DNA of 64,000 nucleotides. Origin: Bergeriella denitrificans NBRC 102155. Its GTDB lineage: Bacteria > Pseudomonadota > Gammaproteobacteria > Burkholderiales > Neisseriaceae. Positions 1-64,000 of the stretch are shown here, in pieces (within the stretch, counting starts at the first letter, position 1; every line of letters starts with the position of its first letter). Made by a program: the position numbers and the translations under genes. Below the pieces are notes generated by a model that saw only the letters and a program-made list of their open reading frames with translations, was not told the origin of the DNA and did not search any database. The DNA lies in NCBI RefSeq assembly GCF_001592185.1, contig NZ_BCWL01000001.1, positions 1 to 64,000 on the forward strand, given 5' to 3'.

Positions 1-36
1 CAGCTATACAATTATATCACGCCTCGCCCAATGCCA

Positions 37-66
37 AAACGGCAGCCTTTATGCGGGCTGCCGTTT
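37..66 (-). terminator. Terminator of the nuo operon
   Basis: An 11-bp perfect stem (AAACGGCAGCC paired with GGCTGCCGTTT) lies 14 bases past the nuoN stop codon. Read on the minus strand it ends in a short T run. It carries no uptake sequence, unlike most terminators here. Confidence 0.75.
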
Positions 67-79
67 GGTTTTGTATAGG

Positions 80-1522
80 CTACAAAGTATTGTTCAACGC
101 CGCCGCACACCAGTCGATAACGGTTTGCGGCATCACGCCCCACAACACCAACAGCAGGGCGTTGACGCTCAGGGCGAATTTGACGGCGTAGTTGCCGCCG
201 ACCGGCTGGTCGTGCGCGGCATCGTCGAAGTACATGGCTTTGACCACGCGCAGGTAGTAAAACGCGCCAATCAGCGACATCACGACGGCAAATACCGACA
301 ACCAGACATGGCCTTGCGACAGTAAGGCTTTAATCACGCCGAACTTGGCATAGAAGCCCATCAGCGGCGGGATTCCGGCCATGGAGAACATCGCCAGCAG
401 CATTAAAAACGCATACCAGGAATGGCGTTGGTTCAAACCGGCCAAATCGCTGATTTCTTCGCATTCGACGGTTTCGGTGGACAATACCATCAATACGCCG
501 AAGCCGACCGCGCCCATGATGGCGTAGGTAATGGCGTAATACAGTCCGGCGGCGAAACCGACGGCACCCGCCATAAACGCCAGCAGGATAAAGCCCATGT
601 GGGAGATGGTGGAATAAGCCAGCATGCGCTTGACGTTGGTCTGCATGATGGCGGCAAGGTTGCCGACAATCAGGGAGGCCACGGCCAAGATGGCCAGCAT
701 CGGCGACCAGTCTTCAAAGGTGGTGCCCAAACCGGTGACCAAAATGCGGAAGGCAAACACGACGGCGGCGATTTTCGGGGCGGTACCGACGATGGCGGTG
801 ACTGACATCGGCGCGCCGTGGTACACATCGGGTACCCACATGTGAAACGGCACGGCGCCGAGTTTGAACGCGACGGCGACGACGATGAACACCAAGCCCA
901 GTTTCAGCAGCCATTCGTTGGATTGCTCGTCGAAAGCGGTGGCCAATACGGTGGCGAATTCCAACGAGCCGGTTGCGCCGTACACCATGGAAATACCGTA
1001 AAGCAGCAGGCCGGAAGCCAGCGCGCCGAGCACGAAATATTTCAGGGCGGCTTCGGCGGCGCGGGCAGAATCGCGGCGCAAGGCAATCATGGCGTAAAGT
1101 GCCAGCGACAGCAGTTCCAAGCCGATATAAGCGGTCAGGAAATGCCCCGCGCTCACCATCACGCTCATGCCCAACAGGGCAAACAGCGACAAGGTGTAAA
1201 ATTCGCCGTTAAACATATTGCGCACTTGGTTATACGGCTTGCTGTAAATAAACAGGCCGAAAGTCAGCGCATACAGCACCAGTTTCGCCAGACGCGACAT
1301 GCCGTCTGCAATATACATGCCGTTGAAGGCCGATACGCTGCCCTGCTCCCATACGGCAAGCTGGGTCAGCGTAACCGCAGCCACCGCCAGCAGGCTCATG
1401 GTGTGGGTAAGGTAACGCTTGCTGTCGCTAATCCACAAGTCGGCCAGCAAAATCACGCTCAATACCGCCAGCAGCACGATTTCAGGCATGGCGGGAATCA
1501 AATTCAAATCAGTCCAGTTCAT
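80..1522 (-). CDS. nuoN: NADH-quinone oxidoreductase subunit N
   Basis: Last gene of the complex I operon and one of the three antiporter-like subunits of the proton-pumping membrane arm. The 480 residues are almost continuous membrane helices, typical for NuoN. The proton-transfer core is visible around residues 205-240 (FKLGAVPFHMWVPDVYHGAP), with the characteristic Lys, Pro and His residues. It starts 9 bases after the nuoM stop, so the two genes are co-transcribed and probably coupled. The order nuoL-M-N matches complex I operons in general. Confident assignment; no anomalies seen. Confidence 0.97.
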   Translation of the reverse strand: MNWTDLNLIPAMPEIVLLAVLSVILLADLWISDSKRYLTHTMSLLAVAAVTLTQLAVWEQGSVSAFNGMYIADGMSRLAKLVLYALTFGLFIYSKPYNQVRNMFNGEFYTLSLFALLGMSVMVSAGHFLTAYIGLELLSLALYAMIALRRDSARAAEAALKYFVLGALASGLLLYGISMVYGATGSLEFATVLATAFDEQSNEWLLKLGLVFIVVAVAFKLGAVPFHMWVPDVYHGAPMSVTAIVGTAPKIAAVVFAFRILVTGLGTTFEDWSPMLAILAVASLIVGNLAAIMQTNVKRMLAYSTISHMGFILLAFMAGAVGFAAGLYYAITYAIMGAVGFGVLMVLSTETVECEEISDLAGLNQRHSWYAFLMLLAMFSMAGIPPLMGFYAKFGVIKALLSQGHVWLSVFAVVMSLIGAFYYLRVVKAMYFDDAAHDQPVGGNYAVKFALSVNALLLVLWGVMPQTVIDWCAAALNNTL

Positions 1523-1531
1523 TCACACACC

Positions 1532-3031
1532 TCAAATCTTGCTTTGCGCCACTTGGGCAATCAAATCGTTTGCCGCCTGATGTACCACTTCGATAAAGGC
1601 CTGCGGATACAAGCCCATGCCCAATACGGCTACCGCCAAAATTGCCAAAATAGCAAATTCGCGGCAGTTGATGTCTTTCATTTCGCCGACATGCGGATTG
1701 GACACCGCGCCGAAAATCACGCGTTTGTACATCCACAGGGTGTAAGACGCGCCGTAAATCAAGGTCAGAGCCGCCAATGCGCCAATCCAGAAATTCACTT
1801 CCACCGCGCCCATAATCACCATAAATTCGCCGACAAAGCCCGATGTTGCGGGCAAACCGGCATTGGCCATACCGAAGAGCATCATAAAGGCGGCGAATTT
1901 CGGCATCACGTTGACCACGCCGCCGTAGTCGGCAATATCGCGCGAGTGCAGACGGTCATACATCACGCCGATACACATAAACATCGCAGCGGACACAAAG
2001 CCGTGCGAAATCATTTGGATAACCGCGCCTTTCAGCGCCCAATCATTCAGGCTGCCGTCTGAAAACAGGAACATACCCAAAGTCACGAAACCCATGTGGC
2101 TGATAGAAGAATAAGCCACCAGCTTTTTCATATCGGTCTGCACCAATGCCACCATACCGATGTAAATCACAGCAATCAGGCTCAATACAACAATAGCCGG
2201 TGCAAAATAGCGCGAAGCGTCGGGCACGATCGGCAGGACGAAGCGCAAGAAACCGTATGCGCCCAGCTTCAGCGTAATGGCAGCCAAGACCATCGAGCCG
2301 CCGGTAGGCGCCTCAACGTGCGCGTCCGGCAGCCAGGTATGCACCGGGAACATCGGCACTTTCACCGCAAACGACAGGAAAAACGCCGCAAACAACAATT
2401 GCTGCACACCCAAAGGAATCTGCTTGATGTTTTGGAAATCCACAATCGAGAAGCTGCCGCCCGCCTGGTACGACAGATACACCAGCGCCACCAACATCAG
2501 GAGCGAACCGAACAAGGTATAGAGAAACAGCTTCACCGACGCATACACGCGGCGCGGGCCGCCCCACACGCCGATAATCAGATACAGCGGAATCAGCATG
2601 CCTTCGAAGAAGACATAAAACAAAATCGCGTCCTGCGCGGCAAACGCGCCGTTAATCAAACCGGACATCATCAGGAAAGCCGCCATATATTGCGCGGTTT
2701 TCTTCCGAATCACTTCCCAGCCGGCCGCCACCACCATCACAGTAATAAACGCGTTCAAAATAATGAACAATACCGAAATACCGTCCACACCGAGCGCGTA
2801 GTTGATTTTCAGGAGCGGAATCCACTCGTGAAACTCGGTAAATTGGTAGCCGCCGCTCAGGCGGTCAAACTGCGTAAACAGCGGCAGCGTCACCAAAAAG
2901 CCCGCCAACGCGCCCGAAAACGCGATAATCCGCGCCAGCGGCGCACGGCTATCGTTGCCCGTAGCCAGCACCAGCAGGCCGGAGAGTATCGGCACCCATA
3001 TTGCCAAGCTGAGTAGATTGTTGGAAAACAT
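1532..3031 (-). CDS. nuoM: NADH-quinone oxidoreductase subunit M
   Basis: Antiporter-like proton-pumping subunit in the membrane arm of complex I, 499 residues, normal length. The Mrp-like core includes KVPMFPVHTWLPDAHVEAPT with the conserved charged residues in helices 7-8, and the N-terminal half has the expected LGVDGIS segment. The start ATG is the only in-frame choice that keeps the first membrane helix. A gap of about 940 bases separates it from nuoL upstream; that gap holds palindromic repeats and a broken DUF559 gene, so nuoM and nuoN may depend on readthrough. Confidence 0.97.
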   Translation of the reverse strand: MFSNNLLSLAIWVPILSGLLVLATGNDSRAPLARIIAFSGALAGFLVTLPLFTQFDRLSGGYQFTEFHEWIPLLKINYALGVDGISVLFIILNAFITVMVVAAGWEVIRKKTAQYMAAFLMMSGLINGAFAAQDAILFYVFFEGMLIPLYLIIGVWGGPRRVYASVKLFLYTLFGSLLMLVALVYLSYQAGGSFSIVDFQNIKQIPLGVQQLLFAAFFLSFAVKVPMFPVHTWLPDAHVEAPTGGSMVLAAITLKLGAYGFLRFVLPIVPDASRYFAPAIVVLSLIAVIYIGMVALVQTDMKKLVAYSSISHMGFVTLGMFLFSDGSLNDWALKGAVIQMISHGFVSAAMFMCIGVMYDRLHSRDIADYGGVVNVMPKFAAFMMLFGMANAGLPATSGFVGEFMVIMGAVEVNFWIGALAALTLIYGASYTLWMYKRVIFGAVSNPHVGEMKDINCREFAILAILAVAVLGMGLYPQAFIEVVHQAANDLIAQVAQSKI

Positions 3032-3110
3032 ATTTATAACCTGTGGTTTAAATTAAAAATGTTACGGATGTGTGTTAGTGGGGAAAATGATAAAACTGAT
3101 ACCCCGACAG

Positions 3111-3149
3111 CCCCCACCCTAGCCCTCCCCCGCAAGACAGGGGAGGGAA
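3111..3149 (+). repeat. GC-rich palindromic repeat, copy A
   Basis: CCCCCACCCTAGCCCTCCCC followed by a short loop and GGGGAGGGAAC. The same element occurs at 3331-3370 in reverse orientation and at 3891-3931 in this orientation, all within the nuoL-nuoM gap. Each folds into a CCCTCCCC/GGGGAGGG hairpin. Confidence 0.85.
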
Positions 3150-3330
3150 CCGGTTACTGTCATTTCATCGTTTTTCGTCATTACCCAACATGGCGGATGA
3201 AGCCTCTTAATCCGCCTGTATTTTCAGACGGCCTTATATCCCCTCAGTGATATAAGCGATAGGATTGTTTATAGACCACCATTTTACAATCTGTCAGGCC
3301 GTCTGAAACCTCAAACGCTCCTGTAATCTG

Positions 3331-3370
3331 TCCCCTCCCCCGCCCCAGCGGGGGAGGGTTAGGGTGGGGG
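3331..3370 (-). repeat. GC-rich palindromic repeat, copy B (inverted)
   Basis: Reverse-orientation copy of the element at 3111-3149. On the minus strand it encodes the last residues and the restored stop codon (TAA in CCCTAACC) of the neighbouring DUF559 reading frame, so the repeat forms the 3' end of that gene. Confidence 0.85.
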
Positions 3371-3729
3371 CAAAGCACCGCAGGCCTGAGCAATTTCCGC
3401 CAAAACCACTTCTGTCTGTCCCAATACTTCATGATTCCAAAAGCGCAATACCCGATAACCCTCGCGGTTTAAAAATACCGTCCGCGCTTCCGCGCTTCAT
3501 CGTATTCTGTCCGCTCCGCATGTTGCCCGCCGTCTAATTCGACGACCAATTTATATTCCATGCTGACAAAGTCAACAATATAACTGCCGATAATCTGCTG
3601 GCGGCGAAACTTAATGCCGTTTAACCGCTTGCCGCGCAAGTGATACCACAAACGCTGTTCGGCCTCGCTCATGTTTTGCTTCAAGTCGCGGGCGTATGGT
3701 TGTAAACGGTGGTTTCGGGTTAGGGACAT
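3359..3729 (-). pseudogene. DUF559 (Vsr-like fold) endonuclease-family gene, frameshifted
   Basis: The N-terminal 86 residues carry the DUF559 signature: NMSEAEQRLWYHLRG, then FRRQQIIGSYIVDFV and LVVELDGGQHAE, the Asp/Glu/Gln nuclease-like core. The frame then hits a stop. The lesion is an 8-bp tandem duplication, CGCGCTTC at 3483-3490 and again at 3491-3498 on the plus strand. Removing one copy restores a frame that continues FLNREGYRVLRFWNHEVLG and on to a TAA at 3359, giving 120 residues, the normal family length. Family members are small PD-(D/E)XK-like proteins of poorly known role. It sits alone between nuoL and nuoM, flanked by palindromic repeats and uptake sequences, which suggests a mobile passenger. 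Slippage at the duplication could switch the gene back on. Confidence 0.85.
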
Positions 3730-3890
3730 TTTTTGCTTTTTTTCAGACGGCCTGAATCATTTCAAATTTATATTGTTCGAAATCAACAACCGCCGAATCA
3801 TCAGTAATCTGCTCCTTCCCTGCTTTTCGCTTGCACCTGCTGGCGTGAGGAGGTTAGGATGTTGCAACAACAGATACTGTCGAAGCAACT

Positions 3891-3931
3891 ACCCCCACCC
3901 TAGCCCTCCCCCGCAAAGGCGGGGGAGGGAA
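3891..3931 (+). repeat. GC-rich palindromic repeat, copy C
   Basis: ACCCCCACCCTAGCCCTCCC with a GCAAAG loop and a matching GGGGGAGGGA arm. It lies upstream of the DUF559 gene start and about 45 bases past the nuoL stop, so copies B and C bracket the gene. Confidence 0.85.
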
Positions 3932-3975
3932 CAGGTTGCCGAAATATCGGACAGGCCGTCTGAAATTCCCTTATC

Positions 3976-6000
3976 TTAAGCAAACAGCCGCCAGAAGGTC
4001 ATTCCGATTAACACCAGCACGCCGAATACCATGGCGGCGGCGTAGGTGTAGATAAAGCCGGTTTGCATTTTGCGCACTTGCGCGGCGATACCGCCCACCA
4101 GTTTGGCGGCGTTGTTGACGATACCGTTGTCGATAATCGCCACGTCGCCGAATTTCCAAAAGAAACGTCCCAATGCCTGCGAACCTTTGGCAAAGACATT
4201 GAAGTAAATCACGTCGATGAAGTATTTGTTGTCCAACAGTTTATACACAGGGCTGAACGCGGCGGCAATTTTCGCAGGCAGGTGCGGCGCCTTGGCATAT
4301 AAAAACCACGCGGCAACGACACCGGCAACCGCCAGATACAGCACCGGCGTCTGCAGGCTGTGCGACACCATGGCCAGCGGGCCGTGGAATTCCTCGCGCA
4401 TGGTTTCCATGGTCGGGTGCGCGGCGGCGTTGACGAAAATCACGTCTTTGAAGAAGTCGCCGTACAGCAAAGGCTCGATGGTAAAGTAACCGATGATAAC
4501 CGACGGAACCGCCAGCAAAATCAACGGCAAAGTGACCACCAGCGGGCTTTCGTGCGGATTGTCGTTTTTGCCCAAGCCGTGATGATGGCCGTCTGAATGT
4601 TCATCATGGTGCTCAGGCAGTTTGCGCCATTTCTCTTCGCCGTGGAACACCATAAAGTATTGGCGGAAAGCGTAAAACGCGGTGACGAATACACTGGCGA
4701 GTACGGCAAAGTAGGCAAAGCCGCTGCCCGGGAGCGTGCTGGCGTGCGCCGCTTCGATAATCGAATCTTTGGAGTAGAAGCCGGAGAAAAACGGCGTACC
4801 GATCAGCGCCAGATTACCCAGCAGCATGGTCAGCCATGTAACCGGCATGTATTTTTTCAAATTACCCATGTGGCGCATGTCTTGGTCATGGTGCATACCG
4901 ATAATGGCACTGCCCGCAGCCAAGAACAGCAGGGCTTTAAAGAAAGCGTGGGTCATGACGTGGAACATGGCGACGGAGTAGGCCGACGCGCCCAACGCCA
5001 CGGTCATGTAACCGAGCTGCGACAGCGTGGAGTAAGCCACCACGCGCTTGATGTCGTTTTGAATCACGCCCAAGAAGCCCATAAACAGCGCGGTAATGGC
5101 GCCGATGACCATGATAAAGCTCAAGGCGGTATCGCTCATTTCGTACATCGGCGACATGCGCGACACCATAAACAGACCGGCGGTCACCATGGTGGCGGCG
5201 TGAATCAGCGCGGAAATCGGGGTCGGACCTTCCATGGAATCAGGCAGCCAAGCGTGCAGCGGAAATTGCGCGGATTTACCCATCGCGCCGACAAACAGCA
5301 AAATGCAGGTAACGGTCAGCAGCGACCACTCCACCCCGGGGAATAATTGAATTGTGGCCGTCTGAAGATTCGGCAGGTAGGCGAACACATCGGCGTAGCG
5401 CAGGCTGCCGCCGAAATAGGCCAATACCAAACCGATACCGAGCAGGAAGCCGAAGTCGCCGACGCGGTTCATCAAGAAGGCTTTCAAGTTGGCGAAAATC
5501 GCGCTCTCTCGTTTGAAGTAGAAACCGATCAGCAGATAGGAAACCAAACCTACTGCTTCCCAGCCGAAGAAAAGCTGGATGAAGTTGTTGCTCATCACCA
5601 ACATCAGCATGGAAAAGGTAAACAGCGAGATATAGCTGAAAAAACGTTGGTAGCCGGTTTTTTCATCGTGCATATAACCGATGGTGTAGATATGCACCAT
5701 CAGCGACACAAACGTCACCACCACCATCATCATCGCACTCATGCTGTCCACCAAAAAGCCGACGGAAAAATCCAAGCCGCCCATGGTGAGCCAGGTATAG
5801 ACATTCTCGTCAAACTTGGCGCGCGTGCCGTTGATAAAGCCCCACAGCACATAAGCCGACAATACCGCCGACACGCCCACGCCCAAAATCGTCGCCGTAT
5901 GCGCGCCGACGCGGCCGATTTTATTGCCGAACAAACCCGCCAGCAGCGAGCCGGCCAGCGGCACCAAGGCAATCGTCAAATATAAAGTCATATCGTTCAT
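3976..6000 (-). CDS. nuoL: NADH-quinone oxidoreductase subunit L
   Basis: Largest antiporter-like subunit of complex I, 674 residues. It sits at the distal end of the membrane arm and contributes one proton channel plus the long lateral helix. The core motif FPLHAWLPDSMEGPTPISAL is present around residues 240-260, and a His-rich cytoplasmic loop (HHDEHSDGHHHG) lies near residue 470. The C-terminal membrane helix that anchors the lateral helix is intact. It starts 17 bases downstream of nuoK. Its 3' side is separated from nuoM by the repeat and DUF559 insertion. Confidence 0.97.
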   Translation of the reverse strand: MNDMTLYLTIALVPLAGSLLAGLFGNKIGRVGAHTATILGVGVSAVLSAYVLWGFINGTRAKFDENVYTWLTMGGLDFSVGFLVDSMSAMMMVVVTFVSLMVHIYTIGYMHDEKTGYQRFFSYISLFTFSMLMLVMSNNFIQLFFGWEAVGLVSYLLIGFYFKRESAIFANLKAFLMNRVGDFGFLLGIGLVLAYFGGSLRYADVFAYLPNLQTATIQLFPGVEWSLLTVTCILLFVGAMGKSAQFPLHAWLPDSMEGPTPISALIHAATMVTAGLFMVSRMSPMYEMSDTALSFIMVIGAITALFMGFLGVIQNDIKRVVAYSTLSQLGYMTVALGASAYSVAMFHVMTHAFFKALLFLAAGSAIIGMHHDQDMRHMGNLKKYMPVTWLTMLLGNLALIGTPFFSGFYSKDSIIEAAHASTLPGSGFAYFAVLASVFVTAFYAFRQYFMVFHGEEKWRKLPEHHDEHSDGHHHGLGKNDNPHESPLVVTLPLILLAVPSVIIGYFTIEPLLYGDFFKDVIFVNAAAHPTMETMREEFHGPLAMVSHSLQTPVLYLAVAGVVAAWFLYAKAPHLPAKIAAAFSPVYKLLDNKYFIDVIYFNVFAKGSQALGRFFWKFGDVAIIDNGIVNNAAKLVGGIAAQVRKMQTGFIYTYAAAMVFGVLVLIGMTFWRLFA

Positions 6001-6017
6001 TTATATATACCCTTCGA

Positions 6018-6323
6018 TTAACCTTTTAATGTATCCAAATCGGCCACGTTGATGGTTTGGCGGTTGCGGTACACCAATACCATAATCGCCAAGCCGATGG
6101 CGGATTCCGCCGCCGCAACGGTCAAGACGAAAAACACGAAAATCTGACCCGCCGTATCGCCCAAATACTGCGAAAACGCGATAAAGTTGAAATTCACAGC
6201 CAACAGCATCAATTCAATCGACATCAGCAAAACCAACACGTTTTTACGGTTCATAAAAATGCCCATCGCGCTGATACCGAAAAGGAGCGCGCCCAACACC
6301 AGATAATGCGTCAAGGTAATCAT
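6018..6323 (-). CDS. nuoK: NADH-quinone oxidoreductase subunit K
   Basis: Small membrane subunit of complex I with three helices, 101 residues, the usual length. The conserved membrane glutamates involved in proton transfer are in [10 protein letters not shown] and [10 protein letters not shown]. Its ATG overlaps the nuoJ stop as ATGA, so translation is probably coupled. Confidence 0.96.
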
Positions 6324-6991
6324 GCTTTGCCCTCCCCTTCTTGTTTCAGGCCGTCTGAAAGCGCCGCTTCCGCATCCAATTCGGCTTGCGGTTTCACCGG
6401 CTGCATTTTCACCAAACGCATACGGCCGACATTCGGATTGACTTTGACCTGATCGCCCGGACTGATGTATTTCGGATTGGCGGTTTTACGGTGTACCAGC
6501 GCAATCGCCGCCACCATACCCAACAGCAGCAACACCGCCGCCAATTCAAACGGCAGCAGGTAAGTCGTATAAATCTGACGGCCCAAATCGCGGATATTGT
6601 TGTAATCGGCGGGCACATCCTTCATCAGACCGAAAGCAGCCAAATCGGTTTGCGGGTTGACCAGAATCAAAATCAGCGCCACCGCCAACAATACGCCGAC
6701 AATTCCCGCCACCGGCGCATGCCGCCAAAAGCCCGCGCGCATTTCCTCGATGTCGATATTCAGCATCATCACCACAAACAGGAACAACACCATCACCGCG
6801 CCGACATACACCACCACCAAAGTCAGGCCGAGAAACTCCGCCTGCATCAGCATCCAGATCATCGCGCTCACGCAGAAAGTCAGCACCAAATGCAGCGCCG
6901 CGTGTACCGGGTTTTTAGAAACCACCGTACCGACCGCACCGTAAAGCACGATGGCGGCCAGGATATAAAACAGAATCGTAGAAAAAGTCAT
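6320..6991 (-). CDS. nuoJ: NADH-quinone oxidoreductase subunit J
   Basis: Membrane subunit of complex I with five helices in the first 165 residues; the flexible helix region is seen in [19 protein letters not shown]. The 223-residue length includes a hydrophilic, charged C-terminal tail of about 50 residues, as in other beta-proteobacteria. An uptake sequence is embedded in the coding region near the C-terminus. It lies 12 bases after nuoI and overlaps nuoK by 4 bases. Confidence 0.96.
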
Positions 6992-7003
6992 CGCTCCGCC
7001 CCT

Positions 7004-7483
7004 TTAACGATACGGCGCATCGGCCGCTTTGCGCTTGGCAATCTCGGCTTCGTATTTATCGCCGATGGCCAGCAGAATCGGTTTGGTCATATGCAGATCA
7101 CCTTTTTTCTCGCCGTGATACTCGAAAATATGGGTTTCCACAATCGCATCGGTCGGACAAGCTTCTTCGCAGAAGCCGCAGAAAATGCACTTGGTCAAAT
7201 CAATGTCGTAGCGCGTGGTACGGCGCGTGCCGTCTTCGCGCTCTTCCGATTCGATATTAATCGCCATCGCCGGACACACCGCCTCGCACAGCTTGCAGGC
7301 AATGCAGCGTTCTTCGCCGTTGGCATAACGCCGCTGCGCGTGCAAACCGCGGAAACGCACCGATTGCGGCGTTTTCTCCTCGGGGAAATAAATCGTGTCT
7401 TTGCGGGCGAAAAAGTTTTTGAGCGTGACGCCCATGCCTTTGACCAGCTCGCCCAGCAGAAAGGTTTTTACTAAATTAGCCAT
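7004..7483 (-). CDS. nuoI: NADH-quinone oxidoreductase subunit I (2x 4Fe-4S)
   Basis: Peripheral-arm ferredoxin-like subunit that passes electrons through clusters N6a and N6b to NuoB. Two CxxCxxCxxxCP motifs are visible: [12 protein letters not shown] (about residues 60-71) and [12 protein letters not shown] (about 99-110). The 159-residue length is typical. It lies about 57 bases after nuoH with an uptake sequence in the gap. Confidence 0.97.
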
Positions 7484-7540
7484 AAATTCTATACCCTTAT
7501 TGGGAATAATCCGTCGTTTTTCAGACGGCCTTCAAACTGA

Positions 7541-8614
7541 TTACCACAAACTCAAAGGCGAAATCATCCATGCGCCCAGCAATACAATGCAGGCAAAACC
7601 GATCGGAATCAGCACTTTCCAGCCCAAACGCATGATTTGGTCATAACGGTAGCGCGGAAAGGTGGCGCGTATCCACAGATAGCCGTACAGCACAAACGCC
7701 ATTTTCGCAAACATCCAAAACGCGCTCGGATTGCCGACAAAGCCCCAGCTTTGCGGAAAGGGCGAGAGCCAGCCGCCGAAGAACATCAGCGAAGTCAGCG
7801 CGGCAATCAGAATCATGAAAATGTATTCGGCCAGGAAAAACAGTGCGAATGCGAAGCCGGAGTATTCGACGTGGAAACCGGCAACGATTTCCGACTCGCC
7901 CTCGGCCACGTCAAACGGCGCGCGGTTGGTTTCGGCCACGGCGGAAATCAGATAGACGATAAATACGGGGAACAAGGCCAGCCAGTTCCACGAGAAAACC
8001 GAACCGCCGGCGATACCGGTGGCTTGCGCCGCTACGATGTCGTTGAAATTCATGCTGCCCGACACCATCACCACGCACACCAACGCCGCGCTCATGGCGA
8101 TTTCGTAGGAAATGCTTTGCGCGGAGGAGCGCATCGCGCCCAAAAAAGAGTATTTGGAGTTGGACGCCCAGCCCGCGATAATCACGCCGTACACCGATAA
8201 TGATGTAATCATCAGGATAAACAGCAAACCGGCGTGTACATGGGTCAACACCCATTCTTCGTTAAACGGAATCACCGCCCAAGCCGCAAAAGAGGGCGCG
8301 AGCGAGAGCATGGGGCCGATGTAGAACAGGGCTTTATTCGACAGCTTCGGACGGGTAACTTCTTTAAACAAGAGCTTGAACACGTCGGCAAACGGCTGTA
8401 TCAGCCCCCACGGGCCGGTCACGTTCGGGCCGACGCGCAGCTGCATAAAGCCGATGACTTTGCGCTCGAAGTAGGTCAGATAGGCGACGGTCAGAATCAG
8501 CGGTACCAAAATAATGACGATTTTGAGCACCACCGACACCACCAGTCCGATGGTACTGCCGATTTCGCCCAAGCCGAGCGTGGCGGCGAACAATGTTTGA
8601 AACCATTCCTGCAT
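7541..8614 (-). CDS. nuoH: NADH-quinone oxidoreductase subunit H
   Basis: Membrane subunit at the junction of the two arms of complex I; it forms much of the quinone-access chamber. It has 357 residues and eight to nine helices. The conserved [18 protein letters not shown] loop and the [20 protein letters not shown] loop are intact, including the acidic residues of the quinone cavity. It begins two bases downstream of the nuoG stop. Confidence 0.97.
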
Positions 8615-8616
8615 GA

Positions 8617-10881
8617 TTAAGCTCCCGCCAGTTCGATTGTATTCATCAGCGCACCCAGACCTGCATTTTTACTGTGCAGGGGCAGGTACACCACGTTTTG
8701 AGGTAGAGACGGATCGGCCTCGACGGTTACGCTGAAGCGCGCGCTGTTTTGCTTCGCCCACGCTTCGCCGCCGCTTTGGAGGCCGAGTGCCGCCAATGTC
8801 TGCGGGTTGACCCGGGCAGCAGGGACGGCTGCGTGAACGGTTTGCTGCAACGGCAGCGAGCGGCGCACAATCGGATCGGTATGGTACAGCCCCACGCCGC
8901 CCACACGTACCAAATCGGAGGCCGTCTGAAAACCCTCCCCGCCGGAAACCACGGCGGCGCGGTTGTTTAATTTTTCAGACGGCACGCCTTGCGGCAGGGC
9001 TTCCTGCAAAATCCCGGCGGTATCGTGGTATTCGAAACCGTCCAACTCAAACAGATTGCCCAATACGCGCAATACTTTCCACAGCGGACGCGACTCGCCG
9101 AAACCCTGAACCACGCCGTGGAAAGACTGCAGACGGCCTTCCATGTTCACCAGGCTGCCCGACGTTTCGGTAAACGGCGCAACCGGCAGCAGGATATCGC
9201 AAACGTCCAGCAGCGTTTCACTCTCGTAGGCGGTAAACGCCATCACGCTTTTCGCCTGTTTTAAGGCGGTAACGGCTTTCGCACCGTTGGCGGCGTCGAT
9301 TTCCGGTTCGACGTTGAACAGCAGCACCGCCTGCTTCGGCGACGCAATCATCTCCTGCAGACTGTCGCCGGTATCGGCCTCCAGCAAATCCGCGCCGACG
9401 CTGTCGGCGGCCTGAGGCAGAATGCCCAATACCGCGCCGGCCGCGTCGGCCAGCTCTTGCGCGGCGGCATAAACGGCGGCGTAATCGGGCGAGTTCTGCA
9501 CTTCCGCACCCAAAATCAGCGCGGCTTTTCCGGCGTTTTTCAAACTGGCGGCAATCGGATTGTCCGTATCTGACGCCAAGGTTTTCAGACGGCCTGCCCA
9601 TTCTGCAGGGTGCAGGGTTTCCTGCGCCAGCAAGTCCATATTCAGCACTTCTTTGCTGCTGCCGATAACGCTGAGCTGCAGCCGCCCTTTCGCCGCCGCG
9701 CGCAAACGCGCCGCCAGCAGAGGCTGCTCTTTACGCAGGTTGGCACCGACCAGCAGCACGGCGTCGTTTTGCGCCAACTCCCGAATACCCTGTCCCAACC
9801 ACTGCGCACCCGAGAGGCCGTCTGAAACACGCCTGTCCAGCTCCCGGAGCCGGGTTGCGATATGGCGGATACCCAAGCCGCGGGCCAGTTTTTTCATCAG
9901 ATACAGCTCTTCCACCGTATTCATCGGATTGGCCCAAATGCCCACTTGGTCTTGGTTTCCGTCTTTGGCAATGCATTCCACCGCGTTTTTCACATATTCC
10001 AGCGCGGTTTTCCAATCGACATCCTGCCATTCCCCGCCTTGTTTGATTTTCGGGTTTTTCAGACGGCTTTCATGGTACAGGCCTTCGTAGGCGAAACGGT
10101 CGCGGTCGGACAGCCAGCATTCGTTAATCGCTTCGTTTTCCAAAGGCAGTACGCGGCGCACGGTGTGGTCTTTGGTTTGCACGATAAGGTTGGAACCCAG
10201 GGAATCGTGTGCCGACACCGATTTGCGGCGGTTCAATTCCCAAGTGCGCGCGTCGAAACGGAAGGGTTTGCTGGTGAGCGCGCCCACCGGACACAAATCA
10301 ATCACGTTGCCGGACAGCTCGGTTTCCACCGCTTTGCCGATAAACGGCATGATTTCGGAGTGTTCGCCGCGGCCTGCCATGGCGATTTCCTGCACGCCGG
10401 CGATTTCTTCGGTAAAGCGCACGCAGCGGGTGCAGTGGATACAGCGGCTCATCTCCGCTGCGGAAACCAGCGGCCCCATGTCTTTGCCGGTTACGGCGCG
10501 TTTTTCTTCGGTGTAGCGGCTGGCCGATTTGCCGTAGCCTACGGCCAAGTCCTGCAATTGGCACTCGCCGCCCTGGTCGCAGGTCGGACAATCCAGCGGG
10601 TGGTTAATCAGCAGAAATTCCATCACGCCCGCTTGGGCTTCTTTGGCTTTGGGCGAATGGGTGCGCACCACCATGCCGTCTGTTACCGGAGTGGCGCAGG
10701 CCGGCAGCGGCTTGGTGGCTTTTTCCACTTCCACCAGGCACATGCGGCAGTTGGCGGCGATGGAGAGTTTTTTGTGGTAGCAAAAGTGCGGGATGTAAGT
10801 ACCGACTTGGTGCGCCGCTTCAATAACGGTCGTACCTTGCGCCACTGTGGCTTGTTTGCCGTCGATTTCGATTTGTAACAT
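8617..10881 (-). CDS. nuoG: NADH-quinone oxidoreductase subunit G
   Basis: Large iron-sulfur subunit of the peripheral arm, 754 residues from the chosen ATG. The start at 10881 is preferred because AGGAAG sits 8 bases upstream and the protein then begins with the ferredoxin-like fold ([13 protein letters not shown]); the frame runs 49 codons further up without homology. Cluster ligands appear in order: [15 protein letters not shown] (2Fe-2S), [10 protein letters not shown] (N5 type, with a preceding His), and CIHCTRC (4Fe-4S). The rest is the molybdopterin-oxidoreductase-like domain, which carries no cofactor in complex I. It is shorter than the enterobacterial protein. Confidence 0.96.
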
Positions 10882-11174
10882 GGTTTGCTTCCTAGTTACG
10901 ATAGGTGTTTCGGATGATTTTTTGTGAGGCCGTCTGAAAAAGGCTTTCAAACCGCCGGCATGCTGCAGGTTGGGTGTAAACCCAACGCCGGTTGTTTTTG
11001 GGGTTGCAACCCACGACGGCTTATCCACTCTAATGCCGGTTTTCCAACCGCAGGGAGGGGTGGCTACCCCGCCGTTTTCCGTTGTCGATAAGCTGTCTGT
11101 ATCGCAACTGTGGACTTATCCTGCGGACAAGCGGCGGGTCGGCAGACCCGCCCTACTCTGCCGAATTTGTTTTT
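10882..11174. repeat. Intergenic repeats between the ACT gene and nuoG
   Basis: About 290 bases without a supported gene. It holds an uptake sequence near 10928, a GTTGGG/CCCAAC palindrome at 10969-10987, and a GTAG-headed palindrome in reverse orientation at 11133-11156 (GCGGGTCGGCAGACCCGCCC then TAC). A further uptake sequence lies at 11175-11185, at the end of the ACT gene. No promoter was identified with confidence. Confidence 0.6.
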
Positions 11175-11594
11175 TCAGACGGCCTTGGCCGCATTCTGCT
11201 GCAACCCGCGCAATACATTCATCGCCTGTTGCGCCTTCTCATGCGGTACGAAAATATGGTCGTGGCAGTTGCCCGCTACAACGTTGCAGCTGATACCCGC
11301 CTGACCCAACGCCGTTGCAAAAGCGGCGGTCAAGCCGACAGCGGCGAGGTCGGAATGTACCGTCAGGGTAATCCACGCGGCGCGGAAATCAGTGGGCAAA
11401 CCGTGTTGCAATGCGACTTCTTCACGCACCACCACCGACAAACCTTCGGCTTCGACGATGGAGGCCAGAATATCGGCGGCGCGGATACGGGCGGCGTTAC
11501 CGCTGTTTAAAGTCGCAAAACAGTACACGCCCTCGTGCAGCTCGGGCTGCATGGTGCTGATTAAAATATCAAGATCACGGATGGGGCGGGTCAT
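11175..11594 (-). CDS. ACT-domain protein
   Basis: A 139-residue protein with two ACT-like folds (families DUF2241/ACT_7). The N-terminal part reads DLDILISTMQPELHEGVYCF and the second half contains a typical ACT glycine turn (GISCNVVAGNCHDHIFVP). Such proteins are thought to bind amino acids or other small ligands; the substrate is unknown. It is inserted between nuoF and nuoG on the operon strand and its stop overlaps an uptake sequence. There is no known role in complex I, so it is probably a passenger. Confidence 0.85.
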   Translation of the reverse strand: MTRPIRDLDILISTMQPELHEGVYCFATLNSGNAARIRAADILASIVEAEGLSVVVREEVALQHGLPTDFRAAWITLTVHSDLAAVGLTAAFATALGQAGISCNVVAGNCHDHIFVPHEKAQQAMNVLRGLQQNAAKAV

Positions 11595-11689
11595 GTTTTT
11601 ATCTTATTAAAAGTTAAGGCCGTCTGAAAATGAACAGGTGCGGGGTTGTTCCGAAATTAATGTTGGGTTTGCAACCCAAGCTACCCTTA

Positions 11690-12985
11690 TCAACACCATT
11701 TATGTTCTTTCATCGGCTTGCCGTGCTCGATGTAATGCACAAACTCTTCACGGAAGTGTTTGGTAAAGCTGCGTACGGGGAAGACGGCGGCGTCGGCCAG
11801 CGCGCAGATGGTACGGCCGGCCATTTGGTTGCCGACGGAATCCAAAAGTTCCAAGTCTTCCATGCGGCCTTTGCCCTGTACGATACGGTGGATAATGCGG
11901 TAGAGCCAGCCGGTGCCTTCGCGGCAGGGCGTACATTGGCCGCAGGATTCTTCAAAATAGAAATAACTCAACCGTTCCAATGCCTTAACCATACAGACAT
12001 CTTCATCCATCACAATCACTGCACCCGAACCGAGCATGGAACCGGCTTTGGAAATGGAGTCGAAATCCATGTTGCACGCCATCATGATGTCGGCGGGCAA
12101 TACCGGTGCGGACGATCCGCCGGGAATCACGGCTTTGAGTTTTTTGCCGTTGCGCATGCCGCCGGCCATTTCCAACAATTCGGCAAACGGCGTACCCAGC
12201 GGGATTTCGTAGTTGCCCGGACGCTCGACATGGCCGGAAATGGAGAAGAGCTTGGTGCCGCCGGCATTTTCCACGCCCAAATCGGCAAACGACTTGCCGC
12301 TGTCGCGGATAATAAAAGGGACGGAAGCGAAGGTTTCGGTGTTGTTGATGGTGGTCGGCTTGCCGTACAAACCGAAGGAGGCGGGGAACGGCGGTTTGAA
12401 GCGCGGCTGGCCTTTTTTGCCTTCCAGCGATTCGAGCAAGGCGGTTTCTTCGCCGCAGATGTACGCGCCGTAACCGTGGTGCGCATGCAGTTCAAACGAA
12501 AACTCTGAGCCTAAAATGTTCCTGCCCAAGTAACCTGCACGGCGTGCTTCTTCCAGCGCGGCTTCAAAGCGTTGGTAGCCTTCGAAAATCTCGCCGTGGA
12601 TATAATTGTAGCCCGCACCCGCACCCATGGCGAAACCGGCGATAATCATGCCTTCAATCAGCGCGTGCGGATTGAACATGATGATGTCGCGGTCTTTAAA
12701 CGTGCCCGGCTCGCCCTCGTCGGTATTGCAGACAACATATTTGTCGCCGGGGAAGGAGCGCGGCATAAAACTCCATTTCAGGCCGGTGGGGAAACCCGCA
12801 CCGCCGCGACCGCGCAGGGCGGAGGTTTTCATTTCTTCGATGACTTCGGTCTGCGTCATGCCGCCGGACAGAATCTTGCGCAATGCCTGATAACCGCCGC
12901 GCTGTTCGTAAGCCGCAAGCGTCCAGCAGTCAGAGGCTGCGGTATCGACCCGGTTGAAAATGACGCCTGATTGGTAAATGGCCAT
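11690..12985 (-). CDS. nuoF: NADH-quinone oxidoreductase subunit F
   Basis: NADH dehydrogenase flavoprotein of complex I, 431 residues from MAIYQSG. It binds NADH, FMN and cluster N3. The NADH/FMN-binding glycine-rich segment [13 protein letters not shown] is near residue 62, and the 4Fe-4S ligands CGQCTPC plus a downstream Cys lie near residues 350-396. The start at 12985 has AAGG 9 bases upstream; earlier in-frame codons run through uptake-sequence spacers with no homology. The EF-hand gene and a repeat pair separate it from nuoE. Confidence 0.97.
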
Positions 12986-13164
12986 TTTGGATTGCCTTTG
13001 TTCGGTAATTCTTGTGGTTTGGGTTTCAGACGGCCTGTCGGGTAACGGGGAGGCCGTCTGAAAATTCTTGGGTTGCGTTATGTTTTGCCGTTTGGGTTGC
13101 CCAATCCGTAGGTTGGATTGACAACCCAACGTTTCAGACGGCCTTTATTCCAATTCCGCCAGCC

Positions 13165-13280
13165 GTAGGTCGGATTCCTCTGAATCCGACATTTGGCCGT
13201 AAGGACAAAATCTTGCCGCTTGTTTAACGGTTTGTCTTGCTCTGCAAGCAAGCGTCGGATTCGGGGAATCCGACCTACGG
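13165..13280. repeat. Inverted pair of GTAG-headed REP elements
   Basis: GTAGGTCGGATTC with its complementary arm at 13165-13190, and the mirror copy ending CCGACCTAC at 13254-13278, form a bipartite REP pair (BIME-like). The GTAG head is the feature of REPs associated with RAYT transposases. A related shorter palindrome lies at 13108-13130. The pair sits between nuoF and the EF-hand gene. Confidence 0.8.
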
Positions 13281-13634
13281 TTATCTGTCTTGTCCGGCGG
13301 CGGCTTCGTCCGACATTTGCCGCACGGCACGCTCCCATGCAGCACAGGGGTGCTCAATATAATCAATCCGTCCGGCCAACTCTCCTCTGTCGATGGCGCC
13401 GTTTCGGTCTTTATCCAGATAGCGGAACACTTTGCGGCCTCCGACGGTAAATTTCGCTGCCAGCCCTTCATCTGCCCGGCTTTCCCGCCACTCGCTCCTG
13501 TTGAGCATACCGTCGCCGTTGCGGTCGTTGCTGTAAATAAAGCTGCTTTCCGGCGGCATGGCACTGCAAGCCCACAACGGTGCGGACAGGCCGGACAATA
13601 TCAGGAAGGCGGCGGTATATTTTACGGTTTTCAT
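13281..13634 (-). CDS. Exported EF-hand protein
   Basis: A 117-residue protein with a signal peptide (MKTVKYTAAFLILSGL...WAC). Two calcium-binding EF-hand loops are visible: DRNGDGMLNRSE near residue 37 and DKDRNGAIDRGE near residue 73, both with Asp at positions 1 and 3 and an acidic residue at 12. It is probably a periplasmic calcium-binding protein. The Cys after the hydrophobic stretch is preceded by Trp-Ala, a poor lipobox, so ordinary cleavage is more likely. It is inserted between nuoE and nuoF with an uptake sequence upstream. Confidence 0.85.
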   Translation of the reverse strand: MKTVKYTAAFLILSGLSAPLWACSAMPPESSFIYSNDRNGDGMLNRSEWRESRADEGLAAKFTVGGRKVFRYLDKDRNGAIDRGELAGRIDYIEHPCAAWERAVRQMSDEAAAGQDR

Positions 13635-13705
13635 TCGCTTGCTCCGTGGCAGCTCAGTAGTTCGGATTCGGGGAGTTCGAACTACTGTTATCGTTTCAGA
13701 CGGCC

Positions 13706-14179
13706 TTATTTCAATTCCGCCAGTTTCTTCTCAATCGCTTCTTCAGTCATAAAGCTGCACATGCTGTGGTTATTGACCAACATCACGGGGGCGTCGCCGC
13801 ATGCGCCCATGCATTCGCCTTCAATCAGGGTGTAGAGGCCGTCTGAAGTGGTTTCGCCGTAGCCGATACCGAGTTTTTGCTTCAAATATTCGCCTGCGTC
13901 CACGCCGCCGCGCAGGGCGCAGGGGAGGTTGGTGCAGACGGTGAGCTTGTATTTGCCCACCGGCTCGAGATTGTACATATTGTAGAAAGTCGCCACTTCG
14001 TAGGCTTGGGCGGCGGGAATGCCGATGTAGTCGGCGACAAAGGCGATGGTTTCGGGTGCGAGCCAGCCTTTTTCGACTTGGGCGATACGCAATGCGCCCA
14101 TCACGGCGCTGCGGCGTTGGTCGGCCGGGTATTTTGCCAATTCGGTGTCGATTTCTTTAAGTGATTGAGCGGATAACAT
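13706..14179 (-). CDS. nuoE: NADH-quinone oxidoreductase subunit E
   Basis: Thioredoxin-like 2Fe-2S subunit (cluster N1a) next to NuoF, 157 residues. Ligands are seen as CTNLPC and CMGAC, spaced as in the family. The start ATG shares its A with the nuoD stop (TAATG), giving tight coupling; the much longer open frame upstream is only an out-of-register extension through nuoD. Confidence 0.97.
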   Translation of the reverse strand: MLSAQSLKEIDTELAKYPADQRRSAVMGALRIAQVEKGWLAPETIAFVADYIGIPAAQAYEVATFYNMYNLEPVGKYKLTVCTNLPCALRGGVDAGEYLKQKLGIGYGETTSDGLYTLIEGECMGACGDAPVMLVNNHSMCSFMTEEAIEKKLAELK

Positions 14180-15441
14180 TATCTGTCCACCTCTCCGAAT
14201 ACGATGTCTTGTGTGCCGATGATGGCGACGACGTCGGCCAGCATGTGTCCTTTGGCCATTTCGTCCATGCCTTGCAGGTGGGCGAAGCCCGGGGCGCGGA
14301 TTTTGAGACGGTAGGGTTTGTTGGCACCGTCTGAAATGATGTATACGCCGAACTCGCCTTTGGGGTGTTCGACGGCTGTGTAGGTTTCGCCTTCGGGTAC
14401 GTGCATGCCTTCTGTGAAGAGTTTGAAATGGTGAATCAAATCTTCCATGCCTTCTTTCATGTCGGTGCGTTTGGGCGGGGCGAATTTGTGGTCGGTGGTG
14501 ATGACGGGGCCGGGATTGGCGCGCAGCCAATCGGCGCATTGTTTGATGATGCGCACGGATTGGCGCATTTCGGCCATGCGGCAGAGGTAGCGGTCGTAGC
14601 AGTCGCCGTTGACGCCGACGGGGATGTCGAAGTCCATTTGGTCGTAAACTTCATACGGCGCGGTTTTGCGGATGTCCCATTCGATACCCGAACCGCGCAG
14701 CATCACGCCGGTAAAGCCTTTCTGCATGGCGCGTTCGGGCGAAACCACGCCGATGCCGACGGTACGCTGTTTCCAGATTCGGTTGTCGGTCAGCAGGGTT
14801 TCGAGGGTGTCGATGTTTTTGGGAAAACGCTCGCAGAAGGCGTCGATAAAGTCGAGCATGGTGCCTTCGCGGGATTCGTTGAGCTGTTTCAATACTTTGG
14901 CGTTGCGGAACTTGCTGCTTTCGTATTTGGGCATGAAGTCGGGCAGGTCGCGGTAAACGCCGCCCGGACGGAAATACGCTGCGTGCATGCGCGCGCCGGA
15001 CACGGCTTCGTATAAATCCATCAGCTCTTCGCGGTCGCGGAAGGCATACAGAATGGCGGTCATCGCGCCGATATCGAGTGCGTGCGAACCGACGCCCATC
15101 AGGTGGTTCAAAATGCGGGTCACTTCGGCGAACATCACGCGGATGTATTGGGCGCGGACGGGTACGTCGATACCGGCCAGTTTTTCCACCGCCAAGCAGT
15201 ATGCCTGCTCGTTGACCATCATGGATACATAATCCAAGCGGTCCATATACGGCAGCGCCTGCAAGTAGGTCTTTGTTTCGGCTAATTTTTCCGTACCGCG
15301 GTGCAGCAGGCCGATATGTGGGTCGGCGCGGACGATGGTTTCGCCCTCCAGCTCCAAAATCATCCGCAATACGCCGTGCGCCGCAGGGTGCTGCGGGCCG
15401 AAGTTGATGGTGTAATTTCTTAATTTATTTGCATTAGCCAC
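14179..15441 (-). CDS. nuoD: NADH-quinone oxidoreductase subunit D
   Basis: 49-kDa subunit that forms the quinone-binding pocket with NuoB, 420 residues. [10 protein letters not shown] near the N-terminus is the loop that lines the quinone site, and the C-terminus ends with the expected [10 protein letters not shown] choose a GTG start at 15441: GAGGAG lies 7 bases upstream and the GTG overlaps the nuoC stop (GTGGCTAA). No in-frame ATG near this point has better support. Confidence 0.95.
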
Positions 15442-16024
15442 CGTAGTTCTCCTCGCGCACGACACGCGGGGTAATCTCGCGCGGTTCGATGGTTACAGGT
15501 TGGTAGATGACGCGTTTTTCGGCTTCGTCGTAACGCATTTCAACATGGCCGGACACCGGGAAATCCTTGCGGAAGGGATGGCCGACAAAGCCGTAATCGG
15601 TCAGAATCCGCCGCAAATCCGGATGGTTGTCGAACAGAATACCGTACATATCGAAGGCTTCGCGCTCATACCAATCGGCACTGTTGTAGATATCCGTTAC
15701 CGAAGCCACCACGGGAAAATCATCATCCGCCGCCCATACGCGCACGCGGATACGCTGGTTGTTTTTCACCGACAAAAGCTGGCTGACCACGGCAAAACGC
15801 TTGCCCTGCCATACTTCGTTTTTATAAGTGCTGTAATCCACACCGCACAAATCAACCAGCAATTCGAAATGCAGGTCTTCATGATCGCGCAATTCGGCCA
15901 TAACGGCAGCGTAATGTTCCGGCAGGCACTCAACGGTAATTTCACCCAAAGCGGAAATGATTTTGGAAGCCTTACCGCCCAACACACGGGCAGCCGCCTC
16001 ATATAAATTCTGCAAACTCGACAT
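15434..16024 (-). CDS. nuoC: NADH-quinone oxidoreductase subunit C
   Basis: 30-kDa peripheral subunit of complex I, 196 residues. The family signature [20 protein letters not shown] is present near residue 118, followed by GHPFRKDFP. The ATG at 16024 has AAGGAG 5 bases upstream. NuoC and NuoD are separate here, not fused as in enterobacteria. Its stop overlaps the nuoD start. Confidence 0.97.
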
Positions 16025-16033
16025 CACCGCTCC

Positions 16034-16513
16034 TTAATCGCGCGCAATCGTTGAAGTGCGCTTGATTTTTTGCTGCAACTGAATCAGACCGTAAATCAAC
16101 GCTTCGGCAGTCGGCGGACAACCCGGCACATACACATCGACCGGCACCACCCTGTCCGCACCGCGCACCACCGAATACGAATAATGGTAGTAGCCGCCGC
16201 CGTTGGCGCAAGAACCCATCGACAACACCCAGCGCGGTTCCGCCATCTGGTCGTACACGCGGCGCAGCGCGGGTGCCATTTTATTGGTCAGCGTACCGGC
16301 CACAATCATCAAATCCGACTGGCGCGGAGACGGGCGGAAGATAATGCCGAAGCGGTCAAGGTCATAACGCGCCATGCCCGCATGCATCATTTCAACCGCG
16401 CAGCAGGCCAAACCGAACGTAACCGGCCACAACGAGCCGGTACGCATATAATTCAATACCGTATCCGCGCTGGTCGTGACGAAACCTTTTTTCAAAACGC
16501 CTTCTATTCCCAT
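16034..16513 (-). CDS. nuoB: NADH-quinone oxidoreductase subunit B
   Basis: Carries cluster N2, the last electron carrier before quinone; 159 residues. Ligands: adjacent cysteines in [10 protein letters not shown], then [10 protein letters not shown] and [10 protein letters not shown]. The ATG at 16513 overlaps the nuoA stop by a few bases, so I prefer it to the longer frame. Confidence 0.97.
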
Positions 16514-16860
16514 TCCAGCGCACCTTTTTTCCATTCGTAAACAAAGCCGACGGTCAGCACCGCAATAAACACCAGCATCGACCAGAATCCGAAAGCACCC
16601 AGTTCTTTAAAAACCACCGCCCACGGAAACATAAACGCCACTTCCAAATCAAACAGGATAAACAGAATCGCCACCAGATAATAGCGCACATCAAACTTCA
16701 TACGCGCATTTTCAAAAGCCTCGAAACCGCATTCAAACGGCGTATCTTTTTCATGGTAATGGCGCTTCGGGCCGAGAACCGTACCCAATAAAATGAAAGC
16801 CACACCGGCAATCAAGCCGATGAGGATAAAGACTAAAACGGGAAAATAGCTGGCCAACAT
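16504..16860 (-). CDS. nuoA: NADH-quinone oxidoreductase subunit A
   Basis: First gene of the complex I operon, 118 residues with three membrane helices. The conserved charged loop YECGFEAF appears here as [12 protein letters not shown], including the Cys that reports the active/deactive state in homologues. The operon promoter is expected within the 300 bases upstream. Confidence 0.96.
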
Positions 16861-16989
16861 GGACGCACCTGTGTTGTTTATCTAAAAATCGTCGGTAAAT
16901 ATCCCGATATTTTAGCCCTTTTCAACCGCACTTAAAAGCAGGCGCAGCGCCGAAACCGCAAAAAAAGCCAATAAATTCAATATTTTTAT

Positions 16990-17008
16990 GATAATGGTTA
17001 TTATTTAC
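16990..17008. promoter_or_regulatory. Fur-box-like site upstream of nuoA
   Basis: GATAATGGTTATTATTTAC matches 14 of 19 positions of the classical Fur consensus, including a perfect GATAATG half. It lies about 130-150 bases upstream of nuoA in an AT-rich stretch. In N. meningitidis Fur is reported to bind upstream of and activate nuoA-E, which fits. The promoter itself was not pinned down. Confidence 0.5.
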
Positions 17009-17103
17009 ATGCTAACACATCATAAGTAATACCTATCTCGGCGATAAACTAATCCTTTAGATTTAACCATTAAGGCTGCCCGCAAATGCCCTGCAAATCC
17101 ATC

Positions 17104-17142
17104 AAAAGCCGTCTGAAAACACCCGATTTTCAGACGGCCTTA
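17104..17142. terminator. Uptake-sequence pair terminator downstream of the LysR gene
   Basis: GCCGTCTGAAAA and TTTTCAGACGGC form a 12-bp stem around a 7-base loop, with T residues on either side. It ends the minus-strand LysR transcript. Confidence 0.8.
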
Positions 17143-17158
17143 GACTTTGCCAAATCCG

Positions 17159-18037
17159 CTATCTGAAAAACGCCTGCAAACGCTCCGCCCAAAAGTCGGC
17201 GGCGGCGTTACGCAAATGCGCGCGCGAATGCAGCCCCACCACAGTAATCAGATTGCCGTCCGGCTCGAAATCCAAATCCAGCTGCACCAGCCGCCCGCTT
17301 TCCAAATAAGGGCGGGCAAATTTTTCCGGCAAATCTGCCCAGCCGAGATTTTGGCAGGCCAATTGCAGCAGCGTTTGGTGGCTGTTGGCATACCAACATT
17401 GGCGCGACAGGCTGGTGCTGAACCACAGCTCCTGCCGCCCCAAACTGCGGTGGACGATATGGCGGTGCGCCGAAAGCTGCGGCGGCGTAATCTGCCGCAC
17501 GCCTGCCAACGGGTGCTGCGGCGCGGCCACGGTAATAAAACGGTTGTAGCCCAAAAAGAAAAAATCCAAATCTTTCTGCACATTAAAGTCTTTATACGCC
17601 ACACCCATCTGCACTAGGCCGTCTGAAATCATCTGCTCGATATCAAACGTCGGCGCAGCAATCAGCTCCAGAGAAGTTTGCGGAAACGCCGCTTCAAACT
17701 GCACCGCCAACGCCGCCAAGCCGTCGCTCATCAAACTTTCCTCCACCGCCAGCGCAAACTGCGGCGGCTCCGCCCGCGTCAACGCACTCAGCTTCTGCTC
17801 GAAATAGCCGCTCTGCCGCAGCACCGCCAAAGCCTCCGGCAGCAGCGCCCGCGCCGTTTCCGTCGGCACCACCCCGCTCTTGTCGCGCACAAACAGCGCC
17901 GCACCCAAATCGATTTCCAAATTGGCAATCATCTGGCTCACACCCGACTGCGCCCGCCCCAAATGGCGCGCGGCGGCAGACAACGAACCGTGCTCGCATA
18001 CGGCGGCAAAGATTTTGAGTTGTTCGAGGGTGTGCAT
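17159..18037 (-). CDS. LysR-family transcriptional regulator
   Basis: A 292-residue regulator with an N-terminal winged helix-turn-helix (residues 3-60; GSLSAAARHLGRAQSGVSQM is the recognition region) and a C-terminal two-lobe ligand-binding domain. Target genes cannot be told from the sequence. The PACE efflux gene lies divergently about 470 bases away across two repeat pairs, so it is one possible target. An internal uptake sequence lies near 17620. Confidence 0.92.
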   Translation of the reverse strand: MHTLEQLKIFAAVCEHGSLSAAARHLGRAQSGVSQMIANLEIDLGAALFVRDKSGVVPTETARALLPEALAVLRQSGYFEQKLSALTRAEPPQFALAVEESLMSDGLAALAVQFEAAFPQTSLELIAAPTFDIEQMISDGLVQMGVAYKDFNVQKDLDFFFLGYNRFITVAAPQHPLAGVRQITPPQLSAHRHIVHRSLGRQELWFSTSLSRQCWYANSHQTLLQLACQNLGWADLPEKFARPYLESGRLVQLDLDFEPDGNLITVVGLHSRAHLRNAAADFWAERLQAFFR

Positions 18038-18130
18038 AAATGCTCCTTTTATTTGTTTCCATTTTCTATCAATCTGAAACCTTTTCGACTACAAAAAAGC
18101 ATCTGAAATCTCTCCGCAGTCATAGCAGCC

Positions 18131-18243
18131 GTAGGACGGGCATCCCTGCCCGTCGCTTTGCCGCAAAGCAAAGAAAAATGGTCAATCGAAAGATTTATCT
18201 CGCTCTATGAGCGAGCGACGGGCAAGGATGCCCGTCCTACGGA
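18131..18243. repeat. Inverted pair of GTAG-headed REP elements
   Basis: GTAGGACGGGCATCCCTGCC followed by CGTC at 18131-18154, and its mirror ending CCCGTCCTAC at 18217-18240, separated by about 60 bases. Same architecture as 13165-13280 but with a different stem sequence. Confidence 0.8.
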
Positions 18244-18293
18244 TAATCACTCAAAGTTTTGTATAATCAATTCAAAACAAAATGATACATTCA

Positions 18294-18359
18294 GTAGATT
18301 GGCTCTCCGAGCCGACAAAACTAGTTAATAAAAGCACCAGCTCGGGGAGCCGACCTATA
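18294..18359. repeat. Third inverted repeat pair (REP-like)
   Basis: TAGATTGGCTCTCCGAGCCG at 18294 and its mirror GCTCGGGGAGCCGACCTATA at 18340. With 18131-18243 it fills the 430-base gap between the LysR and PACE genes; no gene was seen in that gap. Confidence 0.65.
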
Positions 18360-18504
18360 AAGTGTGTCATTCTATTTTCAAATAACTATACTTAATCTCT
18401 ACCCCGCCAACCTATCACAAAACCCGATAGATGTTAACTTTATCAATCTGAAATAATGAACCATAATGCGCCCCATCATTCATTTTCAACCCAAAGGTTT
18501 CGCC

Positions 18505-18948
18505 ATGAACTTTGCAGAACGCATTTTCCACTCCGTTTTATTTGAAATCGGCGCCGTATCCGTCGCCACCCTCGCCGTTGTGGCCGCAGGCAGCCACGAC
18601 GCAGGCACCGCGGCCGGCGCCGGGCTGGTGATGGCGGGCATGGCGATGGTGTGGAACTTCATCTTCAACTACGGTTTCGACAAAATCTTTACCGGCAAAC
18701 GCGAAGCACGCGGTCTCGGTCTGCGTGTATTCCATACTTTAGCGTTTGAAGCCGGACTGCTGCTGTTTACCGTACCCGTATTGGCGCACCTGCTGCAACT
18801 GAGCCTTTGGCACGCCCTGCTGGCCGACATCGGCCTGACCGCGCTGATTACCGTGTACGCGCTGGTATTCAACTGGATGTTCGACCACGCCCGCGCCAAA
18901 TGGCTGGAAAAACGCAGCTTGGCATCGGAATGTGTATTGGAAAAATAA
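18505..18948 (+). CDS. PACE-family efflux transporter (chlorhexidine-type)
   Basis: A 147-residue inner-membrane protein with four helices arranged as two tandem bacterial transmembrane-pair domains. Each repeat begins with the typical acidic/aromatic segment: ERIFHSVLFEIGAV near residue 4 and RVFHTLAFEAGLLL near residue 78, each followed by a helix ending FNYGFDKIF or FNWMFDHAR. The conserved Glu in the first helix is present. PACE proteins export biocides such as chlorhexidine by proton antiport. The start at 18505 has AAAGG 7 bases upstream. Confidence 0.93.
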   Translation: MNFAERIFHSVLFEIGAVSVATLAVVAAGSHDAGTAAGAGLVMAGMAMVWNFIFNYGFDKIFTGKREARGLGLRVFHTLAFEAGLLLFTVPVLAHLLQLSLWHALLADIGLTALITVYALVFNWMFDHARAKWLEKRSLASECVLEK

Positions 18949-18954
18949 ACGGGA

Positions 18955-18992
18955 AAGGCCGTCTGAAAACACCCGGTTTTCAGACGGCCTTT
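18955..18992. terminator. Uptake-sequence pair terminator
   Basis: AAAGGCCGTCTGAAAAC and its exact complement form a 16-17-bp stem. It serves the PACE gene and the convergent LOG-family gene. Confidence 0.85.
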
Positions 18993-19019
18993 GATGATCA
19001 ATTTATCGAACACCAATCA

Positions 19020-19751
19020 TCACAAGCCCAACAACCACGCATCGTTCCCCGCATCGGCCAAATCCGCCAGGCGGTTTTCATAATGCGCGAAGATGTGTTC
19101 GATGATTTCGTCTTCATCGTCAATCAGTTGGATTAAATCCATATCTTCGGGCGAAATCAGGCCGTCGCCCAAGAGCCGCTCGCGTATCCACTCCACCAGC
19201 CCCGACCAAAACGCCCGGCCGACCAGGATAATCGGGCGGTTGGGCGTTTTGCCCGTCTGCACCAGCGTCAGGCTTTCAAACAGCTCGTCCAGCGTGCCGA
19301 AGCCGCCCGGCATCACCACATAAGCCACCGCGTGCTTCACAAACATCACTTTGCGCGGGAAGAAATGCTGGAATTTAATCGACAAATCCTGATACGGATT
19401 GGCATGCTGCTCGTGCGGCAACACGATATTCAGCCCCACCGCAGGGCTTTCGCCTGCAAACGCGCCTTTGTTGGCCGCTTCCATAATGCCCGGCCCGCCG
19501 CCCGAAATCACGGAAAAACCGGCATCGGAAAGTTTGCGCGCCAAGCGTTCGGTAAACAGATAATCCGCATGATCCGTCGGCGTGCGTGCGCTGCCGTAAA
19601 TGCTGACGGCCGGCTGGATAGCCCGCAGCTCTTCGCCCGCCTCGACAAACTCGGAAATGATTTTCAGCACATGGTAAGACTCCCGCGCCTGCACTTCGCG
19701 GCGGGTTTCGTCGGGCAGCATCGGCTGCGGCAGTTTTTGATGCAGTGTCAT
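19020..19751 (-). CDS. LOG-family protein (nucleoside 5'-monophosphate phosphoribohydrolase type)
   Basis: A 243-residue Rossmann-fold protein of the LOG/TIGR00730 family. The signature PGGFGTLDE lies near residue 148 and the upstream glycine loop GGGPGIMEAANKGA near residue 83. Family members hydrolyse cytokinin or other nucleoside monophosphates to base and ribose phosphate; bacterial members include nucleotide-salvage and PpnN-like enzymes. The exact substrate is not decided by sequence. Confidence 0.9.
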   Translation of the reverse strand: MTLHQKLPQPMLPDETRREVQARESYHVLKIISEFVEAGEELRAIQPAVSIYGSARTPTDHADYLFTERLARKLSDAGFSVISGGGPGIMEAANKGAFAGESPAVGLNIVLPHEQHANPYQDLSIKFQHFFPRKVMFVKHAVAYVVMPGGFGTLDELFESLTLVQTGKTPNRPIILVGRAFWSGLVEWIRERLLGDGLISPEDMDLIQLIDDEDEIIEHIFAHYENRLADLADAGNDAWLLGL

Positions 19752-19780
19752 CGCTTCTCCTCTCCTGATTTTCCCAACAG

Positions 19781-19837
19781 GCCGTCTGAAAACGGGCGCG
19801 GGCGTTTTGAAACCATACCCGCCCGTTTTCAGACGGC
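19781..19837. terminator. Uptake-sequence pair hairpin
   Basis: GCCGTCTGAAAACGGGCG pairs with CGCCCGTTTTCAGACGGC, an 18-bp stem with a 21-base loop. It lies downstream of the homocysteine methyltransferase gene and upstream of the LOG gene on the minus strand. Confidence 0.8.
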
Positions 19838-19874
19838 TTTATTAATGCAATCCGTTACACGGCGCGCTTATCGT

Positions 19875-20774
19875 TTAAACCGCTTTCAAAGCCGCCGCCA
19901 ACGCGCCGATATGCTCGGGGCCGATGCCGCAGCAGCCGCCCACGGTATCCGCGCCCGCTGCCAGCCATTCGCGGCTCCACGCCACATAATTCGGCGGGGT
20001 GGTATCTTGGCGGATGGCGTCCAAGCCCTCATTGGCGGCGTTCATTTCCTCTGCCACCGGCTCGAAAGCATTAGCATACACGCCCAAGCGGGCGCGGCTG
20101 CCCTGCGCGTCCAAAGCCGCACGCGCTTCGGCCACGGCTGCGGCCATCACTTCGGGGCGGCTGCAGTTGAACAACACCGCCGCCGCGCCCGCTTTGCAGA
20201 CGGCTTCCACCGCCGCGCCGACCCGCTCGCCGGAGCGCAGCAGCGGCTCATCATGCGCGCGCGTGTCTTCCAGCGTAAACGACACCCACCAGGGCTTGCC
20301 GTCGTCGGGCAGGCAGCTTTGCCAAAACAGCGCTTCTTCAATACTGCTTTGCGTTTCGCTCAACCAAATATCGGCATACGGCGCCAAGCCGGCCAGCAGC
20401 GGCGCAGCCAAAGCGGGCGCGGCGGCGGCATCAAACAAATCGGGGCGGTAAGAGCCGAACAGCGGCGGCAGCGAAGCAGCAACTTTGGCCGCGCGGCCGC
20501 TGCGTTCCACCGCTTCCCGCGCCAAACGCCCCGCCGTGGCCGCCAGCGTTTCCGCTTCCGTCTCGAAACGGCTGCCGATATGAAACGGCACCAGCGCATA
20601 GCTGTTGGCGGTCACCACATCGGCGCCGGCACGCAGATAGTCGAGATGGGTATCGCGCACAATCTCCGGCGCTTCGGTCAGCGCCAGCGCCGACCATTCC
20701 GGCTGGCGGAAAGGCGCGCCTCGGCGGTGCAGCTCCCGCCCCATGCCGCCGTCGAGCAAAATTACGGAATGCAT
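19875..20774 (-). CDS. mmuM: Homocysteine S-methyltransferase
   Basis: A 299-residue TIM-barrel enzyme that methylates homocysteine to methionine using S-methylmethionine or a similar donor. It binds zinc through one Cys in VLFNCSRPEV (near residue 202) and a Cys pair in GGCCGIGPEH (near residue 283). The N-terminus LLDGGMGREL and the segment TANSY are typical. It stands alone with hairpins on both sides. The gene name is by similarity to the E. coli enzyme. Confidence 0.9.
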   Translation of the reverse strand: MHSVILLDGGMGRELHRRGAPFRQPEWSALALTEAPEIVRDTHLDYLRAGADVVTANSYALVPFHIGSRFETEAETLAATAGRLAREAVERSGRAAKVAASLPPLFGSYRPDLFDAAAAPALAAPLLAGLAPYADIWLSETQSSIEEALFWQSCLPDDGKPWWVSFTLEDTRAHDEPLLRSGERVGAAVEAVCKAGAAAVLFNCSRPEVMAAAVAEARAALDAQGSRARLGVYANAFEPVAEEMNAANEGLDAIRQDTTPPNYVAWSREWLAAGADTVGGCCGIGPEHIGALAAALKAV

Positions 20775-20844
20775 TGTGATGTTCCTAAAATCCGTTAAAT
20801 GAAACGATTGTACGCTTCCCCGCCGCCGCCGTAAAACGCAGAAA

Positions 20845-20961
20845 GGCCGTCTGAAAAACGCCGCAGGCCAAGCACGCTGCCGTCTGCAACGCCTTGACCC
20901 AATACGGGTCAGGACGCAGCGGCAGGTTTCCGGCTTTAGCTGCGGCGTTTTTCAGACGGCC
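20845..20961. repeat. Long inverted repeat built on uptake sequences
   Basis: A 21-bp perfect stem (GGCCGTCTGAAAAACGCCGCA and its complement) encloses a 75-base loop with its own GACCC/GGGTC palindrome. It lies between the TlpA-like and mmuM genes and probably acts as a terminator of the TlpA cluster. Confidence 0.75.
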
Positions 20962-20980
20962 CGAAAGCGGCGGCTTGTCT

Positions 20981-21469
20981 CTATTTAGCCAGCTCGCGGT
21001 CGATTTCCTGATACAGTTTGCCGAAATCCGGCTCGCCGACAAAGGTTTTCAACACCACGCCCTGTTTGTCGATTAAGAACGAAGTCGGGTAAACCTGCGT
21101 GCCGAAAGCCTGCGCGGCGGCCTTATCCGGGTCGTACATCACGGTAAACGGCAGGCCGTACTGCTTCACATATTCGTGCACGCTCTCCAGCGGGTCAAAC
21201 GGCTCGGCAATGCCCAATACCTGAAAATCCTTGCCCTGATAGTCTTTGGCCATTTTGATGACTTTGGGCATTTCGCTCACGCAACCCGGGCAGGAGGGAA
21301 ACCAGAAATTGATAAACGTCACCTTGCCCTGCAAATCGGCGTTGGACACGGGTTTGCCGTTCAAATCGGGCAGATTGAACGCCGGCGCGGTTTTACTGTC
21401 GGGAATCAGCACAAAAGCCAGCAAGGCGCCGACAAGGGCGACTGCGGCCAGGGTAAGCAGTTTTTTCAT
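20981..21469 (-). CDS. TlpA/ResA-like thioredoxin, membrane-anchored
   Basis: A 162-residue thiol-disulfide protein: one N-terminal membrane helix (residues 4-22) and a periplasmic thioredoxin fold with the active site FPSCPGCVSEMP (CPGC) near residue 60. The cis-proline segment VYPTSFLID is present near residue 129. This combination suits reduction of cytochrome c or other periplasmic thiols. The start MKKLL at 21469 follows the thioesterase stop by 5 bases, so the two form an operon. Confidence 0.9.
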   Translation of the reverse strand: MKKLLTLAAVALVGALLAFVLIPDSKTAPAFNLPDLNGKPVSNADLQGKVTFINFWFPSCPGCVSEMPKVIKMAKDYQGKDFQVLGIAEPFDPLESVHEYVKQYGLPFTVMYDPDKAAAQAFGTQVYPTSFLIDKQGVVLKTFVGEPDFGKLYQEIDRELAK

Positions 21470-21474
21470 GATGC

Positions 21475-21858
21475 TCAAGGGGTAATCAGGGATTGCAAAA
21501 AAGCCGATACAGGCTCGGGGAAACGGATGCCGCGCCCGCTGCCGCCGTCCACCGGCATCAGGGTCACGTCGGCCTCCGCCGCGCTTTTGCCGCTTTCCGA
21601 CAAAATAATACGCTGGCGCAGCACCAGATGCCGCGCCGTCAGCTCTTTGATTTCGGCGGCAAAGTGCAATACCGCGCCTTCGGTGGCGGCGCGGCGGTAG
21701 CGGATGTCCAGCCGCGCAACCACCAGCTGCAGGCCGTCGGGCAGCGGCAGCAGGCCGTGCTGCTCGAAAAACGCCCAGCGCGCTTCTTCGAGAAACTCCA
21801 AATAGCGCGCATGGTTGACGTGGCCGTAGCCGTCGAGATGGTAATTGCGGACGCGCAC
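21475..21858 (-). CDS. Acyl-CoA thioesterase, 4HBT hot-dog family
   Basis: A 127-residue single hot-dog domain. The family signature with the catalytic Asp-like segment reads DGYGHVNHARYLEFLEEARW. It probably hydrolyses short or aromatic acyl-CoA thioesters. The start is a GTG (VRVRNYHLDG) because no in-frame ATG precedes the conserved N-terminus; the ribosome site is weak, and translation may be coupled to the gene just upstream. Confidence 0.85.
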   Translation of the reverse strand: MRVRNYHLDGYGHVNHARYLEFLEEARWAFFEQHGLLPLPDGLQLVVARLDIRYRRAATEGAVLHFAAEIKELTARHLVLRQRIILSESGKSAAEADVTLMPVDGGSGRGIRFPEPVSAFLQSLITP

Positions 21859-21863
21859 GGCCG

Positions 21864-22226
21864 TCAGTTCAGATTAATGGGCTGGAAAGCTTCGCGTGCC
21901 AGCGGCTCGGCTTCCAAATCGGTGATGACGGTAGAGAGCTGGATGTCGAACCATTCGTTGAAAATATCGGCGTGCAGATCCGGCCACTCGCGCTCGTCTT
22001 CGCACCAGTCGGCCAGCTCGGCGGCGAAAATATCTTCAAACCGCGCTTCGATTTCGTCCCACACCTCGTCTGAATTTTCGCAGGGGCGCACCAGATAGGC
22101 ATTGGCATCGGCCTGCAAGTCTTCCAAAGTGATGCCGTCGAGATGGTTGCCCGGCAGGCTCTGCAGCCAGTTCCAAAACGGCTCCAGCGGAATCAGTAAA
22201 AATACGCTGCGGTTGACTTCGTACAT
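21864..22226 (-). CDS. Conserved protein of unknown function
   Basis: A 120-residue acidic soluble protein starting MYEVNRSVFLLIPLEPF. I do not recognise a characterised family. It is rich in Trp, Glu and Asp, with a helical C-terminal half (EIEARFEDIFAAELADW). The ATG at 22226 has AGGAAA 8 bases upstream, which is better than the longer frame. It lies 5 bases before the thioesterase gene and probably shares its transcript. Confidence 0.75.
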   Translation of the reverse strand: MYEVNRSVFLLIPLEPFWNWLQSLPGNHLDGITLEDLQADANAYLVRPCENSDEVWDEIEARFEDIFAAELADWCEDEREWPDLHADIFNEWFDIQLSTVITDLEAEPLAREAFQPINLN

Positions 22227-22340
22227 GACGGTTTCCTTTTCCAATAATGGGGCAATGATATAGCAAAGGCGGCAAGATTAAAAGGCCGCCCGCCGCTTTC
22301 CCCCGCTGCTGCGCGTTCCGCCGCAAAAGCCGTCTGAAAA

Positions 22341-22428
22341 CGAAGTTTCAGCGCAGCTAAAATGAAATTTCAGCGAAGCTAAAACGGCGTTTCTGTAAAG
22401 CTAAAGTAGAATTTCTACGGCATCAAGC
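22341..22428. repeat. Imperfect 22-bp tandem repeat
   Basis: Four 22-base units with the core TTTCAGCGAAGCTAAAA, decaying from the first (at 22341) to the fourth. It is preceded by an uptake sequence. No gene was seen between 22245 and 22465. Confidence 0.7.
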
Positions 22429-22465
22429 AGCCTTTCCAGCCCGCGCTCAAATGCGCCCGACCCAC

Positions 22466-22981
22466 TCAATCCAACAACGATTTTTTCACCACCGCCGGAT
22501 TGCCCGCCGCCAACGTATAGGGCGGTACATCTTTCGTCACCACCGCGCCCGCGCCGATGACCGCGCCGCGCCCGATAGTGACGCCGCCCATGATGATGGC
22601 GCGGCGGCCTATCCACACATCGTCTTCAATCCGAATCGGCGCCACATCCGTATAGCCCTCGAAACGCCGCGTGGCTTTGTCGAACTTGTGCGCGGTCGAG
22701 TAAAACAGGCATTCCGGCCCCATCATCACCCGCTGCCCTATGCTCAGGCCGGGGCAGATTTCGCAGGACACGCCGATGCCCGAATCATCGCCCACCACCG
22801 TATCCGGCAGCACATACGCGCCTTTTTCGATATTGACGTTGCGCCCGAGATGCGGGCTGATGCGCCGCGCCAGGCTGTAGCGCAACCGCTTGGCCGCCGC
22901 GCCGAACGGGCGGCTGTAAGACGGCGGCAGCAGCCCGCCCAGCATTCTCAACAATTTCAACAGAATTTTGGTTTTCATCAT
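22466..22981 (-). CDS. Hexapeptide-repeat acyltransferase
   Basis: A 171-residue left-handed beta-helix acetyltransferase of the WcaF/CysE-like group. The repeats are plain in VWIGRRAIIMGGVTIGRGAVIGAGAVV (read as short hexads), and the catalytic His is probably in FYSTAHKFD. The C-terminal AAGNPAVVKK is typical of sugar or polysaccharide O-acetyltransferases. The acceptor cannot be told; there is no glycan cluster nearby. Confidence 0.85.
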   Translation of the reverse strand: MMKTKILLKLLRMLGGLLPPSYSRPFGAAAKRLRYSLARRISPHLGRNVNIEKGAYVLPDTVVGDDSGIGVSCEICPGLSIGQRVMMGPECLFYSTAHKFDKATRRFEGYTDVAPIRIEDDVWIGRRAIIMGGVTIGRGAVIGAGAVVTKDVPPYTLAAGNPAVVKKSLLD

Positions 22982-23177
22982 CCCGCCCCGCGTTTTTCAG
23001 ACGGCCTTAAAATTAAAGTGCCGCTACTATACCACCAAAGCCGCGCCGCACGCCTGTTGCAAAACCGCCAAGCGCCGCAATATCTGCTTGACGGCAAGGC
23101 GGAAAATCGCAATAATAGCCAGCTTGTCTTGAAGTATAGGCAAAATCCCTATACCCGCTTAATTGAAAGGAAATCCC

Positions 23178-23393
23178 ATGAAACAAGGTATTCACCCAAA
23201 TTACCACGAAATCACCGTAAGCTGCTCTTGCGGTAACAAATTCACGACCAAATCCGCTATGGAAAAAGACAGCTTCAACATCGAGGTTTGCTCTTTGTGC
23301 CACCCGTTCTACACCGGCACGCAAAAAATCGTGGATACCACCGGCCGCGTGGACCGCTTCAACAACAAATTCGGCAACCTGTTCAAACGCTAA
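23178..23393 (+). CDS. rpmE: 50S ribosomal protein L31, zinc-binding type
   Basis: A 71-residue ribosomal protein of the C+ class. Zinc ligands are present as CSC near residue 16-18 and CSLC near residue 37-40 in [12 protein letters not shown]. The ATG at 23178 has AAAGG upstream with a spacing of 8; the TTG five codons earlier is not needed. It is a single gene with its own terminator. Confidence 0.96.
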
Positions 23394-23415
23394 TCCGTCG
23401 GAACATCTGCCTGAA

Positions 23416-23440
23416 AAAGACCGCCGCGGCGGTCTTTTTT
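23416..23440 (+). terminator. rpmE terminator
   Basis: AAAGACCGCC and GGCGGTCTTT flank a 2-base centre, then TTTTTT. A classic intrinsic terminator 20 bases after the rpmE stop, followed by an uptake sequence. Confidence 0.9.
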
Positions 23441-23625
23441 GTTTTCAGACGGCCTGCTGCGCTGCGGGCGCACGCCGTTTCCCGCCTGCGGCAGAATTTG
23501 TTACACTTCACCCTGATAGTCGGATAACGCGGCAAAACAGCCGACCACGCCCCGACCGCACCCGTATGAAGCCGCTTAATAACGCTTCACCGCCCCCACC
23601 GCCTTATTCAAACGAAATACACGCC

Positions 23626-25275
23626 ATGCTGACCTATACCCCGCCCGAATCCCGCCCCGCCGCCAAAACCCGCGAAAAGCCCTGGCTGCTGATGCTGATG
23701 GCTTTTGCCTGGCTGTGGCCGGGCGTATTTTCACACGGCCTGTGGAACCCGGGCGAGCCGGCCGTATTTGCCGCCGTCGAAACGCTGCAGCAGGGCGCCA
23801 CGCCGCTGGCCGCCGAAGTATTGGGCGAACCGGCTTTCCAGATTTCCCCCGTTTACCTGTGGGCGGCGGCGGCCTTTCAAAACCTGTTTTCGCCGTGGGC
23901 GGCCACGCCTTATGATGCGGCGCGTTTTGCCGGCGTATTGTTTACCGTCATCGGCCTGACATCCTGCGGATTTGCCGGTTTCAACTTTCTCGGCCGCCAC
24001 CACGGCCGCAGCGTGGCGCTGATTTTAATCGGCTGCTTCGGCCTGCTGCAGATGGCGCATTTTATGAACACCCTGACCGTGGGCTTCGCCGCGCTGGGCA
24101 TGATTCTGCACGGCTTCTCGCTGGCGCACCGCCGCGTGATTGCCGCCGCGCTGCTGCTGGGCGGCGGCTCCGCGCTGCTGTCGCTCTCGGCCGGTTTCGC
24201 CCTGCCGCTGGCGCTGCTGGCGATGGCGCTGCTGCTGCCGCTGCACCCGCAATGGCGTTTCAAACGCTATTACCTCACGCTGCTGGGCGCGCTCTCCATC
24301 GGCCTGCCGCTGCTGGTGGTCTATCCTTTCCTGCTCGCCAGATTGCAGCCGGCGCTGTTTGATTTGTGGCTGAACCGCCATATTTTCGGCAGCTTCGGCG
24401 GCCTGGCGGATTTTCAGACGGCCTTTTCCCTGCCTTACTATCTAAAAAACCTGCTGTGGTTTGCCCTGCCCGCCTGGCCGCTGGCATTGTGGACGCTGAT
24501 GCGTACCCGCGCCGATTCGCAGCGTTGGAGCATTTTGGCCGTGGCGTGGATTTTGATTACACTGACGCTTTTGGCTGCCATGCCGCGCCAATTCCAGGAT
24601 TATCTGGTATGGCTGCTGCCGCCGATGGCGCTGCTGGGCGCGGCGCAGCTCGACGGCCTGCGGCGCGGCGCGGCGGCCTTTATCAACTGGTTCGGCATTA
24701 TGGCCTTCGGGCTGGCGGCCGCTTTCCTGTGGGTGGGCTTTTTCGCCATCAACTACGGCTGGCCGGCCAAGCTGGCCGAACGCGCGGCGTATTTCAGCCC
24801 GTATTACACGCCCGATATCGACATCGTGCCGATGGCGGTGGCCATTCTGTTTACCCCGCTGTGGCTGCTGGCGATTACGCGCAAAAACATCAAAGGCCGC
24901 CAAGCCGTCACCAACTGGGCGGCGGGCGTAACGCTGGTTTGGGCGCTGCTGATGACGCTGTTTCTGCCCTGGCTGGATGCCGCCAAAAGCTATGCGCCGG
25001 TGGTGAAACAGATGCAGGCCGCCCTGCCCGCGGATTTGGCGCAGCGTTTTTCAGACGGCCGCGAATGCATCAGCGTCGCCGCCCACGACGACCGCGCCCG
25101 CCTGGCCTGGCAGCAATACGGCAGCATCATCCTGCACACCGATGCCGACTGCCGCTACCGCCTGGTGCAGCAACCGAAAGACAGCGCCGCGCCGCAGGGC
25201 TGGGTGAAACTGTGGCAGGGCGCACGCCCGCGCAACAAGACTGAAGGCTTTGCTTTGCTGGAGCGTGCCGAGTAA
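23626..25275 (+). CDS. ArnT/GT39-like membrane glycosyltransferase
   Basis: A 549-residue inner-membrane protein with about 12 helices. After the first helix the sequence LWNPGEPAVFAAVE matches the periplasmic loop of ArnT-type enzymes, where an acidic residue is catalytic; in ArnT the loop reads DE(T)RYAEIA, so here Glu in GEP takes that place. These enzymes move a sugar from an undecaprenyl-phosphate donor to lipid A or a similar acceptor. The start at 23626 is favoured because the upstream 20 codons have no hydrophobic or conserved character. The donor and acceptor are unknown. Confidence 0.82.
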   Translation: MLTYTPPESRPAAKTREKPWLLMLMAFAWLWPGVFSHGLWNPGEPAVFAAVETLQQGATPLAAEVLGEPAFQISPVYLWAAAAFQNLFSPWAATPYDAARFAGVLFTVIGLTSCGFAGFNFLGRHHGRSVALILIGCFGLLQMAHFMNTLTVGFAALGMILHGFSLAHRRVIAAALLLGGGSALLSLSAGFALPLALLAMALLLPLHPQWRFKRYYLTLLGALSIGLPLLVVYPFLLARLQPALFDLWLNRHIFGSFGGLADFQTAFSLPYYLKNLLWFALPAWPLALWTLMRTRADSQRWSILAVAWILITLTLLAAMPRQFQDYLVWLLPPMALLGAAQLDGLRRGAAAFINWFGIMAFGLAAAFLWVGFFAINYGWPAKLAERAAYFSPYYTPDIDIVPMAVAILFTPLWLLAITRKNIKGRQAVTNWAAGVTLVWALLMTLFLPWLDAAKSYAPVVKQMQAALPADLAQRFSDGRECISVAAHDDRARLAWQQYGSIILHTDADCRYRLVQQPKDSAAPQGWVKLWQGARPRNKTEGFALLERAE

Positions 25276-25295
25276 CGCAGGTGCTCAATCCATAT

Positions 25296-25345
25296 AAAAA
25301 GCCGTCTGAAAAATGCAGCTGCTGCGTTTTTCAGACGGCTTTTTT
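25296..25345. terminator. Bidirectional uptake-sequence terminator
   Basis: AAAAAGCCGTCTGAAAAA with GCAGC pairs almost perfectly with its mirror, giving a stem of more than 20 bp with T runs on both strands. It separates the convergent glycosyltransferase and cysM genes. Confidence 0.88.
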
Positions 25346-25383
25346 ACGGTCAAACCGCCGCGCGGCTTGCACCAACTTCCAAC

Positions 25384-26268
25384 TTACGGCTGCCCGAACA
25401 ACCCCGTGGACAAATAGCGGTCGCCGCGGTCGCAGATAATGCACACCACCACCGCGCCCGGATTTTGTTCGGCGATTTCCACTGCTTTCAAGGCCGCTGC
25501 GCCCGATGATACGCCGGCAAACACGCCTTCTTCGCGGGCAAGGCGGCGCATAAAGGCTTCGGCTTCCTGCTGGTTCACGTCCAGCGTTTCGTCAATCAAA
25601 TCGGCTTCGAAAATGCCCGGCATATAGGCGGCCGGCCAGCGACGGATGCCGGCGATGGCGGACTGTTCGTCGGGTTGTAAACCAATGATTTGAATGGCGG
25701 GGTTTTGTTCTTTCAGATAACGCGCCACGCCGCTGATGGTGCCGGTGGTACCCATCGAGCTGACGAAGTGGGTGATTTTGCCCTCGGTTTGCGCCCAAAT
25801 TTCGGGGCCGGTGGTGAGATAGTGCGCTTCTTTATTGTCGGGATTGTTAAACTGGTCGAGCACCTTGCCCAAGCCCTGCGCCTGCATGGCCAAAGCCTGG
25901 TCGCGGGCGGCTTCCATGCTTTCGGTTTCCACCAATTCCGCGCCGTAAGCCGCCATCGCGTCTTTGCGCTCTTGGGTAGAATTGGCGGGCATGAGCAGAA
26001 TCAGGCGGTAGCCTTTGACGGCGGCGGCCATCGCCAGCGCGATGCCGGTGTTGCCGCTGGTGGCTTCAATCAACGTGTCGCCCGGGCGGATGTCGCCGCG
26101 TGCTTCGGCTTGGGCAATCATGTGGTAGGCGGGGCGGTCTTTCACCGAACCGGCAGGGTTGTTGCCTTCGAGTTTCGCCCACACCTGCGCTTGGGTGTGC
26201 GCGGCGACGCGCGTCAGGCGGATAAGCGGCGTTTGGCCGATGGTGTCGGCCAGATAAGTCGGTTTCAT
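25384..26268 (-). CDS. cysM: Cysteine synthase B (O-acetylserine sulfhydrylase)
   Basis: A 294-residue PLP enzyme that makes cysteine from O-acetylserine and sulfide or thiosulfate. The PLP lysine is in NPAGSVKDRPAYHMI (near residue 41), the phosphate/substrate loop is TSGNTGIA (near residue 69), and GVSSGAA lies near the C-terminus. The short length and the DRPAYHMI variant favour CysM over CysK. The ATG at 26268 has GGAA 8 bases upstream; the longer frame upstream runs through an uptake sequence. Confidence 0.93.
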   Translation of the reverse strand: MKPTYLADTIGQTPLIRLTRVAAHTQAQVWAKLEGNNPAGSVKDRPAYHMIAQAEARGDIRPGDTLIEATSGNTGIALAMAAAVKGYRLILLMPANSTQERKDAMAAYGAELVETESMEAARDQALAMQAQGLGKVLDQFNNPDNKEAHYLTTGPEIWAQTEGKITHFVSSMGTTGTISGVARYLKEQNPAIQIIGLQPDEQSAIAGIRRWPAAYMPGIFEADLIDETLDVNQQEAEAFMRRLAREEGVFAGVSSGAAALKAVEIAEQNPGAVVVCIICDRGDRYLSTGLFGQP

Positions 26269-26352
26269 AAATGTTTCCGTGCGTGATGTGAAGCGGGAAT
26301 GTAGCACAAAAAAGCGGCGGCGTGCAGGCTGCGGGGCGGGGTGGGGGCGGAC

Positions 26353-26388
26353 AAGGCCGTCTGAAAATACTGTTTTCAGACGGCTTTG
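26353..26388. terminator. Uptake-sequence pair terminator at the host/prophage edge
   Basis: AAGGCCGTCTGAAAA and its mirror form a 14-bp stem. It lies about 70 bases beyond the integrase stop codon on the minus strand and upstream of cysM; it is the last host-like feature before the prophage. Confidence 0.75.
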
Positions 26389-26426
26389 TTTAGCTATATG
26401 ATTAATAATGGCTTTTAACAAGAAAC

Positions 26427-26456
26427 GTTCCGCAAATATCTAAAGTGTTCCGCAAA
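26427..26456. repeat. GTTCCGCAAA direct repeat next to integrase (possible arm sites or att)
   Basis: Two copies of GTTCCGCAAA at 26427-26436 and 26447-26456, 20 bases apart, directly downstream of the integrase gene. The position and helical spacing fit integrase arm sites or part of attL. This is an inference only. Confidence 0.4.
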
Positions 26457-26459
26457 ATG

Positions 26460-27494
26460 CTATTTGCGCTTCAGCGGCTCAAGCACTTTGTCTTTGCGGA
26501 TATATTGCTTCGTCATGGCCGTTGAGGTGTGGCCGAGCTGGGCGCGGGCGGTGTCGGCGTCGCTGGAAAGGTAGATGTCGGTACCGGCTTTTGCCCGCAA
26601 ATCTCTGAATTGGAAGCTCTCTAAATCTTTTGCCATTTCGGGGTATCGGGCAATCAGGTTGTGGCGTAGTCTTACCCATCTTTCGGTCAGGGCTTTGCGG
26701 GTCAGCGGTGCGCCTTGGCTGTTGTGAAACAGGTAGCTGCCTGTGTTGCGTTTGTTGATGATGTCTGCCAGGTCTCCTGTGATGTGGAAGCGCAGTTTGG
26801 CGCCTGTTTTTTGTTGGGTGATGTGCAGTATGCCGTCGTGAATGTGATGGCTGTGGATTTTGACTAGGTCGATGGGGCGTTGGCCTGTGATGTAGGCTAA
26901 ATCCATTAGGTCGCGTATGGTTTCGTCGGCGTGGCTGTAAACGAATTTGTAGATGTGGTCTTCGATATACACGTCTTTGCGGCCTTTCAGGGTGTGTTTT
27001 TTGACGCCTTGTGCGGGGCTGGCTTGGTTGGTGTAGCCTAGTTCGCGTCCGTAGTTCCACATGATGGTGAACAGGGATATTTCGTTGTTGGCGGTGGTCG
27101 GGGTGTCTTTGCGCCATTGCAGGTATTGGCTGATATGGCTGGGGTGTATTTTGTTTAGGGGTGCGTCTGGGTTGCCGAAAAATTGTTGCAGGGGCTTGAG
27201 CCATGCTTGGTATCTTTTGGCGGTGCTGGGGGCGGTTTTGCCGCTGTTGATGATGTCGTGGATATAGCGGGCGGCCAGTTGGTTAAAGGTAACGGCGGGA
27301 ACTTGTTTTTTGGTTTCGAGCTCTGCCCATTTTTTTACGGCCAATACGTAGTCGGTGCCGAGTGGGATTTCTTTACGGGGCTGTCCGCCTGCGTCGTAGA
27401 AGTAGTAGGTGACGGGGTCGCTGTATTTGCGGCTGCGGGTGCGCGCTCTCATGCCTTTGGGCAGGTTGAGGTGTACGGTGTTTTTTCTGCCCAT
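26460..27494 (-). CDS. int: Phage tyrosine-recombinase integrase
   Basis: A 344-residue site-specific recombinase. A core-binding domain (residues 60-160) is followed by the catalytic domain: Arg in TGQRPIDLV, then RDLRAKAGTD, LGHTSTAMTKQY with the nucleophile Tyr near residue 332. The usual HxxR box reads RDLR, so the first His is replaced by Arg, a known variant in phage integrases. AGGAG lies 6 bases upstream of the ATG. It is the last gene of the leftward early operon, next to the presumed attachment site. Confidence 0.95.
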   Translation of the reverse strand: MGRKNTVHLNLPKGMRARTRSRKYSDPVTYYFYDAGGQPRKEIPLGTDYVLAVKKWAELETKKQVPAVTFNQLAARYIHDIINSGKTAPSTAKRYQAWLKPLQQFFGNPDAPLNKIHPSHISQYLQWRKDTPTTANNEISLFTIMWNYGRELGYTNQASPAQGVKKHTLKGRKDVYIEDHIYKFVYSHADETIRDLMDLAYITGQRPIDLVKIHSHHIHDGILHITQQKTGAKLRFHITGDLADIINKRNTGSYLFHNSQGAPLTRKALTERWVRLRHNLIARYPEMAKDLESFQFRDLRAKAGTDIYLSSDADTARAQLGHTSTAMTKQYIRKDKVLEPLKRK

Positions 27495-27503
27495 GGTGTT
27501 CTC

Positions 27504-27722
27504 CTATGCGGTGTTGAATAAGACGGCGGGCTGCCAGGTGGGTTCTTGGACTGCGGGGGCTTTGGTGCGTTTGCCGTACAGGGTTTCCCATGCGACAACG
27601 GGGCGGCCTGCAGCGGTGGTGGTAAAGGGGATGCGGTTTTGTTTGAGAACTTCGATTTGTCTGCGGGGGTGGCTGCGGCCTGTGAGTTCTTTGAGTTCTT
27701 CGCGGGTTAGAAAGGCGCTCAT
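27504..27722 (-). CDS. Small DUF4224-like, excisionase-position protein
   Basis: A 72-residue protein beginning MSAFLTREELKELTGRSHPR. The N-terminal helix-turn-helix-like segment and the motif AAGRPVVAWE fit DUF4224, a family of small phage proteins that sit beside integrases. The start at 27722 has AGGAG 7 bases upstream. Its position 9 bases before int suggests a directionality factor, but this is inference. Confidence 0.7.
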   Translation of the reverse strand: MSAFLTREELKELTGRSHPRRQIEVLKQNRIPFTTTAAGRPVVAWETLYGKRTKAPAVQEPTWQPAVLFNTA

Positions 27723-27766
27723 GTTTTGCTCCTGTTTATTCCCCCGATTTCGGGGGTGGGGTGGGT

Positions 27767-27949
27767 TCAACGTTTCTTTTTGGCTTTGCGGGCGGCGCGG
27801 TTTTTGAGCCGCTTTTGGCGGCTGATGGTGGCTTCGGGTATGTCCACGGCTTCGAGCGGCAGTTTTTCGATGGCTTGGGCAAATTCTTCATCGAACTTTT
27901 CGGCGGGGCGGCCGAACAGCCATGTTTTGAGTTTTTGGAAGGGGTTCAT
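27767..27949 (-). CDS. Small basic-tailed phage protein, unknown
   Basis: A 60-residue protein: an amphipathic, acidic middle (EKFDEEFAQAIEKLPLEAVD) and a very basic C-terminus (RQKRLKNRAARKAKKKR). No family recognised. AAGGAAC precedes the ATG, which overlaps the stop of the upstream gene as ATGA. Confidence 0.6.
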   Translation of the reverse strand: MNPFQKLKTWLFGRPAEKFDEEFAQAIEKLPLEAVDIPEATISRQKRLKNRAARKAKKKR

Positions 27950-28230
27950 TTTTGTTCCTTTTTTAATATCCAGAAACGCACGCCTACAATGCCGTCTTCT
28001 TCTACTATGCGAGCGGTATAGGCAATATCTTTGATATTGTTACGTACCCTCCATTTATAAAAGGCGTTGCTAACTCTTAACTGTTCTTTTTTGGCTTTCT
28101 CTTTGCCTGTCGGGCTGGCGATAAAGAAGCTGTCGCCATATTTCATGTCGTCAAACGGGTACTTGCTTTCTCCAGAAAATTTGCTTGCTGGTGGAACGGG
28201 TATGTTTTTTTCGATGGTAAAAATGCTCAT
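27946..28230 (-). CDS. Small phage protein, unknown
   Basis: A 94-residue protein with a lysine-rich centre (TGKEKAKKEQLRVSNAFYKW). The layout FDDMKYGDSFFI followed by a basic helix and VEEDGIVGVRFWILK resembles small phage proteins that contain a winged or beta-rich DNA-binding fold, but I cannot assign a function. GGAGC lies upstream of the ATG. Translation is coupled to the next gene by ATGA. Confidence 0.65.
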   Translation of the reverse strand: MSIFTIEKNIPVPPASKFSGESKYPFDDMKYGDSFFIASPTGKEKAKKEQLRVSNAFYKWRVRNNIKDIAYTARIVEEDGIVGVRFWILKKEQK

Positions 28231-28247
28231 TTTGTTGCTCCGTAAAA

Positions 28248-28312
28248 AAAGGCCGTCTGTTTTCAGTTGTCAACTTTTACTTGATAACTGGATTTTTCAG
28301 ACGGCTTGTTTG
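28248..28312 (-). terminator. Hairpin with split uptake sequences
   Basis: GGCCGTCTG at 28251 and CAGACGGC at 28302 pair across an AT-rich loop that contains its own GTTGTCAACTTTTACTTGATAAC-like pairing. It lies at the 3' end of the 28297-29292 gene, whose last codons include the uptake sequence. Confidence 0.5.
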
Positions 28313-29292
28313 CTTTGTTCGGCTTTGGCGATGGCTTGGCTTTTGGCGAGCCTTGCGGTGTAGCCTGCCCAGTCGAATGTGCTTTTTTGGGTGGCGGCTT
28401 CCATGCGCTCCAGCCAGTATTGGGCGTCGTGAATGATTTGGACGAGCCGGTCGGCGTTGTTTTCTACCATGCGCTGGATGACGGGGTGGCGGCATTGGGC
28501 GATGGTTTGGGGGCGTTGGAAGCCGGGGTCGGGTTGGCTGCTGGATTGGTGGATTTCGTAAATGAGGTTGGCGCAGTCGAGCATTTGGGCTTGGTAGTCG
28601 CTGTATTTGAGGTGGTATTTTCTGGCGGTGTGGTAGGCGTTGCTGCCGCGTGCGGTTTCGTCGAATGCACAAAGTATGTTGCTGGGGTGTTCGATGAAGC
28701 GCAGGCCTTTGTTTAATACGCCGACTGCGAGGCTGTATTTGGCGCAGTATTGGGCAAGCTCTACGGGGACTTCGGGCATGGTGCGGCTGGCGGCGCGGCA
28801 GAGGGTTTGCAGGGGCTGTAATACGGTGTCGCGCTGGTTGGGGCTTAATTCGTGGAACTGGTCAAACCATGCTTCGAGGGCTTGGTAGGCTTCGTTGCAG
28901 ATTTTGATGTGGGTTTGTAAAAGGTGTTGCTGGCTGGGGCTGCGGTAGATTAAGACGGCCAGTATGCGGTATTGGCGGATAAGGTATTGCATGAAGTAGG
29001 TGGCCTGCGCGGTGCGGACGCGGCGCATTTCGTTAAATTCAAGCCAAAGTTTGATGTTGCAGTCGAGGTAGTCGTTTTCGCTCATGGCGGGGCTTTGGCA
29101 CAGGCTGCGGATGTATTTGTCGGCGCGGGAGGCGGTGGCGGCGGCTTTGTTTTTATCTACTTTGAGTGTGCCGTTTTGGATCTGGCTGATGATTTTGCTG
29201 TTACGCTCTATGCGTTTGCTTTTTTTGGCGGCGCGTTGGGCGGCGATGATTTGGCTGGCGGTGGGTCGGGTTTGGGCGGTTTGGGCTTGCAT
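28297..29292 (-). CDS. Phage protein of unknown function, 331 residues
   Basis: A basic, helical, soluble protein with no recognised domain. The N-terminus (residues 1-60) is Lys/Ala rich and could bind nucleic acid; the middle contains alternating aromatic and charged helices and several cysteines (LCQS, DCNI, TLCR, QYCAKY, DCANL). No catalytic motif was seen. GGAG lies 7 bases before the ATG. A terminator just upstream separates it from the Bro gene, so it probably has its own promoter in the 29293-29376 gap. Confidence 0.7.
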   Translation of the reverse strand: MQAQTAQTRPTASQIIAAQRAAKKSKRIERNSKIISQIQNGTLKVDKNKAAATASRADKYIRSLCQSPAMSENDYLDCNIKLWLEFNEMRRVRTAQATYFMQYLIRQYRILAVLIYRSPSQQHLLQTHIKICNEAYQALEAWFDQFHELSPNQRDTVLQPLQTLCRAASRTMPEVPVELAQYCAKYSLAVGVLNKGLRFIEHPSNILCAFDETARGSNAYHTARKYHLKYSDYQAQMLDCANLIYEIHQSSSQPDPGFQRPQTIAQCRHPVIQRMVENNADRLVQIIHDAQYWLERMEAATQKSTFDWAGYTARLAKSQAIAKAEQSKQAV

Positions 29293-29316
29293 GATTGGCT
29301 CCGTGTGGATATGTAA

Positions 29317-29343
29317 AAAGCCCGACTGTTTAGGTCGGGCTTG
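29317..29343 (-). terminator. Terminator after the Bro-N gene
   Basis: AAGCCCGAC and GTCGGGCTT flank a 7-base loop, with TTTTT following on the minus strand. It lies 34 bases past the Bro-N gene stop. Confidence 0.85.
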
Positions 29344-29376
29344 GTTTGGGTTTAGGGTTTCAGACGGCTTTGCTGG

Positions 29377-30234
29377 TCAAATGCCTTGCTGCATACTGTG
29401 TTGCAGCCTGCCGTAAATGCTTTGCTGTTCGGGGTTCAGGGTGCGGCTGTTGCGCTCGCACCAGTTTTGCACTTTCTCGAAGATGGTATCGGTGTCGTGG
29501 ACGTAGCTCCATACTACGCCGCCGTAAGTCAGACCCAGGTTTTGGAATGCGGGCAGGTGGTAGCCGACTATGCGGCGCATTCTTTCTGCATTGAGCAACA
29601 GGCGGGTAATGCTTAATACGTCTGCGCCGCTGGTTTGGGGATTGGCTGTGCCGTAGGCTTCGGGGGCGTTGGGTATGCTTGCCAAGTAGTTTAAGGCCGT
29701 CTGAAAGTCTGCCTGCTTGATTTGGGTGTAGCTGAAGACGTTCATGTAGCAGTGCAGTTTGTGATAGACGGCGCGACTGCTTTCGCCTGTACGCTGGCAG
29801 CGTTGTTTGACGGCTGCTTGGATTTGGCGGCACTCGTAGGCATTCAAGGTGTCGCTGTGTTGGGGGTTGGTGTAGCTGCCTGTTTTGCGGATTTGCGGGA
29901 TAACTTCTTCAAATATCCAGTCTTGGAATTTGACGGCCTCGGCTTTGTTGCTGCGGAAGATGACGCGGTAGAGGTTCGGCTCGTTGATGTAGGTCAACTC
30001 TTGTTTGCCGCCTGCGGTGGCCGTTTGGATTTTGAAAATGCCTGATGCTTTTAGACCGCCTCGATTTTTAAGGGTGTCGTTTTTAACGACCCCCTTTGAA
30101 ACTTGCAGTAAATCAGAACTTCGGGGGATTTCCAAAATATCGGCAACGTCTTTCAGACAGAACAGTGGTTCGCCATTTTGAAATTCAACACGCACGTTTT
30201 GGGCAGCTTGGAATTGGAAAATTTGAGTTTGCAT
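29377..30234 (-). CDS. Bro-N domain protein, probable antirepressor
   Basis: A 285-residue protein. Residues 1-105 form a Bro-N domain: EPLFCLKDVADILEIP, then YINEPNLYRVIFRSNKAEA and FQDWIFEEVIPQIRKTGSY, the standard end of the domain. The C-terminal 170 residues are helical and resemble an ORF6C-like or unknown partner domain. Bro-N/antirepressor proteins in phages counter CI-type repressors or bind DNA. Its location in the OL-controlled operon fits an antirepressor. The 5' leader contains two strong hairpins. Confidence 0.85.
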   Translation of the reverse strand: MQTQIFQFQAAQNVRVEFQNGEPLFCLKDVADILEIPRSSDLLQVSKGVVKNDTLKNRGGLKASGIFKIQTATAGGKQELTYINEPNLYRVIFRSNKAEAVKFQDWIFEEVIPQIRKTGSYTNPQHSDTLNAYECRQIQAAVKQRCQRTGESSRAVYHKLHCYMNVFSYTQIKQADFQTALNYLASIPNAPEAYGTANPQTSGADVLSITRLLLNAERMRRIVGYHLPAFQNLGLTYGGVVWSYVHDTDTIFEKVQNWCERNSRTLNPEQQSIYGRLQHSMQQGI

Positions 30235-30270
30235 TTTATTTACTCGCTTGAAAGTTTTTTAAATCCGCCG

Positions 30271-30449
30271 CTCATACGACCAAGTATGAGGTGGGGCGGT
30301 ACTTTTCAGGTTGGTCGACTGCTCAAGCGAAACAGCACATCTTGCGATGTCCCGAAAAGCCCGCCCCGTTGAGGTTTTTAAGATGGGTGGGATTTTATCC
30401 CCCTCATCTTTTAACTTTCATAAAGGGGTGGTATTTTATCCCACCCCTT
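30271..30449. promoter_or_regulatory. Palindrome and twin hairpins in the Bro-N leader
   Basis: A perfect CTCATAC/GTATGAG palindrome at 30271-30290, and two related hairpins at 30380-30410 and 30422-30449 that share the core GTGG(G/T)ATTTTATCCC. They lie 40-215 bases upstream of the Bro-N start. They could be operators or a structured 5' leader; no gene was seen in 30240-30465. Confidence 0.55.
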
Positions 30450-30465
30450 GCGGGTAAACTTTTAT

Positions 30466-30490
30466 GCAATAAAAAAACCGCAAATGCGGC
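30466..30490 (-). terminator. Minus-strand terminator
   Basis: GCCGCATTTGCGG is a compact hairpin followed by TTTTTTT on the minus strand. It ends the transcript that comes from the 30500-30600 region. Confidence 0.8.
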
Positions 30491-30557
30491 AATATTGAAT
30501 TGCGCTTGAAAAAACAGGCGACCAAGCCTGCGTTGCTGATTGAAGCAACGGGGATAT

Positions 30558-30581
30558 AGTAACCTGTTTCTTTGCGGTTGT
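30558..30581. repeat. 24-bp repeat, copy 1
   Basis: TAACCTGTTTCTTTGCGGTT followed by GTA occurs here and, with one mismatch, at 30968-30991. The copies lie 410 bases apart, each upstream of a small leftward gene or ORF, so they may be shared promoter or operator sites. Confidence 0.7.
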
Positions 30582-30602
30582 ACAGTTTAAATTTTCGTCT
30601 AA

Positions 30603-30633
30603 AACAAAACCCCGCTTTTCGGGGCGGGGTTTG
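30603..30633 (-). terminator. Terminator after the tiny membrane peptide gene
   Basis: On the minus strand CCCCGAAAAGCGGGG (or a longer CCCCGC/GCGGGG pairing) is followed by TTTTGTTTT. It begins 3 bases after the stop of the 30636-30713 gene. Confidence 0.85.
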
Positions 30634-30635
30634 GG

Positions 30636-30713
30636 TTATTGTTTGCTCAGGTGTCGGGCTGTGAGGGCTACGGCCAAGCCGACAAGGGCGAATACCAGTA
30701 AACCGAATGTCAT
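30636..30713 (-). CDS. 25-residue membrane peptide
   Basis: A tiny ORF, MTFGLLVFALVGLAVALTAR plus HLSKQ: one hydrophobic helix and a basic tail. Its ATG overlaps the stop of the upstream gene as ATGA and a terminator follows directly, so the unit 30937-30636 is a complete two-gene transcript. Function unknown; partner of the other small membrane protein is likely. Confidence 0.6.
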   Translation of the reverse strand: MTFGLLVFALVGLAVALTARHLSKQ

Positions 30714-30937
30714 GGTTTATTCCTTTCTGCTTGGTTTCTGAACAGCCTGCCGCCAATCAGGAAAAAGTAGATTGAAGTCAGCAGTAAAAATGTGTTCAAC
30801 AGTTTGATGGATATGGGGTCTTTTCCATATAGTACAACGGGAACGCCCAATATGGCAACTTTGGCTATGTCATCGGCCATTTTCGCCCATGCTTCAAAGT
30901 CGCTCTTGATAATGGGCTTTTTAAACAGGTTGAGCAT
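30710..30937 (-). CDS. Small two-helix membrane protein
   Basis: A 75-residue protein with a cytoplasmic amphipathic N-terminus (MLNLFKKPIIKSDFEAWAKM) and two membrane helices (about residues 27-40 and 48-66). It could be holin-like or a superinfection-exclusion protein, but it is far from lysis genes and I cannot decide. It is coupled to a 25-residue membrane peptide downstream. A 24-bp repeat lies 30 bases upstream of the start. Confidence 0.65.
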   Translation of the reverse strand: MLNLFKKPIIKSDFEAWAKMADDIAKVAILGVPVVLYGKDPISIKLLNTFLLLTSIYFFLIGGRLFRNQAERNKP

Positions 30938-30967
30938 GGTTCTTCGCTGCTTTTGTAAGGGAAAATA

Positions 30968-30991
30968 TGCTAACCTGTTTCTGTGCGGTTG
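30968..30991. repeat. 24-bp repeat, copy 2
   Basis: TAACCTGTTTCTGTGCGGTT followed by GTA, one mismatch to 30558-30581. It lies between the small membrane protein gene and the SSB-tailed gene. Confidence 0.7.
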
Positions 30992-31026
30992 TAAATATTT
31001 TATGCGCTTTTCAGACGGCCTATTGT

Positions 31027-31644
31027 TTAAAACGGAATGTCGTCGTCGATGTCTTCGCGCGGCTGCACGGTCTGGGCGCTTTGGCGGCTCGGCGGGGGCG
31101 GTACTTGATGGCCTGCTCCGCTCTGCTGCTTGCGTTCGTCTTTGTCTTTGAGTGTGGCAAGGATTTTGTCCACGCGCTCAGCTGGGCCGCCTTCCAAATG
31201 CTCTTTCAGGGTAAGGCGGCTGCGGGTGCTGAATGCCAGTACTAACTCGAATTTGTAGCTGTCGCTGCCGTCTGTTTTGGTAGTCAGCACTTTTTGCAGT
31301 ATCAGGCCGATGGATTTACCGACCAATTCGGGGCAGATGTGGTCGCTTCCCTGCGGTGCGGTTGTGAGGTTTTGCAGGTTGAGTAAGCCCATTATGGCGT
31401 TGATGTGGGCGATGCCGTATTGGTTGGGGCTGCCGTCTGCTTTGGTGTGGTAGATGCTGATGTAGTTGGCTTTTTGGCCGTCTGCGCTTTCAAATGAAAG
31501 CTCTAATGCTTGTGATTGGGTGTGCTGGCCGCGCGTCCATTTGGCGGCTGTGATTTTGCCGGTGTATGCGCCGCTTTGGTTGATGTAGCTGCTTTCGCCT
31601 GCGGTAACGGCGGCGGTTTGGTCGTATTGGAACATGATGCTCAT
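31027..31644 (-). CDS. Phage DNA-binding protein with SSB-type C-terminal tip
   Basis: A 205-residue protein (DUF669-like) that ends in REDIDDDIPF. This is the same DDDIPF tip that E. coli SSB uses to recruit partners. The N-terminal 140 residues are beta-rich (GAYTGKITAAKWTRG, LELSFESADGQ) as expected for a single-strand binding fold; a disordered proline/glutamine linker follows. It overlaps the upstream ATPase gene by ATGA. Such pairs of Sak4-like ATPase and SSB-like protein act in phage recombination and replication. Confidence 0.78.
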   Translation of the reverse strand: MSIMFQYDQTAAVTAGESSYINQSGAYTGKITAAKWTRGQHTQSQALELSFESADGQKANYISIYHTKADGSPNQYGIAHINAIMGLLNLQNLTTAPQGSDHICPELVGKSIGLILQKVLTTKTDGSDSYKFELVLAFSTRSRLTLKEHLEGGPAERVDKILATLKDKDERKQQSGAGHQVPPPPSRQSAQTVQPREDIDDDIPF

Positions 31645-32321
31645 TGGGTGGTCTCCGTGGTTTGGGGTTGGGTGGGTATGTCGTAAAAGTCGCAGATGGC
31701 GCGGTCAACTTCGGCCAGGTCGTTATCAATCAGTTCATGTTCGAACATGCCGATTGGGGCTTTTACGGTATCGTTGCCGCTGTTGCGGGTGGCAAACTGG
31801 TATTGGCCTTGATTGACTACGGTTTTGAGGGCGATGGTAAATACGCCTTCGGGGGTGTATTTTTCATCAAGCATTTTGCCTACTGTTTTGGCTTTGGTTT
31901 TGCCGAATGCGTCGGTTTCGGTGTGCCAGAGAAAGTAAACGCGGATATGGTCGGGCAGGCTTTGGGCAAGGTTGATGATGTCGAATGCCAGGCGTCCGAT
32001 TTCGGCGAATTTTTCAAAGCCTTTTTCATGGCTGCGGCGGAAAAATTCGTTTGCCATGATGTATTGGAAGTCGTCTAAGACGATAATCTGTTTTTGCTGC
32101 ACGTAAGGGGATTGAAGCAGCTTACAGACGGTGGCGCTCTGGTCGGTGGTGTAGATGCTGCCCTGCGGGTTGTCGGTGTTGAAGTTTTGCCAACCTGCCG
32201 ATTTAAACGGCAGGGGCTTGGCAATGCTGCGTATCAGCAGGGTTTGGGCGGGGTCGAGATGGCGCAGCGATGTGGTTTTTCCTGTGCCGCTTTCGCCTAA
32301 AATCAGGGTCATGATGCTCAT
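31641..32321 (-). CDS. Sak4-like RecA-fold ATPase (phage recombinase)
   Basis: A 226-residue AAA_24/RecA-core protein. Walker A is GESGTGKTTSL at residues 9-19; Walker B is KQIIVLDDFQYI near residue 77. The rest fits the minimal RecA-like core of Sak4 single-strand annealing proteins, with no extra domains. With the adjacent SSB-tailed protein it probably anneals or pairs phage DNA ends. The gene is translationally coupled to its neighbour. Confidence 0.85.
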   Translation of the reverse strand: MSIMTLILGESGTGKTTSLRHLDPAQTLLIRSIAKPLPFKSAGWQNFNTDNPQGSIYTTDQSATVCKLLQSPYVQQKQIIVLDDFQYIMANEFFRRSHEKGFEKFAEIGRLAFDIINLAQSLPDHIRVYFLWHTETDAFGKTKAKTVGKMLDEKYTPEGVFTIALKTVVNQGQYQFATRNSGNDTVKAPIGMFEHELIDNDLAEVDRAICDFYDIPTQPQTTETTQ

Positions 32322-32334
32322 TTTCGGGCTTTCC

Positions 32335-32418
32335 TTATTTATATCGGGTGGGGTCGCTGCCGTGATAGCGGTCGGTGTCGCTAGGGTCGGCGGGCAGGCT
32401 TTCTTCTCGGTAGCTCAT
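32335..32418 (-). CDS. 27-residue ORF upstream of the Sak4 gene
   Basis: MSYREESLPADPSDTDRYHG plus SDPTRYK; hydrophilic. GGAG sits 9 bases upstream of the ATG, and it fills the gap between a terminator hairpin and the ATPase gene. No homology recognised; it may be a real micro-protein or a leader. Confidence 0.45.
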   Translation of the reverse strand: MSYREESLPADPSDTDRYHGSDPTRYK

Positions 32419-32433
32419 TTGTTTTCTCCGTAA

Positions 32434-32462
32434 AAAAGCCGTCTTTTTCAGACGGCCTTTTT
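32434..32462. terminator. Uptake-sequence hairpin terminator
   Basis: AAAAAAGCCGTC and its mirror with CAGACGGCC, T runs on both sides. The left arm also provides the last codons and TGA of the 32448-32618 gene. Confidence 0.8.
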
Positions 32463-32618
32463 TCTGTGTTCTTGCTCTTTCCATGCTTGCCACACTATAT
32501 CGGTGGTGGGGCTGAAGTAGTCGCCTAAAATATCCCGCTCAAGACGTTTGCGGTATTTGGTGGGTTGCTTGGCGTACCATTTTTCAAATTCCCTGCGGGT
32601 TTGGATTTCGTCAATCAT
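32448..32618 (-). CDS. Small helical phage protein (56 residues)
   Basis: Starts MIDEIQTRREFEKWYAKQPT and ends in the terminator. It resembles short phage proteins annotated only as hypothetical; the segment FSPTTDIVWQAWKEQ is typical of them. Its start overlaps the 3' end of the 63-residue gene upstream by 8 bases. No function assigned. Confidence 0.6.
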   Translation of the reverse strand: MIDEIQTRREFEKWYAKQPTKYRKRLERDILGDYFSPTTDIVWQAWKEQEHRKKAV

Positions 32619-32802
32619 GGCTTGGCTCTTCTACCATGCCGCCCCCTGCGAGATGGGGGCAGGCTTCAAAGTTGATTTGGGTTTCGGTCGTCATGCATTC
32701 GGCCTGCGTGGTTTGCTCGGGCTTGCTGCTGTAGGCGATACCGTGGGTGCAGAAGCCGAGGGCAAAGGCGGCGGCGGTCAGCAGGGGGTAGCGTAGTTTC
32801 AT
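32611..32802 (-). CDS. Small exported phage protein (63 residues)
   Basis: A signal-peptide-like N-terminus (MKLRYPLLTAAAFALGFCTH) is followed by a short hydrophilic domain with two cysteines. The residue before the first Cys is Phe, so a lipoprotein is unlikely. It may act in the periplasm; function unknown. It is part of the run of small overlapping genes. Confidence 0.55.
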   Translation of the reverse strand: MKLRYPLLTAAAFALGFCTHGIAYSSKPEQTTQAECMTTETQINFEACPHLAGGGMVEEPSHD

Positions 32803-32832
32803 TTTTTTGCTCCATGAAAAAAGCCGCCATTT

Positions 32833-33159
32833 TCAGGCGGCTTGTTTTTGTGCTTGGCGGCTCTCGGCGGCCAACTTGTCGATTTGGTCGGTAAATGTGA
32901 AGTCGGCGCGGTATTCAATCCAAAAGGCCATGGCTTCGGCTTCGGCTTCCCCGATGTCTTCGGCGGCGTAAATCAGGCATTCGCGCCAGTTGTCGGTATC
33001 GTATTCTTCGCCTGAGTCTGCTGCGTTTTCTTGATACTGGCAGGCTTCGACTTGGGCGATGGCTTGGCAGTCGGCTTTATATACAAGGGCGATGCGTTCG
33101 CGCTCGCTGTCGTCAAGCTGGCGTTGGTTTTCGCGGCGGTAGTATTCTGCTTCGGTCAT
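32833..33159 (-). CDS. Acidic phage protein (108 residues), unknown
   Basis: Begins MTEAEYYRRENQRQLDDSER. Helical and strongly acidic, with two cysteines; no motif recognised. Its ATG overlaps the stop of the 33156-33326 gene (ATGA). Confidence 0.65.
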   Translation of the reverse strand: MTEAEYYRRENQRQLDDSERERIALVYKADCQAIAQVEACQYQENAADSGEEYDTDNWRECLIYAAEDIGEAEAEAMAFWIEYRADFTFTDQIDKLAAESRQAQKQAA

Positions 33160-33326
33160 GTCTCACTCCAGTATTCGAGGTCGTCTTCGGCCTGCTGCAT
33201 GGCGCGGCGGTGGGCCTGCTCTATGGCTGCCTGTTTGGTCGGCTCGTCCAGCCAGTCGGGTATTTCGAGATAGGCAATCTCAAAGTGCCATTTGTAGCGT
33301 TCTAACAGGTATTTGGTGGGGCTCAT
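33156..33326 (-). CDS. Small phage protein (56 residues), unknown
   Basis: MSPTKYLLERYKWHFEIAYL then EIPDWLDEPTKQAAIEQAHR and an acidic tail ending YWSET. Predicted helical and soluble. AAAGGAAAC precedes the ATG. Coupled to the next gene by ATGA. Confidence 0.6.
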   Translation of the reverse strand: MSPTKYLLERYKWHFEIAYLEIPDWLDEPTKQAAIEQAHRRAMQQAEDDLEYWSET

Positions 33327-33395
33327 GGTGTTTCCTTTGCTGTGGTTGCCCCGCCCTGCTTTCTGCCTTGCGGCCGCTGTTGCGGGGCGGGTGGT

Positions 33396-33656
33396 TTAGG
33401 CTGCGGCCATCTGCCAGCTTTGCACTCGATACAGGGCTTGCTGAATGGCCTGCTCTACTGCGTGGTCTTCTTTTTCGCCGCCTTGGGTTTTGGTGTCGAT
33501 TTCGCTGTAGAGCTGTTTAATGATGTGAACTTGGGTGTCGATGCGCTCGTTGTCGGCGGCCATGATGCCGATGTGGCGGGCGCGGTGAATGTTGGTTTGA
33601 ATGCCGCGTACTTGTTCGATGGTGCGGGCGATTTTGATTTGGTTGGCTTGTTTCAT
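33396..33656 (-). CDS. First gene of the OL operon, small helical protein
   Basis: An 86-residue, helical, mildly basic protein beginning MKQANQIKIARTIEQVRGIQ. AAGGAG lies 8 bases upstream. Being first in the leftward operon after a long structured leader, it occupies the place of lambda N, but its charge and sequence give no firm support for an antiterminator. Confidence 0.65.
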   Translation of the reverse strand: MKQANQIKIARTIEQVRGIQTNIHRARHIGIMAADNERIDTQVHIIKQLYSEIDTKTQGGEKEDHAVEQAIQQALYRVQSWQMAAA

Positions 33657-33922
33657 TTGCTTGCTCCTTGTTTGTTGAAGATATTTAATCGGGCGGCCTG
33701 CGGTGCAAACCGCCCTGTTAAATGTCCTCTTTCAGCAGCCTTGCGCTGCCTACTTCGCTTATTCCCAGCGTCGTATCTGATTTGCCTCGTTCACACTAGA
33801 TTTTTGTCTAGCCTCGGCTTGTTTGCGGCAGGCTGTATCAGAAAGCCTGCCTAGCAGCTCTCGCTGCTTTTTGCACCTAACTGTTAAAGAACATTGAAGT
33901 GTTTTGCTTCGATGGGTGTATT
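33657..33922 (-). promoter_or_regulatory. Structured leader of the left operon
   Basis: About 265 bases with no supported gene between the OL operators and the first leftward gene. It contains several hairpins: GGCAGGC/GCCTGCC at 33830-33855, CTAGA/TCTAG near 33799-33813, AGCAGC/GCTGCT near 33853-33868, and GGGCGG/CCGCCC near 33691-33715. This could hold nut-like or self-antiterminating RNA. Confidence 0.5.
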
Positions 33923-33981
33923 CTACTTTAAGTAGTATTAAATAGCAACTTAAAGTAGCCTTTATTTCATACTAAAAGTAG
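33923..33981. promoter_or_regulatory. Left operator region (three 13-bp sites)
   Basis: Sites at 33923-33935 (CTACTTTAAGTAG), 33946-33958 (CAACTTAAAGTAG) and 33969-33981 (ATACTAAAAGTAG), spaced exactly 23 bases apart. The same palindrome occurs three times at 41891-41970 beside the CI and Cro genes. By analogy with lambda this is OL, controlling the leftward operon. Confidence 0.8.
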
Positions 33982-34068
33982 TGTTTGTTGATTTTAAATA
34001 GAATTTTGTGTGTGAATTTATGAAATAAACAAAACTGCCCCATTGGGGCGGCTTGCTACAGGCAAAAT

Positions 34069-34093
34069 AAAAACCCGCTCTGGGCGGGTTTGG
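34069..34093 (-). terminator. Terminator of small cassette 1
   Basis: AAACCCGCCCAGAGCGGGTT hairpin followed by TTTATTTT on the minus strand, 14 bases past the stop of the 34107-34322 gene. Confidence 0.85.
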
Positions 34094-34106
34094 TGTGTGC
34101 TTTAGC

Positions 34107-34322
34107 TTATCGGCTTGCCAGCCATTCGGTACAGATTTTTTTAAGGGCTTGGATTTTGCTGCCCCCTGCTTTTTCGATGGCCGCCAGAACGGCATCGATG
34201 TCTTCGGCTTTGCCTTTAACGGCAAACTGCTTGTATTCGCCGCTGGCGAGCTTGGCTTTGGCAAAGGCGGCGGCGGTGGTCTGCCGCAGCTTGCGGGAAT
34301 GCTCGGTATTGGAATTTGCCAT
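34107..34322 (-). CDS. Ribbon-helix-helix-like small protein, cassette 1
   Basis: A 71-residue protein, paralogous to the product of 45053-45265. Residues 28-71 (SGEYKQFAVKGKAEDIDAVL, then AAIEKAGGSKIQALKKI) show strand, helix, GGSK turn, helix: the layout of Arc/MetJ ribbon-helix-helix DNA-binding proteins. The N-terminal 27 residues are basic and Ala-rich. AGGA lies 9 bases upstream. It is the second gene of a two-gene cassette after an 18-residue hydrophobic peptide, and may repress the cassette promoter, whose -10 box lies in a palindrome. The RHH call is my inference from pattern, not from a search. Confidence 0.7.
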   Translation of the reverse strand: MANSNTEHSRKLRQTTAAAFAKAKLASGEYKQFAVKGKAEDIDAVLAAIEKAGGSKIQALKKICTEWLASR

Positions 34323-34366
34323 TTCGGGTATCCTTTGGTAAGATGGTTATATAAAGTTTGGAGGAA

Positions 34367-34386
34367 GGGCGGCGTTTCCACCGCCC
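34367..34386 (-). other. GC-rich hairpin between peptide and RHH gene, cassette 1
   Basis: GGGCGG and CCGCCC flank an 8-base loop, without a T run after it on the minus strand. The equivalent hairpin exists at 45311-45338 in cassette 2, so it is probably functional, for example as an attenuator or a site of RNA processing. Confidence 0.6.
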
Positions 34387-34403
34387 CGATTTAGTTAACT
34401 ACG

Positions 34404-34460
34404 TTACCATGCTTTGCTAGAGATAAGTAACATAATCAACAGGATTAAGAACTTAATCAT
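34404..34460 (-). CDS. 18-residue hydrophobic peptide, cassette 1
   Basis: MIKFLILLIMLLISSKAW: a single membrane-spanning run with a basic start and a Lys-Ala-Trp end, like type I toxins. The mRNA has AAGGAGGTGAT, an 11-base perfect complement of the 3' end of 16S rRNA, 8 bases upstream of this ATG as measured from GGAGG. An ATG two codons earlier (34466) is too close to that site. The peptide of cassette 2 has the same size and character. Confidence 0.65.
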   Translation of the reverse strand: MIKFLILLIMLLISSKAW

Positions 34461-34489
34461 TTTCATCACCTCCTTTCTTTTTCGGATTT

Positions 34490-34510
34490 CCCGCCGCCTC
34501 CAACGGCGGG
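34490..34510 (-). other. 5' UTR hairpin, cassette 1
   Basis: CCCGCCG and CGGCGGG form a 7-bp stem with a 7-base loop between the promoter and the peptide start. A GC-rich hairpin is found at the same place in cassette 2 (45432-45449). Confidence 0.6.
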
Positions 34511-34537
34511 ATTTCTTCTTTCCTAATCCATAAATGT

Positions 34538-34566
34538 ATTATATCGTAGCCATATAATAAAGCCAA
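34538..34566 (-). promoter_or_regulatory. Cassette 1 promoter with inverted repeat over -10
   Basis: On the minus strand TTGGCT, 17 bases, TATAAT. The -10 box is part of the inverted repeat ATTATAT/ATATAAT (34538-34558). That placement suggests autorepression. Confidence 0.7.
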
Positions 34567-34575
34567 GCATTTTTA

Positions 34576-34606
34576 TAAAAAAACCGCCCTACTTTGGGCG
34601 GTTTTG
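34576..34606 (-). terminator. Terminator upstream of cassette 1
   Basis: AAAACCGCCC and GGGCGGTTTT pair across a short loop with TTTTTTT after it on the minus strand. It ends the transcript of the zinc-finger micro-protein gene 50 bases upstream. Confidence 0.88.
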
Positions 34607-34652
34607 GTTACTCGGCAGCTAATTATGGCTAATTTGCCATAATTAGCATCAG

Positions 34653-34772
34653 TTATCGGCTAGGCAAACTGCGGCAATGAGTGCATACAATTTCCCATTG
34701 GCCGTTGCGATAACGGTCATATTGGCGAACGCGAACTGGTTTTAAGCCAGTACAGTTACAATTGCAGGTCAT
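34653..34772 (-). CDS. Cysteine-rich (zinc-ribbon-like) micro-protein
   Basis: A 39-residue protein beginning MTCNCNCTGLKPVRVRQYDR, with CNCNC near the start and CTHC near the end, two possible zinc knuckles around a basic core. The ATG at 34772 has AGGAG 8 bases upstream, so I prefer it to the 73-residue frame starting further up. It may bind nucleic acid; function unknown. Confidence 0.6.
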   Translation of the reverse strand: MTCNCNCTGLKPVRVRQYDRYRNGQWEIVCTHCRSLPSR

Positions 34773-34988
34773 TATCTGATCTCCTATTGTAATGCGTGCT
34801 ACGTTTTCAATTTTTTTACAACCTTTCGAAATGTAAAAAATTTGCTCCTGCGCCGGTATCATAGGATAATTCACGGTCTAGTAAATTTGTGTATCCTCAT
34901 AATACACAGCGGTTAGTGTAAAGTTGCACATTCAAATCACTAACTATACGCGACTTGGGATGCGCCAACATTCCAAGTCGTTTTCTTT

Positions 34989-35459
34989 TTAAAATTTCAA
35001 AGTTAACTGCTCTGGGAAATACTTAATGCCCATTTGTTTCAAAATACATTTTGCAAACTGGTCTGCCTGCCATTCGGAATCTTCTTGCTGTGTAGGTAGA
35101 GCATCACTATGATGCAGCATCGCTTTATGACCTAATAGCAAATGTCCCAATTCATGAAAGAAAATAAAAATGGCCTCATCCTCGCCAAAACAAATACGCG
35201 AGTAGAGGCTATTCGGCAATAGGATGGTACCGTTATTACACATTGCATTGGTAATATCCAGCCACTCATCATCTGCCACAACATCAATTACAATACCATA
35301 CTCTTCCAACATTTCCATAAACGTATCCATTTTTTTACGGGTACGCTTATCTACCACCAAAAACTTGGCGGCCTCGTTTGCAAAAAACCGAATTGTATCT
35401 TCACTTAACGTTTCCACGCGCGTACCACGCATTGAGTATTTAATTTGCTGCATCATCAC
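34989..35459 (-). CDS. ImmA/IrrE-family metallopeptidase
   Basis: A 156-residue zinc protease. The HEXXH motif is in IFFHELGHLLLGHK (about residues 100-113), and the downstream acidic ligand is in EWQADQFAKCIL. ImmA-type enzymes cleave the phage repressor encoded next door, which induces mobile elements. Its ATG overlaps the 3' end of the XRE gene, so both are made together. Confidence 0.9.
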   Translation of the reverse strand: MMMQQIKYSMRGTRVETLSEDTIRFFANEAAKFLVVDKRTRKKMDTFMEMLEEYGIVIDVVADDEWLDITNAMCNNGTILLPNSLYSRICFGEDEAIFIFFHELGHLLLGHKAMLHHSDALPTQQEDSEWQADQFAKCILKQMGIKYFPEQLTLKF

Positions 35460-35826
35460 CTTCTTTCAATGACTCTTTCTGATGAATGGTTCTTAATAAT
35501 TCAGCAAATCGATTCAATTGTTCTTTGCTGAATTCCGAGCTGGCAAAACCAGCTACCAACATTTGTTGCTGCAAACTTAAGCCGCTTAACGATACATTCT
35601 CATTAGAAACCATGGCCTTTTGCTTTAGGTTATCTACTGGATGACCTAATTTTTCGAAAAAAACCTCAACTTTTTCAACAAAATCCATTGGCACTTTACT
35701 GCGACCGGTTTCCATGGCACTTAAAAAGGCAGGGGAAGTACCTAGTGCAGTCGCCATTGTTTGTAAAGTTTGTTTGGTTTGACGACGAGCCGCTCGAACG
35801 GCTTCGCCGAATGTAGTCAGTCCCAT
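35440..35826 (-). CDS. XRE-family regulator partnered with ImmA-like protease
   Basis: A 128-residue protein with an N-terminal helix-turn-helix (residues 5-60; TMATALGTSPAFLSAMETGR). The C-terminal half is helical and may be the part recognised by the protease. GGAG lies 9 bases upstream of the ATG at 35826. Two overlapping palindromes lie just before it and are its probable operators. With the ImmA gene this forms a second regulatory unit beside CI/Cro. Confidence 0.88.
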   Translation of the reverse strand: MGLTTFGEAVRAARRQTKQTLQTMATALGTSPAFLSAMETGRSKVPMDFVEKVEVFFEKLGHPVDNLKQKAMVSNENVSLSGLSLQQQMLVAGFASSEFSKEQLNRFAELLRTIHQKESLKEGDDAAN

Positions 35827-35842
35827 TGTGCAAGCTCCTTTT

Positions 35843-35865
35843 CTGTATATACAGTAACTATACTG
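35843..35865. promoter_or_regulatory. Overlapping palindromes before the XRE gene
   Basis: CTGTATATACAG (35843-35854) is a perfect 12-base palindrome; CAGTAACTATACTG (35852-35865) is a second one sharing 3 bases. They lie 17-39 bases upstream of the start codon, over the likely -10 region. Probable autoregulatory operator. Confidence 0.65.
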
Positions 35866-35984
35866 CATTTGATTCAGGCCGATAATACCAAACCATAAAG
35901 CATATTTCAAGTATTTTAGTTGAAAAGTTGAAGATATTGTTACAAAACACAAAACAGCCTATTTAAACCGTTTTACATCTCATT

Positions 35985-36536
35985 TTACCCGATAACGCCC
36001 CGCTCTTTGAAAATAGCACGGCAGGCATCCAGCCCCGCGCGTTCGTAGTGGCTCAGGCGTTGAGCAAGGCGTTTAACCTTGTTGCTGATGGTTTGCCTCG
36101 TACAGCTTGCGGATTGGGCAATCGCGGTAATGTCGGTTTTCCTGCGGTTCAGGATTTTGCCGATAAGCTCACGCCGTGCGGCTTTGCCTATGCCGTCCAG
36201 TTCGCCTTTATCCTGCGCGGCCAGCAAGCCCAAATTGTCGGCGGCCTGCGTCCATGCCTGCGATTGGCGTTCGCCGCCGCAGCAGGGGCATTCGCCCGGG
36301 GTGTCGGCAAAGCGCACGGTCAATGCCCACCGCTGCGGGTCGGGAAGCTCGTTTAAAATGTTGTGTATCATGGCGGCCTGCGCTGCGCCGTCTGTACCGT
36401 GTAAGCCGTGGCCGCTGCCGATGGCGCCTTGATTTAACAGGCCGCTCATGATGTTTTTGGGGGATTGCTCAAACGAGTAATGAAAGGCGAATGTTAAGGC
36501 GTCTTCTGCGCTGCGGAATGGTGCTTGCTCTGTCAT
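35985..36536 (-). CDS. Phage antitermination protein Q-like
   Basis: A 183-residue protein. A CPCCGG knuckle in TPGECPCCGGERQSQAW lies near residue 82, and a C-terminal helix-turn-helix is seen in TDITAIAQSASCTRQTISNK (about residues 133-152). This resembles Q-like late regulators of lambdoid phages with a DNA-binding C-terminus. It is the last gene of the Cro-led operon, as expected for a late regulator. Four rightward terminators lie upstream of the late genes as possible targets. Confidence 0.7.
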   Translation of the reverse strand: MTEQAPFRSAEDALTFAFHYSFEQSPKNIMSGLLNQGAIGSGHGLHGTDGAAQAAMIHNILNELPDPQRWALTVRFADTPGECPCCGGERQSQAWTQAADNLGLLAAQDKGELDGIGKAARRELIGKILNRRKTDITAIAQSASCTRQTISNKVKRLAQRLSHYERAGLDACRAIFKERGVIG

Positions 36537-36573
36537 GGTGCGGGATTTCCTGCGGGTTATTTGAATACGGCTG

Positions 36574-36891
36574 TTAGTTTGCAGACTTCGGGCTGTATGG
36601 TTTTGTATCGTAGCCGTCCCAGCCGTCGAAGCCGATTGAATCCGGAAACATTTCCGTATTGTGGTAGGCGTGGTTTAGTGTCATGGCTTCGGCCTCTGTA
36701 ACTAAGTAAACTTCGATGTCATAGCCTTCCCCGTCATTCTGAAAGCCTGTTCCCATTTCAAAGCCGTCAGAATGAGTTAAGGCGGCTTCGATAGCGGATT
36801 TCAGCTTTTCCAATGCAGGACGCGTGCCGCAAATGATTAAATCGTCGTGATATTGCTGCTGCCCGTAAACATGTAGGATTTCATCAAGCAT
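36574..36891 (-). CDS. Phage protein (105 residues), unknown
   Basis: An acidic protein beginning MLDEILHVYGQQQYHDDLII with alternating strands and helices; no motif recognised. It lies between the Q-like gene and the nuclease-like gene in the replication operon. Confidence 0.65.
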   Translation of the reverse strand: MLDEILHVYGQQQYHDDLIICGTRPALEKLKSAIEAALTHSDGFEMGTGFQNDGEGYDIEVYLVTEAEAMTLNHAYHNTEMFPDSIGFDGWDGYDTKPYSPKSAN

Positions 36892-36903
36892 TTTTCAGTT
36901 CTT

Positions 36904-37629
36904 TCATTTAAAAGCGGCGGGCAAGGCGGCGTAAAGGCCGTTTGCCTTTGCCCAATCGGCAAATTCAGACGGCGGTACGGTTTTCAGGCTCTCCACGCCA
37001 AACAAACGGTGCAGCGCGTCTTTAATCCATGCGGTGCGGTTTTCGGCGGCTTTCTTTTCAAACCACGCGGCGGCTTCGCTTGGGGTGTTGATGTTTTTGC
37101 CGTAGTGCTGTAATACGCCCATTTCGCCCAACGAATGCTGCAATGCGTGTTCTTCATGGCGCAGCGGTAAGCCTGAATATTCGGGCTTGGAAGCCGTGCC
37201 GCTGCCTGCGGCCACACGGCGCACATGCGCATATTCGCAGCGGTATTCGCCGATTTCTTCCACCCAATCGCCCTTATTACTGATGGCAGACGGACGGCTG
37301 CGCGTCCATTGCTGATAAGCCTCATCGCTGCCGATAACGAACCACAGGGACGGATTGTTGAAGAAACCTTTTTTATACAGAGTTTGATAATACGCGCCGT
37401 AGTCTTGGGCTGCGTCGGCGGCTTCTTCCACATCGGCAGCCTCCGCTTTCGCCACCCCGTAGGCTTGGCGGCCGTCCGAAAGCGTTACCAACACATCAGC
37501 GTCCCAAAAGCCGTTGGTTACCGCCTTATGCTGCTCAATCGGCACCTCCACCACCACGCGGCACACGCCCAACGATTTCACCGCCTTTACATCGGCCACG
37601 CGGCCATACAGCCCGATAAACTCACTCAT
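36904..37629 (-). CDS. DUF968/Ref-like HNH-type nuclease candidate
   Basis: A 241-residue protein. The segment CEYAHVRRVAAGSG (near residue 131) followed by KPEYSGLPLRHEEHALQHSL and GE has the His-rich layout of DUF968 and RecA-dependent (Ref-like) nucleases: a His before a Gly-rich loop, a Lys/Pro turn, then HxxHxxxH. The cysteine pairs that hold zinc in Ref are not complete. The N-terminal part (residues 1-80) is a beta-rich domain. Such genes in phage replication operons are thought to process recombination intermediates. The family call is by pattern only. Confidence 0.6.
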   Translation of the reverse strand: MSEFIGLYGRVADVKAVKSLGVCRVVVEVPIEQHKAVTNGFWDADVLVTLSDGRQAYGVAKAEAADVEEAADAAQDYGAYYQTLYKKGFFNNPSLWFVIGSDEAYQQWTRSRPSAISNKGDWVEEIGEYRCEYAHVRRVAAGSGTASKPEYSGLPLRHEEHALQHSLGEMGVLQHYGKNINTPSEAAAWFEKKAAENRTAWIKDALHRLFGVESLKTVPPSEFADWAKANGLYAALPAAFK

Positions 37630-37632
37630 TGC

Positions 37633-37977
37633 CTAAACCTCCAAAATCCGTATGCCGTGAACTTTCAACATCAATTTGCGTTTGATGATGTAGTCGGGCG
37701 TTTTGAAACCCTTCACATCAATCACATCTACCCTGCCGCTGGCGCGCGTTACCACAAAATCAGCAATATATTTGCACGCCCGCTCTACCACTTTGCCATC
37801 TGCGCCGCGCTGAGCCGGTATCAGCTCAAACGGCACCTGCTTTCGAATATCCGCCACGCGCGTTTCAGGGTCGGCGGCGCGGCGCAATGCTTCGAGCTTG
37901 GCGGCATACTGCGCTTCTCTGCGGCTGTCGTAGCCGTTGGTCTTGCGGTTGCCGTATTTGCTTCCTACCGTCGCCAT
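37633..37977 (-). CDS. DUF1064 nuclease-like protein (Holliday-junction resolvase fold)
   Basis: A 114-residue PD-(D/E)XK-type protein of family DUF1064. SKYGNRKTNGYDSRREAQYA is the N-terminal signature with the first Glu; YIADFVV and VDVIDVKGFKTPDY provide the Asp and the D-x-K pair. It is probably a resolvase or structure-specific nuclease in phage replication. The ATG at 37977 has GGAG 8 bases upstream; the earlier in-frame codons are inside a small overlapping ORF. Confidence 0.85.
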   Translation of the reverse strand: MATVGSKYGNRKTNGYDSRREAQYAAKLEALRRAADPETRVADIRKQVPFELIPAQRGADGKVVERACKYIADFVVTRASGRVDVIDVKGFKTPDYIIKRKLMLKVHGIRILEV

Positions 37978-38027
37978 AAACCGAACTCCACGGCCAAGCT
38001 GCAAATCATTTCAATCAGTATGCTCAT
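37965..38027 (-). CDS. 20-residue coupled ORF
   Basis: MSILIEMICSLAVEFGLWRR, starting at an ATGA overlap with the membrane coiled-coil gene and ending inside the DUF1064 start. It may be a coupling device that carries ribosomes from one gene to the next, or an amphipathic peptide. Real translation is uncertain. Confidence 0.35.
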   Translation of the reverse strand: MSILIEMICSLAVEFGLWRR

Positions 38028-38296
38028 TTGTTTTCACTTTCCCGCTTGCGCCGCTCTTCGCACAAACGGCGGCTAAATTCCAATCCCATACGGTTACGCT
38101 TTTCAATGCAGTCTTGCAGCTCGATTTGCGCCTGCTTTCGGGATTTACGCTCTTTCTCAAGTTCTTCTTCCATATTGGCCAAGGCTTCCAGCAGTCCTAA
38201 ATATTTGCTGCGGTCTTTGTAGTCGAGATAAAGGGCAAAACCTATCAAAAGAAAAAATCCCGCCATGACAATTACGGCAAACAATGCTTCACTCAT
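38024..38296 (-). CDS. Membrane-anchored coiled-coil protein
   Basis: A 90-residue protein: an N-terminal membrane helix (EALFAVIVMAGFFLLIGFAL) followed by a long charged coiled coil (ANMEEELEKERKSRKQAQIE). The topology is like an inner-membrane spanin, but it sits in the replication operon, not by lysis genes. No function assigned. The start at 38296 is chosen because the helix then begins the protein. Confidence 0.6.
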   Translation of the reverse strand: MSEALFAVIVMAGFFLLIGFALYLDYKDRSKYLGLLEALANMEEELEKERKSRKQAQIELQDCIEKRNRMGLEFSRRLCEERRKRESENK

Positions 38297-38411
38297 TTTG
38301 CAGCCCGCTTTCTTTTTTAATAAATCTCTCAAATTTACGTTTTAAGCGCACTTTTGGCTCTTGGCAGGGGTAGATATAGGAAAACGATTTAACCCGCCTT
38401 CCTGCTTAAAT

Positions 38412-38654
38412 TTACCCGCCTAGCGTTGATTTTCTCCTTAACTTTGCAAACGCCTGTTCCCGTTTCACCTTTTCCACCGCATCTGCCGTCTGAAAATCCC
38501 CGCAAACATGGCCGCGCGGCTTCCAATGCCCTACGCCCTCCTTCGCGCATTCCCCGTAACCCTGTCTTGCCCACCAACCCAGCACACGCACACCGTCGGC
38601 GTTGATTTCGGTCGGTACGCGCCAATGGCGGCAGGTCAGGCAAGATTGCTTCAT
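38412..38654 (-). CDS. Zinc-finger-like small phage protein
   Basis: An 80-residue protein with cysteines arranged C-LTC-RHW (CLTCRHW), then GECAKEG and HVCGDF, a probable four-Cys zinc site, and a basic C-terminus. It overlaps the dnaB stop by ATGA. Such small proteins are common in phage replication modules; function unknown. Confidence 0.65.
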   Translation of the reverse strand: MKQSCLTCRHWRVPTEINADGVRVLGWWARQGYGECAKEGVGHWKPRGHVCGDFQTADAVEKVKREQAFAKLRRKSTLGG

Positions 38655-40027
38655 GCGCTCCGCCTTTTCGGTTGTTCGTCATGCTTCGGCGGCTGCCAGA
38701 AATAATCAGGCTCGTTCGTGAAGCGTTGGAAACGGCCTTGATAACCGACAATCAGCTTGCCCATTTCCCCGTTTCGGTTTTTGGCGATAATCAACTCTGC
38801 CAGGTCGGGATTACTGTTTTCAGGGTCGTAGTAGTGTTCACGGTGGGGCATGATGATGATGTTCGCGTCTTGCTCAATCCCGCCGCTGCCGCGTATATCC
38901 GCCATTGTCGGGCGTTTGTCGTTCTGCTTGGCAACGGCGCGGTTTAACTGCGCCACCAAAATCACGGGGATTTTTAACTCTGCCGCCAAGCGTTTCAGCT
39001 TGCCCGTAATATCGGCCAGCTCTTGCACTTCGCTGTTTCTGCCCGGCTTGGGGATTAAGTGCAGATGGTCGATAACCAGCAAATCAAGGCCGTCTGAAAG
39101 TTTTTTATCCCGCGCCAGCAAGCAAAGGCGGTCGGCGTCAATCGGGGCGGTGTCGATGGTAAATTTCCAGTCCATCGCCGCACTGAAAAAATCGCTTTGA
39201 CGGTGGTATTCGGATTGTGTCAGGCTTGCTTTCATCAGGTTGCCCATGTCGATGCCCGCCTCCGCTGCAATCGCTCGCAGCATCAACTCCCGCTGCGTCA
39301 TTTCGTAGCTTTGGAAGTGAACAACCTTACCCGCTTTGGCAACGGCTCGGGCAATGTTTTCTGCCAAGATGGTTTTACCCATGCTCGGGCGGGCTGCAAT
39401 CACAATCAGGTTTCCCGCCTGCAAGCCTTTGATGGCGTCATCAAGCTGTTTCAGTCCTGTGCTTAACCCCAAAAAATCGCCCCGTTCGTGAACTTCGGAA
39501 ATGTAGTCCAGCACGTCATTCAGGGCTTCGTGATACGTCATTTCGGTTTTCGCCCGTTTGAGCAGCGTGTCGTTGACTTCACGCAGTACCGCTGCGGCTT
39601 CCGTGCATTTGTCGGCAGTTGTTTTGCCTTCACGGCTCAAGGCGATTTCTTCGATTTTTGCACCCGCCGCCAGCAAGCGGCGCTCGGTATGGCGGTTTTC
39701 CACGATTTCCGCGTATCGGCGGATATTGGCGGCAGACGGCACGTTTTGCGCCAAGTCAATCAGGTAGGCCAGCTCGCCCGCTTCTTCAGCTTGGCTTTTG
39801 GCCTTCAAGCGTTCCGATACGGAAACTACGTCGGCGCTTTTGCCGTCTGCGGCCAAGTCAGCAATCGCGCTGAAAATCATGCGGTGCGACGGCAGGTAAA
39901 ACATTTCGGCTTTCAGGTCTGCAACCTTGGCAAATGCGGCAGTGTCCACCATCAGGCCGCCCAATACTGCCTGCTCCGCTTCCTGGCTAAACAGCTCTTC
40001 CATCGGGTTGTTTTCAAATTCGTTCAC
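38651..40027 (-). CDS. Phage replicative DNA helicase (DnaB family)
   Basis: A 458-residue protein with the complete DnaB layout: N-terminal helical domain (EQAVLGGLMVD), linker, and RecA-like motor with Walker A ARPSMGKT (near residue 212) and Walker B LLVIDHLHLI. The DRGSGGIEQDA-type segment reads IRGSGGIEQDANII. It starts at a GTG (40027) with GGAGAAAT upstream, overlapping the end of the initiator gene. It unwinds phage DNA after loading by the O-like initiator. Confidence 0.94.
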   Translation of the reverse strand: MNEFENNPMEELFSQEAEQAVLGGLMVDTAAFAKVADLKAEMFYLPSHRMIFSAIADLAADGKSADVVSVSERLKAKSQAEEAGELAYLIDLAQNVPSAANIRRYAEIVENRHTERRLLAAGAKIEEIALSREGKTTADKCTEAAAVLREVNDTLLKRAKTEMTYHEALNDVLDYISEVHERGDFLGLSTGLKQLDDAIKGLQAGNLIVIAARPSMGKTILAENIARAVAKAGKVVHFQSYEMTQRELMLRAIAAEAGIDMGNLMKASLTQSEYHRQSDFFSAAMDWKFTIDTAPIDADRLCLLARDKKLSDGLDLLVIDHLHLIPKPGRNSEVQELADITGKLKRLAAELKIPVILVAQLNRAVAKQNDKRPTMADIRGSGGIEQDANIIIMPHREHYYDPENSNPDLAELIIAKNRNGEMGKLIVGYQGRFQRFTNEPDYFWQPPKHDEQPKRRSA

Positions 40028-40029
40028 GG

Positions 40030-41034
40030 TTATTTCTCCAGTACGCGGGCTTCCAGCGTTTCAGGGCGCAGCAGGTAATCAATCCCGGCTTTCCAAGTTT
40101 TGTGGCTGTGGCGTTCAGCCGTCCCGTTGATAAACGGGTCTTGCAGGCATTCCCCGAAGTAGGTTTCAAACCACTGCAAAACGTGCTTGCCGCTCGGCTC
40201 TTCGCCGTCAATCAGGCCGTTTTCGTCTTTCCAAGCCTCCAAGCGCAGTTTGGCAATCTGCCATGCGTAGGGGATTAGCTTCAGGCGTTTTTCGTTGGTT
40301 TGCGTGTAACCCATGCGCCCAGTCTTGGGGTTGGGTACAGTTTGCAGGTTGACTTTCACAACCCCATCGCAATCAGCGAAAACCCGATTGAACACCTCGA
40401 CGACCGCCTCAAACCGTTTTTTGTTTTCAGCAACGGATTTTTTCGGGGCGGGAGTCGCCGCTTCGGCGGCGACACTCTCTCGGTCTTCAGCAATCTGTTT
40501 TTCGCCTGCAAAATTTTGGTCTTCAGCCAAGTCATTTTCGCCTGCAAAATTTCCATCGACGACACTCTTTTTGTCTAGTGGGTTTTGTATTGGGTTTTGT
40601 GTGTCCCCATTTTCGGGACTGGTGGCAGTCCCCATTTTCGGGACTACCCTAGTCCATTTTTCGGGACTGGTGCCGTTTTTTGGGTAGTCCCCATTTTCGG
40701 GACTGGTAGCAGTCCCCATTTTCGGGACTGGTTCACCCATATTTTCGGGCAATTTTTTTAGGGTATATTCGTTAGTCATTCCTGAGCGTTTTACGGGGCA
40801 TATCAGATTGAATTTTTCCAATTCGGCCAAACAGGCCATAACGGTATCTCGCTTTTTAATGCCACTGTATTGCATGAACTGACTGATGGAAATTTTGTCC
40901 GAAGACTTCCCCCAGCCCGTTGTTTTGCGCACAATCATGATGTACAGCTTGAAAGCATTTGGCGAAAGTTGCCACATCAGTTCGTCAACAACCGCATTCG
41001 GCACTTGAAAGGCATTTACGATATATTTACTCAT
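40030..41034 (-). CDS. Phage replication initiator, O-like
   Basis: A 334-residue protein. Residues 1-100 form a winged helix as in phage O proteins (NAVVDELMWQLSPNAFKLYI, RKTTGWGKSSDKISISQF). Residues 100-140 are a repeated Pro/Glu/Asn-rich region (VPKMGTATSPENGD twice) encoded by the iterons. The C-terminal half probably contacts DnaB. As in lambda, the origin seems to lie inside the gene that encodes its binding protein. Confidence 0.85.
   Translation of the reverse strand: MSKYIVNAFQVPNAVVDELMWQLSPNAFKLYIMIVRKTTGWGKSSDKISISQFMQYSGIKKRDTVMACLAELEKFNLICPVKRSGMTNEYTLKKLPENMGEPVPKMGTATSPENGDYPKNGTSPEKWTRVVPKMGTATSPENGDTQNPIQNPLDKKSVVDGNFAGENDLAEDQNFAGEKQIAEDRESVAAEAATPAPKKSVAENKKRFEAVVEVFNRVFADCDGVVKVNLQTVPNPKTGRMGYTQTNEKRLKLIPYAWQIAKLRLEAWKDENGLIDGEEPSGKHVLQWFETYFGECLQDPFINGTAERHSHKTWKAGIDYLLRPETLEARVLEK
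40602..40729. other. Candidate phage replication origin (iterons inside the O-like gene)
   Basis: Five copies of AGTCCCCATTTTCGGGACT or close variants, at about 40602, 40627, 40651, 40686 and 40711; most spacings are 24-25 bases. Each copy is a palindrome (AGTCCC/GGGACT). An AT-rich stretch follows at 40738-40785. This matches the lambda ori plan. Confidence 0.7.
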
Positions 41035-41195
41035 TGCGCCACCTGCTTGTCTTTCTCTAACTCTAATTCAGCCTGCCACAGCTCAAAATGTTCACGGGCT
41101 TTGGAAATGTTTTCAATCTGCATATAGCCGACAATCAGCATACGCAACTCATAAAGTCGCTTTTCGCGCTTGCTTAAATCTGTTTTTTCATTCAT
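41031..41195 (-). CDS. Small helical phage protein (54 residues)
   Basis: MNEKTDLSKREKRLYELRML followed by a second charged helix; probably a short coiled coil. Coupled by ATGA to the initiator gene. A weak AGGTAGG-type ribosome site lies upstream. Function unknown. Confidence 0.55.
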   Translation of the reverse strand: MNEKTDLSKREKRLYELRMLIVGYMQIENISKAREHFELWQAELELEKDKQVAQ

Positions 41196-41236
41196 AATCT
41201 TCAAACCTACCTGCAAAAAGTAAGTACCTAGAAATT

Positions 41237-41261
41237 GCCCACGTTCGCGCGTGGGCTTTTT
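41237..41261. terminator. Hairpin before the replication operon
   Basis: GCCCACG and CGTGGGC flank a 6-base loop, followed by TTTTT on the plus strand and flanked by A/T on the other. It lies between the plus-strand gene at 41361 and the replication genes. Confidence 0.65.
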
Positions 41262-41274
41262 CACGTTTGTTACC

Positions 41275-41329
41275 CGTCTGTCCGGGCTGTCAAGCGTCTG
41301 TCCGCTTTGTCATGTCTCCGCTATAATTG
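41275..41329 (+). promoter_or_regulatory. Tandem 20-bp repeat and -10 box upstream of 41361
   Basis: CGTCTGTCCGGGCTGTCAAG at 41275-41294 is followed directly by CGTCTGTCCGCTTTGTCATG at 41295-41314. A perfect TATAAT lies at 41323-41328, but no good -35 box. An activator bound to the repeat on one face of the helix could replace it. Confidence 0.5.
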
Positions 41330-41360
41330 AAGCTCCACAACCACAATTAACGGAGTAACA

Positions 41361-41594
41361 ATGAAGGTCAAACTACATTTTCTTCCCTCAGCAAATCACC
41401 CAGCCGTCGCACTCTTGCAAAATACCAGTATCGAAATACCGGAATTTGCGATACCGCAACGAGGGGATATTCTGAATATCGAAGGTATTTACGGCCTACC
41501 GGGGAAACTGAGGGTTTCCGACAGATATGTGCATATTGACGCTCTAAACGCTTTCGCAGCTCTCGAATTGATGATTGAGCTCGATCAATCGTAA
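41361..41594 (+). CDS. Small phage protein on the plus strand (77 residues), unknown
   Basis: MKVKLHFLPSANHPAVALLQ start; beta-rich with a helical C-terminus (ALNAFAALELMIELDQS). GGAG is 6 bases upstream of the ATG and a TATAAT lies 32 bases before that. A 96-residue ORF on the opposite strand covers the same DNA; this one looks more like a soluble protein. Function unknown. Confidence 0.6.
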   Translation: MKVKLHFLPSANHPAVALLQNTSIEIPEFAIPQRGDILNIEGIYGLPGKLRVSDRYVHIDALNAFAALELMIELDQS

Positions 41595-41658
41595 TCCGTA
41601 ACAGTAAAGCCGTCTGAATGCCTAAAAGAAGCAGCACGGTTTTTTCAAAAGCACTCAT
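41368..41658 (-). CDS. Possible membrane protein antisense to 41361-41594
   Basis: A 96-residue ORF with one N-terminal membrane helix (TVLLLLGIQTALLLRITI) and a basic C-terminus. AGGGA lies 6 bases upstream and it starts 10 bases after the Cro-like gene stop, so it could be the second gene of that operon. It overlaps the plus-strand gene completely. Either one or both may be real. Confidence 0.35.
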   Translation of the reverse strand: MSAFEKTVLLLLGIQTALLLRITIDRAQSSIRELRKRLERQYAHICRKPSVSPVGRKYLRYSEYPLVAVSQIPVFRYWYFARVRRLGDLLREENVV

Positions 41659-41667
41659 TACTTTCCC

Positions 41668-41862
41668 TTAATCGAAAATGTCGGGGCGGAGTTCGGACGG
41701 CTTTAATTTCCCTTTAGAAAGTTTTACCAATTCCTGACACCGTTCTGCCGGGATTTGCTTCTTCCACTTCGATACAGCCCACGGACGAATGCCAAAATGT
41801 TTTGCAATGCTGGAAATGCTGCCGCAGTTATCCAGCATTTTTTGAAATGCTTCATTATTCAT
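41668..41862 (-). CDS. Cro/YdaS-like regulator
   Basis: A 64-residue helix-turn-helix protein: GSISSIAKHFGIRPWAVSKW is the HTH, with the tryptophan-containing recognition helix typical of YdaS/Cro proteins. It is divergent from the CI gene across the operator region, and heads the leftward replication operon. The ATG at 41862 is preferred over the longer frame, whose first part lies inside the operators. Confidence 0.82.
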   Translation of the reverse strand: MNNEAFQKMLDNCGSISSIAKHFGIRPWAVSKWKKQIPAERCQELVKLSKGKLKPSELRPDIFD

Positions 41863-41890
41863 AATCAGTGCACAATTAATTTTAAGGTAG

Positions 41891-41970
41891 CTACTTAAAG
41901 TAGATTTTATACTACTGAAAATAGAATTGCAATCTCTTAACTTTCTCGTTATGATTTCTACCAAAAGTAG
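41891..41970. promoter_or_regulatory. Right operator region (three 13-bp sites)
   Basis: Sites at 41891-41903 (CTACTTAAAGTAG, perfect palindrome), 41912-41924 (CTACTGAAAATAG) and 41958-41970 (CTACCAAAAGTAG) lie between the Cro-like and CI genes. The last ends 12 bases before the CI start codon, so it probably mediates autoregulation. Confidence 0.82.
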
Positions 41971-41982
41971 AAAGCAGCTACC

Positions 41983-42666
41983 ATGACATCAAAAGAAGTT
42001 AAATATCCTGAATTTGCCGAACGCCTGAACAAGGCGAAAGAAAAAGCCGGAATAGAACTTCCCGAGCTATCTAAAAATACTGGAATCAGCTATGAGATGG
42101 TGAGACGCTACACATTAGGGCTGGCGCAGCCACGGACGGACGGTATGGAGCGTTTGGCTGAAGTATTAAATGTATCTGCGCCGTGGCTGCAATTTGGAGA
42201 AAGCCTGATGCCTCAAGCAGGGGCGATTGCCATTCAAGAAGAAGTTGATACAGAGCATACCCATTTTGAAATTCAAATGTATGAATACAAGCTTTCTGCA
42301 GGTACGGGTAATTTCGTATGGGTCACAAATCACAAAGAAGATCCGCTAACTTTCAGGGAGAGATGGTTTAGAGCAAGGCGACTGAATCCAAACACCCTTA
42401 GGGGGATGTATGTACGCGGTAACAGCATGGAGCCCGATTTGAAAGATTGGGATACTGTGATTATAGACATCAGTGATTTGGATATAGCGGATGATGAAAT
42501 TTACGCCGTTGTCTTTAAAGATAAGTTTTATATTAAGCGTATTAGGCAGACTGAAGATGGTCTACTGTTAATTAGTAGTAATCCCGACTACCCTCCTATC
42601 GAAGTAACGCCAGAGTCTTCACATCAGTTTCAGTTGCTTGGTCGCATGGTTTGGCGTGGCGGCTAA
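41983..42666 (+). CDS. CI-type repressor with S24 peptidase domain
   Basis: A 227-residue LexA/CI-like repressor. The N-terminal HTH is at residues 14-65 (LPELSKNTGISYEMVRRYTL). The S24 self-cleavage domain has the catalytic Ser in RGNSMEPD (Ser148) and the Lys in FKDKFYIKRI (near 185); Ala-Gly pairs at 79-80 and 106-107 are possible cleavage points. It keeps the prophage silent by binding the CTACTTWAAGTAG sites. RecA-driven self-cleavage on DNA damage is expected. Confidence 0.93.
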   Translation: MTSKEVKYPEFAERLNKAKEKAGIELPELSKNTGISYEMVRRYTLGLAQPRTDGMERLAEVLNVSAPWLQFGESLMPQAGAIAIQEEVDTEHTHFEIQMYEYKLSAGTGNFVWVTNHKEDPLTFRERWFRARRLNPNTLRGMYVRGNSMEPDLKDWDTVIIDISDLDIADDEIYAVVFKDKFYIKRIRQTEDGLLLISSNPDYPPIEVTPESSHQFQLLGRMVWRGG

Positions 42667-42704
42667 TTTACAGCGTGGCTTTTGAAAAAGTAGTTCGGTT
42701 TTAA

Positions 42705-43034
42705 GTGATAACGTTAATTGTTTCACTTTATGAAGCATCCAGCGAAAAACCTCGAGGAATTGGGGGGAATAGACGTATTTATTGGCAAGGTTATCCGTAC
42801 GCCAATAACATTGAAATATTAGAAACCATTTTCGATGATGCAATCCAGGCTGTTCCTTTTCTAACTAAAGAACAAGCAAAAATAGCTCAGGCGATGGCCG
42901 CTTTTATGTATATTTGGGGACTTTCAAAAATTCCTAAATGGTTCTTGAGATATGAATTTAATCATGAACTTGATGATGATTCTATTCCCAGAATGTTATA
43001 TTTCTACGCCATGTTTAAATTAATTAAACTCTAA
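42705..43034 (+). CDS. Accessory protein of unknown function (AT-rich)
   Basis: A 109-residue protein, soluble, rich in aromatic residues (IYWQGYPYANNIEILETIFD; FMYIWGLSKIPKWFLRYEF). A TAA lies directly upstream in frame, so the start must be the GTG at 42705 or later; there is no clear ribosome site. Its base composition is much more AT-rich than the phage genes around it, which suggests recent gain. No family recognised. Confidence 0.55.
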   Translation: MITLIVSLYEASSEKPRGIGGNRRIYWQGYPYANNIEILETIFDDAIQAVPFLTKEQAKIAQAMAAFMYIWGLSKIPKWFLRYEFNHELDDDSIPRMLYFYAMFKLIKL

Positions 43035-43048
43035 AGGAGTATATTAAT

Positions 43049-43759
43049 ATGAAAAAATTAATTGCTATTTTGATGATTGGCTTGCTGGCTGCTTGCTCAG
43101 ATCCTAAAGATATTCTGTTAACAAAAGCAGAAGATGTTGAGAAAAACGCCGAGCAGATTAAAAAATTATCTGATGATGAGAAAAAATTATTGGTTGCCTA
43201 TGTTTTTCGTGCTGAAGCCGGGCAAATTTTTGGAGCAAACGCAAGTGACAACTACGGTATTACTGTAGGGGAAGCAATCAAGCGGCAAAAACAATTTGCA
43301 GAAGAGCAAAAGGTAAAAGAAGAGGCAAAAAAAGCTGAGGAAGAAAAAGCCCGAAAAGAGCTGGAGGCAAAGCGGACTGTGTTAAATTCAGCGGTTGACG
43401 TAATTTTTGTTCATCATGAGTTTCAGCAGGGTAAATATAAATATGATGACAAAGTTCGTATTGCACTCAAAATTATCAATAAATCCGATAAAGCCATTAC
43501 CGGGATTAAAGGGATTCTCACTTTTACTGATAAATTTGATGATGTCTTGAAAAAAGTTGAGTTCAAGAGCGATTTTATAGAGCTTGATGGAAAACTGGCA
43601 CCGGGAAAAGAATTTGATTTTAGCGGTACGGTAGATGTTAATCACTTTATCCAAGAGGATATTAAATTTGCAGAAACCCCGACAAAAGATATGAAATTCA
43701 CTTACGAGCCAGAAGTTGTAATCTTTGAGGACGGCAGCAAACTTGAAGTAGGCAAATAA
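43049..43759 (+). CDS. Prophage-encoded lipoprotein (moron candidate)
   Basis: A 236-residue protein with a perfect lipoprotein signal: MKKLIAILMIGLLAACSDPK, lipobox LAAC, Ser and Asp after the Cys. A helical, Lys/Glu-rich stalk (residues 75-110) precedes an immunoglobulin-like domain (VRIALKIINKSDKAITGIKG). AAAGGAG lies 9 bases upstream. It is AT-rich and next to the repressor, as expected for a gene expressed in the lysogen; superinfection exclusion or surface change is possible but not shown. Confidence 0.75.
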   Translation: MKKLIAILMIGLLAACSDPKDILLTKAEDVEKNAEQIKKLSDDEKKLLVAYVFRAEAGQIFGANASDNYGITVGEAIKRQKQFAEEQKVKEEAKKAEEEKARKELEAKRTVLNSAVDVIFVHHEFQQGKYKYDDKVRIALKIINKSDKAITGIKGILTFTDKFDDVLKKVEFKSDFIELDGKLAPGKEFDFSGTVDVNHFIQEDIKFAETPTKDMKFTYEPEVVIFEDGSKLEVGK

Positions 43760-43768
43760 CCTTTACAC

Positions 43769-43863
43769 TTGACAATTTGACAAAAGTGTAAAATAATTCC
43801 CCCTAATTTGATACTGTATCTTCTTGTATCTAGAGAAACCGCCCTTAAAAAGGCGGTTTTTTT
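43769..43863 (+). promoter_or_regulatory. Short promoter-terminator unit (possible late promoter or small RNA)
   Basis: TTGACA at 43769, 17 bases, AATAAT at 43792; then about 30 bases of transcript and a terminator hairpin AAACCGCC/GGCGGTTT with a T run at 43836-43863. The product would be about 60 nt. It may be the pR' and tR' of this phage, the target of the Q-like protein, or a small RNA. Confidence 0.5.
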
Positions 43864-43888
43864 ACGCCTGAAATATCGGCGTGCAGTA

Positions 43889-43929
43889 CGGCAAAAAGCC
43901 CTGAAAGGCTGGAATCTTTCAGGGCTTTT
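43889..43929 (+). terminator. Strong rightward terminator
   Basis: AAAAGCCCTGAAAG and CTTTCAGGGCTTTT form a perfect 14-bp stem with an 8-base loop. Second in a series of rightward terminators before the late genes. Confidence 0.88.
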
Positions 43930-44011
43930 CTGTTTACAACCCTTTAACGGACAAAGGATTGAAAATTGAATGAAGTATAACCCGAAAACGCGTTTAAAGA
44001 TAGGTGGGAAA

Positions 44012-44122
44012 ATGAGTGAATACGGTGCAGATAAAGTTGGCGACAAGCTGGCCAATGCCGCTTTGATTTTTGCTTCTTTGGTTGGCTTGGCGGCAGTAAT
44101 TGCCGCCGTGAAATGGTGGTAG
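44012..44122 (+). CDS. 36-residue membrane micro-protein
   Basis: MSEYGADKVGDKLANAALIF then ASLVGLAAVIAAVKWW: a hydrophilic start and one membrane helix. GGTGG lies 4-8 bases upstream. An in-frame ATG at 43970 would add MKYNPKTRLKIGGK, also with AGGA upstream, so the start is not certain. It ends right at a terminator. Function unknown; holin-like size. Confidence 0.55.
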   Translation: MSEYGADKVGDKLANAALIFASLVGLAAVIAAVKWW

Positions 44123-44148
44123 CCGTCTGAAAACAGACGGCCTTTTTT
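44120..44148 (+). terminator. Uptake-sequence terminator
   Basis: GCCGTCTGAAAACAGACGGC hairpin followed by TTTTTT, overlapping the stop of the micro-protein gene. Confidence 0.85.
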
Positions 44149-44160
44149 ATGGTTGTGATT

Positions 44161-45051
44161 ATGCTGTATTTAAACCCATCAAAAATCCGTAAAGGCCGCC
44201 CTATCGGCTTACCGTATCAGGGCAGTAAAAAGAAAATCAGCAAACAGATTGTGCAAATCATCATTCAGAATTTCGGACGCGAAAAACCTGTATATGATTT
44301 GTTCGGCGGCGGCGGAGCAGTTACAGTGGAATGCCTGTTGAACGGCCTTGATGTCCGCTACAACGACTTATGCCCAATTTCGGGCGCGATGCTGAAACGG
44401 GTTATCAGTCAAGACCGCGATTGGCTGAAATCCCTGATTGTCAGCCGTGAAGAATTTTTGCATATCCGCGCCCTGCCTGAAAAAAGTATTGATGACGAAA
44501 TCAAGCTGCTGGTGAACAGCTTCGGCTACAACCGCCGCAGTTATCTGTACAGTAGGAAAATTGCCGATATGAAGTATCGGGCCGCGATTGAAATTATCCG
44601 CAGGCATGATACCTTTAGCGGGTATCGGGAAACAGAAACCTATCGGCAGCTTCTGAAGCTGGGACAGATACGGCTGGAACAGATGACACGGATTCATCAG
44701 CTTCAACGGCTTCAACAGTTGGAACAGCTTCAACAGCTGGAAACAACCGCCAAAGACTACCGCGCCTTTTCTGAAATAGAAGGCGCGGTTTTGTATTGCG
44801 ACCCGCCATATGAAAACAGCGATATGGGCGGCTACACGCAAAGCCGTTTCGACAGCCCCGCGTTTTACGATTGGGCGGCAGAGATGGCGCAAAAGAATAT
44901 CGTGATTATCAGCAGCTATCATATTTCAGACCCGCGTTTTGAAGCCGTATTCCACTTTGAAAAAGCCCGTTCAACATTGGCGGGCGGCGGTAATGACGGC
45001 AGCGGGAAATATGAAAAGCTGTTTATGCTGAAGCCGCCTGCCAATCATTAA
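44161..45051 (+). CDS. Phage DNA adenine-N6 methyltransferase (Dam type)
   Basis: A 296-residue class alpha methylase. Order of motifs: LPYQGSKKKISKQI (motif X), YDLFGGGGAVTVE (motif I, AdoMet binding, near residue 47), and YCDPPYENS (motif IV, DPPY catalytic, near residue 216). It methylates adenine, probably in GATC, but the target is not proven. Between motifs, residues 181-195 are made of a 9-bp tandem repeat (QLQRLQQLEQLQQLE). The start could also be the ATG at 44149. Confidence 0.9.
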   Translation: MLYLNPSKIRKGRPIGLPYQGSKKKISKQIVQIIIQNFGREKPVYDLFGGGGAVTVECLLNGLDVRYNDLCPISGAMLKRVISQDRDWLKSLIVSREEFLHIRALPEKSIDDEIKLLVNSFGYNRRSYLYSRKIADMKYRAAIEIIRRHDTFSGYRETETYRQLLKLGQIRLEQMTRIHQLQRLQQLEQLQQLETTAKDYRAFSEIEGAVLYCDPPYENSDMGGYTQSRFDSPAFYDWAAEMAQKNIVIISSYHISDPRFEAVFHFEKARSTLAGGGNDGSGKYEKLFMLKPPANH

Positions 45052-45052
45052 A

Positions 45053-45265
45053 TCAGGCGTTTTCCAAATAAAATGAACAGATGGCAACCAATGCCTGGGT
45101 TTTTGAGCCGCCCGCTTTGGCGATGGCGGCGTCGATAATATCCATCTCTGCCGCTTTGCCCTGCACGCCGATGCGGCGGTATTCGCCGCTTTTGAGCTTG
45201 GCTTGATTAATGGCGGTGGCAGTTTTAGCATAGCGCTTTTTGGCTTCGGGGGAAATGTTTGTCAT
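45053..45265 (-). CDS. Ribbon-helix-helix-like small protein, cassette 2
   Basis: A 70-residue paralogue of the 34107-34322 product; residues align over SGEYRRIGVQGKAAEMDIID and AAIAKAGGSKTQALVAIC. Same strand-helix-GGSK-helix layout. AAGGAAAAG precedes the ATG. It faces the methylase gene tail to tail, with the stops 2 bases apart. It is preceded by a hairpin and a 22-residue hydrophobic peptide exactly as in cassette 1. Confidence 0.7.
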   Translation of the reverse strand: MTNISPEAKKRYAKTATAINQAKLKSGEYRRIGVQGKAAEMDIIDAAIAKAGGSKTQALVAICSFYLENA

Positions 45266-45310
45266 GGCTTTTCCTTGATTTTTTCGGCAGGGTTTTGTAA
45301 GATAAGGGAA

Positions 45311-45338
45311 CTAGGCGGCGGTTGCCGCCACCGCCTAG
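45311..45338 (-). other. GC-rich hairpin between peptide and RHH gene, cassette 2
   Basis: CTAGGCGG and CCGCCTAG form a perfect 8-bp stem, with an inner CGG/CCG pairing. It starts 3 bases beyond the peptide stop codon. Confidence 0.65.
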
Positions 45339-45341
45339 CTT

Positions 45342-45410
45342 TCAGTAAGCCGTTGCGCTTACCAACATCAGAAACAGAAAGAACAGAATTTGAATAGTGA
45401 TGTTATTCAT
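45342..45410 (-). CDS. 22-residue hydrophobic peptide, cassette 2
   Basis: MNNITIQILFFLFLMLVSAT plus AY: one hydrophobic helix with a polar start. AAGGGA lies about 8 bases upstream. It holds the same place as the 18-residue peptide of cassette 1; the sequences differ but size, hydrophobicity and flanking hairpins agree. Confidence 0.6.
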   Translation of the reverse strand: MNNITIQILFFLFLMLVSATAY

Positions 45411-45431
45411 TTTCTAATCCCTTATGTAATC

Positions 45432-45449
45432 GCCCCGCTTCGGTGGGGC
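45432..45449 (-). other. 5' UTR hairpin, cassette 2
   Basis: GCCCC and GGGGC around an 8-base loop, between promoter and peptide start. Counterpart of 34490-34510. Confidence 0.6.
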
Positions 45450-45481
45450 TTTTCCCGTTGTTGAACCGCTCAACAGGTATT

Positions 45482-45510
45482 GTTTTAGTTAAAACTAAAA
45501 CAAAAGTCAA
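45482..45510 (-). promoter_or_regulatory. Cassette 2 promoter with inverted repeat over -10
   Basis: On the minus strand TTGACT, 17 bases, TAAAAC. The inverted repeat GTTTTAGTT/AACTAAAAC (45482-45501) covers the -10 and most of the spacer, the same arrangement as in cassette 1 with a different sequence. Confidence 0.7.
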
Positions 45511-45524
45511 GCATTTTTCACAAC

Positions 45525-45555
45525 AAATCCGCCTTTTGTGGCGGATTTTTTTATT
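45525..45555 (+). terminator. Rightward terminator just before terS
   Basis: AAATCCGCC and GGCGGATTT flank a 6-base loop, followed by TTTT. It lies 30 bases before the terS start, so late transcripts must pass it; a likely antitermination checkpoint. Confidence 0.85.
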
Positions 45556-45584
45556 GTTTTTCAAAAAGATATGGGGGGTTTGAT

Positions 45585-45977
45585 ATGAGCGATAAAAAAC
45601 GCCCTGTCGGGCGGCCTTTAGGGTCAAGTAAATTGACTGATGAAGTGATTGAGTGCGCGTGGGCATATTTGAAAGGCGGTTATAAAGAACAAGGAAATGC
45701 CGTGCCAAGCATAGCCGGTTTGGCGTTTGCACTGGGACGAAGCCGTGAATGTGTTTACGAATGGGCAAGAAAAAACGAAAATTTTTCTGACATATTAAAG
45801 GCAATCAACACCGCACAAGAAATGCTGCTGATTGATAACACGCTGACAGGCGAGTTTAATGCGCCGTTTGCCAAGCTGTTGATGACGAAGCACGGCTATA
45901 CTGACAAGGTGGACAATACAAGTTCAGACGGCAGCCTATCCCCTACTGTGATTAAGCTGGTTGTGCCTGATGAGTGA
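45585..45977 (+). CDS. terS: Terminase small subunit
   Basis: A 130-residue DNA-packaging protein of the Gp3/TerS type. VPSIAGLAFALGRSRECVYE is the helix-turn-helix that binds the packaging site; the helical middle drives ring assembly (AINTAQEMLLIDNTLTGEFN). It overlaps the large subunit gene by 8 bases. Confidence 0.88.
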   Translation: MSDKKRPVGRPLGSSKLTDEVIECAWAYLKGGYKEQGNAVPSIAGLAFALGRSRECVYEWARKNENFSDILKAINTAQEMLLIDNTLTGEFNAPFAKLLMTKHGYTDKVDNTSSDGSLSPTVIKLVVPDE

Positions 45978-47211
45978 GGTACAGATTAAGCTGCCCCGAA
46001 AAATAAGACAGGTGTTTACGCAGCCTCGCGGTGCGCTGCGTTATCGCGGGGCGTTCGGCGGGCGCGGTTCGGGCAAATCATTTAATTTTGCGAAGATGGC
46101 GGCGATATGGGGGTATATGGAGCCGTTACGCTTTTTGTGCGTGCGTGAGTTTCAGAACTCTATCCCGCAATCTTTTCATGCGGAGTTGAAGGCGGCGATT
46201 GCTTCCGAGCCGTGGCTGGAGACGTTTTACGATGTGGGCGTGGACTATCTGCGCGGGGCAAACGGTACGGAGTTTCTGTTTAAGGGTTTGCGTAACAATA
46301 TTCAGTCTGTGAAGTCTTTGGCTAAGATTGATGTGTGTATCGTTGAGGAAGCTGAGGATATTGCGGAGACAGCCTGGGAAATTCTGGAGCCGACGATACG
46401 TGCGCCTAAGTCGGAAATTTGGGTAATCTGGAATCCGAAAAACGAGAACAGCGCGACAGACAGGCGGTTTAGAAAAGATGTGCCGCCGCGCTCGTGTATC
46501 GTGGAGATGAATTACAACGACAATCCGTTTTTCCCTGATGTGCTTAAAGAGCAGCGCCTGCACCAGCAAAAGAGCCTTGACCCTGCGCGGTATGCGTGGA
46601 TATGGGAGGGTGCGTATTATGAGCTTTCGGACGCGCAAGTCTTCAGGAATAAATACCGAATAGATGATTTTGAGCCGTCTGAAGATTGGGAAGGCCCTTA
46701 TTTCGGCTTGGACTTCGGCTTTTCGGTTGACCCGACGGCTTGTGTGAAGTGTTGGATTTATGACGGCAAGCTGTGGATTGAGCGTGAGGCGGGCGGCGCA
46801 GGTATCGAGCTTGACGATACGGCGGCGGAGCTAAAAGCAGCCATGCCTGATGTGGAGAAATACGTTATCCGTGCGGATTCTGCGCGGCCTGAGAGTATCA
46901 GCTATTTGAAACGCCACGGCCTGCCCCGCATTACGGGGGCACTGAAAGGCAAAGGCAGCGTGGAAGACGGTATCGGTTTTATCCGTTCGTTCGATAAGGT
47001 GGTGATTCATACGCGCTGTGAGGAGGTGGCGCGGGAGTTCAGGCTGTACAGCTACGAGACCGACCGCTTAAGCGGCGATGTGAAGCCTAAGCCCGAGGAC
47101 AAGCATAACCACTATATCGATGCGCTACGCTATGCGCTGGAGCCGATGACGCGCAGTACCACCGGTATGCTGGATTGGATTGCAGAAGAAGCGGCCAGGC
47201 GCGGACAGTAA
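45970..47211 (+). CDS. terL: Terminase large subunit
   Basis: A 413-residue packaging motor. The ATPase has Walker A FGGRGSGKSFNFAK (near residue 25) and Walker B IDVCIVEEAED (near residue 117). The C-terminal nuclease has Asp residues in GLDFGFSVDP, VIRADSARPES and HNHYIDALRYAL. It belongs to the PBSX-like terminase_3 family. The ATG at 45970 overlaps the terS end. Confidence 0.95.
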   Translation: MSEVQIKLPRKIRQVFTQPRGALRYRGAFGGRGSGKSFNFAKMAAIWGYMEPLRFLCVREFQNSIPQSFHAELKAAIASEPWLETFYDVGVDYLRGANGTEFLFKGLRNNIQSVKSLAKIDVCIVEEAEDIAETAWEILEPTIRAPKSEIWVIWNPKNENSATDRRFRKDVPPRSCIVEMNYNDNPFFPDVLKEQRLHQQKSLDPARYAWIWEGAYYELSDAQVFRNKYRIDDFEPSEDWEGPYFGLDFGFSVDPTACVKCWIYDGKLWIEREAGGAGIELDDTAAELKAAMPDVEKYVIRADSARPESISYLKRHGLPRITGALKGKGSVEDGIGFIRSFDKVVIHTRCEEVAREFRLYSYETDRLSGDVKPKPEDKHNHYIDALRYALEPMTRSTTGMLDWIAEEAARRGQ

Positions 47212-47222
47212 TTTTTAGCACA

Positions 47223-47260
47223 AATGCCAAACGGCCCTACGGGTTGCTTGGCATTTTTTG
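47223..47260 (+). terminator. Hairpin between terL and the portal gene
   Basis: TGCCAA and TTGGCA enclose an inner hairpin (ACGG...) and are followed by TTTTTTG. Possibly a partial terminator that lowers portal expression relative to later genes. Confidence 0.65.
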
Positions 47261-47276
47261 TATTGAAAGGCTGATT

Positions 47277-49928
47277 ATGGGCAATAAAACGCCTCTTTCG
47301 GCAGGGTTTGTTGCCCGGGCAGCCGAGGGTATCAAGTTTGCATTGACGGGTAAGTCGGATTGGTTCAATGCGGGGAGTGCGCCGCCGCCGGTTGCACCTG
47401 ATGATGTGAAAGGCCGTGCGCAGGATTACGAGCCTTATTGGAATACGGGGCAGAGCCGCCCGCGCCAAGGCGAGGCTGTCGGCTTTCGGGATTTGCGCTA
47501 TTTGGCCGATAACTACGACATTCTGCGCTTGGTTATTGAGACGCGCAAAGACCAGATGGAAAAGCTGGATTGGACGATACAGCGGCGCGATGTTGAGGCG
47601 ACGGCTGATGATGAATCGAAGCGTAAAGACGGCAGGATTGATGATGCGGTGGCGTTTTTCAGACGGCCTGACAAGTTGAATAACTGGAACGACTGGCTGC
47701 GGATGCTGCTTGAAGATTTGTTTGTGATTGATGCGCCGTGCATTTATCCGCGTAAAACGCTGGGCGGGGATTTGTATGCGCTGGAGCTGATAGACGGGGC
47801 GACCATCAAGCGTGTGATTGATGATTACGGCAGAACGCCGATGCCGCCTGAAACGGCTTATCAGCAGGTGCTGCGCGGCCTGCCTGCGGTGGACTATACG
47901 GCAGATGAGCTGATTTACCGTCCGCGTAACCAGCGCACTTATAAAGTTTACGGTTACAGCCCCGTGGAGCAGATTATTACTACGGTCAATATCGCGCTGC
48001 GCCGTATGTCGCACCAGCTTGAGTATTATCGTTCGGGCAGCGTGCCGGACGCGCTTGTGGGTGTGCCGGAATCGTGGACGCGCGATGATATTCAGCGTTT
48101 TCAGGATTACTGGGACTTGTTGATTTCGGGCAATAATGCCGAGCGGCGCAAGATGCGTTTTGTGCCGGGCGAGCTTTCCCGCAATTTTCATGAGACGAAG
48201 CAACCGCCGCTGAAGGATATGTACGACGAATGGCTGGCGCGGGTGGTGTGCTTCTGCTTCTCTATCGAGCCGACGCCGTTTGTGGCGCAGGTTAACCGCG
48301 CTGTGGCGGAAACGAGCCGCGAGCAGTCGCTGGCCGAGGGCTTGGAGCCGCTGAAAAACTGGGTCAAGAGCATTATTGATGATGTGCTTTCCCGTTTTAT
48401 GGGTATGGCTGAATATGAGTTCGTATGGGTAAGCGATGACGCGCAATCTCCGCGCGAGCAGGCGGAAATTTTCGTGATGTACGCCAATGCCAATATTCTG
48501 ACGGTTGATGAGGTGCGTGCGGAGCTGGGACGAGACCCGTTGCCGAAAGATGAAATGCCGTCTGAAAACGGCAAGCCTGACGATGACGAGCCGCCGCCCG
48601 ATGGCGAAAGTGGCAAGCCTGAAAAGCTGTCTGAAAATATACCCGATAACTCCGATAACGAGGCTGAAAAGCTGGGAAAGTCGGAAAGCCCAATCAGCGC
48701 AGAGGAAGCCGCCGCGCTTATTGAGGCTGAACTGGCGGCCTTATCCGATGATGTGGCGGCGCAGGTAGCCGCCATGCTGAAAAACGCGGCCATCGATTTT
48801 GAAGCCGATGACTGGCAGGCGGAAGTGCGCCGCATTGCCGAGACGGTATCGCAAGGCTTGGACTTTGCGCCGTGGGCGGTGTTGGCGGCGGCGGTCGAGC
48901 CTGTTTTGCGGCAGGCGGCGCAGCAAGCGGCCTATACTGCGCTGATTCAGGTTATGCCCGCCCCTGCCGTGGGCATGGTAACGGCCATACGCGCCCGCGC
49001 GGCAGCATGGGCGGCGCAGCGGGCGGCGGAAATGGTCGGCATGAAATGGGTTGACGGCCTACTGGTTCAAAACCCCAATGCCGAATGGCAGATTACCGAG
49101 GGTGCGCGCGGCATGATACGGCAGGCGGTTAAAGACGCGCTGGAAAACGGCGACAGCCCCGCCGAACTGGCAGGCCGTCTGAAAACCTCGCACGCATTCA
49201 GCAAAACCCGCGCGACAACGATTGCCCGCACGGAGATGGCGCGGGCGGACGGCATGGGTACTTATATCGGCTGGTCGGAGACGGGGCTGGTAAACGGCAA
49301 AGAGTGGCTGACGGCGGAAGACGATAAGGTATCTGAAATCTGCAATGAAAACGGCGCGGCGGGCGTGGTCGGCTTGCACGAGCATTTCCCCAGTGGGGAT
49401 TTAATGCCGCCGTCGCACCCAAATTGTCGGTGTGTGGTGCTGCCGGTAGTCGATACGGCTAAATTGGCCAAGGGATACAACCCGAACCAGCCGCGCGATA
49501 AAAGCGGGCGGTGGACGGACGGCTCTCCGGCAATAACGGTATCGGGAGACGAGTTGGGCAGCTTCGACGATACCAAAACCATGCGTAAGGCCGCCATGCA
49601 GTATGCCCGCGATCACTTTGTCGGTAAAACCTACCGCAACGAAAGCAGCGGGCATGATATTCAGGTTACTTGGCAGGGTGTCAAGCACGCGGCATCAAAT
49701 GCCAATCCTGTAGAGCTGGCACTGTTTGTAAAGCTGGATGAATTACCCGTGAAATTAAAGTACGAAGCCTCTTTCCCGGACAAAAGCGGACGGCCTGATA
49801 TTATTGCGGCACACAAATATTCCGGAATAGCAGTAGTAGGGAATGAAAGATTGAATATAGGTATGGTAGTCAGAGAACTTAAAGACGGACATAAATATTA
49901 TGACCATTTCGTTCTGAAAGACGAATAA
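47277..49928 (+). CDS. Portal protein fused to MuF-type head protein with toxin-like C-terminus
   Basis: An 883-residue fusion. Residues 1-430 are a DUF935-type portal protein (YDILRLVIETRKDQMEKLDW; AETSREQSLAEGLEPLKNWV). An acidic linker follows (residues 430-480). Residues 560-721 form the Mu F-like minor head domain, ending in the signature PPSHPNCRCVVLP. After that comes GYNPNQPRDKSGRWTDG, the connector usually found before effector domains. The last 130 residues (QYARDHFVGKTYRNESSGHD; HKYYDHFVLKDE) resemble BECR-fold/LPD3-type nuclease domains. Portal forms the DNA gate; the MuF part is packaged in the head, so the toxin-like end could be delivered with DNA. The nuclease call is by pattern only. 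AAAGG lies upstream of the ATG. Confidence 0.85.
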   Translation: MGNKTPLSAGFVARAAEGIKFALTGKSDWFNAGSAPPPVAPDDVKGRAQDYEPYWNTGQSRPRQGEAVGFRDLRYLADNYDILRLVIETRKDQMEKLDWTIQRRDVEATADDESKRKDGRIDDAVAFFRRPDKLNNWNDWLRMLLEDLFVIDAPCIYPRKTLGGDLYALELIDGATIKRVIDDYGRTPMPPETAYQQVLRGLPAVDYTADELIYRPRNQRTYKVYGYSPVEQIITTVNIALRRMSHQLEYYRSGSVPDALVGVPESWTRDDIQRFQDYWDLLISGNNAERRKMRFVPGELSRNFHETKQPPLKDMYDEWLARVVCFCFSIEPTPFVAQVNRAVAETSREQSLAEGLEPLKNWVKSIIDDVLSRFMGMAEYEFVWVSDDAQSPREQAEIFVMYANANILTVDEVRAELGRDPLPKDEMPSENGKPDDDEPPPDGESGKPEKLSENIPDNSDNEAEKLGKSESPISAEEAAALIEAELAALSDDVAAQVAAMLKNAAIDFEADDWQAEVRRIAETVSQGLDFAPWAVLAAAVEPVLRQAAQQAAYTALIQVMPAPAVGMVTAIRARAAAWAAQRAAEMVGMKWVDGLLVQNPNAEWQITEGARGMIRQAVKDALENGDSPAELAGRLKTSHAFSKTRATTIARTEMARADGMGTYIGWSETGLVNGKEWLTAEDDKVSEICNENGAAGVVGLHEHFPSGDLMPPSHPNCRCVVLPVVDTAKLAKGYNPNQPRDKSGRWTDGSPAITVSGDELGSFDDTKTMRKAAMQYARDHFVGKTYRNESSGHDIQVTWQGVKHAASNANPVELALFVKLDELPVKLKYEASFPDKSGRPDIIAAHKYSGIAVVGNERLNIGMVVRELKDGHKYYDHFVLKDE

Positions 49929-50000
49929 TCCCTTATGCAGTATATCTGGGGCGGATACCGAAAGCGGCAAGTACGACACCCAGCCGTTGCATAAGGGATT
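49927..50000. repeat. 13-bp inverted repeat after the portal-MuF gene
   Basis: AATCCCTTATGCA (49927-49939) and its exact complement (49988-50000) enclose 48 bases. Within the element lies a 19-codon ORF, MQYIWGGYRKRQVRHPAVA, which starts and ends inside the repeats. It may be an RNA structure, a rearrangement scar, or a tiny gene. No immunity gene for the toxin-like domain is seen in 49929-50090. Confidence 0.65.
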
Positions 50001-50090
50001 AGGAAAATCATACTGCTTTTTTGGCAGGTAGGCAAGAAGTGTCTTTGCGGGATTAATCATTGTGTTGAAAAACCTTTAAAGGAGCAAGTT

Positions 50091-51239
50091 ATGGCAAAAC
50101 TGTATGCCGAAATCAGCAAGGCAGAGAAGCAGGACGACGGTACGATTACGGTATCGGGCTATGCTTCCAGCGGCGCGGTGGATTCGGACGGCGAAATCAT
50201 TACCGCCGAGGCGATGAAAGCGGCCATTCCCGAATATATGAAATTCGGCGCGGTGCGTGAAATGCACGGCAAGAGTGCGGCGGGAACAGCAGTCGAAATC
50301 AAGGTTGAAGATGACGGCCGCACGTTTTTCAAGGCGCATATCGTTGACCCTGTGGCCGTAAAAAAGGTGGAAACGGGCGTTTACAAGGGCTTTTCCATCG
50401 GCGGCAGCGTGAAAGCCCGCAACGAATTGAATAAGGCGGAAATTACGGCCATCAACCTGACGGAAATCAGCTTGGTTGACCGCCCTGCTAACCCCGATGC
50501 GGTATTCACCTGCTTCAAAATCGATAAGGGCGATGATGAAAAGCCTGAAGAAAACGGCGAAGCGGATAAAGACGAAGCCAAGAAAAAGCCGTCTGAATCC
50601 GATCATGAAGACGGCAAAAAATCATCTGACGACGATACCGGCAAAAACGGTAAAAAAGACGATGACGAAACCGAAAAAGTGGCATTTTCGGCGGCCGAGC
50701 TGGATGTGTTGCGTAAATTCCTGAAACAGGCCGAGGCGCAAAACGAGCCGAAAGCCGAGTCGGTGCAGAAGTCGATGTACAGCGTGAAGTCGCTGGCAAG
50801 CGTATTGCAAGAGGTACAATGGTTTGTCAATTCGGCGAAGTATGAGGAATTGCCGGACGATGTGACGGCAGAAGCAAAGCAGGCGGCGCAAACGCTGGCT
50901 AATGCGCTGGTGTCGCTGGTCGGTCACGAAGCAGGCAAGGTCGGAGATGAAACGGCGGAAAAATCCGATACGCCCGACGATTTGCAAAAGGCTTTTAATG
51001 CGAAAGTCGATGATTTGACTAAGGTGCAAAAAGAACTGGCCGATACGAAAGCCGAACTGGAAGCCTTGAAGAAACAGGCTGCGCCGCCTAAAGGCGGTGT
51101 GAAACACGTTATCGCGAAAAGCGAAGACAACGGCGGTAATGAAGACCTCTTGCAGGGCTTCACGCCGATTGTGAAAGGCGACGGCTCGCTGGACGAAGCC
51201 GCTACGCTGGTTAAGGCAGCCCAATCCGGCCGCCTGTAA
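50091..51239 (+). CDS. Capsid maturation protease/scaffold (XkdF-like)
   Basis: A 382-residue protein. The N-terminal 145 residues are an XkdF-type serine protease domain (GYASSGAVDSDGEIITAEAM; REMHGKSAAG with the likely catalytic His; YKGFSIGGSV with the likely Ser). Residues 150-210 are an acidic Lys/Asp/Glu linker, and the C-terminus is a coiled-coil scaffold (VDDLTKVQKELADTKAELEA). It guides capsid assembly and then cleaves itself. AAAGGAG lies 7 bases upstream. Confidence 0.85.
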   Translation: MAKLYAEISKAEKQDDGTITVSGYASSGAVDSDGEIITAEAMKAAIPEYMKFGAVREMHGKSAAGTAVEIKVEDDGRTFFKAHIVDPVAVKKVETGVYKGFSIGGSVKARNELNKAEITAINLTEISLVDRPANPDAVFTCFKIDKGDDEKPEENGEADKDEAKKKPSESDHEDGKKSSDDDTGKNGKKDDDETEKVAFSAAELDVLRKFLKQAEAQNEPKAESVQKSMYSVKSLASVLQEVQWFVNSAKYEELPDDVTAEAKQAAQTLANALVSLVGHEAGKVGDETAEKSDTPDDLQKAFNAKVDDLTKVQKELADTKAELEALKKQAAPPKGGVKHVIAKSEDNGGNEDLLQGFTPIVKGDGSLDEAATLVKAAQSGRL

Positions 51240-51247
51240 GTGCAACC

Positions 51248-51270
51248 CCGCCCTTGCAGGCGGTTTTTTA
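51248..51270 (+). terminator. Terminator-like hairpin before the capsid gene
   Basis: CCGCC and GGCGG around a short loop, with TTTTTT following, 10 bases after the protease stop. Read-through would be needed for capsid expression unless an extra promoter exists. Confidence 0.75.
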
Positions 51271-51285
51271 TTTTGGAGTGTAAAT

Positions 51286-52773
51286 ATGAATCGTGTTACT
51301 CAAGAAACCATCGAGCTGATGAAGTCGGCTCAATTAGGCGGTGAAGCCTTGCACAAAGGCTTTACCCAACCGACCGATGCGCTGACCGGCTTGCAGATGT
51401 ATGACCTGTCTGCGCCGTCTCAAAAACTCTATCCGGTGCTGACCCCGCTGCGTAACCGTATTCCGCGTGTCGGCGGCGGCCGCGCGGTACAGGCGAACTG
51501 GAAAGCCATTACCGGTATCAATACCAAAAACCAACGCGCGGGCGTATCGGAAGGCCAACGCGGCGGCGTTATCGAGCATGAAACTGTGGAGCGCATGGCC
51601 GCTTACCGCTCATTCGGCTTGGAAAACAATGTAACTTTTGAAGCCGATTACGCGGCACGCGGTTTTGAAGATGTGAAAGCCTTGGCGGTAACGCAAACGC
51701 TGCAAGCGACGATGCTTGCGGAGGAAATGATGATTTTGGGCGGCAATACCGGCCTGAAATTCGGCGTAACCCCTACTCCGAAGCTGGTTGCGGCGGCGGG
51801 CGAAGGGACGATTTCCAGCGCTGGCCTGTCGGTTATCTGCGTGGCCTTGGGCTTGCAGGCTTACTGGGACGTGGCCGGCGCAAACAACGGCGCGGTCGGC
51901 CAATATCTGAATATTGCGGACGCGGAAATTCCGACTGAAATCACCCGCCAAAATGCAGACGGCTCTACCGATACTTTCGGCGGCGGCTCGGCGCAGAAGT
52001 CGGCGGCGGCCTCTGTGTCTGCCGGTGCGGGCAAGGTGGTAACGGCGCAGGTGGATGCGGTACGCGGCGCGGTGGCTTATGCGTGGTTCTGGGGCGCGGC
52101 AGGTGCGGAAAAACTGGGGGCGGTCACAACAACGGCCAAAGTGGAAATCGCCGCCGATGCGCAAGGCCGCCAAACAGCCGCTTCTCTGCCCGATAAAGAC
52201 CATTCCACTTCCAGCTTGGAATTTGACGGCCTGCTGACGCAAATCGCCCTGCCCGATTCCGGCGCTTATTACCGCGACAATAAGGCTTCCGGCCTGACTT
52301 CGGACGGCGCGGGCGGCGTGTATGAATTTGAAGAAGCGTTTGTGCAGTTCTTCACGAAATACCGCTTGTCGCCCGATACCATCTACTGCAATGCCCGCGA
52401 TTTGGTGGCGCTGACCCGCCTGATTATCGGCAACAACGGTGCGCCGCTGATTAAGCTGAATGTGGACGTGAACAATATCAGCAGCATTAAGGCCGGTACG
52501 GTCGTCGCTTCTTACCTGAATAAGGTAACGGGCGACGAGCTGGATATTGTGGTGCATCCGAATCTGCCTGCCGGTACTTATATGTTCTATTCCAGCAAGC
52601 TGCCCGCTTATGTGCAAGGCATTACCAATCTTGTGCAAATCCGCACGCGCCAAGATTATTATCAAATCGAATGGCCGCTGCGCACGCGCCGCTATGAATA
52701 CGGCGTTTACGCGGACGAGGTGCTGCAAGGCTTCTTTATGCCGGCATTCGGCGTGATTACCAACGCGGCTTAA
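51286..52773 (+). CDS. Major capsid protein
   Basis: A 495-residue protein at the expected place after the protease/scaffold. The N-terminus (residues 1-180) has the HK97-fold E-loop and spine layout (GRAVQANWKAITGINTKNQR; AYRSFGLENNVTFEADYAAR). Residues about 235-300 look like an inserted immunoglobulin/FN3-like domain (AQVDAVRGAVAYAWFWGAAG). The axial domain and the C-terminus (RQDYYQIEWPLRTRRYEYGV) complete the fold. GGAGTG lies before the ATG. Confidence 0.85.
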   Translation: MNRVTQETIELMKSAQLGGEALHKGFTQPTDALTGLQMYDLSAPSQKLYPVLTPLRNRIPRVGGGRAVQANWKAITGINTKNQRAGVSEGQRGGVIEHETVERMAAYRSFGLENNVTFEADYAARGFEDVKALAVTQTLQATMLAEEMMILGGNTGLKFGVTPTPKLVAAAGEGTISSAGLSVICVALGLQAYWDVAGANNGAVGQYLNIADAEIPTEITRQNADGSTDTFGGGSAQKSAAASVSAGAGKVVTAQVDAVRGAVAYAWFWGAAGAEKLGAVTTTAKVEIAADAQGRQTAASLPDKDHSTSSLEFDGLLTQIALPDSGAYYRDNKASGLTSDGAGGVYEFEEAFVQFFTKYRLSPDTIYCNARDLVALTRLIIGNNGAPLIKLNVDVNNISSIKAGTVVASYLNKVTGDELDIVVHPNLPAGTYMFYSSKLPAYVQGITNLVQIRTRQDYYQIEWPLRTRRYEYGVYADEVLQGFFMPAFGVITNAA

Positions 52774-52778
52774 TGGCT

Positions 52779-52826
52779 TTAGGCCGTCTGAAATACGGGA
52801 TTTTCCCGGTTTTGGACGGCCTTTTC
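52779..52826 (+). terminator. Hairpin after the capsid gene
   Basis: GGCCGTC and GACGGCC form the outer stem with an inner CGGGA/TCCCG pairing, then TTTTCTTT. One arm carries the uptake sequence. Confidence 0.7.
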
Positions 52827-52843
52827 TTTGAAAGGATTTTTTT

Positions 52844-53137
52844 ATGTCGAAAATTGTTTTGAATGCACCAGAGTGCATGACTGACGTGTCGTTCGGCGGC
52901 GAGAATTTCGCGGTAGTTGACGGTGTGGTCGAAGTACCGGAGGCGGCGCTCGAATTTCTGTTTCAGTTCGGCTTTACGGTAAAACCGGAAGCTGCCGGGG
53001 AGCAAGGCGAACCGTCCGAACCTGAACCGTCCGAACCTGAACCGTCCGAACCTGAACCGTCCGAACCTGAGGCGGAAGAGCCGAAGAAAACGCGCCGCAG
53101 CCGTGCCAAAGCGGACCAACCCGCAGAGGGTGCGTAA
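52844..53137 (+). CDS. Phage protein with Pro-Ser-Glu repeats
   Basis: A 97-residue protein. The N-terminus is a small beta-rich domain (VLNAPECMTDVSFGGENFAV), then come four and a half PSEPE repeats encoded by a perfect 15-bp tandem repeat, and a basic tail (PKKTRRSRAKAD). It lies between capsid and connector; a head-fibre, decoration or linker role is possible but not shown. Confidence 0.7.
   Translation: MSKIVLNAPECMTDVSFGGENFAVVDGVVEVPEAALEFLFQFGFTVKPEAAGEQGEPSEPEPSEPEPSEPEPSEPEAEEPKKTRRSRAKADQPAEGA
53008..53067 (+). repeat. 15-bp tandem repeat, four copies
   Basis: GAACCGTCCGAACCT repeated four times without a mismatch, in frame within the 52844-53137 gene. Copy-number change would alter linker length without frameshift. 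Confidence 0.95.
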
Positions 53138-53139
53138 CC

Positions 53140-53661
53140 ATGCTGGCGGATTTAGCAGATTTGAAAATACGCTTGGCGATTGAACACAATCGGCGCGATG
53201 AAGAGCTGAAACAGGTGTTGGCGGGTGTGTCAGCGGCGGTGGAAAGCTGGCTGCAACGCACCCTGCTGAAACGCGATTATGTGGAACGCTACAACGGCAA
53301 CCGCAAAAAGGCCATTGTGTTGAACCAATATCCTGTGCTGGAGGTTAAGTCGGTCAAGGTCAACGGGCGTGAGATTCACGGCTTTGATAATGACGACTGG
53401 CTGCTGATTTATGATGACAGTTTTTCAGACGGCCTGCGTAACGTGGAAGTCGCTTATGTGGCGGGCTATGAGACCATTCCTGAGGATATTCGGGAAGCGG
53501 TGCTGATTATCGCGGCGCAGCGTGTGAACGAGATGGAAAACAAGGGCGTAGCCAGTAAATCGCTGGCGGGCGAGACGGTTTCTTTCTCAAATTTCTCGCA
53601 ATCAGGCGGTATGCCGCCTGCGGCGTTTGAGATTTTAAAGAAATACCGGCGCAAGGTGTAG
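53140..53661 (+). CDS. Head-tail connector (gp6-like)
   Basis: A 173-residue adaptor that binds below the portal. LKIRLAIEHNRRDEELKQVL and the segment LNQYPVLEVKSVKVNGREI are typical of the gp6/phiE125 gp8 family, as is the C-terminal AAQRVNEMENKG. It lies 2 bases after the previous gene. Confidence 0.85.
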   Translation: MLADLADLKIRLAIEHNRRDEELKQVLAGVSAAVESWLQRTLLKRDYVERYNGNRKKAIVLNQYPVLEVKSVKVNGREIHGFDNDDWLLIYDDSFSDGLRNVEVAYVAGYETIPEDIREAVLIIAAQRVNEMENKGVASKSLAGETVSFSNFSQSGGMPPAAFEILKKYRRKV

Positions 53662-53663
53662 CC

Positions 53664-54149
53664 ATGAATGTGCGTTTTGAGTTTATCGGCGGCGATACCA
53701 TTGCGGCGGTGTTGAAGTCTTACTCTGCCGGGATAGATGCGCAGATTGAGGCGTCTATCGGTCGCTCGGTATTGATGTTGCAGCGCTATGTAGTCGCCAA
53801 TAAGCTGTCCGGGCAGGTGTTGGGCAAGCGGACGGGTAATTTGCGCCGCTCGATAAACCAAGTGGTCGAACGGAACGGCACAAAAACGGTCGGTATGGTC
53901 AAAACCAATGTCCGTTATGGCGTGGCGCATGAATACGGCTTTAGCGGCGCGGTGTCGGTCAAGGCGCATTTACGCCAAATTAAGCAGGCATTCGGCCGGC
54001 CGCTGAGGGAAAGCCGCTCTGTGCAGATTAAGGCGCATTCGCGCCATGTGAAGCTGCCGGAGCGCTCTTTTCTGCGCTCGGCGCTGCGGGATTTGCAGCC
54101 GCAAATTGAAGCGGATTTGCAGATGGCTGTAGAAAGGGCTTTGAGATGA
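53664..54149 (+). CDS. Head-tail joining protein, HK97 gp10-like
   Basis: A 161-residue protein of the HK97-gp10 family: RYVVANKLSGQVLGKRTGNL, RRSIN and VRYGVAHEYGFSG are the family landmarks; LPERSFLRSALRD ends the fold. It acts as stopper or tail completion protein. Confidence 0.88.
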   Translation: MNVRFEFIGGDTIAAVLKSYSAGIDAQIEASIGRSVLMLQRYVVANKLSGQVLGKRTGNLRRSINQVVERNGTKTVGMVKTNVRYGVAHEYGFSGAVSVKAHLRQIKQAFGRPLRESRSVQIKAHSRHVKLPERSFLRSALRDLQPQIEADLQMAVERALR

Positions 54150-54577
54150 TGAATCGTGAAGCGGTATATGCCGCACTGTGGGCGAAACTGGAGGCATTGG
54201 ACGGCTTTGTTACCAAAAGCCGTAAATTGCTGCATTGGAATGATGTTTCCCGTTTCGAGCAGCCCGCGCTGTTTATGGCGCAGGGCAATATGCAGGCGGT
54301 CACGGTCACGGGGCAGGAAACCAAATGGCTGCTCAAGGCCGATGTGTATCTCTATGTGCAGACGGGCGGCGAAGCGCCTGCCCCGCTGATAAATCCGCTG
54401 ATTGATGCGGTCTGCAATGCGGTCAATGCGGTACACCCGATTACGGGGCGCACGGCTTTGGCGGCTGAGGGGGTGGCGGTGGAATACTGCCGCGTTGAGG
54501 GAACAATCGAAACGGACGAGGGTACGCTCGGTACGCAGGCCGTGGCGGTTATTCCGATTGTAATTTTGGCCGCCTAG
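54146..54577 (+). CDS. Tail terminator protein
   Basis: A 143-residue protein (gpU/gp17-like): MMNREAVYAALWAKLEALDG at the start, LKADVYLYVQTGGEAPAP in the middle, and a C-terminal strand ending VIPIVILAA. It caps the tail tube at the head. It overlaps the upstream gene by ATGA. Confidence 0.82.
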   Translation: MMNREAVYAALWAKLEALDGFVTKSRKLLHWNDVSRFEQPALFMAQGNMQAVTVTGQETKWLLKADVYLYVQTGGEAPAPLINPLIDAVCNAVNAVHPITGRTALAAEGVAVEYCRVEGTIETDEGTLGTQAVAVIPIVILAA

Positions 54578-54602
54578 CGGCTTTTTTTGATGAGGTGCGA
54601 TT

Positions 54603-55373
54603 ATGCAACTGACTTTCGGCGCGGGCGATGTGTTCGCGCAAATGATTACGGATGCAAGCGGCAATGCGGTAGCCAATGCTACTCCGGTGCGGATTATGGG
54701 CTTGCAGGAAATGTCTGTAGATTTGCAGGCGGAGTTGAAAGAGTATTACGGCCAAAACCGTTTTGCGCTGGCTGTAGCACAGGGCAAAGTCAAGGTAACG
54801 GGCAAAATGAAAGGTGCGTTAATTAACGGCTTGGCTCTGAATACGCTGTTTTTCGGCTCTGAATTTGCGACCGGCACAATGAAGGCGATTTATGCGGACG
54901 TGGCCGGTAAAACCATTCCGACGGCGGCATTTACGATTCAGGTTACGCCGCCCTCTGCCGGTACGTTTGTCGAAGATTTGGGCGTGATGGGCGCCGACGG
55001 TGTGGCGATGGTTAAGGTAGCCGCCAATCCGGCGCAAGGCCAATATGCGGTCAGTAAAACCGGCCTGTACACTTTTGCCGAGGCGGACAAGGGCAAAACG
55101 GTTTATCCGAGCTTTGTGTACACCTACCAGCTCAAGACGGCTAAAAAAGTGGATTTAACCAATATTGCGATGGGCAATACGCCGACGTTCAAGCTCTCCT
55201 ACTTGACGCAATTTAAAGGTAAAAAAGCGTTACTGGAGCTGGCAAGCGTTACCAGCGGCAAGCTGGCGTTGTTCAGCGCGAAAAACGATGATTTCAGCGT
55301 GCCTGAAGTGGATTTCACGGCGTCGGCAGACGAAGCGGGATTCAGCGTGGGTACGCTGTGGATTCAGGAATAA
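54603..55373 (+). CDS. Major tail tube protein
   Basis: A 256-residue protein with the tail-tube beta-sandwich: MGLQEMSVDLQAELKEYYGQ and KVKVTGKMKGALINGLAL are typical of the TP901-like tube family; the C-terminus has an extra 60 residues. Position after the terminator protein and before the chaperones fits. Confidence 0.87.
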   Translation: MQLTFGAGDVFAQMITDASGNAVANATPVRIMGLQEMSVDLQAELKEYYGQNRFALAVAQGKVKVTGKMKGALINGLALNTLFFGSEFATGTMKAIYADVAGKTIPTAAFTIQVTPPSAGTFVEDLGVMGADGVAMVKVAANPAQGQYAVSKTGLYTFAEADKGKTVYPSFVYTYQLKTAKKVDLTNIAMGNTPTFKLSYLTQFKGKKALLELASVTSGKLALFSAKNDDFSVPEVDFTASADEAGFSVGTLWIQE

Positions 55374-55375
55374 CG

Positions 55376-55403
55376 GCCGTCTGATTTTCAGACGGCTTTT
55401 TGA
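55376..55403 (+). terminator. Uptake-sequence hairpin after the tube gene
   Basis: GCCGTCTGattttCAGACGGC followed by TTTTT. Likely reduces expression of the chaperones relative to the tube protein. Confidence 0.8.
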
Positions 55404-55420
55404 TTTAAGAAAGGTTGATG

Positions 55421-55753
55421 ATGAAACAAGTTGTCAAAGTAGCGGGCGTTACCATGAATTTGAACGGCCAAGAGTATGTTGTGCCGCCGCTGTCGCTGGG
55501 TGTGTTGGATCAGATTAAAGACCGTATCGGCAATTTCGACAAAGCGCCGTTTGCCGAGCAGGTGGAACTGACTATTTCGGTTGCTCACGCGGCATTGAAA
55601 CGCAACTACCCCGACCTGACCCGCGAGGAAGTGGGCGATATGCTGGATGTCGCCAACATGATGGAAGTCTTCGGCGCGGTGATGGACGTTTCCGGCCTGA
55701 AGCGCAAAGAACAGGAAGCTGCACAAGCGGGGGAAGCGGCGGCGGCGGGTTAG
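55421..55753 (+). CDS. Tail assembly chaperone gpG-like
   Basis: A 110-residue chaperone: MKQVVKVAGVTMNLNGQEYV, VPPLSLGVLDQIKD, and NYPDLTREEVGDMLD. It is expected to bind the tape measure protein during tail assembly. The end (EAAQAGEAAAAG) contains a run of five G at a probable -1 frameshift site. AAGG lies 6 bases before the ATG at 55421. Confidence 0.85.
   Translation: MKQVVKVAGVTMNLNGQEYVVPPLSLGVLDQIKDRIGNFDKAPFAEQVELTISVAHAALKRNYPDLTREEVGDMLDVANMMEVFGAVMDVSGLKRKEQEAAQAGEAAAAG
55729..55735 (+). promoter_or_regulatory. Candidate -1 programmed frameshift site
   Basis: GGGGGAA, zero frame G GGG GAA. Slippage by -1 joins the gpG frame to the frame that reads GLDFGGMIAHVCAATGW. GC-rich sequence follows, which could form a stimulating structure. 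Confidence 0.65.
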
Positions 55754-56031
55754 ATTTCGGCGGCATGATTGCCCACGTCTGCGCCGCTACCGGCTGGACG
55801 TGGGATTATGTGGCCGAACATATCGACCTGCCGCGCTTGAAGCACTTGGGCAATTATTGGAAACAGCACCCGCCCGTGCATCTCTTGGTTGCGGGCTACA
55901 TGGGCTACAAGGGCGGTAATACCGCTGACGAACCTATCGGCGAAGATGAGGCCGTGGCCTTGCTCGGCGGCGGCCATGAGCTGTCGGAAAGCGAATTTGA
56001 AGACCTGCTGAAAGCCAAAGGTTTAATTTGA
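55732..56031 (+). CDS. T domain of tail chaperone, expressed as gpG-T frameshift product
   Basis: 99 codons in the -1 frame after the G run: LDFGGMIAHVCAATGWTWDY continues without a stop and is typical of the T half of lambda-like gpGT proteins (LDF..., GW.W). It has no ribosome site of its own; the ATG at 55765 lies inside the domain. The fused product would have about 203 residues. Confidence 0.78.
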   Translation, partial: GSGGGGLDFGGMIAHVCAATGWTWDYVAEHIDLPRLKHLGNYWKQHPPVHLLVAGYMGYKGGNTADEPIGEDEAVALLGGGHELSESEFEDLLKAKGLI

Positions 56032-56042
56032 AAGGAATGAAT

Positions 56043-56357
56043 ATGTTGAAAATTATCGGTATCAGTCATGAAATCGAAGATGAAAACACCGGCGCGATTG
56101 CGGACTTTCACGTTATCGAATATGCCAGTATCGACTATAAATATCATACGGCAACGGCTACGGTAAACGGCTATGTAAACCGTAAGGCGTTTGAGCGCGG
56201 CCGCAATCCGCTTTGCTCGCATACGCTGACGATTCAGACGGCGCACATCGATTCCGATGCGGAAATCTCGCGCCAATGGCTGTATGGGCAGGCTGTATTG
56301 CCGGAAGCGGCAAACAGCGTGTTTGCCGGAGCGGAATTGGTTACGGCTGACGAATAA
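56043..56357 (+). CDS. Small tail-region protein, unknown
   Basis: A 104-residue protein starting MLKIIGISHEIEDENTGAIA; beta-rich, with two cysteine-free halves and a VNGYVNRKAFERGRNPLCSH core. AGGA lies 6 bases upstream. It holds the place where a tape measure gene would be expected, but its size and composition rule that out. Confidence 0.7.
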   Translation: MLKIIGISHEIEDENTGAIADFHVIEYASIDYKYHTATATVNGYVNRKAFERGRNPLCSHTLTIQTAHIDSDAEISRQWLYGQAVLPEAANSVFAGAELVTADE

Positions 56358-56407
56358 ATCGTTTACGGGGCTGCCTTGTGGCAGCCCTTTTATTGAATGG
56401 ACGGACT

Positions 56408-57007
56408 ATGGGCAATGCGGTTTTTCCGACCCTGCCGGGCTTGAAATGGGGTGTCACGAAAACGCCGGTATGGTCAACCAAAGTACAGAAATCGGTTAGC
56501 GGGCGGGAGAAGCGGACGGCCTATTACAGCTATCCGCAATGGCGTTTTTCGCTGTCGTTCGAGGTGTTGCGAAATCGCGGTACGATTCGGGAGCTGGAAA
56601 CGCTGGCCGGCTTTTTTAATGCGCGGCGCGGCAGCTTTGAAAGTTTTCTGTATGAAGACCCCACGGACAATCAGGTTACAGACCAGCTTATCGGCAATGT
56701 GGTTGCGGGGACAACCCGCTATCAGTTGATACGCGCATTCGGCGGCTTTGTCGAGCCGGTGTTGGCGGTCAAGGGTAATCCTGTAATCAAGATAAACGGG
56801 GTCGTCAAAACTAAAGGCCGCGATTATTCGATTACCGATACCGGCCAAGTCGTCTTTCATACCCCGCTGACGCCCGGGCAGCGGATTACTTGGAGCGGCG
56901 GCTTTTATTTCCGCGTGCGCTTTGACAGCGATACGGCGGACTTTGAAAATTTCATCGGCCATTTGTGGTCGGCGAAGAAGATAACTTTGGTCAGTGTGAA
57001 ATCATGA
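56408..57007 (+). CDS. Distal tail protein, DUF2460
   Basis: A 199-residue DUF2460 (TIGR02217) protein: MGNAVFPTLPGLKWGVTKTP is the signature N-terminus, with GFFNARRGSFESFLYEDPTD and the C-terminal RVRFDSDTADFENF. In gene transfer agents and related phages it forms the distal tail ring below the tape measure. Confidence 0.92.
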   Translation: MGNAVFPTLPGLKWGVTKTPVWSTKVQKSVSGREKRTAYYSYPQWRFSLSFEVLRNRGTIRELETLAGFFNARRGSFESFLYEDPTDNQVTDQLIGNVVAGTTRYQLIRAFGGFVEPVLAVKGNPVIKINGVVKTKGRDYSITDTGQVVFHTPLTPGQRITWSGGFYFRVRFDSDTADFENFIGHLWSAKKITLVSVKS

Positions 57008-57858
57008 AAACAGCCAACCAAGAATTGATTGATTTGCTGCACGGCAGCGATGAGTTTCTGATGGCGGATTTGTACACCTTTACGCTTTCAGACGGCACGG
57101 TGCTGCGCCATACGTCGGCAGATGCGCCGGTAACGTGGCAAATGCAGCATTATGAAGCCCGCCAACTGATTATTTCGCGCGGGGCAACCCGTGTTACACG
57201 CGGCCTTGAAGTGGACAGCAACGATTTGAGCATTACCGCCGCCGACGGCTACACCCTGCAAGGGCTGCCGTGGCCTGAGGCGGCGCTCGGCGGGGCGTTG
57301 GACGGGGCGCGTGTGCTGATTGAGCGGGCTTTTTTCAACGACTGGCAAACGGTGGCCGGGGCGGTCAATATTTTTCAGGGGCGCGTTTCCGATGTGTCGG
57401 GCAGCCGCTCGGCGGTCAATGTGACGGTCAAATCGGACATCGAACTGCTGAATGTTTCCAGCCCTCGCAATATTTATCAGGCGGGCTGTATGCGCACGCT
57501 TTATGACGGCGGCTGCAAGGTCAGCCGCGAGGCGTTTACCGTAACCGGCCGCGTGACGGCCAACAGCGCAGACGGCTCTTCCCTGCTCTGCAATCTGCCG
57601 CAGCCTGATAAGTGGTTTGAACAAGGTGTCATTAAATTTACCGGCGGTTTGAATGCCGGTTTGTCGCGTACGGTCAAAACGCACGCAGGCGGGGTGTTGT
57701 CGTTTGCCCTGCGCCTGCCCCACCCTCCGCAGGCGGGCGATGTGTTCAAAATTCATCCGGGCTGCGACGGGACGAAAGAAACCTGCGACAAGAAATTTCA
57801 CAATCTCGTGCATTTTCGCGGCTTTCCGTATATCCCTGCCGCCGATACGGTTACTTAG
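57004..57858 (+). CDS. Tail hub protein, DUF2163 / phage_BR0599
   Basis: A 284-residue protein of the DUF2163 family. The C-terminal part has the conserved cysteines YQAGCMRTLYDGGC and HPGCDGTKETCDKKF, which in the homologous hub of the Rhodobacter gene transfer agent hold an iron-sulfur cluster. The ATG overlaps the upstream stop as ATGA. Confidence 0.9.
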   Translation: MKTANQELIDLLHGSDEFLMADLYTFTLSDGTVLRHTSADAPVTWQMQHYEARQLIISRGATRVTRGLEVDSNDLSITAADGYTLQGLPWPEAALGGALDGARVLIERAFFNDWQTVAGAVNIFQGRVSDVSGSRSAVNVTVKSDIELLNVSSPRNIYQAGCMRTLYDGGCKVSREAFTVTGRVTANSADGSSLLCNLPQPDKWFEQGVIKFTGGLNAGLSRTVKTHAGGVLSFALRLPHPPQAGDVFKIHPGCDGTKETCDKKFHNLVHFRGFPYIPAADTVT

Positions 57859-57868
57859 AGGATTGGCT

Positions 57869-58294
57869 ATGAATTTGAGGGAACAGATTGCGGCGGAGGC
57901 TGCTTCTTGGCTGGGAACGCCCTACCATCATCAGGCGATGGTTAAAGGGGCGGGCGTGGACTGCGCCATGATTTTAGTGGCGGTTTACGGTAAATTCGGC
58001 CTGCTGCCGCCTGATTTCGACCCCCGCCCCTATCCGCAGGATTGGCACTTGCACCGCGATGCGGAACGCTATCTCGGCTATCTGATGCAGTTTGGCCGGG
58101 AAATTACGGAAAGCGAGTTGCAGAAAGGCGATGTGGCGGTATGGAAATTCGGGCGGGCGTTTTCCCACGGCGGCATCTGCTTGGACGGTACGGGGCTGAT
58201 TCACAGCTACATCGGCCGGGGCGTGGTGCTGGACGACCGCTATCAGGCGGAGCTGGCGCATCGTGAAGTAAGGTATTTCAGTTTTATCCAATAG
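57869..58294 (+). CDS. NlpC/P60 tail peptidase
   Basis: A 141-residue cell-wall peptidase carried on the tail tip. The catalytic Cys is in GAGVDCAMILVAVYG (near residue 32), the His in FSHGGICLDG (near residue 100). It cleaves peptidoglycan stem peptides at infection. AGAGGA lies 7 bases upstream of the ATG; the longer open frame upstream is in another register of the hub gene. Confidence 0.92.
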   Translation: MNLREQIAAEAASWLGTPYHHQAMVKGAGVDCAMILVAVYGKFGLLPPDFDPRPYPQDWHLHRDAERYLGYLMQFGREITESELQKGDVAVWKFGRAFSHGGICLDGTGLIHSYIGRGVVLDDRYQAELAHREVRYFSFIQ

Positions 58295-58326
58295 TTTGAT
58301 TTTCAGACGGCTTTTTGAGGTGTGTT

Positions 58327-61300
58327 ATGGGCGGTAAGTCTTCTACGATTTCAACCAGCGAACAGCGGATTTTGTCTTTGCAGGTGCAGCAGTCGTCGCA
58401 AGGCCTGACCCTGCCTGTTGTTTACGGACGCACGCGCGTTACCGGCAATTTGGTTTGGTACGGCGACTTTACGGCCATCGAACATAAAACCACTACGCGG
58501 CAAGGCGGCAAAGGCGGCGGCGGTGTGAAGCAGGTGGACATCAAGTACACCTATGAAGCCGCGATTGCGATGGCTCTGTGCGAGGGGCCTATTAAGGGTG
58601 TGACCGCTATTTGGCGGGATAAGGAAAAATTCCTGAATCCGTCGCAACTGCGCCTGAATGTGGCATTCGGCACGAACGAGCAGCCCGTTTGGCCGCACCT
58701 TTTGCAAGCCAAGCACGCGGCGCAGGCTTTGAATTATTCCGACACGGCCTATCTGTACAGCCCGAACTATGAGCTGACCAGCTCTGCACAAATTTACAGC
58801 CATAATTTCGAGGTGGACGGCAAGCTGGGCTATTCGGCGGACATTCCCGATGCCAACCCTGCCGATATTCTCCGCGACCTGCTGACCAATCAAAACTACG
58901 GCTGCGGCTTCCCTGCTGAAAACATGGGGGACTTGGGTGTGTATTCCGCCTACTGCCGCGCAGCGGGAATTTTTCTTAGCCCGGCCTACGGCGAGCAGTC
59001 GGAGGCGGTATCGAATATCGAAACGCTGCTGCAACAGACCAATTCCGCCGCCGTTTATTCGCAAGGCCGTCTGAAAATCATACCTTACGGCGATGCGCCG
59101 GCTTCGGGCAACGGGGCGACTTATATTCCCAATCTGACCCCTTTGTACGATTTGACCGATGATGATTTTATCGGCGACGGCGAAGACCCGATTACGGTCG
59201 AGCGCAAAACCAACGCCGATGCCTACAATCAGGTGCAGGTGGAGTATCTCAACCGTGCGAATGACTACAACATCGCCGTGGCGGAAGTTAAAGACCAAGC
59301 CAATATCGAGCAATACGGCCTGCGCCCGCAAGAGGCTGTGGAGATGCACGCGATTTGCGACGGTGCGGTAGCGAAACAGGTCGCGCAACTGCTGCTGCAA
59401 CGGGCGCTGTATGTGCGTAATGAATATTCGTTCAAGCTGGGCTGGAAGTATATTCTGCTGGAGCCTATGGATTTGGTTACGCTGACCGATGAAGCGCTGG
59501 GTTTGAACCGGACGCCGGTACGCATTATCGAAATCGAAGAGGACGAGGACGGCGTGTTGTCTGTGGTGGCCGAAGACTTTCCGTTTGGCACGGCTACGGC
59601 CACGCACTACCCGACGCAGCCGTCTTTGGGCTATTCGGCCAACTACAATATTTCGCCGGGCAATGCACACGCGCCCGTTATTCTCGAAGCACCGCTGCAA
59701 CTGACCGGCGGCGAGCCGCAAATCTGGCTGGCTACGGCAGGCGGCGACAACTGGGGCGGCGCGGAAGTGTGGGTTTCCACCGACGGCGACAGCTATGTGC
59801 GCGTGGGCGCGGTACACCAAAAAGCCCGTTTCGGTAATACGGTTTCCGACCTGCCCGCCGGGGCGGTTTACGACAGCGTGAACACGCTGCGTGTGCAAAT
59901 CGGCGCGGGGCATTTGGACAATGTAACCGAGCAGGAAAGCCGCGATTTTCTGACGGCCTGCTATGTGGACGGCGAATTTATCGCTTATGAAACCGCAGAG
60001 CTGACCGGTGTCGGCGCTTATACGCTGGGCAATCTGACGCGCGGCGGCTACGGCAGCGACATCACGGAGCATAAGGCAGGCGGGAAGTTTGCGCGGCTGG
60101 ACGAGGCTTTATTCCGCTACACTTTTGATAAAAACTGGCTCGGCCGCACGGTATGGATCAAGCTGGTATCGTTCAATGTGTTTGGTAGCGGAATGCAGGA
60201 ATTGAGCGAAGTACCGGCCTACGCTTATACGATTGTGGGCGCGCCTTTGGGCGCTATCAGCAATCTGCGCCTGACTTCGGGCTGGCATTTCGGCAAGGCC
60301 GCCGTCATCACTTGGGACGCGCTGGACGGTGCAGACAGCTACGATGTGGAAGTGTATGCCGCCAACAGCCAAACGCGCCTGCGCTCGGTAAGCGGCCTGA
60401 CGGCCAATACCTACACTTACAGCCAAGCCGATATGAAGCAGGACGGCGGCCAAGTGCGTAACGTGGTCTTTAAAGTCCGCGCCCGCGCCGTGACCGGCAA
60501 AACCGGCTCATGGACGCAGGTTGTGGCGCAAAACCCGCAATTATCGGCATTGACGGGCATTGCGCTGGACAGCGGCCTGAAACAGGCGTTTTTCCAATGT
60601 GCGGCACCGCAAGAAGAGGATTTTGCCGGTATCTGCATTTGGATTTCCGACAATCCGTCTGTACCCACCACGCCTGCAAATTTGGCTTATGACGGCCGCG
60701 ATACTTTTGTAACGCTCAACAAATGCGGCGGCGAGCCGCTGGAGGCCGGGAAAACCTACTATATCCGCGCGGCGGGCTATGACAGCTTCGACAAGCAGGG
60801 TTTGAACATCAGCAGCAGCCATGCGTTCACGGTTTACGAAGTATCGGCCATTGCAAAGGACTTGGGCGAAAGCGCCTTAAATCAGGCGCTGAAAAGCAAA
60901 ATCAATTCCGCGCAAAGTGCCGAAGATGTGAATGCCAAAATCTCTGCCGAAGCCGCCGCCCGCGCCGCTGCCCTGCGGCAGGAAGCGCAGGCGCGCGCCG
61001 CCGCTGTAAAGAAAACGGCAGACGACGCGGCCAAAGCCTTAACGGCCAAAGCCCGCGAAATCGGTACGGAAATTACGCGCGTTGAAGAGAAATCCGACAA
61101 CGCTGCGCGTACCGCCGAAACGCTGTCGGCGCGGTTGGACGGTTTGCAAGTCGGCGGCCGTAACCTGCTGAGCGGGTCGATGCCGAATTGGCGCGATGCC
61201 CAATATAGCAAACGCTTTGCGCTGACGGAAATTCCCGAAGTGGGCGAAACCGTGACCGTAACACTGTGGGGCGAATTGGGCGAAGGCCGTACCGGCTTCG

Positions 61301-64000
61301 GCGTTTACAACAGCTACGGCTGGGGCGAGTTGGCGAAGCTGCAGAAAATTTCAGACGGCGTTTACCGTGCAACTTTCCGCTGGAACGCACCGCGAAATGG
61401 CAGCGGTGAGTTGGAAAATGCCGCGTCCACGCATTTGAATGTGTATGCCTATCCCAGCACGGCTACAAGTGTCAACGAGTGGCGCAAAATCAAACTCGAG
61501 CGCGGCGGTGTGGGCAGCGATTGGACGATTGCACCTGAAGACGTAACCGCCGCCGTGGAAGCAGAGCGCGAAGCGCGGGTCGAAGCCAATCAAGCCGAAG
61601 CCCGCGCCCGTGAAAGCCTTGCTGCTGAGTTTGCAGGCAATACCGCCAATGCGCTGCGCGAAATCAAGGCCGTAGCCGATGCCCAAAAGGTGCAGACCCA
61701 ATCGCTGGAAACGCTGGGCGGCCGTGTTGGCCAAGCCGAAAGCAATGCGACGAAACTGACGGAAACGGTTACGAAAAATCACAAGGCGACCACGGATGCG
61801 CTGAACAACCTGAAATCTACCGTGGACGGTAACGCAGCGGAAATCGGCGAGCTGAAGCGCACGCGCACCACCCGCGCGGACGTGGAAAGCGTCGTGGACA
61901 GTAAGATGACGGCGCGCTTCCAAACGCCTGACACGCGTGATGACAACCAACTGCCAAGCTGGTATTACCTGAACTACCCGCGCCAAAGGGTAACAGAGTT
62001 CAAACGCTCGGCGGTGTTGTCATTGGGCGGCGGCGGTTATTTGAGCTTGGAGACAAATGTGCCGTGGGACAACCCCACCGGCGGCGTAGTCACGCAAACG
62101 GCCTATCAGGCAGACGGTAAAGTGTTACGCCGCCGCTCGCAGGTGTCGCATACCTACCGGCCCAATCCGCCCGACCCGGCCAAGGTGCAAGTCGGCCTGT
62201 ATCAAATCGACAGCGAAAGCTGGACGGAGTGGAAGGCCGATGAAACTGTGGACGGCGCACAGGCCAAAGCGGATGCCGTGAAACGTCTTGCTGAAGCGGC
62301 CAACGCCCTCGCGACAGCGGCGCAGGCAGACTTGAATGAGTTTAAGCGCACGAGCAGCAACGCCACCGGCGCACAGGCCGAAGCCTTGCAGGAGTTGGCG
62401 GCGCAGTTTGGCCGCATAAAAGTGGGCGGGCGCAACTACATCATGGGTTCGCTGCCGGACGCGGATTATTGGTATTTTTCCAAAAACGGCGCGTCAAAAA
62501 GTGTCGGACGGATTGAGAATGATGGCTTGGTTTGGGAAGCCAACGGCGAAACGTCGGGAGTATGGAAGCAGTGGCAGGTTTGCGGCTATGCCATAAATGG
62601 CCGCAAACCCAGCCTGCCCTTGAACGAGCTGCAAAAAGGCGATGTTGTGACCTTGTCGTTTGAGTGCCGCAGCAGCGTTGCCATTCGGTTGTATTACGCA
62701 TTTGCCTATGATGTCACAAAAGGCAGTCGCGTTGACGGTATTAATTCGGGTGTCGATATTCAGAAATCGGACGATTGGGTGCGATACTCAGTCACGCATA
62801 CGCTGATAAACGACAAGCCGGAGGCGTATCGCGGTTCACGTTTGCTGTTCAATCCTACCGGCCTGCTTGGCCGGAATGTGCTGGCGATTCGGAAAGTTAA
62901 GTTGGAAAAAGGCACGCTGGCGACAGACTGGACGCCCGCGCCGGAGGACGGCGATGCGAAAACCGAAGCTACGGCGGCGGCACTGGAGGACTACAAAAAA
63001 GTCGAAGCGGCCAAAGACAAGGCAACGGCTGAGAGTATTCAAACCATACGGACGACCGTAAACGGCAACAGCGCCGCCATTCAGCAGCAGGCCAAAAGCA
63101 TTGACGGCCTCGAAGCGCAATATACGGTCAAGCTGGACACCAACGGCCATGTGGCGGGTTTCGGCCTTGCTTCAACCACGGTCAACAGCAAGCCGACCAG
63201 CCGCTTCATCGTGAATGCGGACGCTTTCGGCGTGGGCGCGACCGGCCAATCTACGGCTTTTCCGTTTACGGTAGATACGGTGCGTAACCGTGTCGGCGTG
63301 GACGGGGATTTGGTTGTCAACGGTAAGGCGATTATCAACCGTTTGAACGCGGGGGATATTGCGGGCGATAAAATCCAAGCCAACAGTATTGCGGCCAACC
63401 GTTTACAGGCAGGGGCTGTCACCGCCCGCGAACTGGCTGCGAATGCGGTAACGGCAGACAAAATGCAGGTAACGGATTTGTCGGCCATCTCGGCCAATAT
63501 GGGACACGTTACCGCCGGCACGCTGTCAGGCACGGTTATCAACGGCAGTACGCTGAATGCGGCAACGGTCAACGGCGGCCATCTGAATATCGGCAACGGC
63601 AATTTTGTTGTGGATTGGCATGGCAATCTGTTTGCACGTTCTGGCCGGTTTGAAGGGACGGTCAGCGCAAGCCGTATCGAGGGCGTGATGTTCGAGCGGC
63701 TGATAACCACACCGAGTGGCTGGAGCGGCGCAGCAAGGCCGCCTGGCAGCCGCTCAAATAGGTATTGGGTGGCGCGCCATTTCATCTTCAGGAAACATGA
63801 CGCCCGCACCGCCAATGCAATTATCCAGCCGTTTTATGCTGCCGACAGCGGCTATATTCGGATTATGGTCAACGGCACGCAGTTTGCGCCTATTTCCAAC
63901 CCGGGACGCTCCAGTCTGATTTACGGCTTCCGTGGCTTGCGAAGCGGCAGTAAATATGCTTTTGGCGCAGCAGCTCCATATCATTCAGCGGCCAATATGG
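58327..64000 (+). CDS. Tail tip/host specificity protein J-like, partial
   Basis: Open from ATG 58327 (GAGG 6 bases upstream) to the window edge, at least 1,891 codons with no stop. Residues 180-420 match the central phage tail_3 region (LLTNQNYGCGFPAENMGDLG). An FN3-like domain follows near residues 640-735. Two similar modules of about 120-175 residues begin VGGRNLLSGS (near 940) and VGGRNYIMGS (near 1365) and end in GVGSDWTIAPED and GTLATDWTPAPED; they look like carbohydrate-binding jelly rolls separated by coiled coils. A DUF1983-like region (SRFIVNADAFGVGA) lies near 1615, followed by a repeated tail-spike-like stretch. It binds the host receptor. Confidence 0.9.
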   Translation, partial: MGGKSSTISTSEQRILSLQVQQSSQGLTLPVVYGRTRVTGNLVWYGDFTAIEHKTTTRQGGKGGGGVKQVDIKYTYEAAIAMALCEGPIKGVTAIWRDKEKFLNPSQLRLNVAFGTNEQPVWPHLLQAKHAAQALNYSDTAYLYSPNYELTSSAQIYSHNFEVDGKLGYSADIPDANPADILRDLLTNQNYGCGFPAENMGDLGVYSAYCRAAGIFLSPAYGEQSEAVSNIETLLQQTNSAAVYSQGRLKIIPYGDAPASGNGATYIPNLTPLYDLTDDDFIGDGEDPITVERKTNADAYNQVQVEYLNRANDYNIAVAEVKDQANIEQYGLRPQEAVEMHAICDGAVAKQVAQLLLQRALYVRNEYSFKLGWKYILLEPMDLVTLTDEALGLNRTPVRIIEIEEDEDGVLSVVAEDFPFGTATATHYPTQPSLGYSANYNISPGNAHAPVILEAPLQLTGGEPQIWLATAGGDNWGGAEVWVSTDGDSYVRVGAVHQKARFGNTVSDLPAGAVYDSVNTLRVQIGAGHLDNVTEQESRDFLTACYVDGEFIAYETAELTGVGAYTLGNLTRGGYGSDITEHKAGGKFARLDEALFRYTFDKNWLGRTVWIKLVSFNVFGSGMQELSEVPAYAYTIVGAPLGAISNLRLTSGWHFGKAAVITWDALDGADSYDVEVYAANSQTRLRSVSGLTANTYTYSQADMKQDGGQVRNVVFKVRARAVTGKTGSWTQVVAQNPQLSALTGIALDSGLKQAFFQCAAPQEEDFAGICIWISDNPSVPTTPANLAYDGRDTFVTLNKCGGEPLEAGKTYYIRAAGYDSFDKQGLNISSSHAFTVYEVSAIAKDLGESALNQALKSKINSAQSAEDVNAKISAEAAARAAALRQEAQARAAAVKKTADDAAKALTAKAREIGTEITRVEEKSDNAARTAETLSARLDGLQVGGRNLLSGSMPNWRDAQYSKRFALTEIPEVGETVTVTLWGELGEGRTGFGVYNSYGWGELAKLQKISDGVYRATFRWNAPRNGSGELENAASTHLNVYAYPSTATSVNEWRKIKLERGGVGSDWTIAPEDVTAAVEAEREARVEANQAEARARESLAAEFAGNTANALREIKAVADAQKVQTQSLETLGGRVGQAESNATKLTETVTKNHKATTDALNNLKSTVDGNAAEIGELKRTRTTRADVESVVDSKMTARFQTPDTRDDNQLPSWYYLNYPRQRVTEFKRSAVLSLGGGGYLSLETNVPWDNPTGGVVTQTAYQADGKVLRRRSQVSHTYRPNPPDPAKVQVGLYQIDSESWTEWKADETVDGAQAKADAVKRLAEAANALATAAQADLNEFKRTSSNATGAQAEALQELAAQFGRIKVGGRNYIMGSLPDADYWYFSKNGASKSVGRIENDGLVWEANGETSGVWKQWQVCGYAINGRKPSLPLNELQKGDVVTLSFECRSSVAIRLYYAFAYDVTKGSRVDGINSGVDIQKSDDWVRYSVTHTLINDKPEAYRGSRLLFNPTGLLGRNVLAIRKVKLEKGTLATDWTPAPEDGDAKTEATAAALEDYKKVEAAKDKATAESIQTIRTTVNGNSAAIQQQAKSIDGLEAQYTVKLDTNGHVAGFGLASTTVNSKPTSRFIVNADAFGVGATGQSTAFPFTVDTVRNRVGVDGDLVVNGKAIINRLNAGDIAGDKIQANSIAANRLQAGAVTARELAANAVTADKMQVTDLSAISANMGHVTAGTLSGTVINGSTLNAATVNGGHLNIGNGNFVVDWHGNLFARSGRFEGTVSASRIEGVMFERLITTPSGWSGAARPPGSRSNRYWVARHFIFRKHDARTANAIIQPFYAADSGYIRIMVNGTQFAPISNPGRSSLIYGFRGLRSGSKYAFGAAAPYHSAANM

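What the first reader, a model, noticed from the sequence alone, without database searches (positions are those of the whole stretch)
34069..34566. Peptide-hairpin-RHH cassette, copy 1: possible undescribed toxin-antitoxin-like or lysis/immunity module
On the minus strand the order is promoter (TTGGCT-17-TATAAT with the -10 box inside an inverted repeat), GC-rich hairpin, 18-residue hydrophobic peptide MIKFLILLIMLLISSKAW, GC-rich hairpin, 71-residue protein with ribbon-helix-helix layout, terminator. A second cassette with the same plan but diverged sequence lies at 45053-45510. Conservation of layout in spite of sequence divergence argues for function. A hydrophobic peptide followed by a DNA-binding protein with autorepression would fit a toxin-antitoxin or a timing device.
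Basis: partly seen in the sequence, partly recalled or inferred. Interest (0 to 1): 0.9.

Follow-up and report, generated by a model that had tools for sequence, protein, structure and literature searches.

The report
Phage-borne Ibs-like toxin with built-in repressor
This prophage carries two small self-poisoning modules in which a tiny membrane peptide like E. coli's Ibs toxins appears to be held in check twice, by an antisense RNA and by a DNA-binding protein made from the same operon, a combination that recurs in phages and genomes of several bacterial families and could show what these toxins are for.

Summary
The cassette is real and is not chance. The peptide resembles the Ibs toxins of E. 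coli (IbsB ends ISFPAY*; relatives here end ISYPAY*, SSKAW*). The opposite strand carries the signals of a Sib-like antisense gene: a promoter in the RHH leader, and 'hairpin 1' as terminator. Rfam SIB_RNA matches there over its full length, but below the gathering score. The sequence after 'hairpin 2' pairs with the peptide's Shine-Dalgarno, with compensatory changes.

E. coli lacks (0 of 5 ibs loci) the third part: an RHH gene in the toxin operon. Covariance models matched 16 of 83 genomes of the window's family and 44 of 121 of the family of Gallibacterium. Of 59 matched loci read, 49 have the peptide; 42 of those have an RHH gene of one of three families just downstream. Promoter spacers track the RHH beyond the toxin core (partial Mantel r 0.28, p<=0.0005); in one pair a near-identical core carries a different operator and RHH.

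Best reading: an Ibs/Sib-like type I toxin-antitoxin module with a co-operonic autorepressor, carried as a phage moron. New variant of a known kind. Toxicity, antisense transcript and repression remain untested.

The parts
34538..34566 (-). cassette 1 toxin-operon promoter TTGGCT-17-TATAAT
   Evidence: 10 of 12 matches
34537..34559 (.). cassette 1 putative RHH operator: inverted repeat, 8-bp arms, 7-nt spacer, over the -10 box
   Evidence: promoter spacers track RHH across 42 cassettes
34490..34510 (.). hairpin 1; on the + strand it is followed by TTTCTTCTTT and reads as the terminator of the antisense RNA
   Evidence: terminator-like, + strand, 34489-34511
34465..34480 (-). Shine-Dalgarno region of the peptide (AAAGAAAGGAGGTGAT)
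34404..34460 (-). Ibs-like peptide ORF, 18 aa, MIKFLILLIMLLISSKAW (in-frame upstream starts also possible)
   Evidence: pN/pS 0.47 in frame over 14 pairs of relatives
34367..34387 (.). hairpin 2
34353..34367 (-). anti-Shine-Dalgarno (CTTCCTCCAAACTTT)
   Evidence: set-level test
34107..34322 (-). RHH-like protein, 71 aa, family A (phrog_27481)
   Evidence: E 1.7e-14; family profile matches ParG 1p94 at E 9.9e-4; AlphaFold2 model
34064..34091 (-). terminator of the toxin-RHH operon
34316..34344 (+). promoter of the Sib-like antisense RNA, TTGCCA-17-TAAGAT
34352..34521 (+). predicted Sib-like antisense RNA (ends inferred from promoter and terminator)
   Evidence: SIB_RNA RF00113 match 34335-34475 +, 23 bits, E 0.033, below gathering 56; ends inferred
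45482..45510 (-). cassette 2 toxin-operon promoter TTGACT-17-TAAAAC (weak by consensus)
   Evidence: not reported
45480..45503 (.). cassette 2 putative operator: inverted repeat, 11-bp arms, 2-nt spacer
45432..45449 (.). cassette 2 hairpin 1
45418..45425 (-). cassette 2 Shine-Dalgarno region ATAAGGGA
   Evidence: position counted by hand from the ORF start
45342..45410 (-). cassette 2 Ibs-like peptide ORF, 22 aa, MNNITIQILFFLFLMLVSATAY
45311..45338 (.). cassette 2 hairpin 2
45302..45309 (-). cassette 2 anti-Shine-Dalgarno TCCCTTAT, perfect complement of ATAAGGGA
45275..45303 (+). cassette 2 antisense promoter TTGATT-17-TAAGAT (8 of 12)
   Evidence: below one search's threshold; SIB_RNA match here weak, E 0.57 (L003)
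45053..45265 (-). cassette 2 RHH-like protein, 70 aa, family A
   Evidence: E 1.5e-7

Best explanation
Each cassette is a prophage-borne type I toxin-antitoxin module of the Ibs/Sib kind with a third component. The 18-22 aa peptide is the toxin and is expected to insert in the inner membrane and depolarise it (inferred from E. coli Ibs). A Sib-like antisense RNA of about 170 nt starts near the RHH leader, runs over the whole peptide ORF and its ribosome-binding site, and ends at hairpin 1; by pairing it blocks translation of the toxin (promoter and terminator seen in sequence; transcript and pairing inferred). In the mRNA itself the Shine-Dalgarno is also masked by a complementary stretch after the ORF (covariation shown). 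The RHH protein, translated from the same mRNA, binds the palindrome in the toxin promoter and represses the whole operon (co-variation of promoter spacer and RHH shown; binding inferred). The toxin is thus held by an RNA lock and a transcriptional lock. Loss of the element, or its entry into a naive cell, would release toxin before the locks are rebuilt, so it probably serves prophage maintenance or exclusion (inferred, weakest step).
For: Peptide: E. coli IbsA-E end ISFQAY, ISFPAY, ISFSAY, VSFAAY, LSFPTY; ours end IS[YLF]PA[YW], SSKA[YW], SATAY and the like. Antisense RNA: RF00113 matches, full length and antisense to the peptide, in 10 of 12 cassette loci scanned (E 1.3e-5 to 0.57) and in none of 3 RHH loci without a peptide, and in window cassette 1 (E 0.033). 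Antisense promoter score 9.33 against 7.82 shuffled, 0 of 40 sets as high; the same scan puts the E. coli sib -10 box 6-7 nt before the annotated 5' ends of all five Sib RNAs. SD/anti-SD: 5 of 8 pairs with changes on both sides; cognate 16.57 against permuted 13.17 sd 0.36, p<=0.0002. RHH linkage: 42 of the 49 peptide-bearing loci among 59 read; 9 of 12 among the R2 loci not used for training. Operators: palindromes exceed shuffles as a set (0 of 40); spacer similarity follows RHH similarity given core similarity, r 0.282, p<=0.0005, 42 of 47 cassettes; L111 and L112 share the core (8 differences, four in the ORF, all synonymous) but differ in both promoter spacer and RHH family. Selection: pN/pS 0.47 in frame, 0.94 and 1.67 out of frame.
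Against: No match reaches RF00113's gathering score of 56 (window 23 bits; best 44.5), and a Trp_leader match over the operon terminator scored better (E 0.0016) than SIB_RNA (E 0.033), so the weight lies on recurrence, not on the window alone. L008 and L018 had no SIB_RNA match. Cassette 2 is weak on its own: SIB_RNA E 0.57, no promoter above the scan threshold. In one search two of five measures did not clearly beat shuffles (pairs changed on both sides 22 of 500 as high; further pair types 474 of 500). Only 11 of 47 operators beat 95% of their own shuffles singly, and the automatic promoter choice is visibly off in some. Fold searches gave no significant RHH match (Foldseek best E 5.4; VIA Z 3.2), and DSSP shows no strand in the monomer model. 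RHH genes are absent beside 7 of the 49 peptides. Toxicity, transcripts and DNA binding were not measured.
Confidence: 0.8

Rival explanations
1. The RHH protein is itself the antitoxin, as in type II systems: it binds or sequesters the membrane peptide, with the RNA features secondary.
For: RHH proteins are common type II antitoxins (general knowledge); the gene sits directly behind the toxin in 42 of 49 loci.
Against: Three distinct RHH families (phrog_27481, 3887, 8400) serve similar peptides, and L111 and L112 have the same peptide with RHH of families B and A, so a conserved peptide-binding surface is unlikely; antisense-promoter and hairpin features are kept in copies without RHH, including E. 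coli; promoter spacers change with the RHH.
Confidence: 0.08
2. The short ORF is a leader peptide: its translation controls expression of the RHH gene by attenuation or coupling, and no toxin is involved.
For: Position, size and flanking hairpins. In one search hairpin 2 of cassette 2 passes as terminator-like on the sense strand; not so in cassette 1. The Trp_leader match (E 0.0016) lies over the operon terminator, not over the ORF.
Against: The same peptide and RNA element occur with no RHH gene (L079, L083, L091, L119, L125, L126, L127) and as the E. coli ibs genes, reported toxic (passages of PMC8309996). Hydrophobic character and the small-plus-aromatic tail are kept rather than regulatory codons.
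Confidence: 0.05
3. The module is a prophage superinfection-exclusion or lysis-timing moron: the peptide acts on the membrane, but the benefit is exclusion or timing, not addiction.
For: In phage-type records cassettes stand alone among phage genes, twice against the flanking strand (Moraxella phage Mcat15 between tail genes; Kingella plasmid beside a tape-measure gene), and beside the integrase in PHL101; window cassette 2 lies against both flanking genes.
Against: I did not check for phage genes around most genome copies; the antisense and operator signals look like silencing rather than timed expression.
Confidence: 0.25

Closest known systems
Ibs/Sib type I toxin-antitoxin genes of E. coli (RF00113)
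   Same: 18-22 aa hydrophobic peptide with a small-plus-aromatic C-terminus; hairpin, Shine-Dalgarno, ORF, hairpin, complementary stretch in that order; antisense promoter mostly 40-65 nt behind the stop; neighbouring copies.
   Different: Below the Rfam gathering score; an RHH gene and a promoter palindrome are added; found in genomes of Neisseriaceae, Pasteurellaceae and Advenella and in Mannheimia and Moraxella phage records (0 of 5 E. coli loci have RHH).
omega-epsilon-zeta and similar three-component type II modules with a separate RHH repressor (recalled)
   Same: A dedicated RHH protein represses the toxin operon while another component is the antitoxin.
   Different: Here the antitoxin appears to be an antisense RNA and the toxin a membrane peptide; no sequence relation was tested.
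ParG (plasmid partition RHH protein, PDB 1p94)
   Same: Best profile match of the window's RHH family, E 9.9e-4 over profile positions 24-71.
   Different: No partition gene was noticed beside the window's cassettes (not searched for systematically); the palindrome lies at a toxin promoter.

Membership tests
Ibs/Sib type I toxin-antitoxin | hydrophobic peptide of about 18-19 aa with required C-terminal residues | tested here: met
   (cassette 1: 18 aa; cassette 2: 22 aa); need for C-terminal residues from passages of PMC8309996
Ibs/Sib type I toxin-antitoxin | antisense RNA gene over the whole ORF and ribosome-binding site | tested here: inconclusive
   promoter and terminator on the antisense strand of cassette 1, full-length RF00113 match; no transcript data
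Ibs/Sib type I toxin-antitoxin | SIB_RNA score at or above Rfam gathering (56 bits) | tested here: not met
   window 23 bits; best relative 44.5 bits; so it is not filed as a member of RF00113
Ibs/Sib type I toxin-antitoxin | peptide toxic, and toxicity relieved by the antisense RNA | not testable with these tools
   needs expression assays
ribbon-helix-helix DNA-binding proteins | sequence-profile similarity to known RHH proteins | tested here: met
   family A (window): ParG at E 9.9e-4, borderline, no Pfam match above cut-off; family B: Pfam RHH_1 above cut-off in 3 of 6 tested; family C: no RHH match in 3 of 3
ribbon-helix-helix DNA-binding proteins | strand-helix-helix fold, dimeric | tested here: inconclusive
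   model has H39-52 and H56-70 after a stretch with no assigned strand; Foldseek and VIA not significant; dimer not testable
type II toxin-antitoxin | protein antitoxin binds the toxin | not testable with these tools
   different RHH families beside one and the same peptide make it unlikely

The most novel reading that the evidence does not exclude
The cassettes form a hybrid class of toxin-antitoxin module in which a type I RNA lock and a phage-repressor-like transcriptional lock act on one membrane toxin, and the exchangeable operator-RHH pairs define immunity types: when the module enters a cell without the matching RHH and antisense RNA, by infection or natural transformation, the toxin fires before either lock is built, so related elements exclude each other, and the chromosomal Ibs/Sib genes of E. 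coli are remnants that lost the RHH.
Probability: 0.2. Interest if true: 0.85.

Novelty: new variant of a known kind. Interest (0 to 1): 0.68.

Why it matters
Why E. coli keeps five copies of Ibs/Sib is, as far as I know, unsettled. Finding the same kind of element as a stand-alone phage and prophage module, with its own DNA-binding protein, gives a setting in which its benefit can be tested (lysogen stability, exclusion, entry into naive cells), and adds a transcriptional layer to type I systems, where control is mostly thought of as RNA-only. It also offers a small natural set of swappable RHH-operator pairs.

Tried and rejected
Pfam, NCBIfam and PADLOC gave nothing useful for the window's two proteins. 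tblastn of the window RHH (E<=0.01) and of a Pasteurellaceae family-A RHH (E<=0.001) against 50,697 phage records found nothing; family B found 16 records. Foldseek and VIA did not establish the RHH fold. RF00113 over 369 genomes of the class matched 4 at E<=0.01, none over the cut-off; E. coli among the controls was over it. Besides the window's own genome, of the three others one (L054) shows an Ibs-like peptide with no RHH, and my filter found none in L056 and L057. MAFFT of all 22 elements together gave no foldable structure; alignments split by host group did. A 5'-end to ORF pairing (GATTAGGA with TCCTAATC) in the Neisseria-type alignment is nearly invariant and broken in L010, so I do not lean on it. 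A signal-peptide or pheromone reading was dropped because position -3 does not fit (by eye). RHH-less copies more often have an exact TTGACA -35 in the antisense promoter (8 of 13 against 7 of 47, Fisher p 0.0017), but the overall score does not differ (p 0.10) and the copies are not independent: tentative. The permutation re-used one seed and is void; one search repeats it correctly. An earlier count said 12 of 12 for SIB_RNA; the count is 10 of 12. Paper searches showed no title or abstract describing Ibs with RHH. Of the papers holding both subjects I saw passages of PMC3874152 and PMC5086665 and did not open PMC5812544, PMC2701414 or PMC3920263. The two Ibs papers that I asked for are not held, so whether Ibs homologues outside enterobacteria were already listed is open.

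Full report
What is there. On the minus strand at 34566-34064 the order is promoter, hairpin 1, an 18-codon hydrophobic ORF behind a near-perfect Shine-Dalgarno, hairpin 2, a 71-aa RHH-like ORF, and a terminator. A diverged second copy lies at 45510-45053. Both sit in what looks like a lambda-like prophage: integrase-like ORF 26460-27494 (by eye), CI-like repressor, O-like and DnaB-like replication genes, DNA methyltransferase and terminase. Copy 2 lies on the strand opposite to its flanking genes, as a moron would.

What the peptide is. Reading upstream of the first RHH homologues showed, in most, a peptide of 18-22 residues ending in a small residue and an aromatic one (PAY, KAW, NAY, PAF); L009, L011 and L013 had none, and in L002 the frame is broken. 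Rfam in permissive mode placed SIB_RNA, the antisense antitoxin of the E. coli Ibs toxins, on the opposite strand of window cassette 1 over the full model (23 bits, E 0.033, gathering 56). In that short scan it was not the best match: Trp_leader over the operon terminator had E 0.0016. The weight is in the recurrence: SIB_RNA lies antisense to the peptide in 10 of 12 cassette loci (E 1.3e-5 to 0.57; not in L008 or L018) and in none of three RHH loci lacking a peptide. The E. coli genes read ISFQAY, ISFPAY, ISFSAY, VSFAAY and LSFPTY at the C-terminus (IbsA-E), and the four read have the same order of hairpin, Shine-Dalgarno, ORF, hairpin and complementary stretch. Passages of PMC8309996 say that IbsC depolarises the membrane and needs its C-terminal residues; passages of PMC4147584 say that Sib overlaps the whole ORF and the ribosome-binding site.

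The antisense RNA. In cassette 1 the promoter scan found exactly two promoters: the toxin promoter, and TTGCCA-17-TAAGAT on the + strand at 34316-34344; hairpin 1 reads as a terminator on the + strand. Over 47 non-redundant cassettes the best antisense promoter scores 9.33 against 7.82 in shuffles, 0 of 40 sets as high; 46 of 47 reach 8.5 within a fixed window behind the stop codon. The same scan on E. coli puts the -10 box 6-7 nt before the annotated 5' ends of SibA-E. Cassette 2 is weaker: TTGATT-17-TAAGAT, below the tool's threshold.

The mRNA lock. The stretch after hairpin 2 is complementary to the peptide's Shine-Dalgarno. In the Pasteurellaceae-type alignment of 10 sequences, with a structure predicted from that same alignment, 5 of 8 pairs change on both sides and 87.5% of cells are paired, against 16-53% in slid versions. 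Three of five measures beat all 500 shuffles; the number of pairs changed on both sides was reached by 22 of 500 and the number of further pair types by 474 of 500. Over 47 cassettes cognate pairing beats permuted pairing (16.57 against 13.17, sd 0.36, maximum of 5000 permutations 14.60).

The RHH gene. Covariance models built on the RNA region matched 16 of 83 genomes of the window's family (24 matches, E<=0.01), which I take for Neisseriaceae because named contigs of that family coincide with two of them (L068, L069), and 44 of 121 genomes of the family of Gallibacterium. Two of the 16 (G061, G066) have only weak matches without a peptide. I read all 24 of the first set and the 35 loci; R1 matches without loci were not read. 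Of these 59 loci, 49 have a peptide with a small-plus-aromatic tail, and 42 of the 49 have an RHH gene on the same strand within 450 nt of the match (one of the 42, L093, is truncated); 4 more have RHH without such a peptide. The training elements had been found mostly through RHH genes, so there is some circularity. Leaving out the eight R2 loci used in training (L070-L074, L077, L086, L087), 9 of 12 peptide-bearing R2 loci have RHH; at least L094, L095, L097 and L099 are the same as or close to R1 training elements. The RHH belongs to three families: A (phrog_27481), B (phrog_3887; Pfam RHH_1 above cut-off in 3 of 6 tested) and C (phrog_8400, no RHH match in Pfam). None of the 5 E. coli ibs genes has one within 600 nt. 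Copies without RHH also occur in the window's genus and in Pasteurellaceae. The window protein's family matches ParG at E 9.9e-4; its model has two helices in the right order but no strand assigned, and fold searches were not significant, so the fold is likely, not shown.

Repression. The toxin promoters carry inverted repeats: 5.83 against 4.59 for mononucleotide shuffles, 0 of 40 sets, though only 11 of 47 stand out singly. The similarity of the 17-bp promoter spacer follows the similarity of the RHH protein after allowing for that of the Ibs/Sib core (partial Mantel r 0.282, null sd 0.041, p<=0.0005; 42 of 47 used, 5 dropped for lack of a clear promoter). The clearest case is L111 and L112: from leader to anti-Shine-Dalgarno they differ at 8 positions (counted), the peptide is identical, while the promoter spacer differs and the RHH is of family B in one and A in the other. 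In Advenella one copy (L067) has lost the peptide, its Shine-Dalgarno and hairpin 2 but kept the promoter repeat and RHH (by eye). Cassettes stand in tandem in Histophilus somni (L064, three peptides) and in the similar viral contig L025 (four).

Where it occurs. Cassettes also lie in the records of Mannheimia phages PHL101, vB_MhS_1152AP2 and vB_MhS_587AP2, Moraxella phage Mcat15 and a Kingella plasmid; in a gonococcal record the peptide's tail is out of frame. An Acinetobacter plasmid protein with a family-C-like stretch has no such cassette (L136). In these phage and plasmid records the RHH gene is called hypothetical protein or transcriptional regulator, and no peptide is annotated in the tables shown (the plasmid table is known to be incomplete).

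Verdict. The module works like Ibs/Sib and is probably its distant relative, but it is not filed as a member of RF00113 because the gathering score is not met. The addition of a co-operonic, exchangeable RHH with its promoter palindrome makes it a new variant. Shown by computation: architecture, covariation, selection on the frame (14 pairs; the set was filtered for hydrophobicity), linkage, and joint change of promoter spacer and RHH. Inferred: toxicity, the antisense transcript, DNA binding and the benefit to the phage.

Noticed in passing
30287-30373 (-): C4 antisense RNA (RF01695, 46.2 bits, gathering 45) beside an ORF 29377-30234 that looks like an antirepressor by eye: perhaps a C4/ant-type immunity region.
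   Followed up: no
G000:C63:8068-8506 (L092, L002) and G000:C4:37071-37265 (L070, L055): The window's own genome holds two more cassettes outside the window: one with its peptide out of frame but RHH-A intact, one with a family-C RHH.
   Followed up: partly
L120, L122, L123: Covariance-model matches where the peptide ends LVSCSGTVI or similar, lipobox-like, instead of the aromatic tail, with no RHH gene found.
   Followed up: no
L119, L125, L126, L127: RHH-less copies have an exact TTGACA -35 in a strong antisense promoter, a possible trade-off between RNA and protein control.
   Followed up: partly
34653-34874 (-): Small cysteine-rich ORF (CNCNCTGLKPVRVRQYDRYRNGQWEIVCTHCRSL) upstream of cassette 1, reminiscent of Com-type zinc-binding phage proteins (recalled, not searched).
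   Followed up: no
L013:2659-2749 and 3080-3168 (-): Two NmsRb sRNA genes (RF02877) close together, a known Neisseria family.
   Followed up: no
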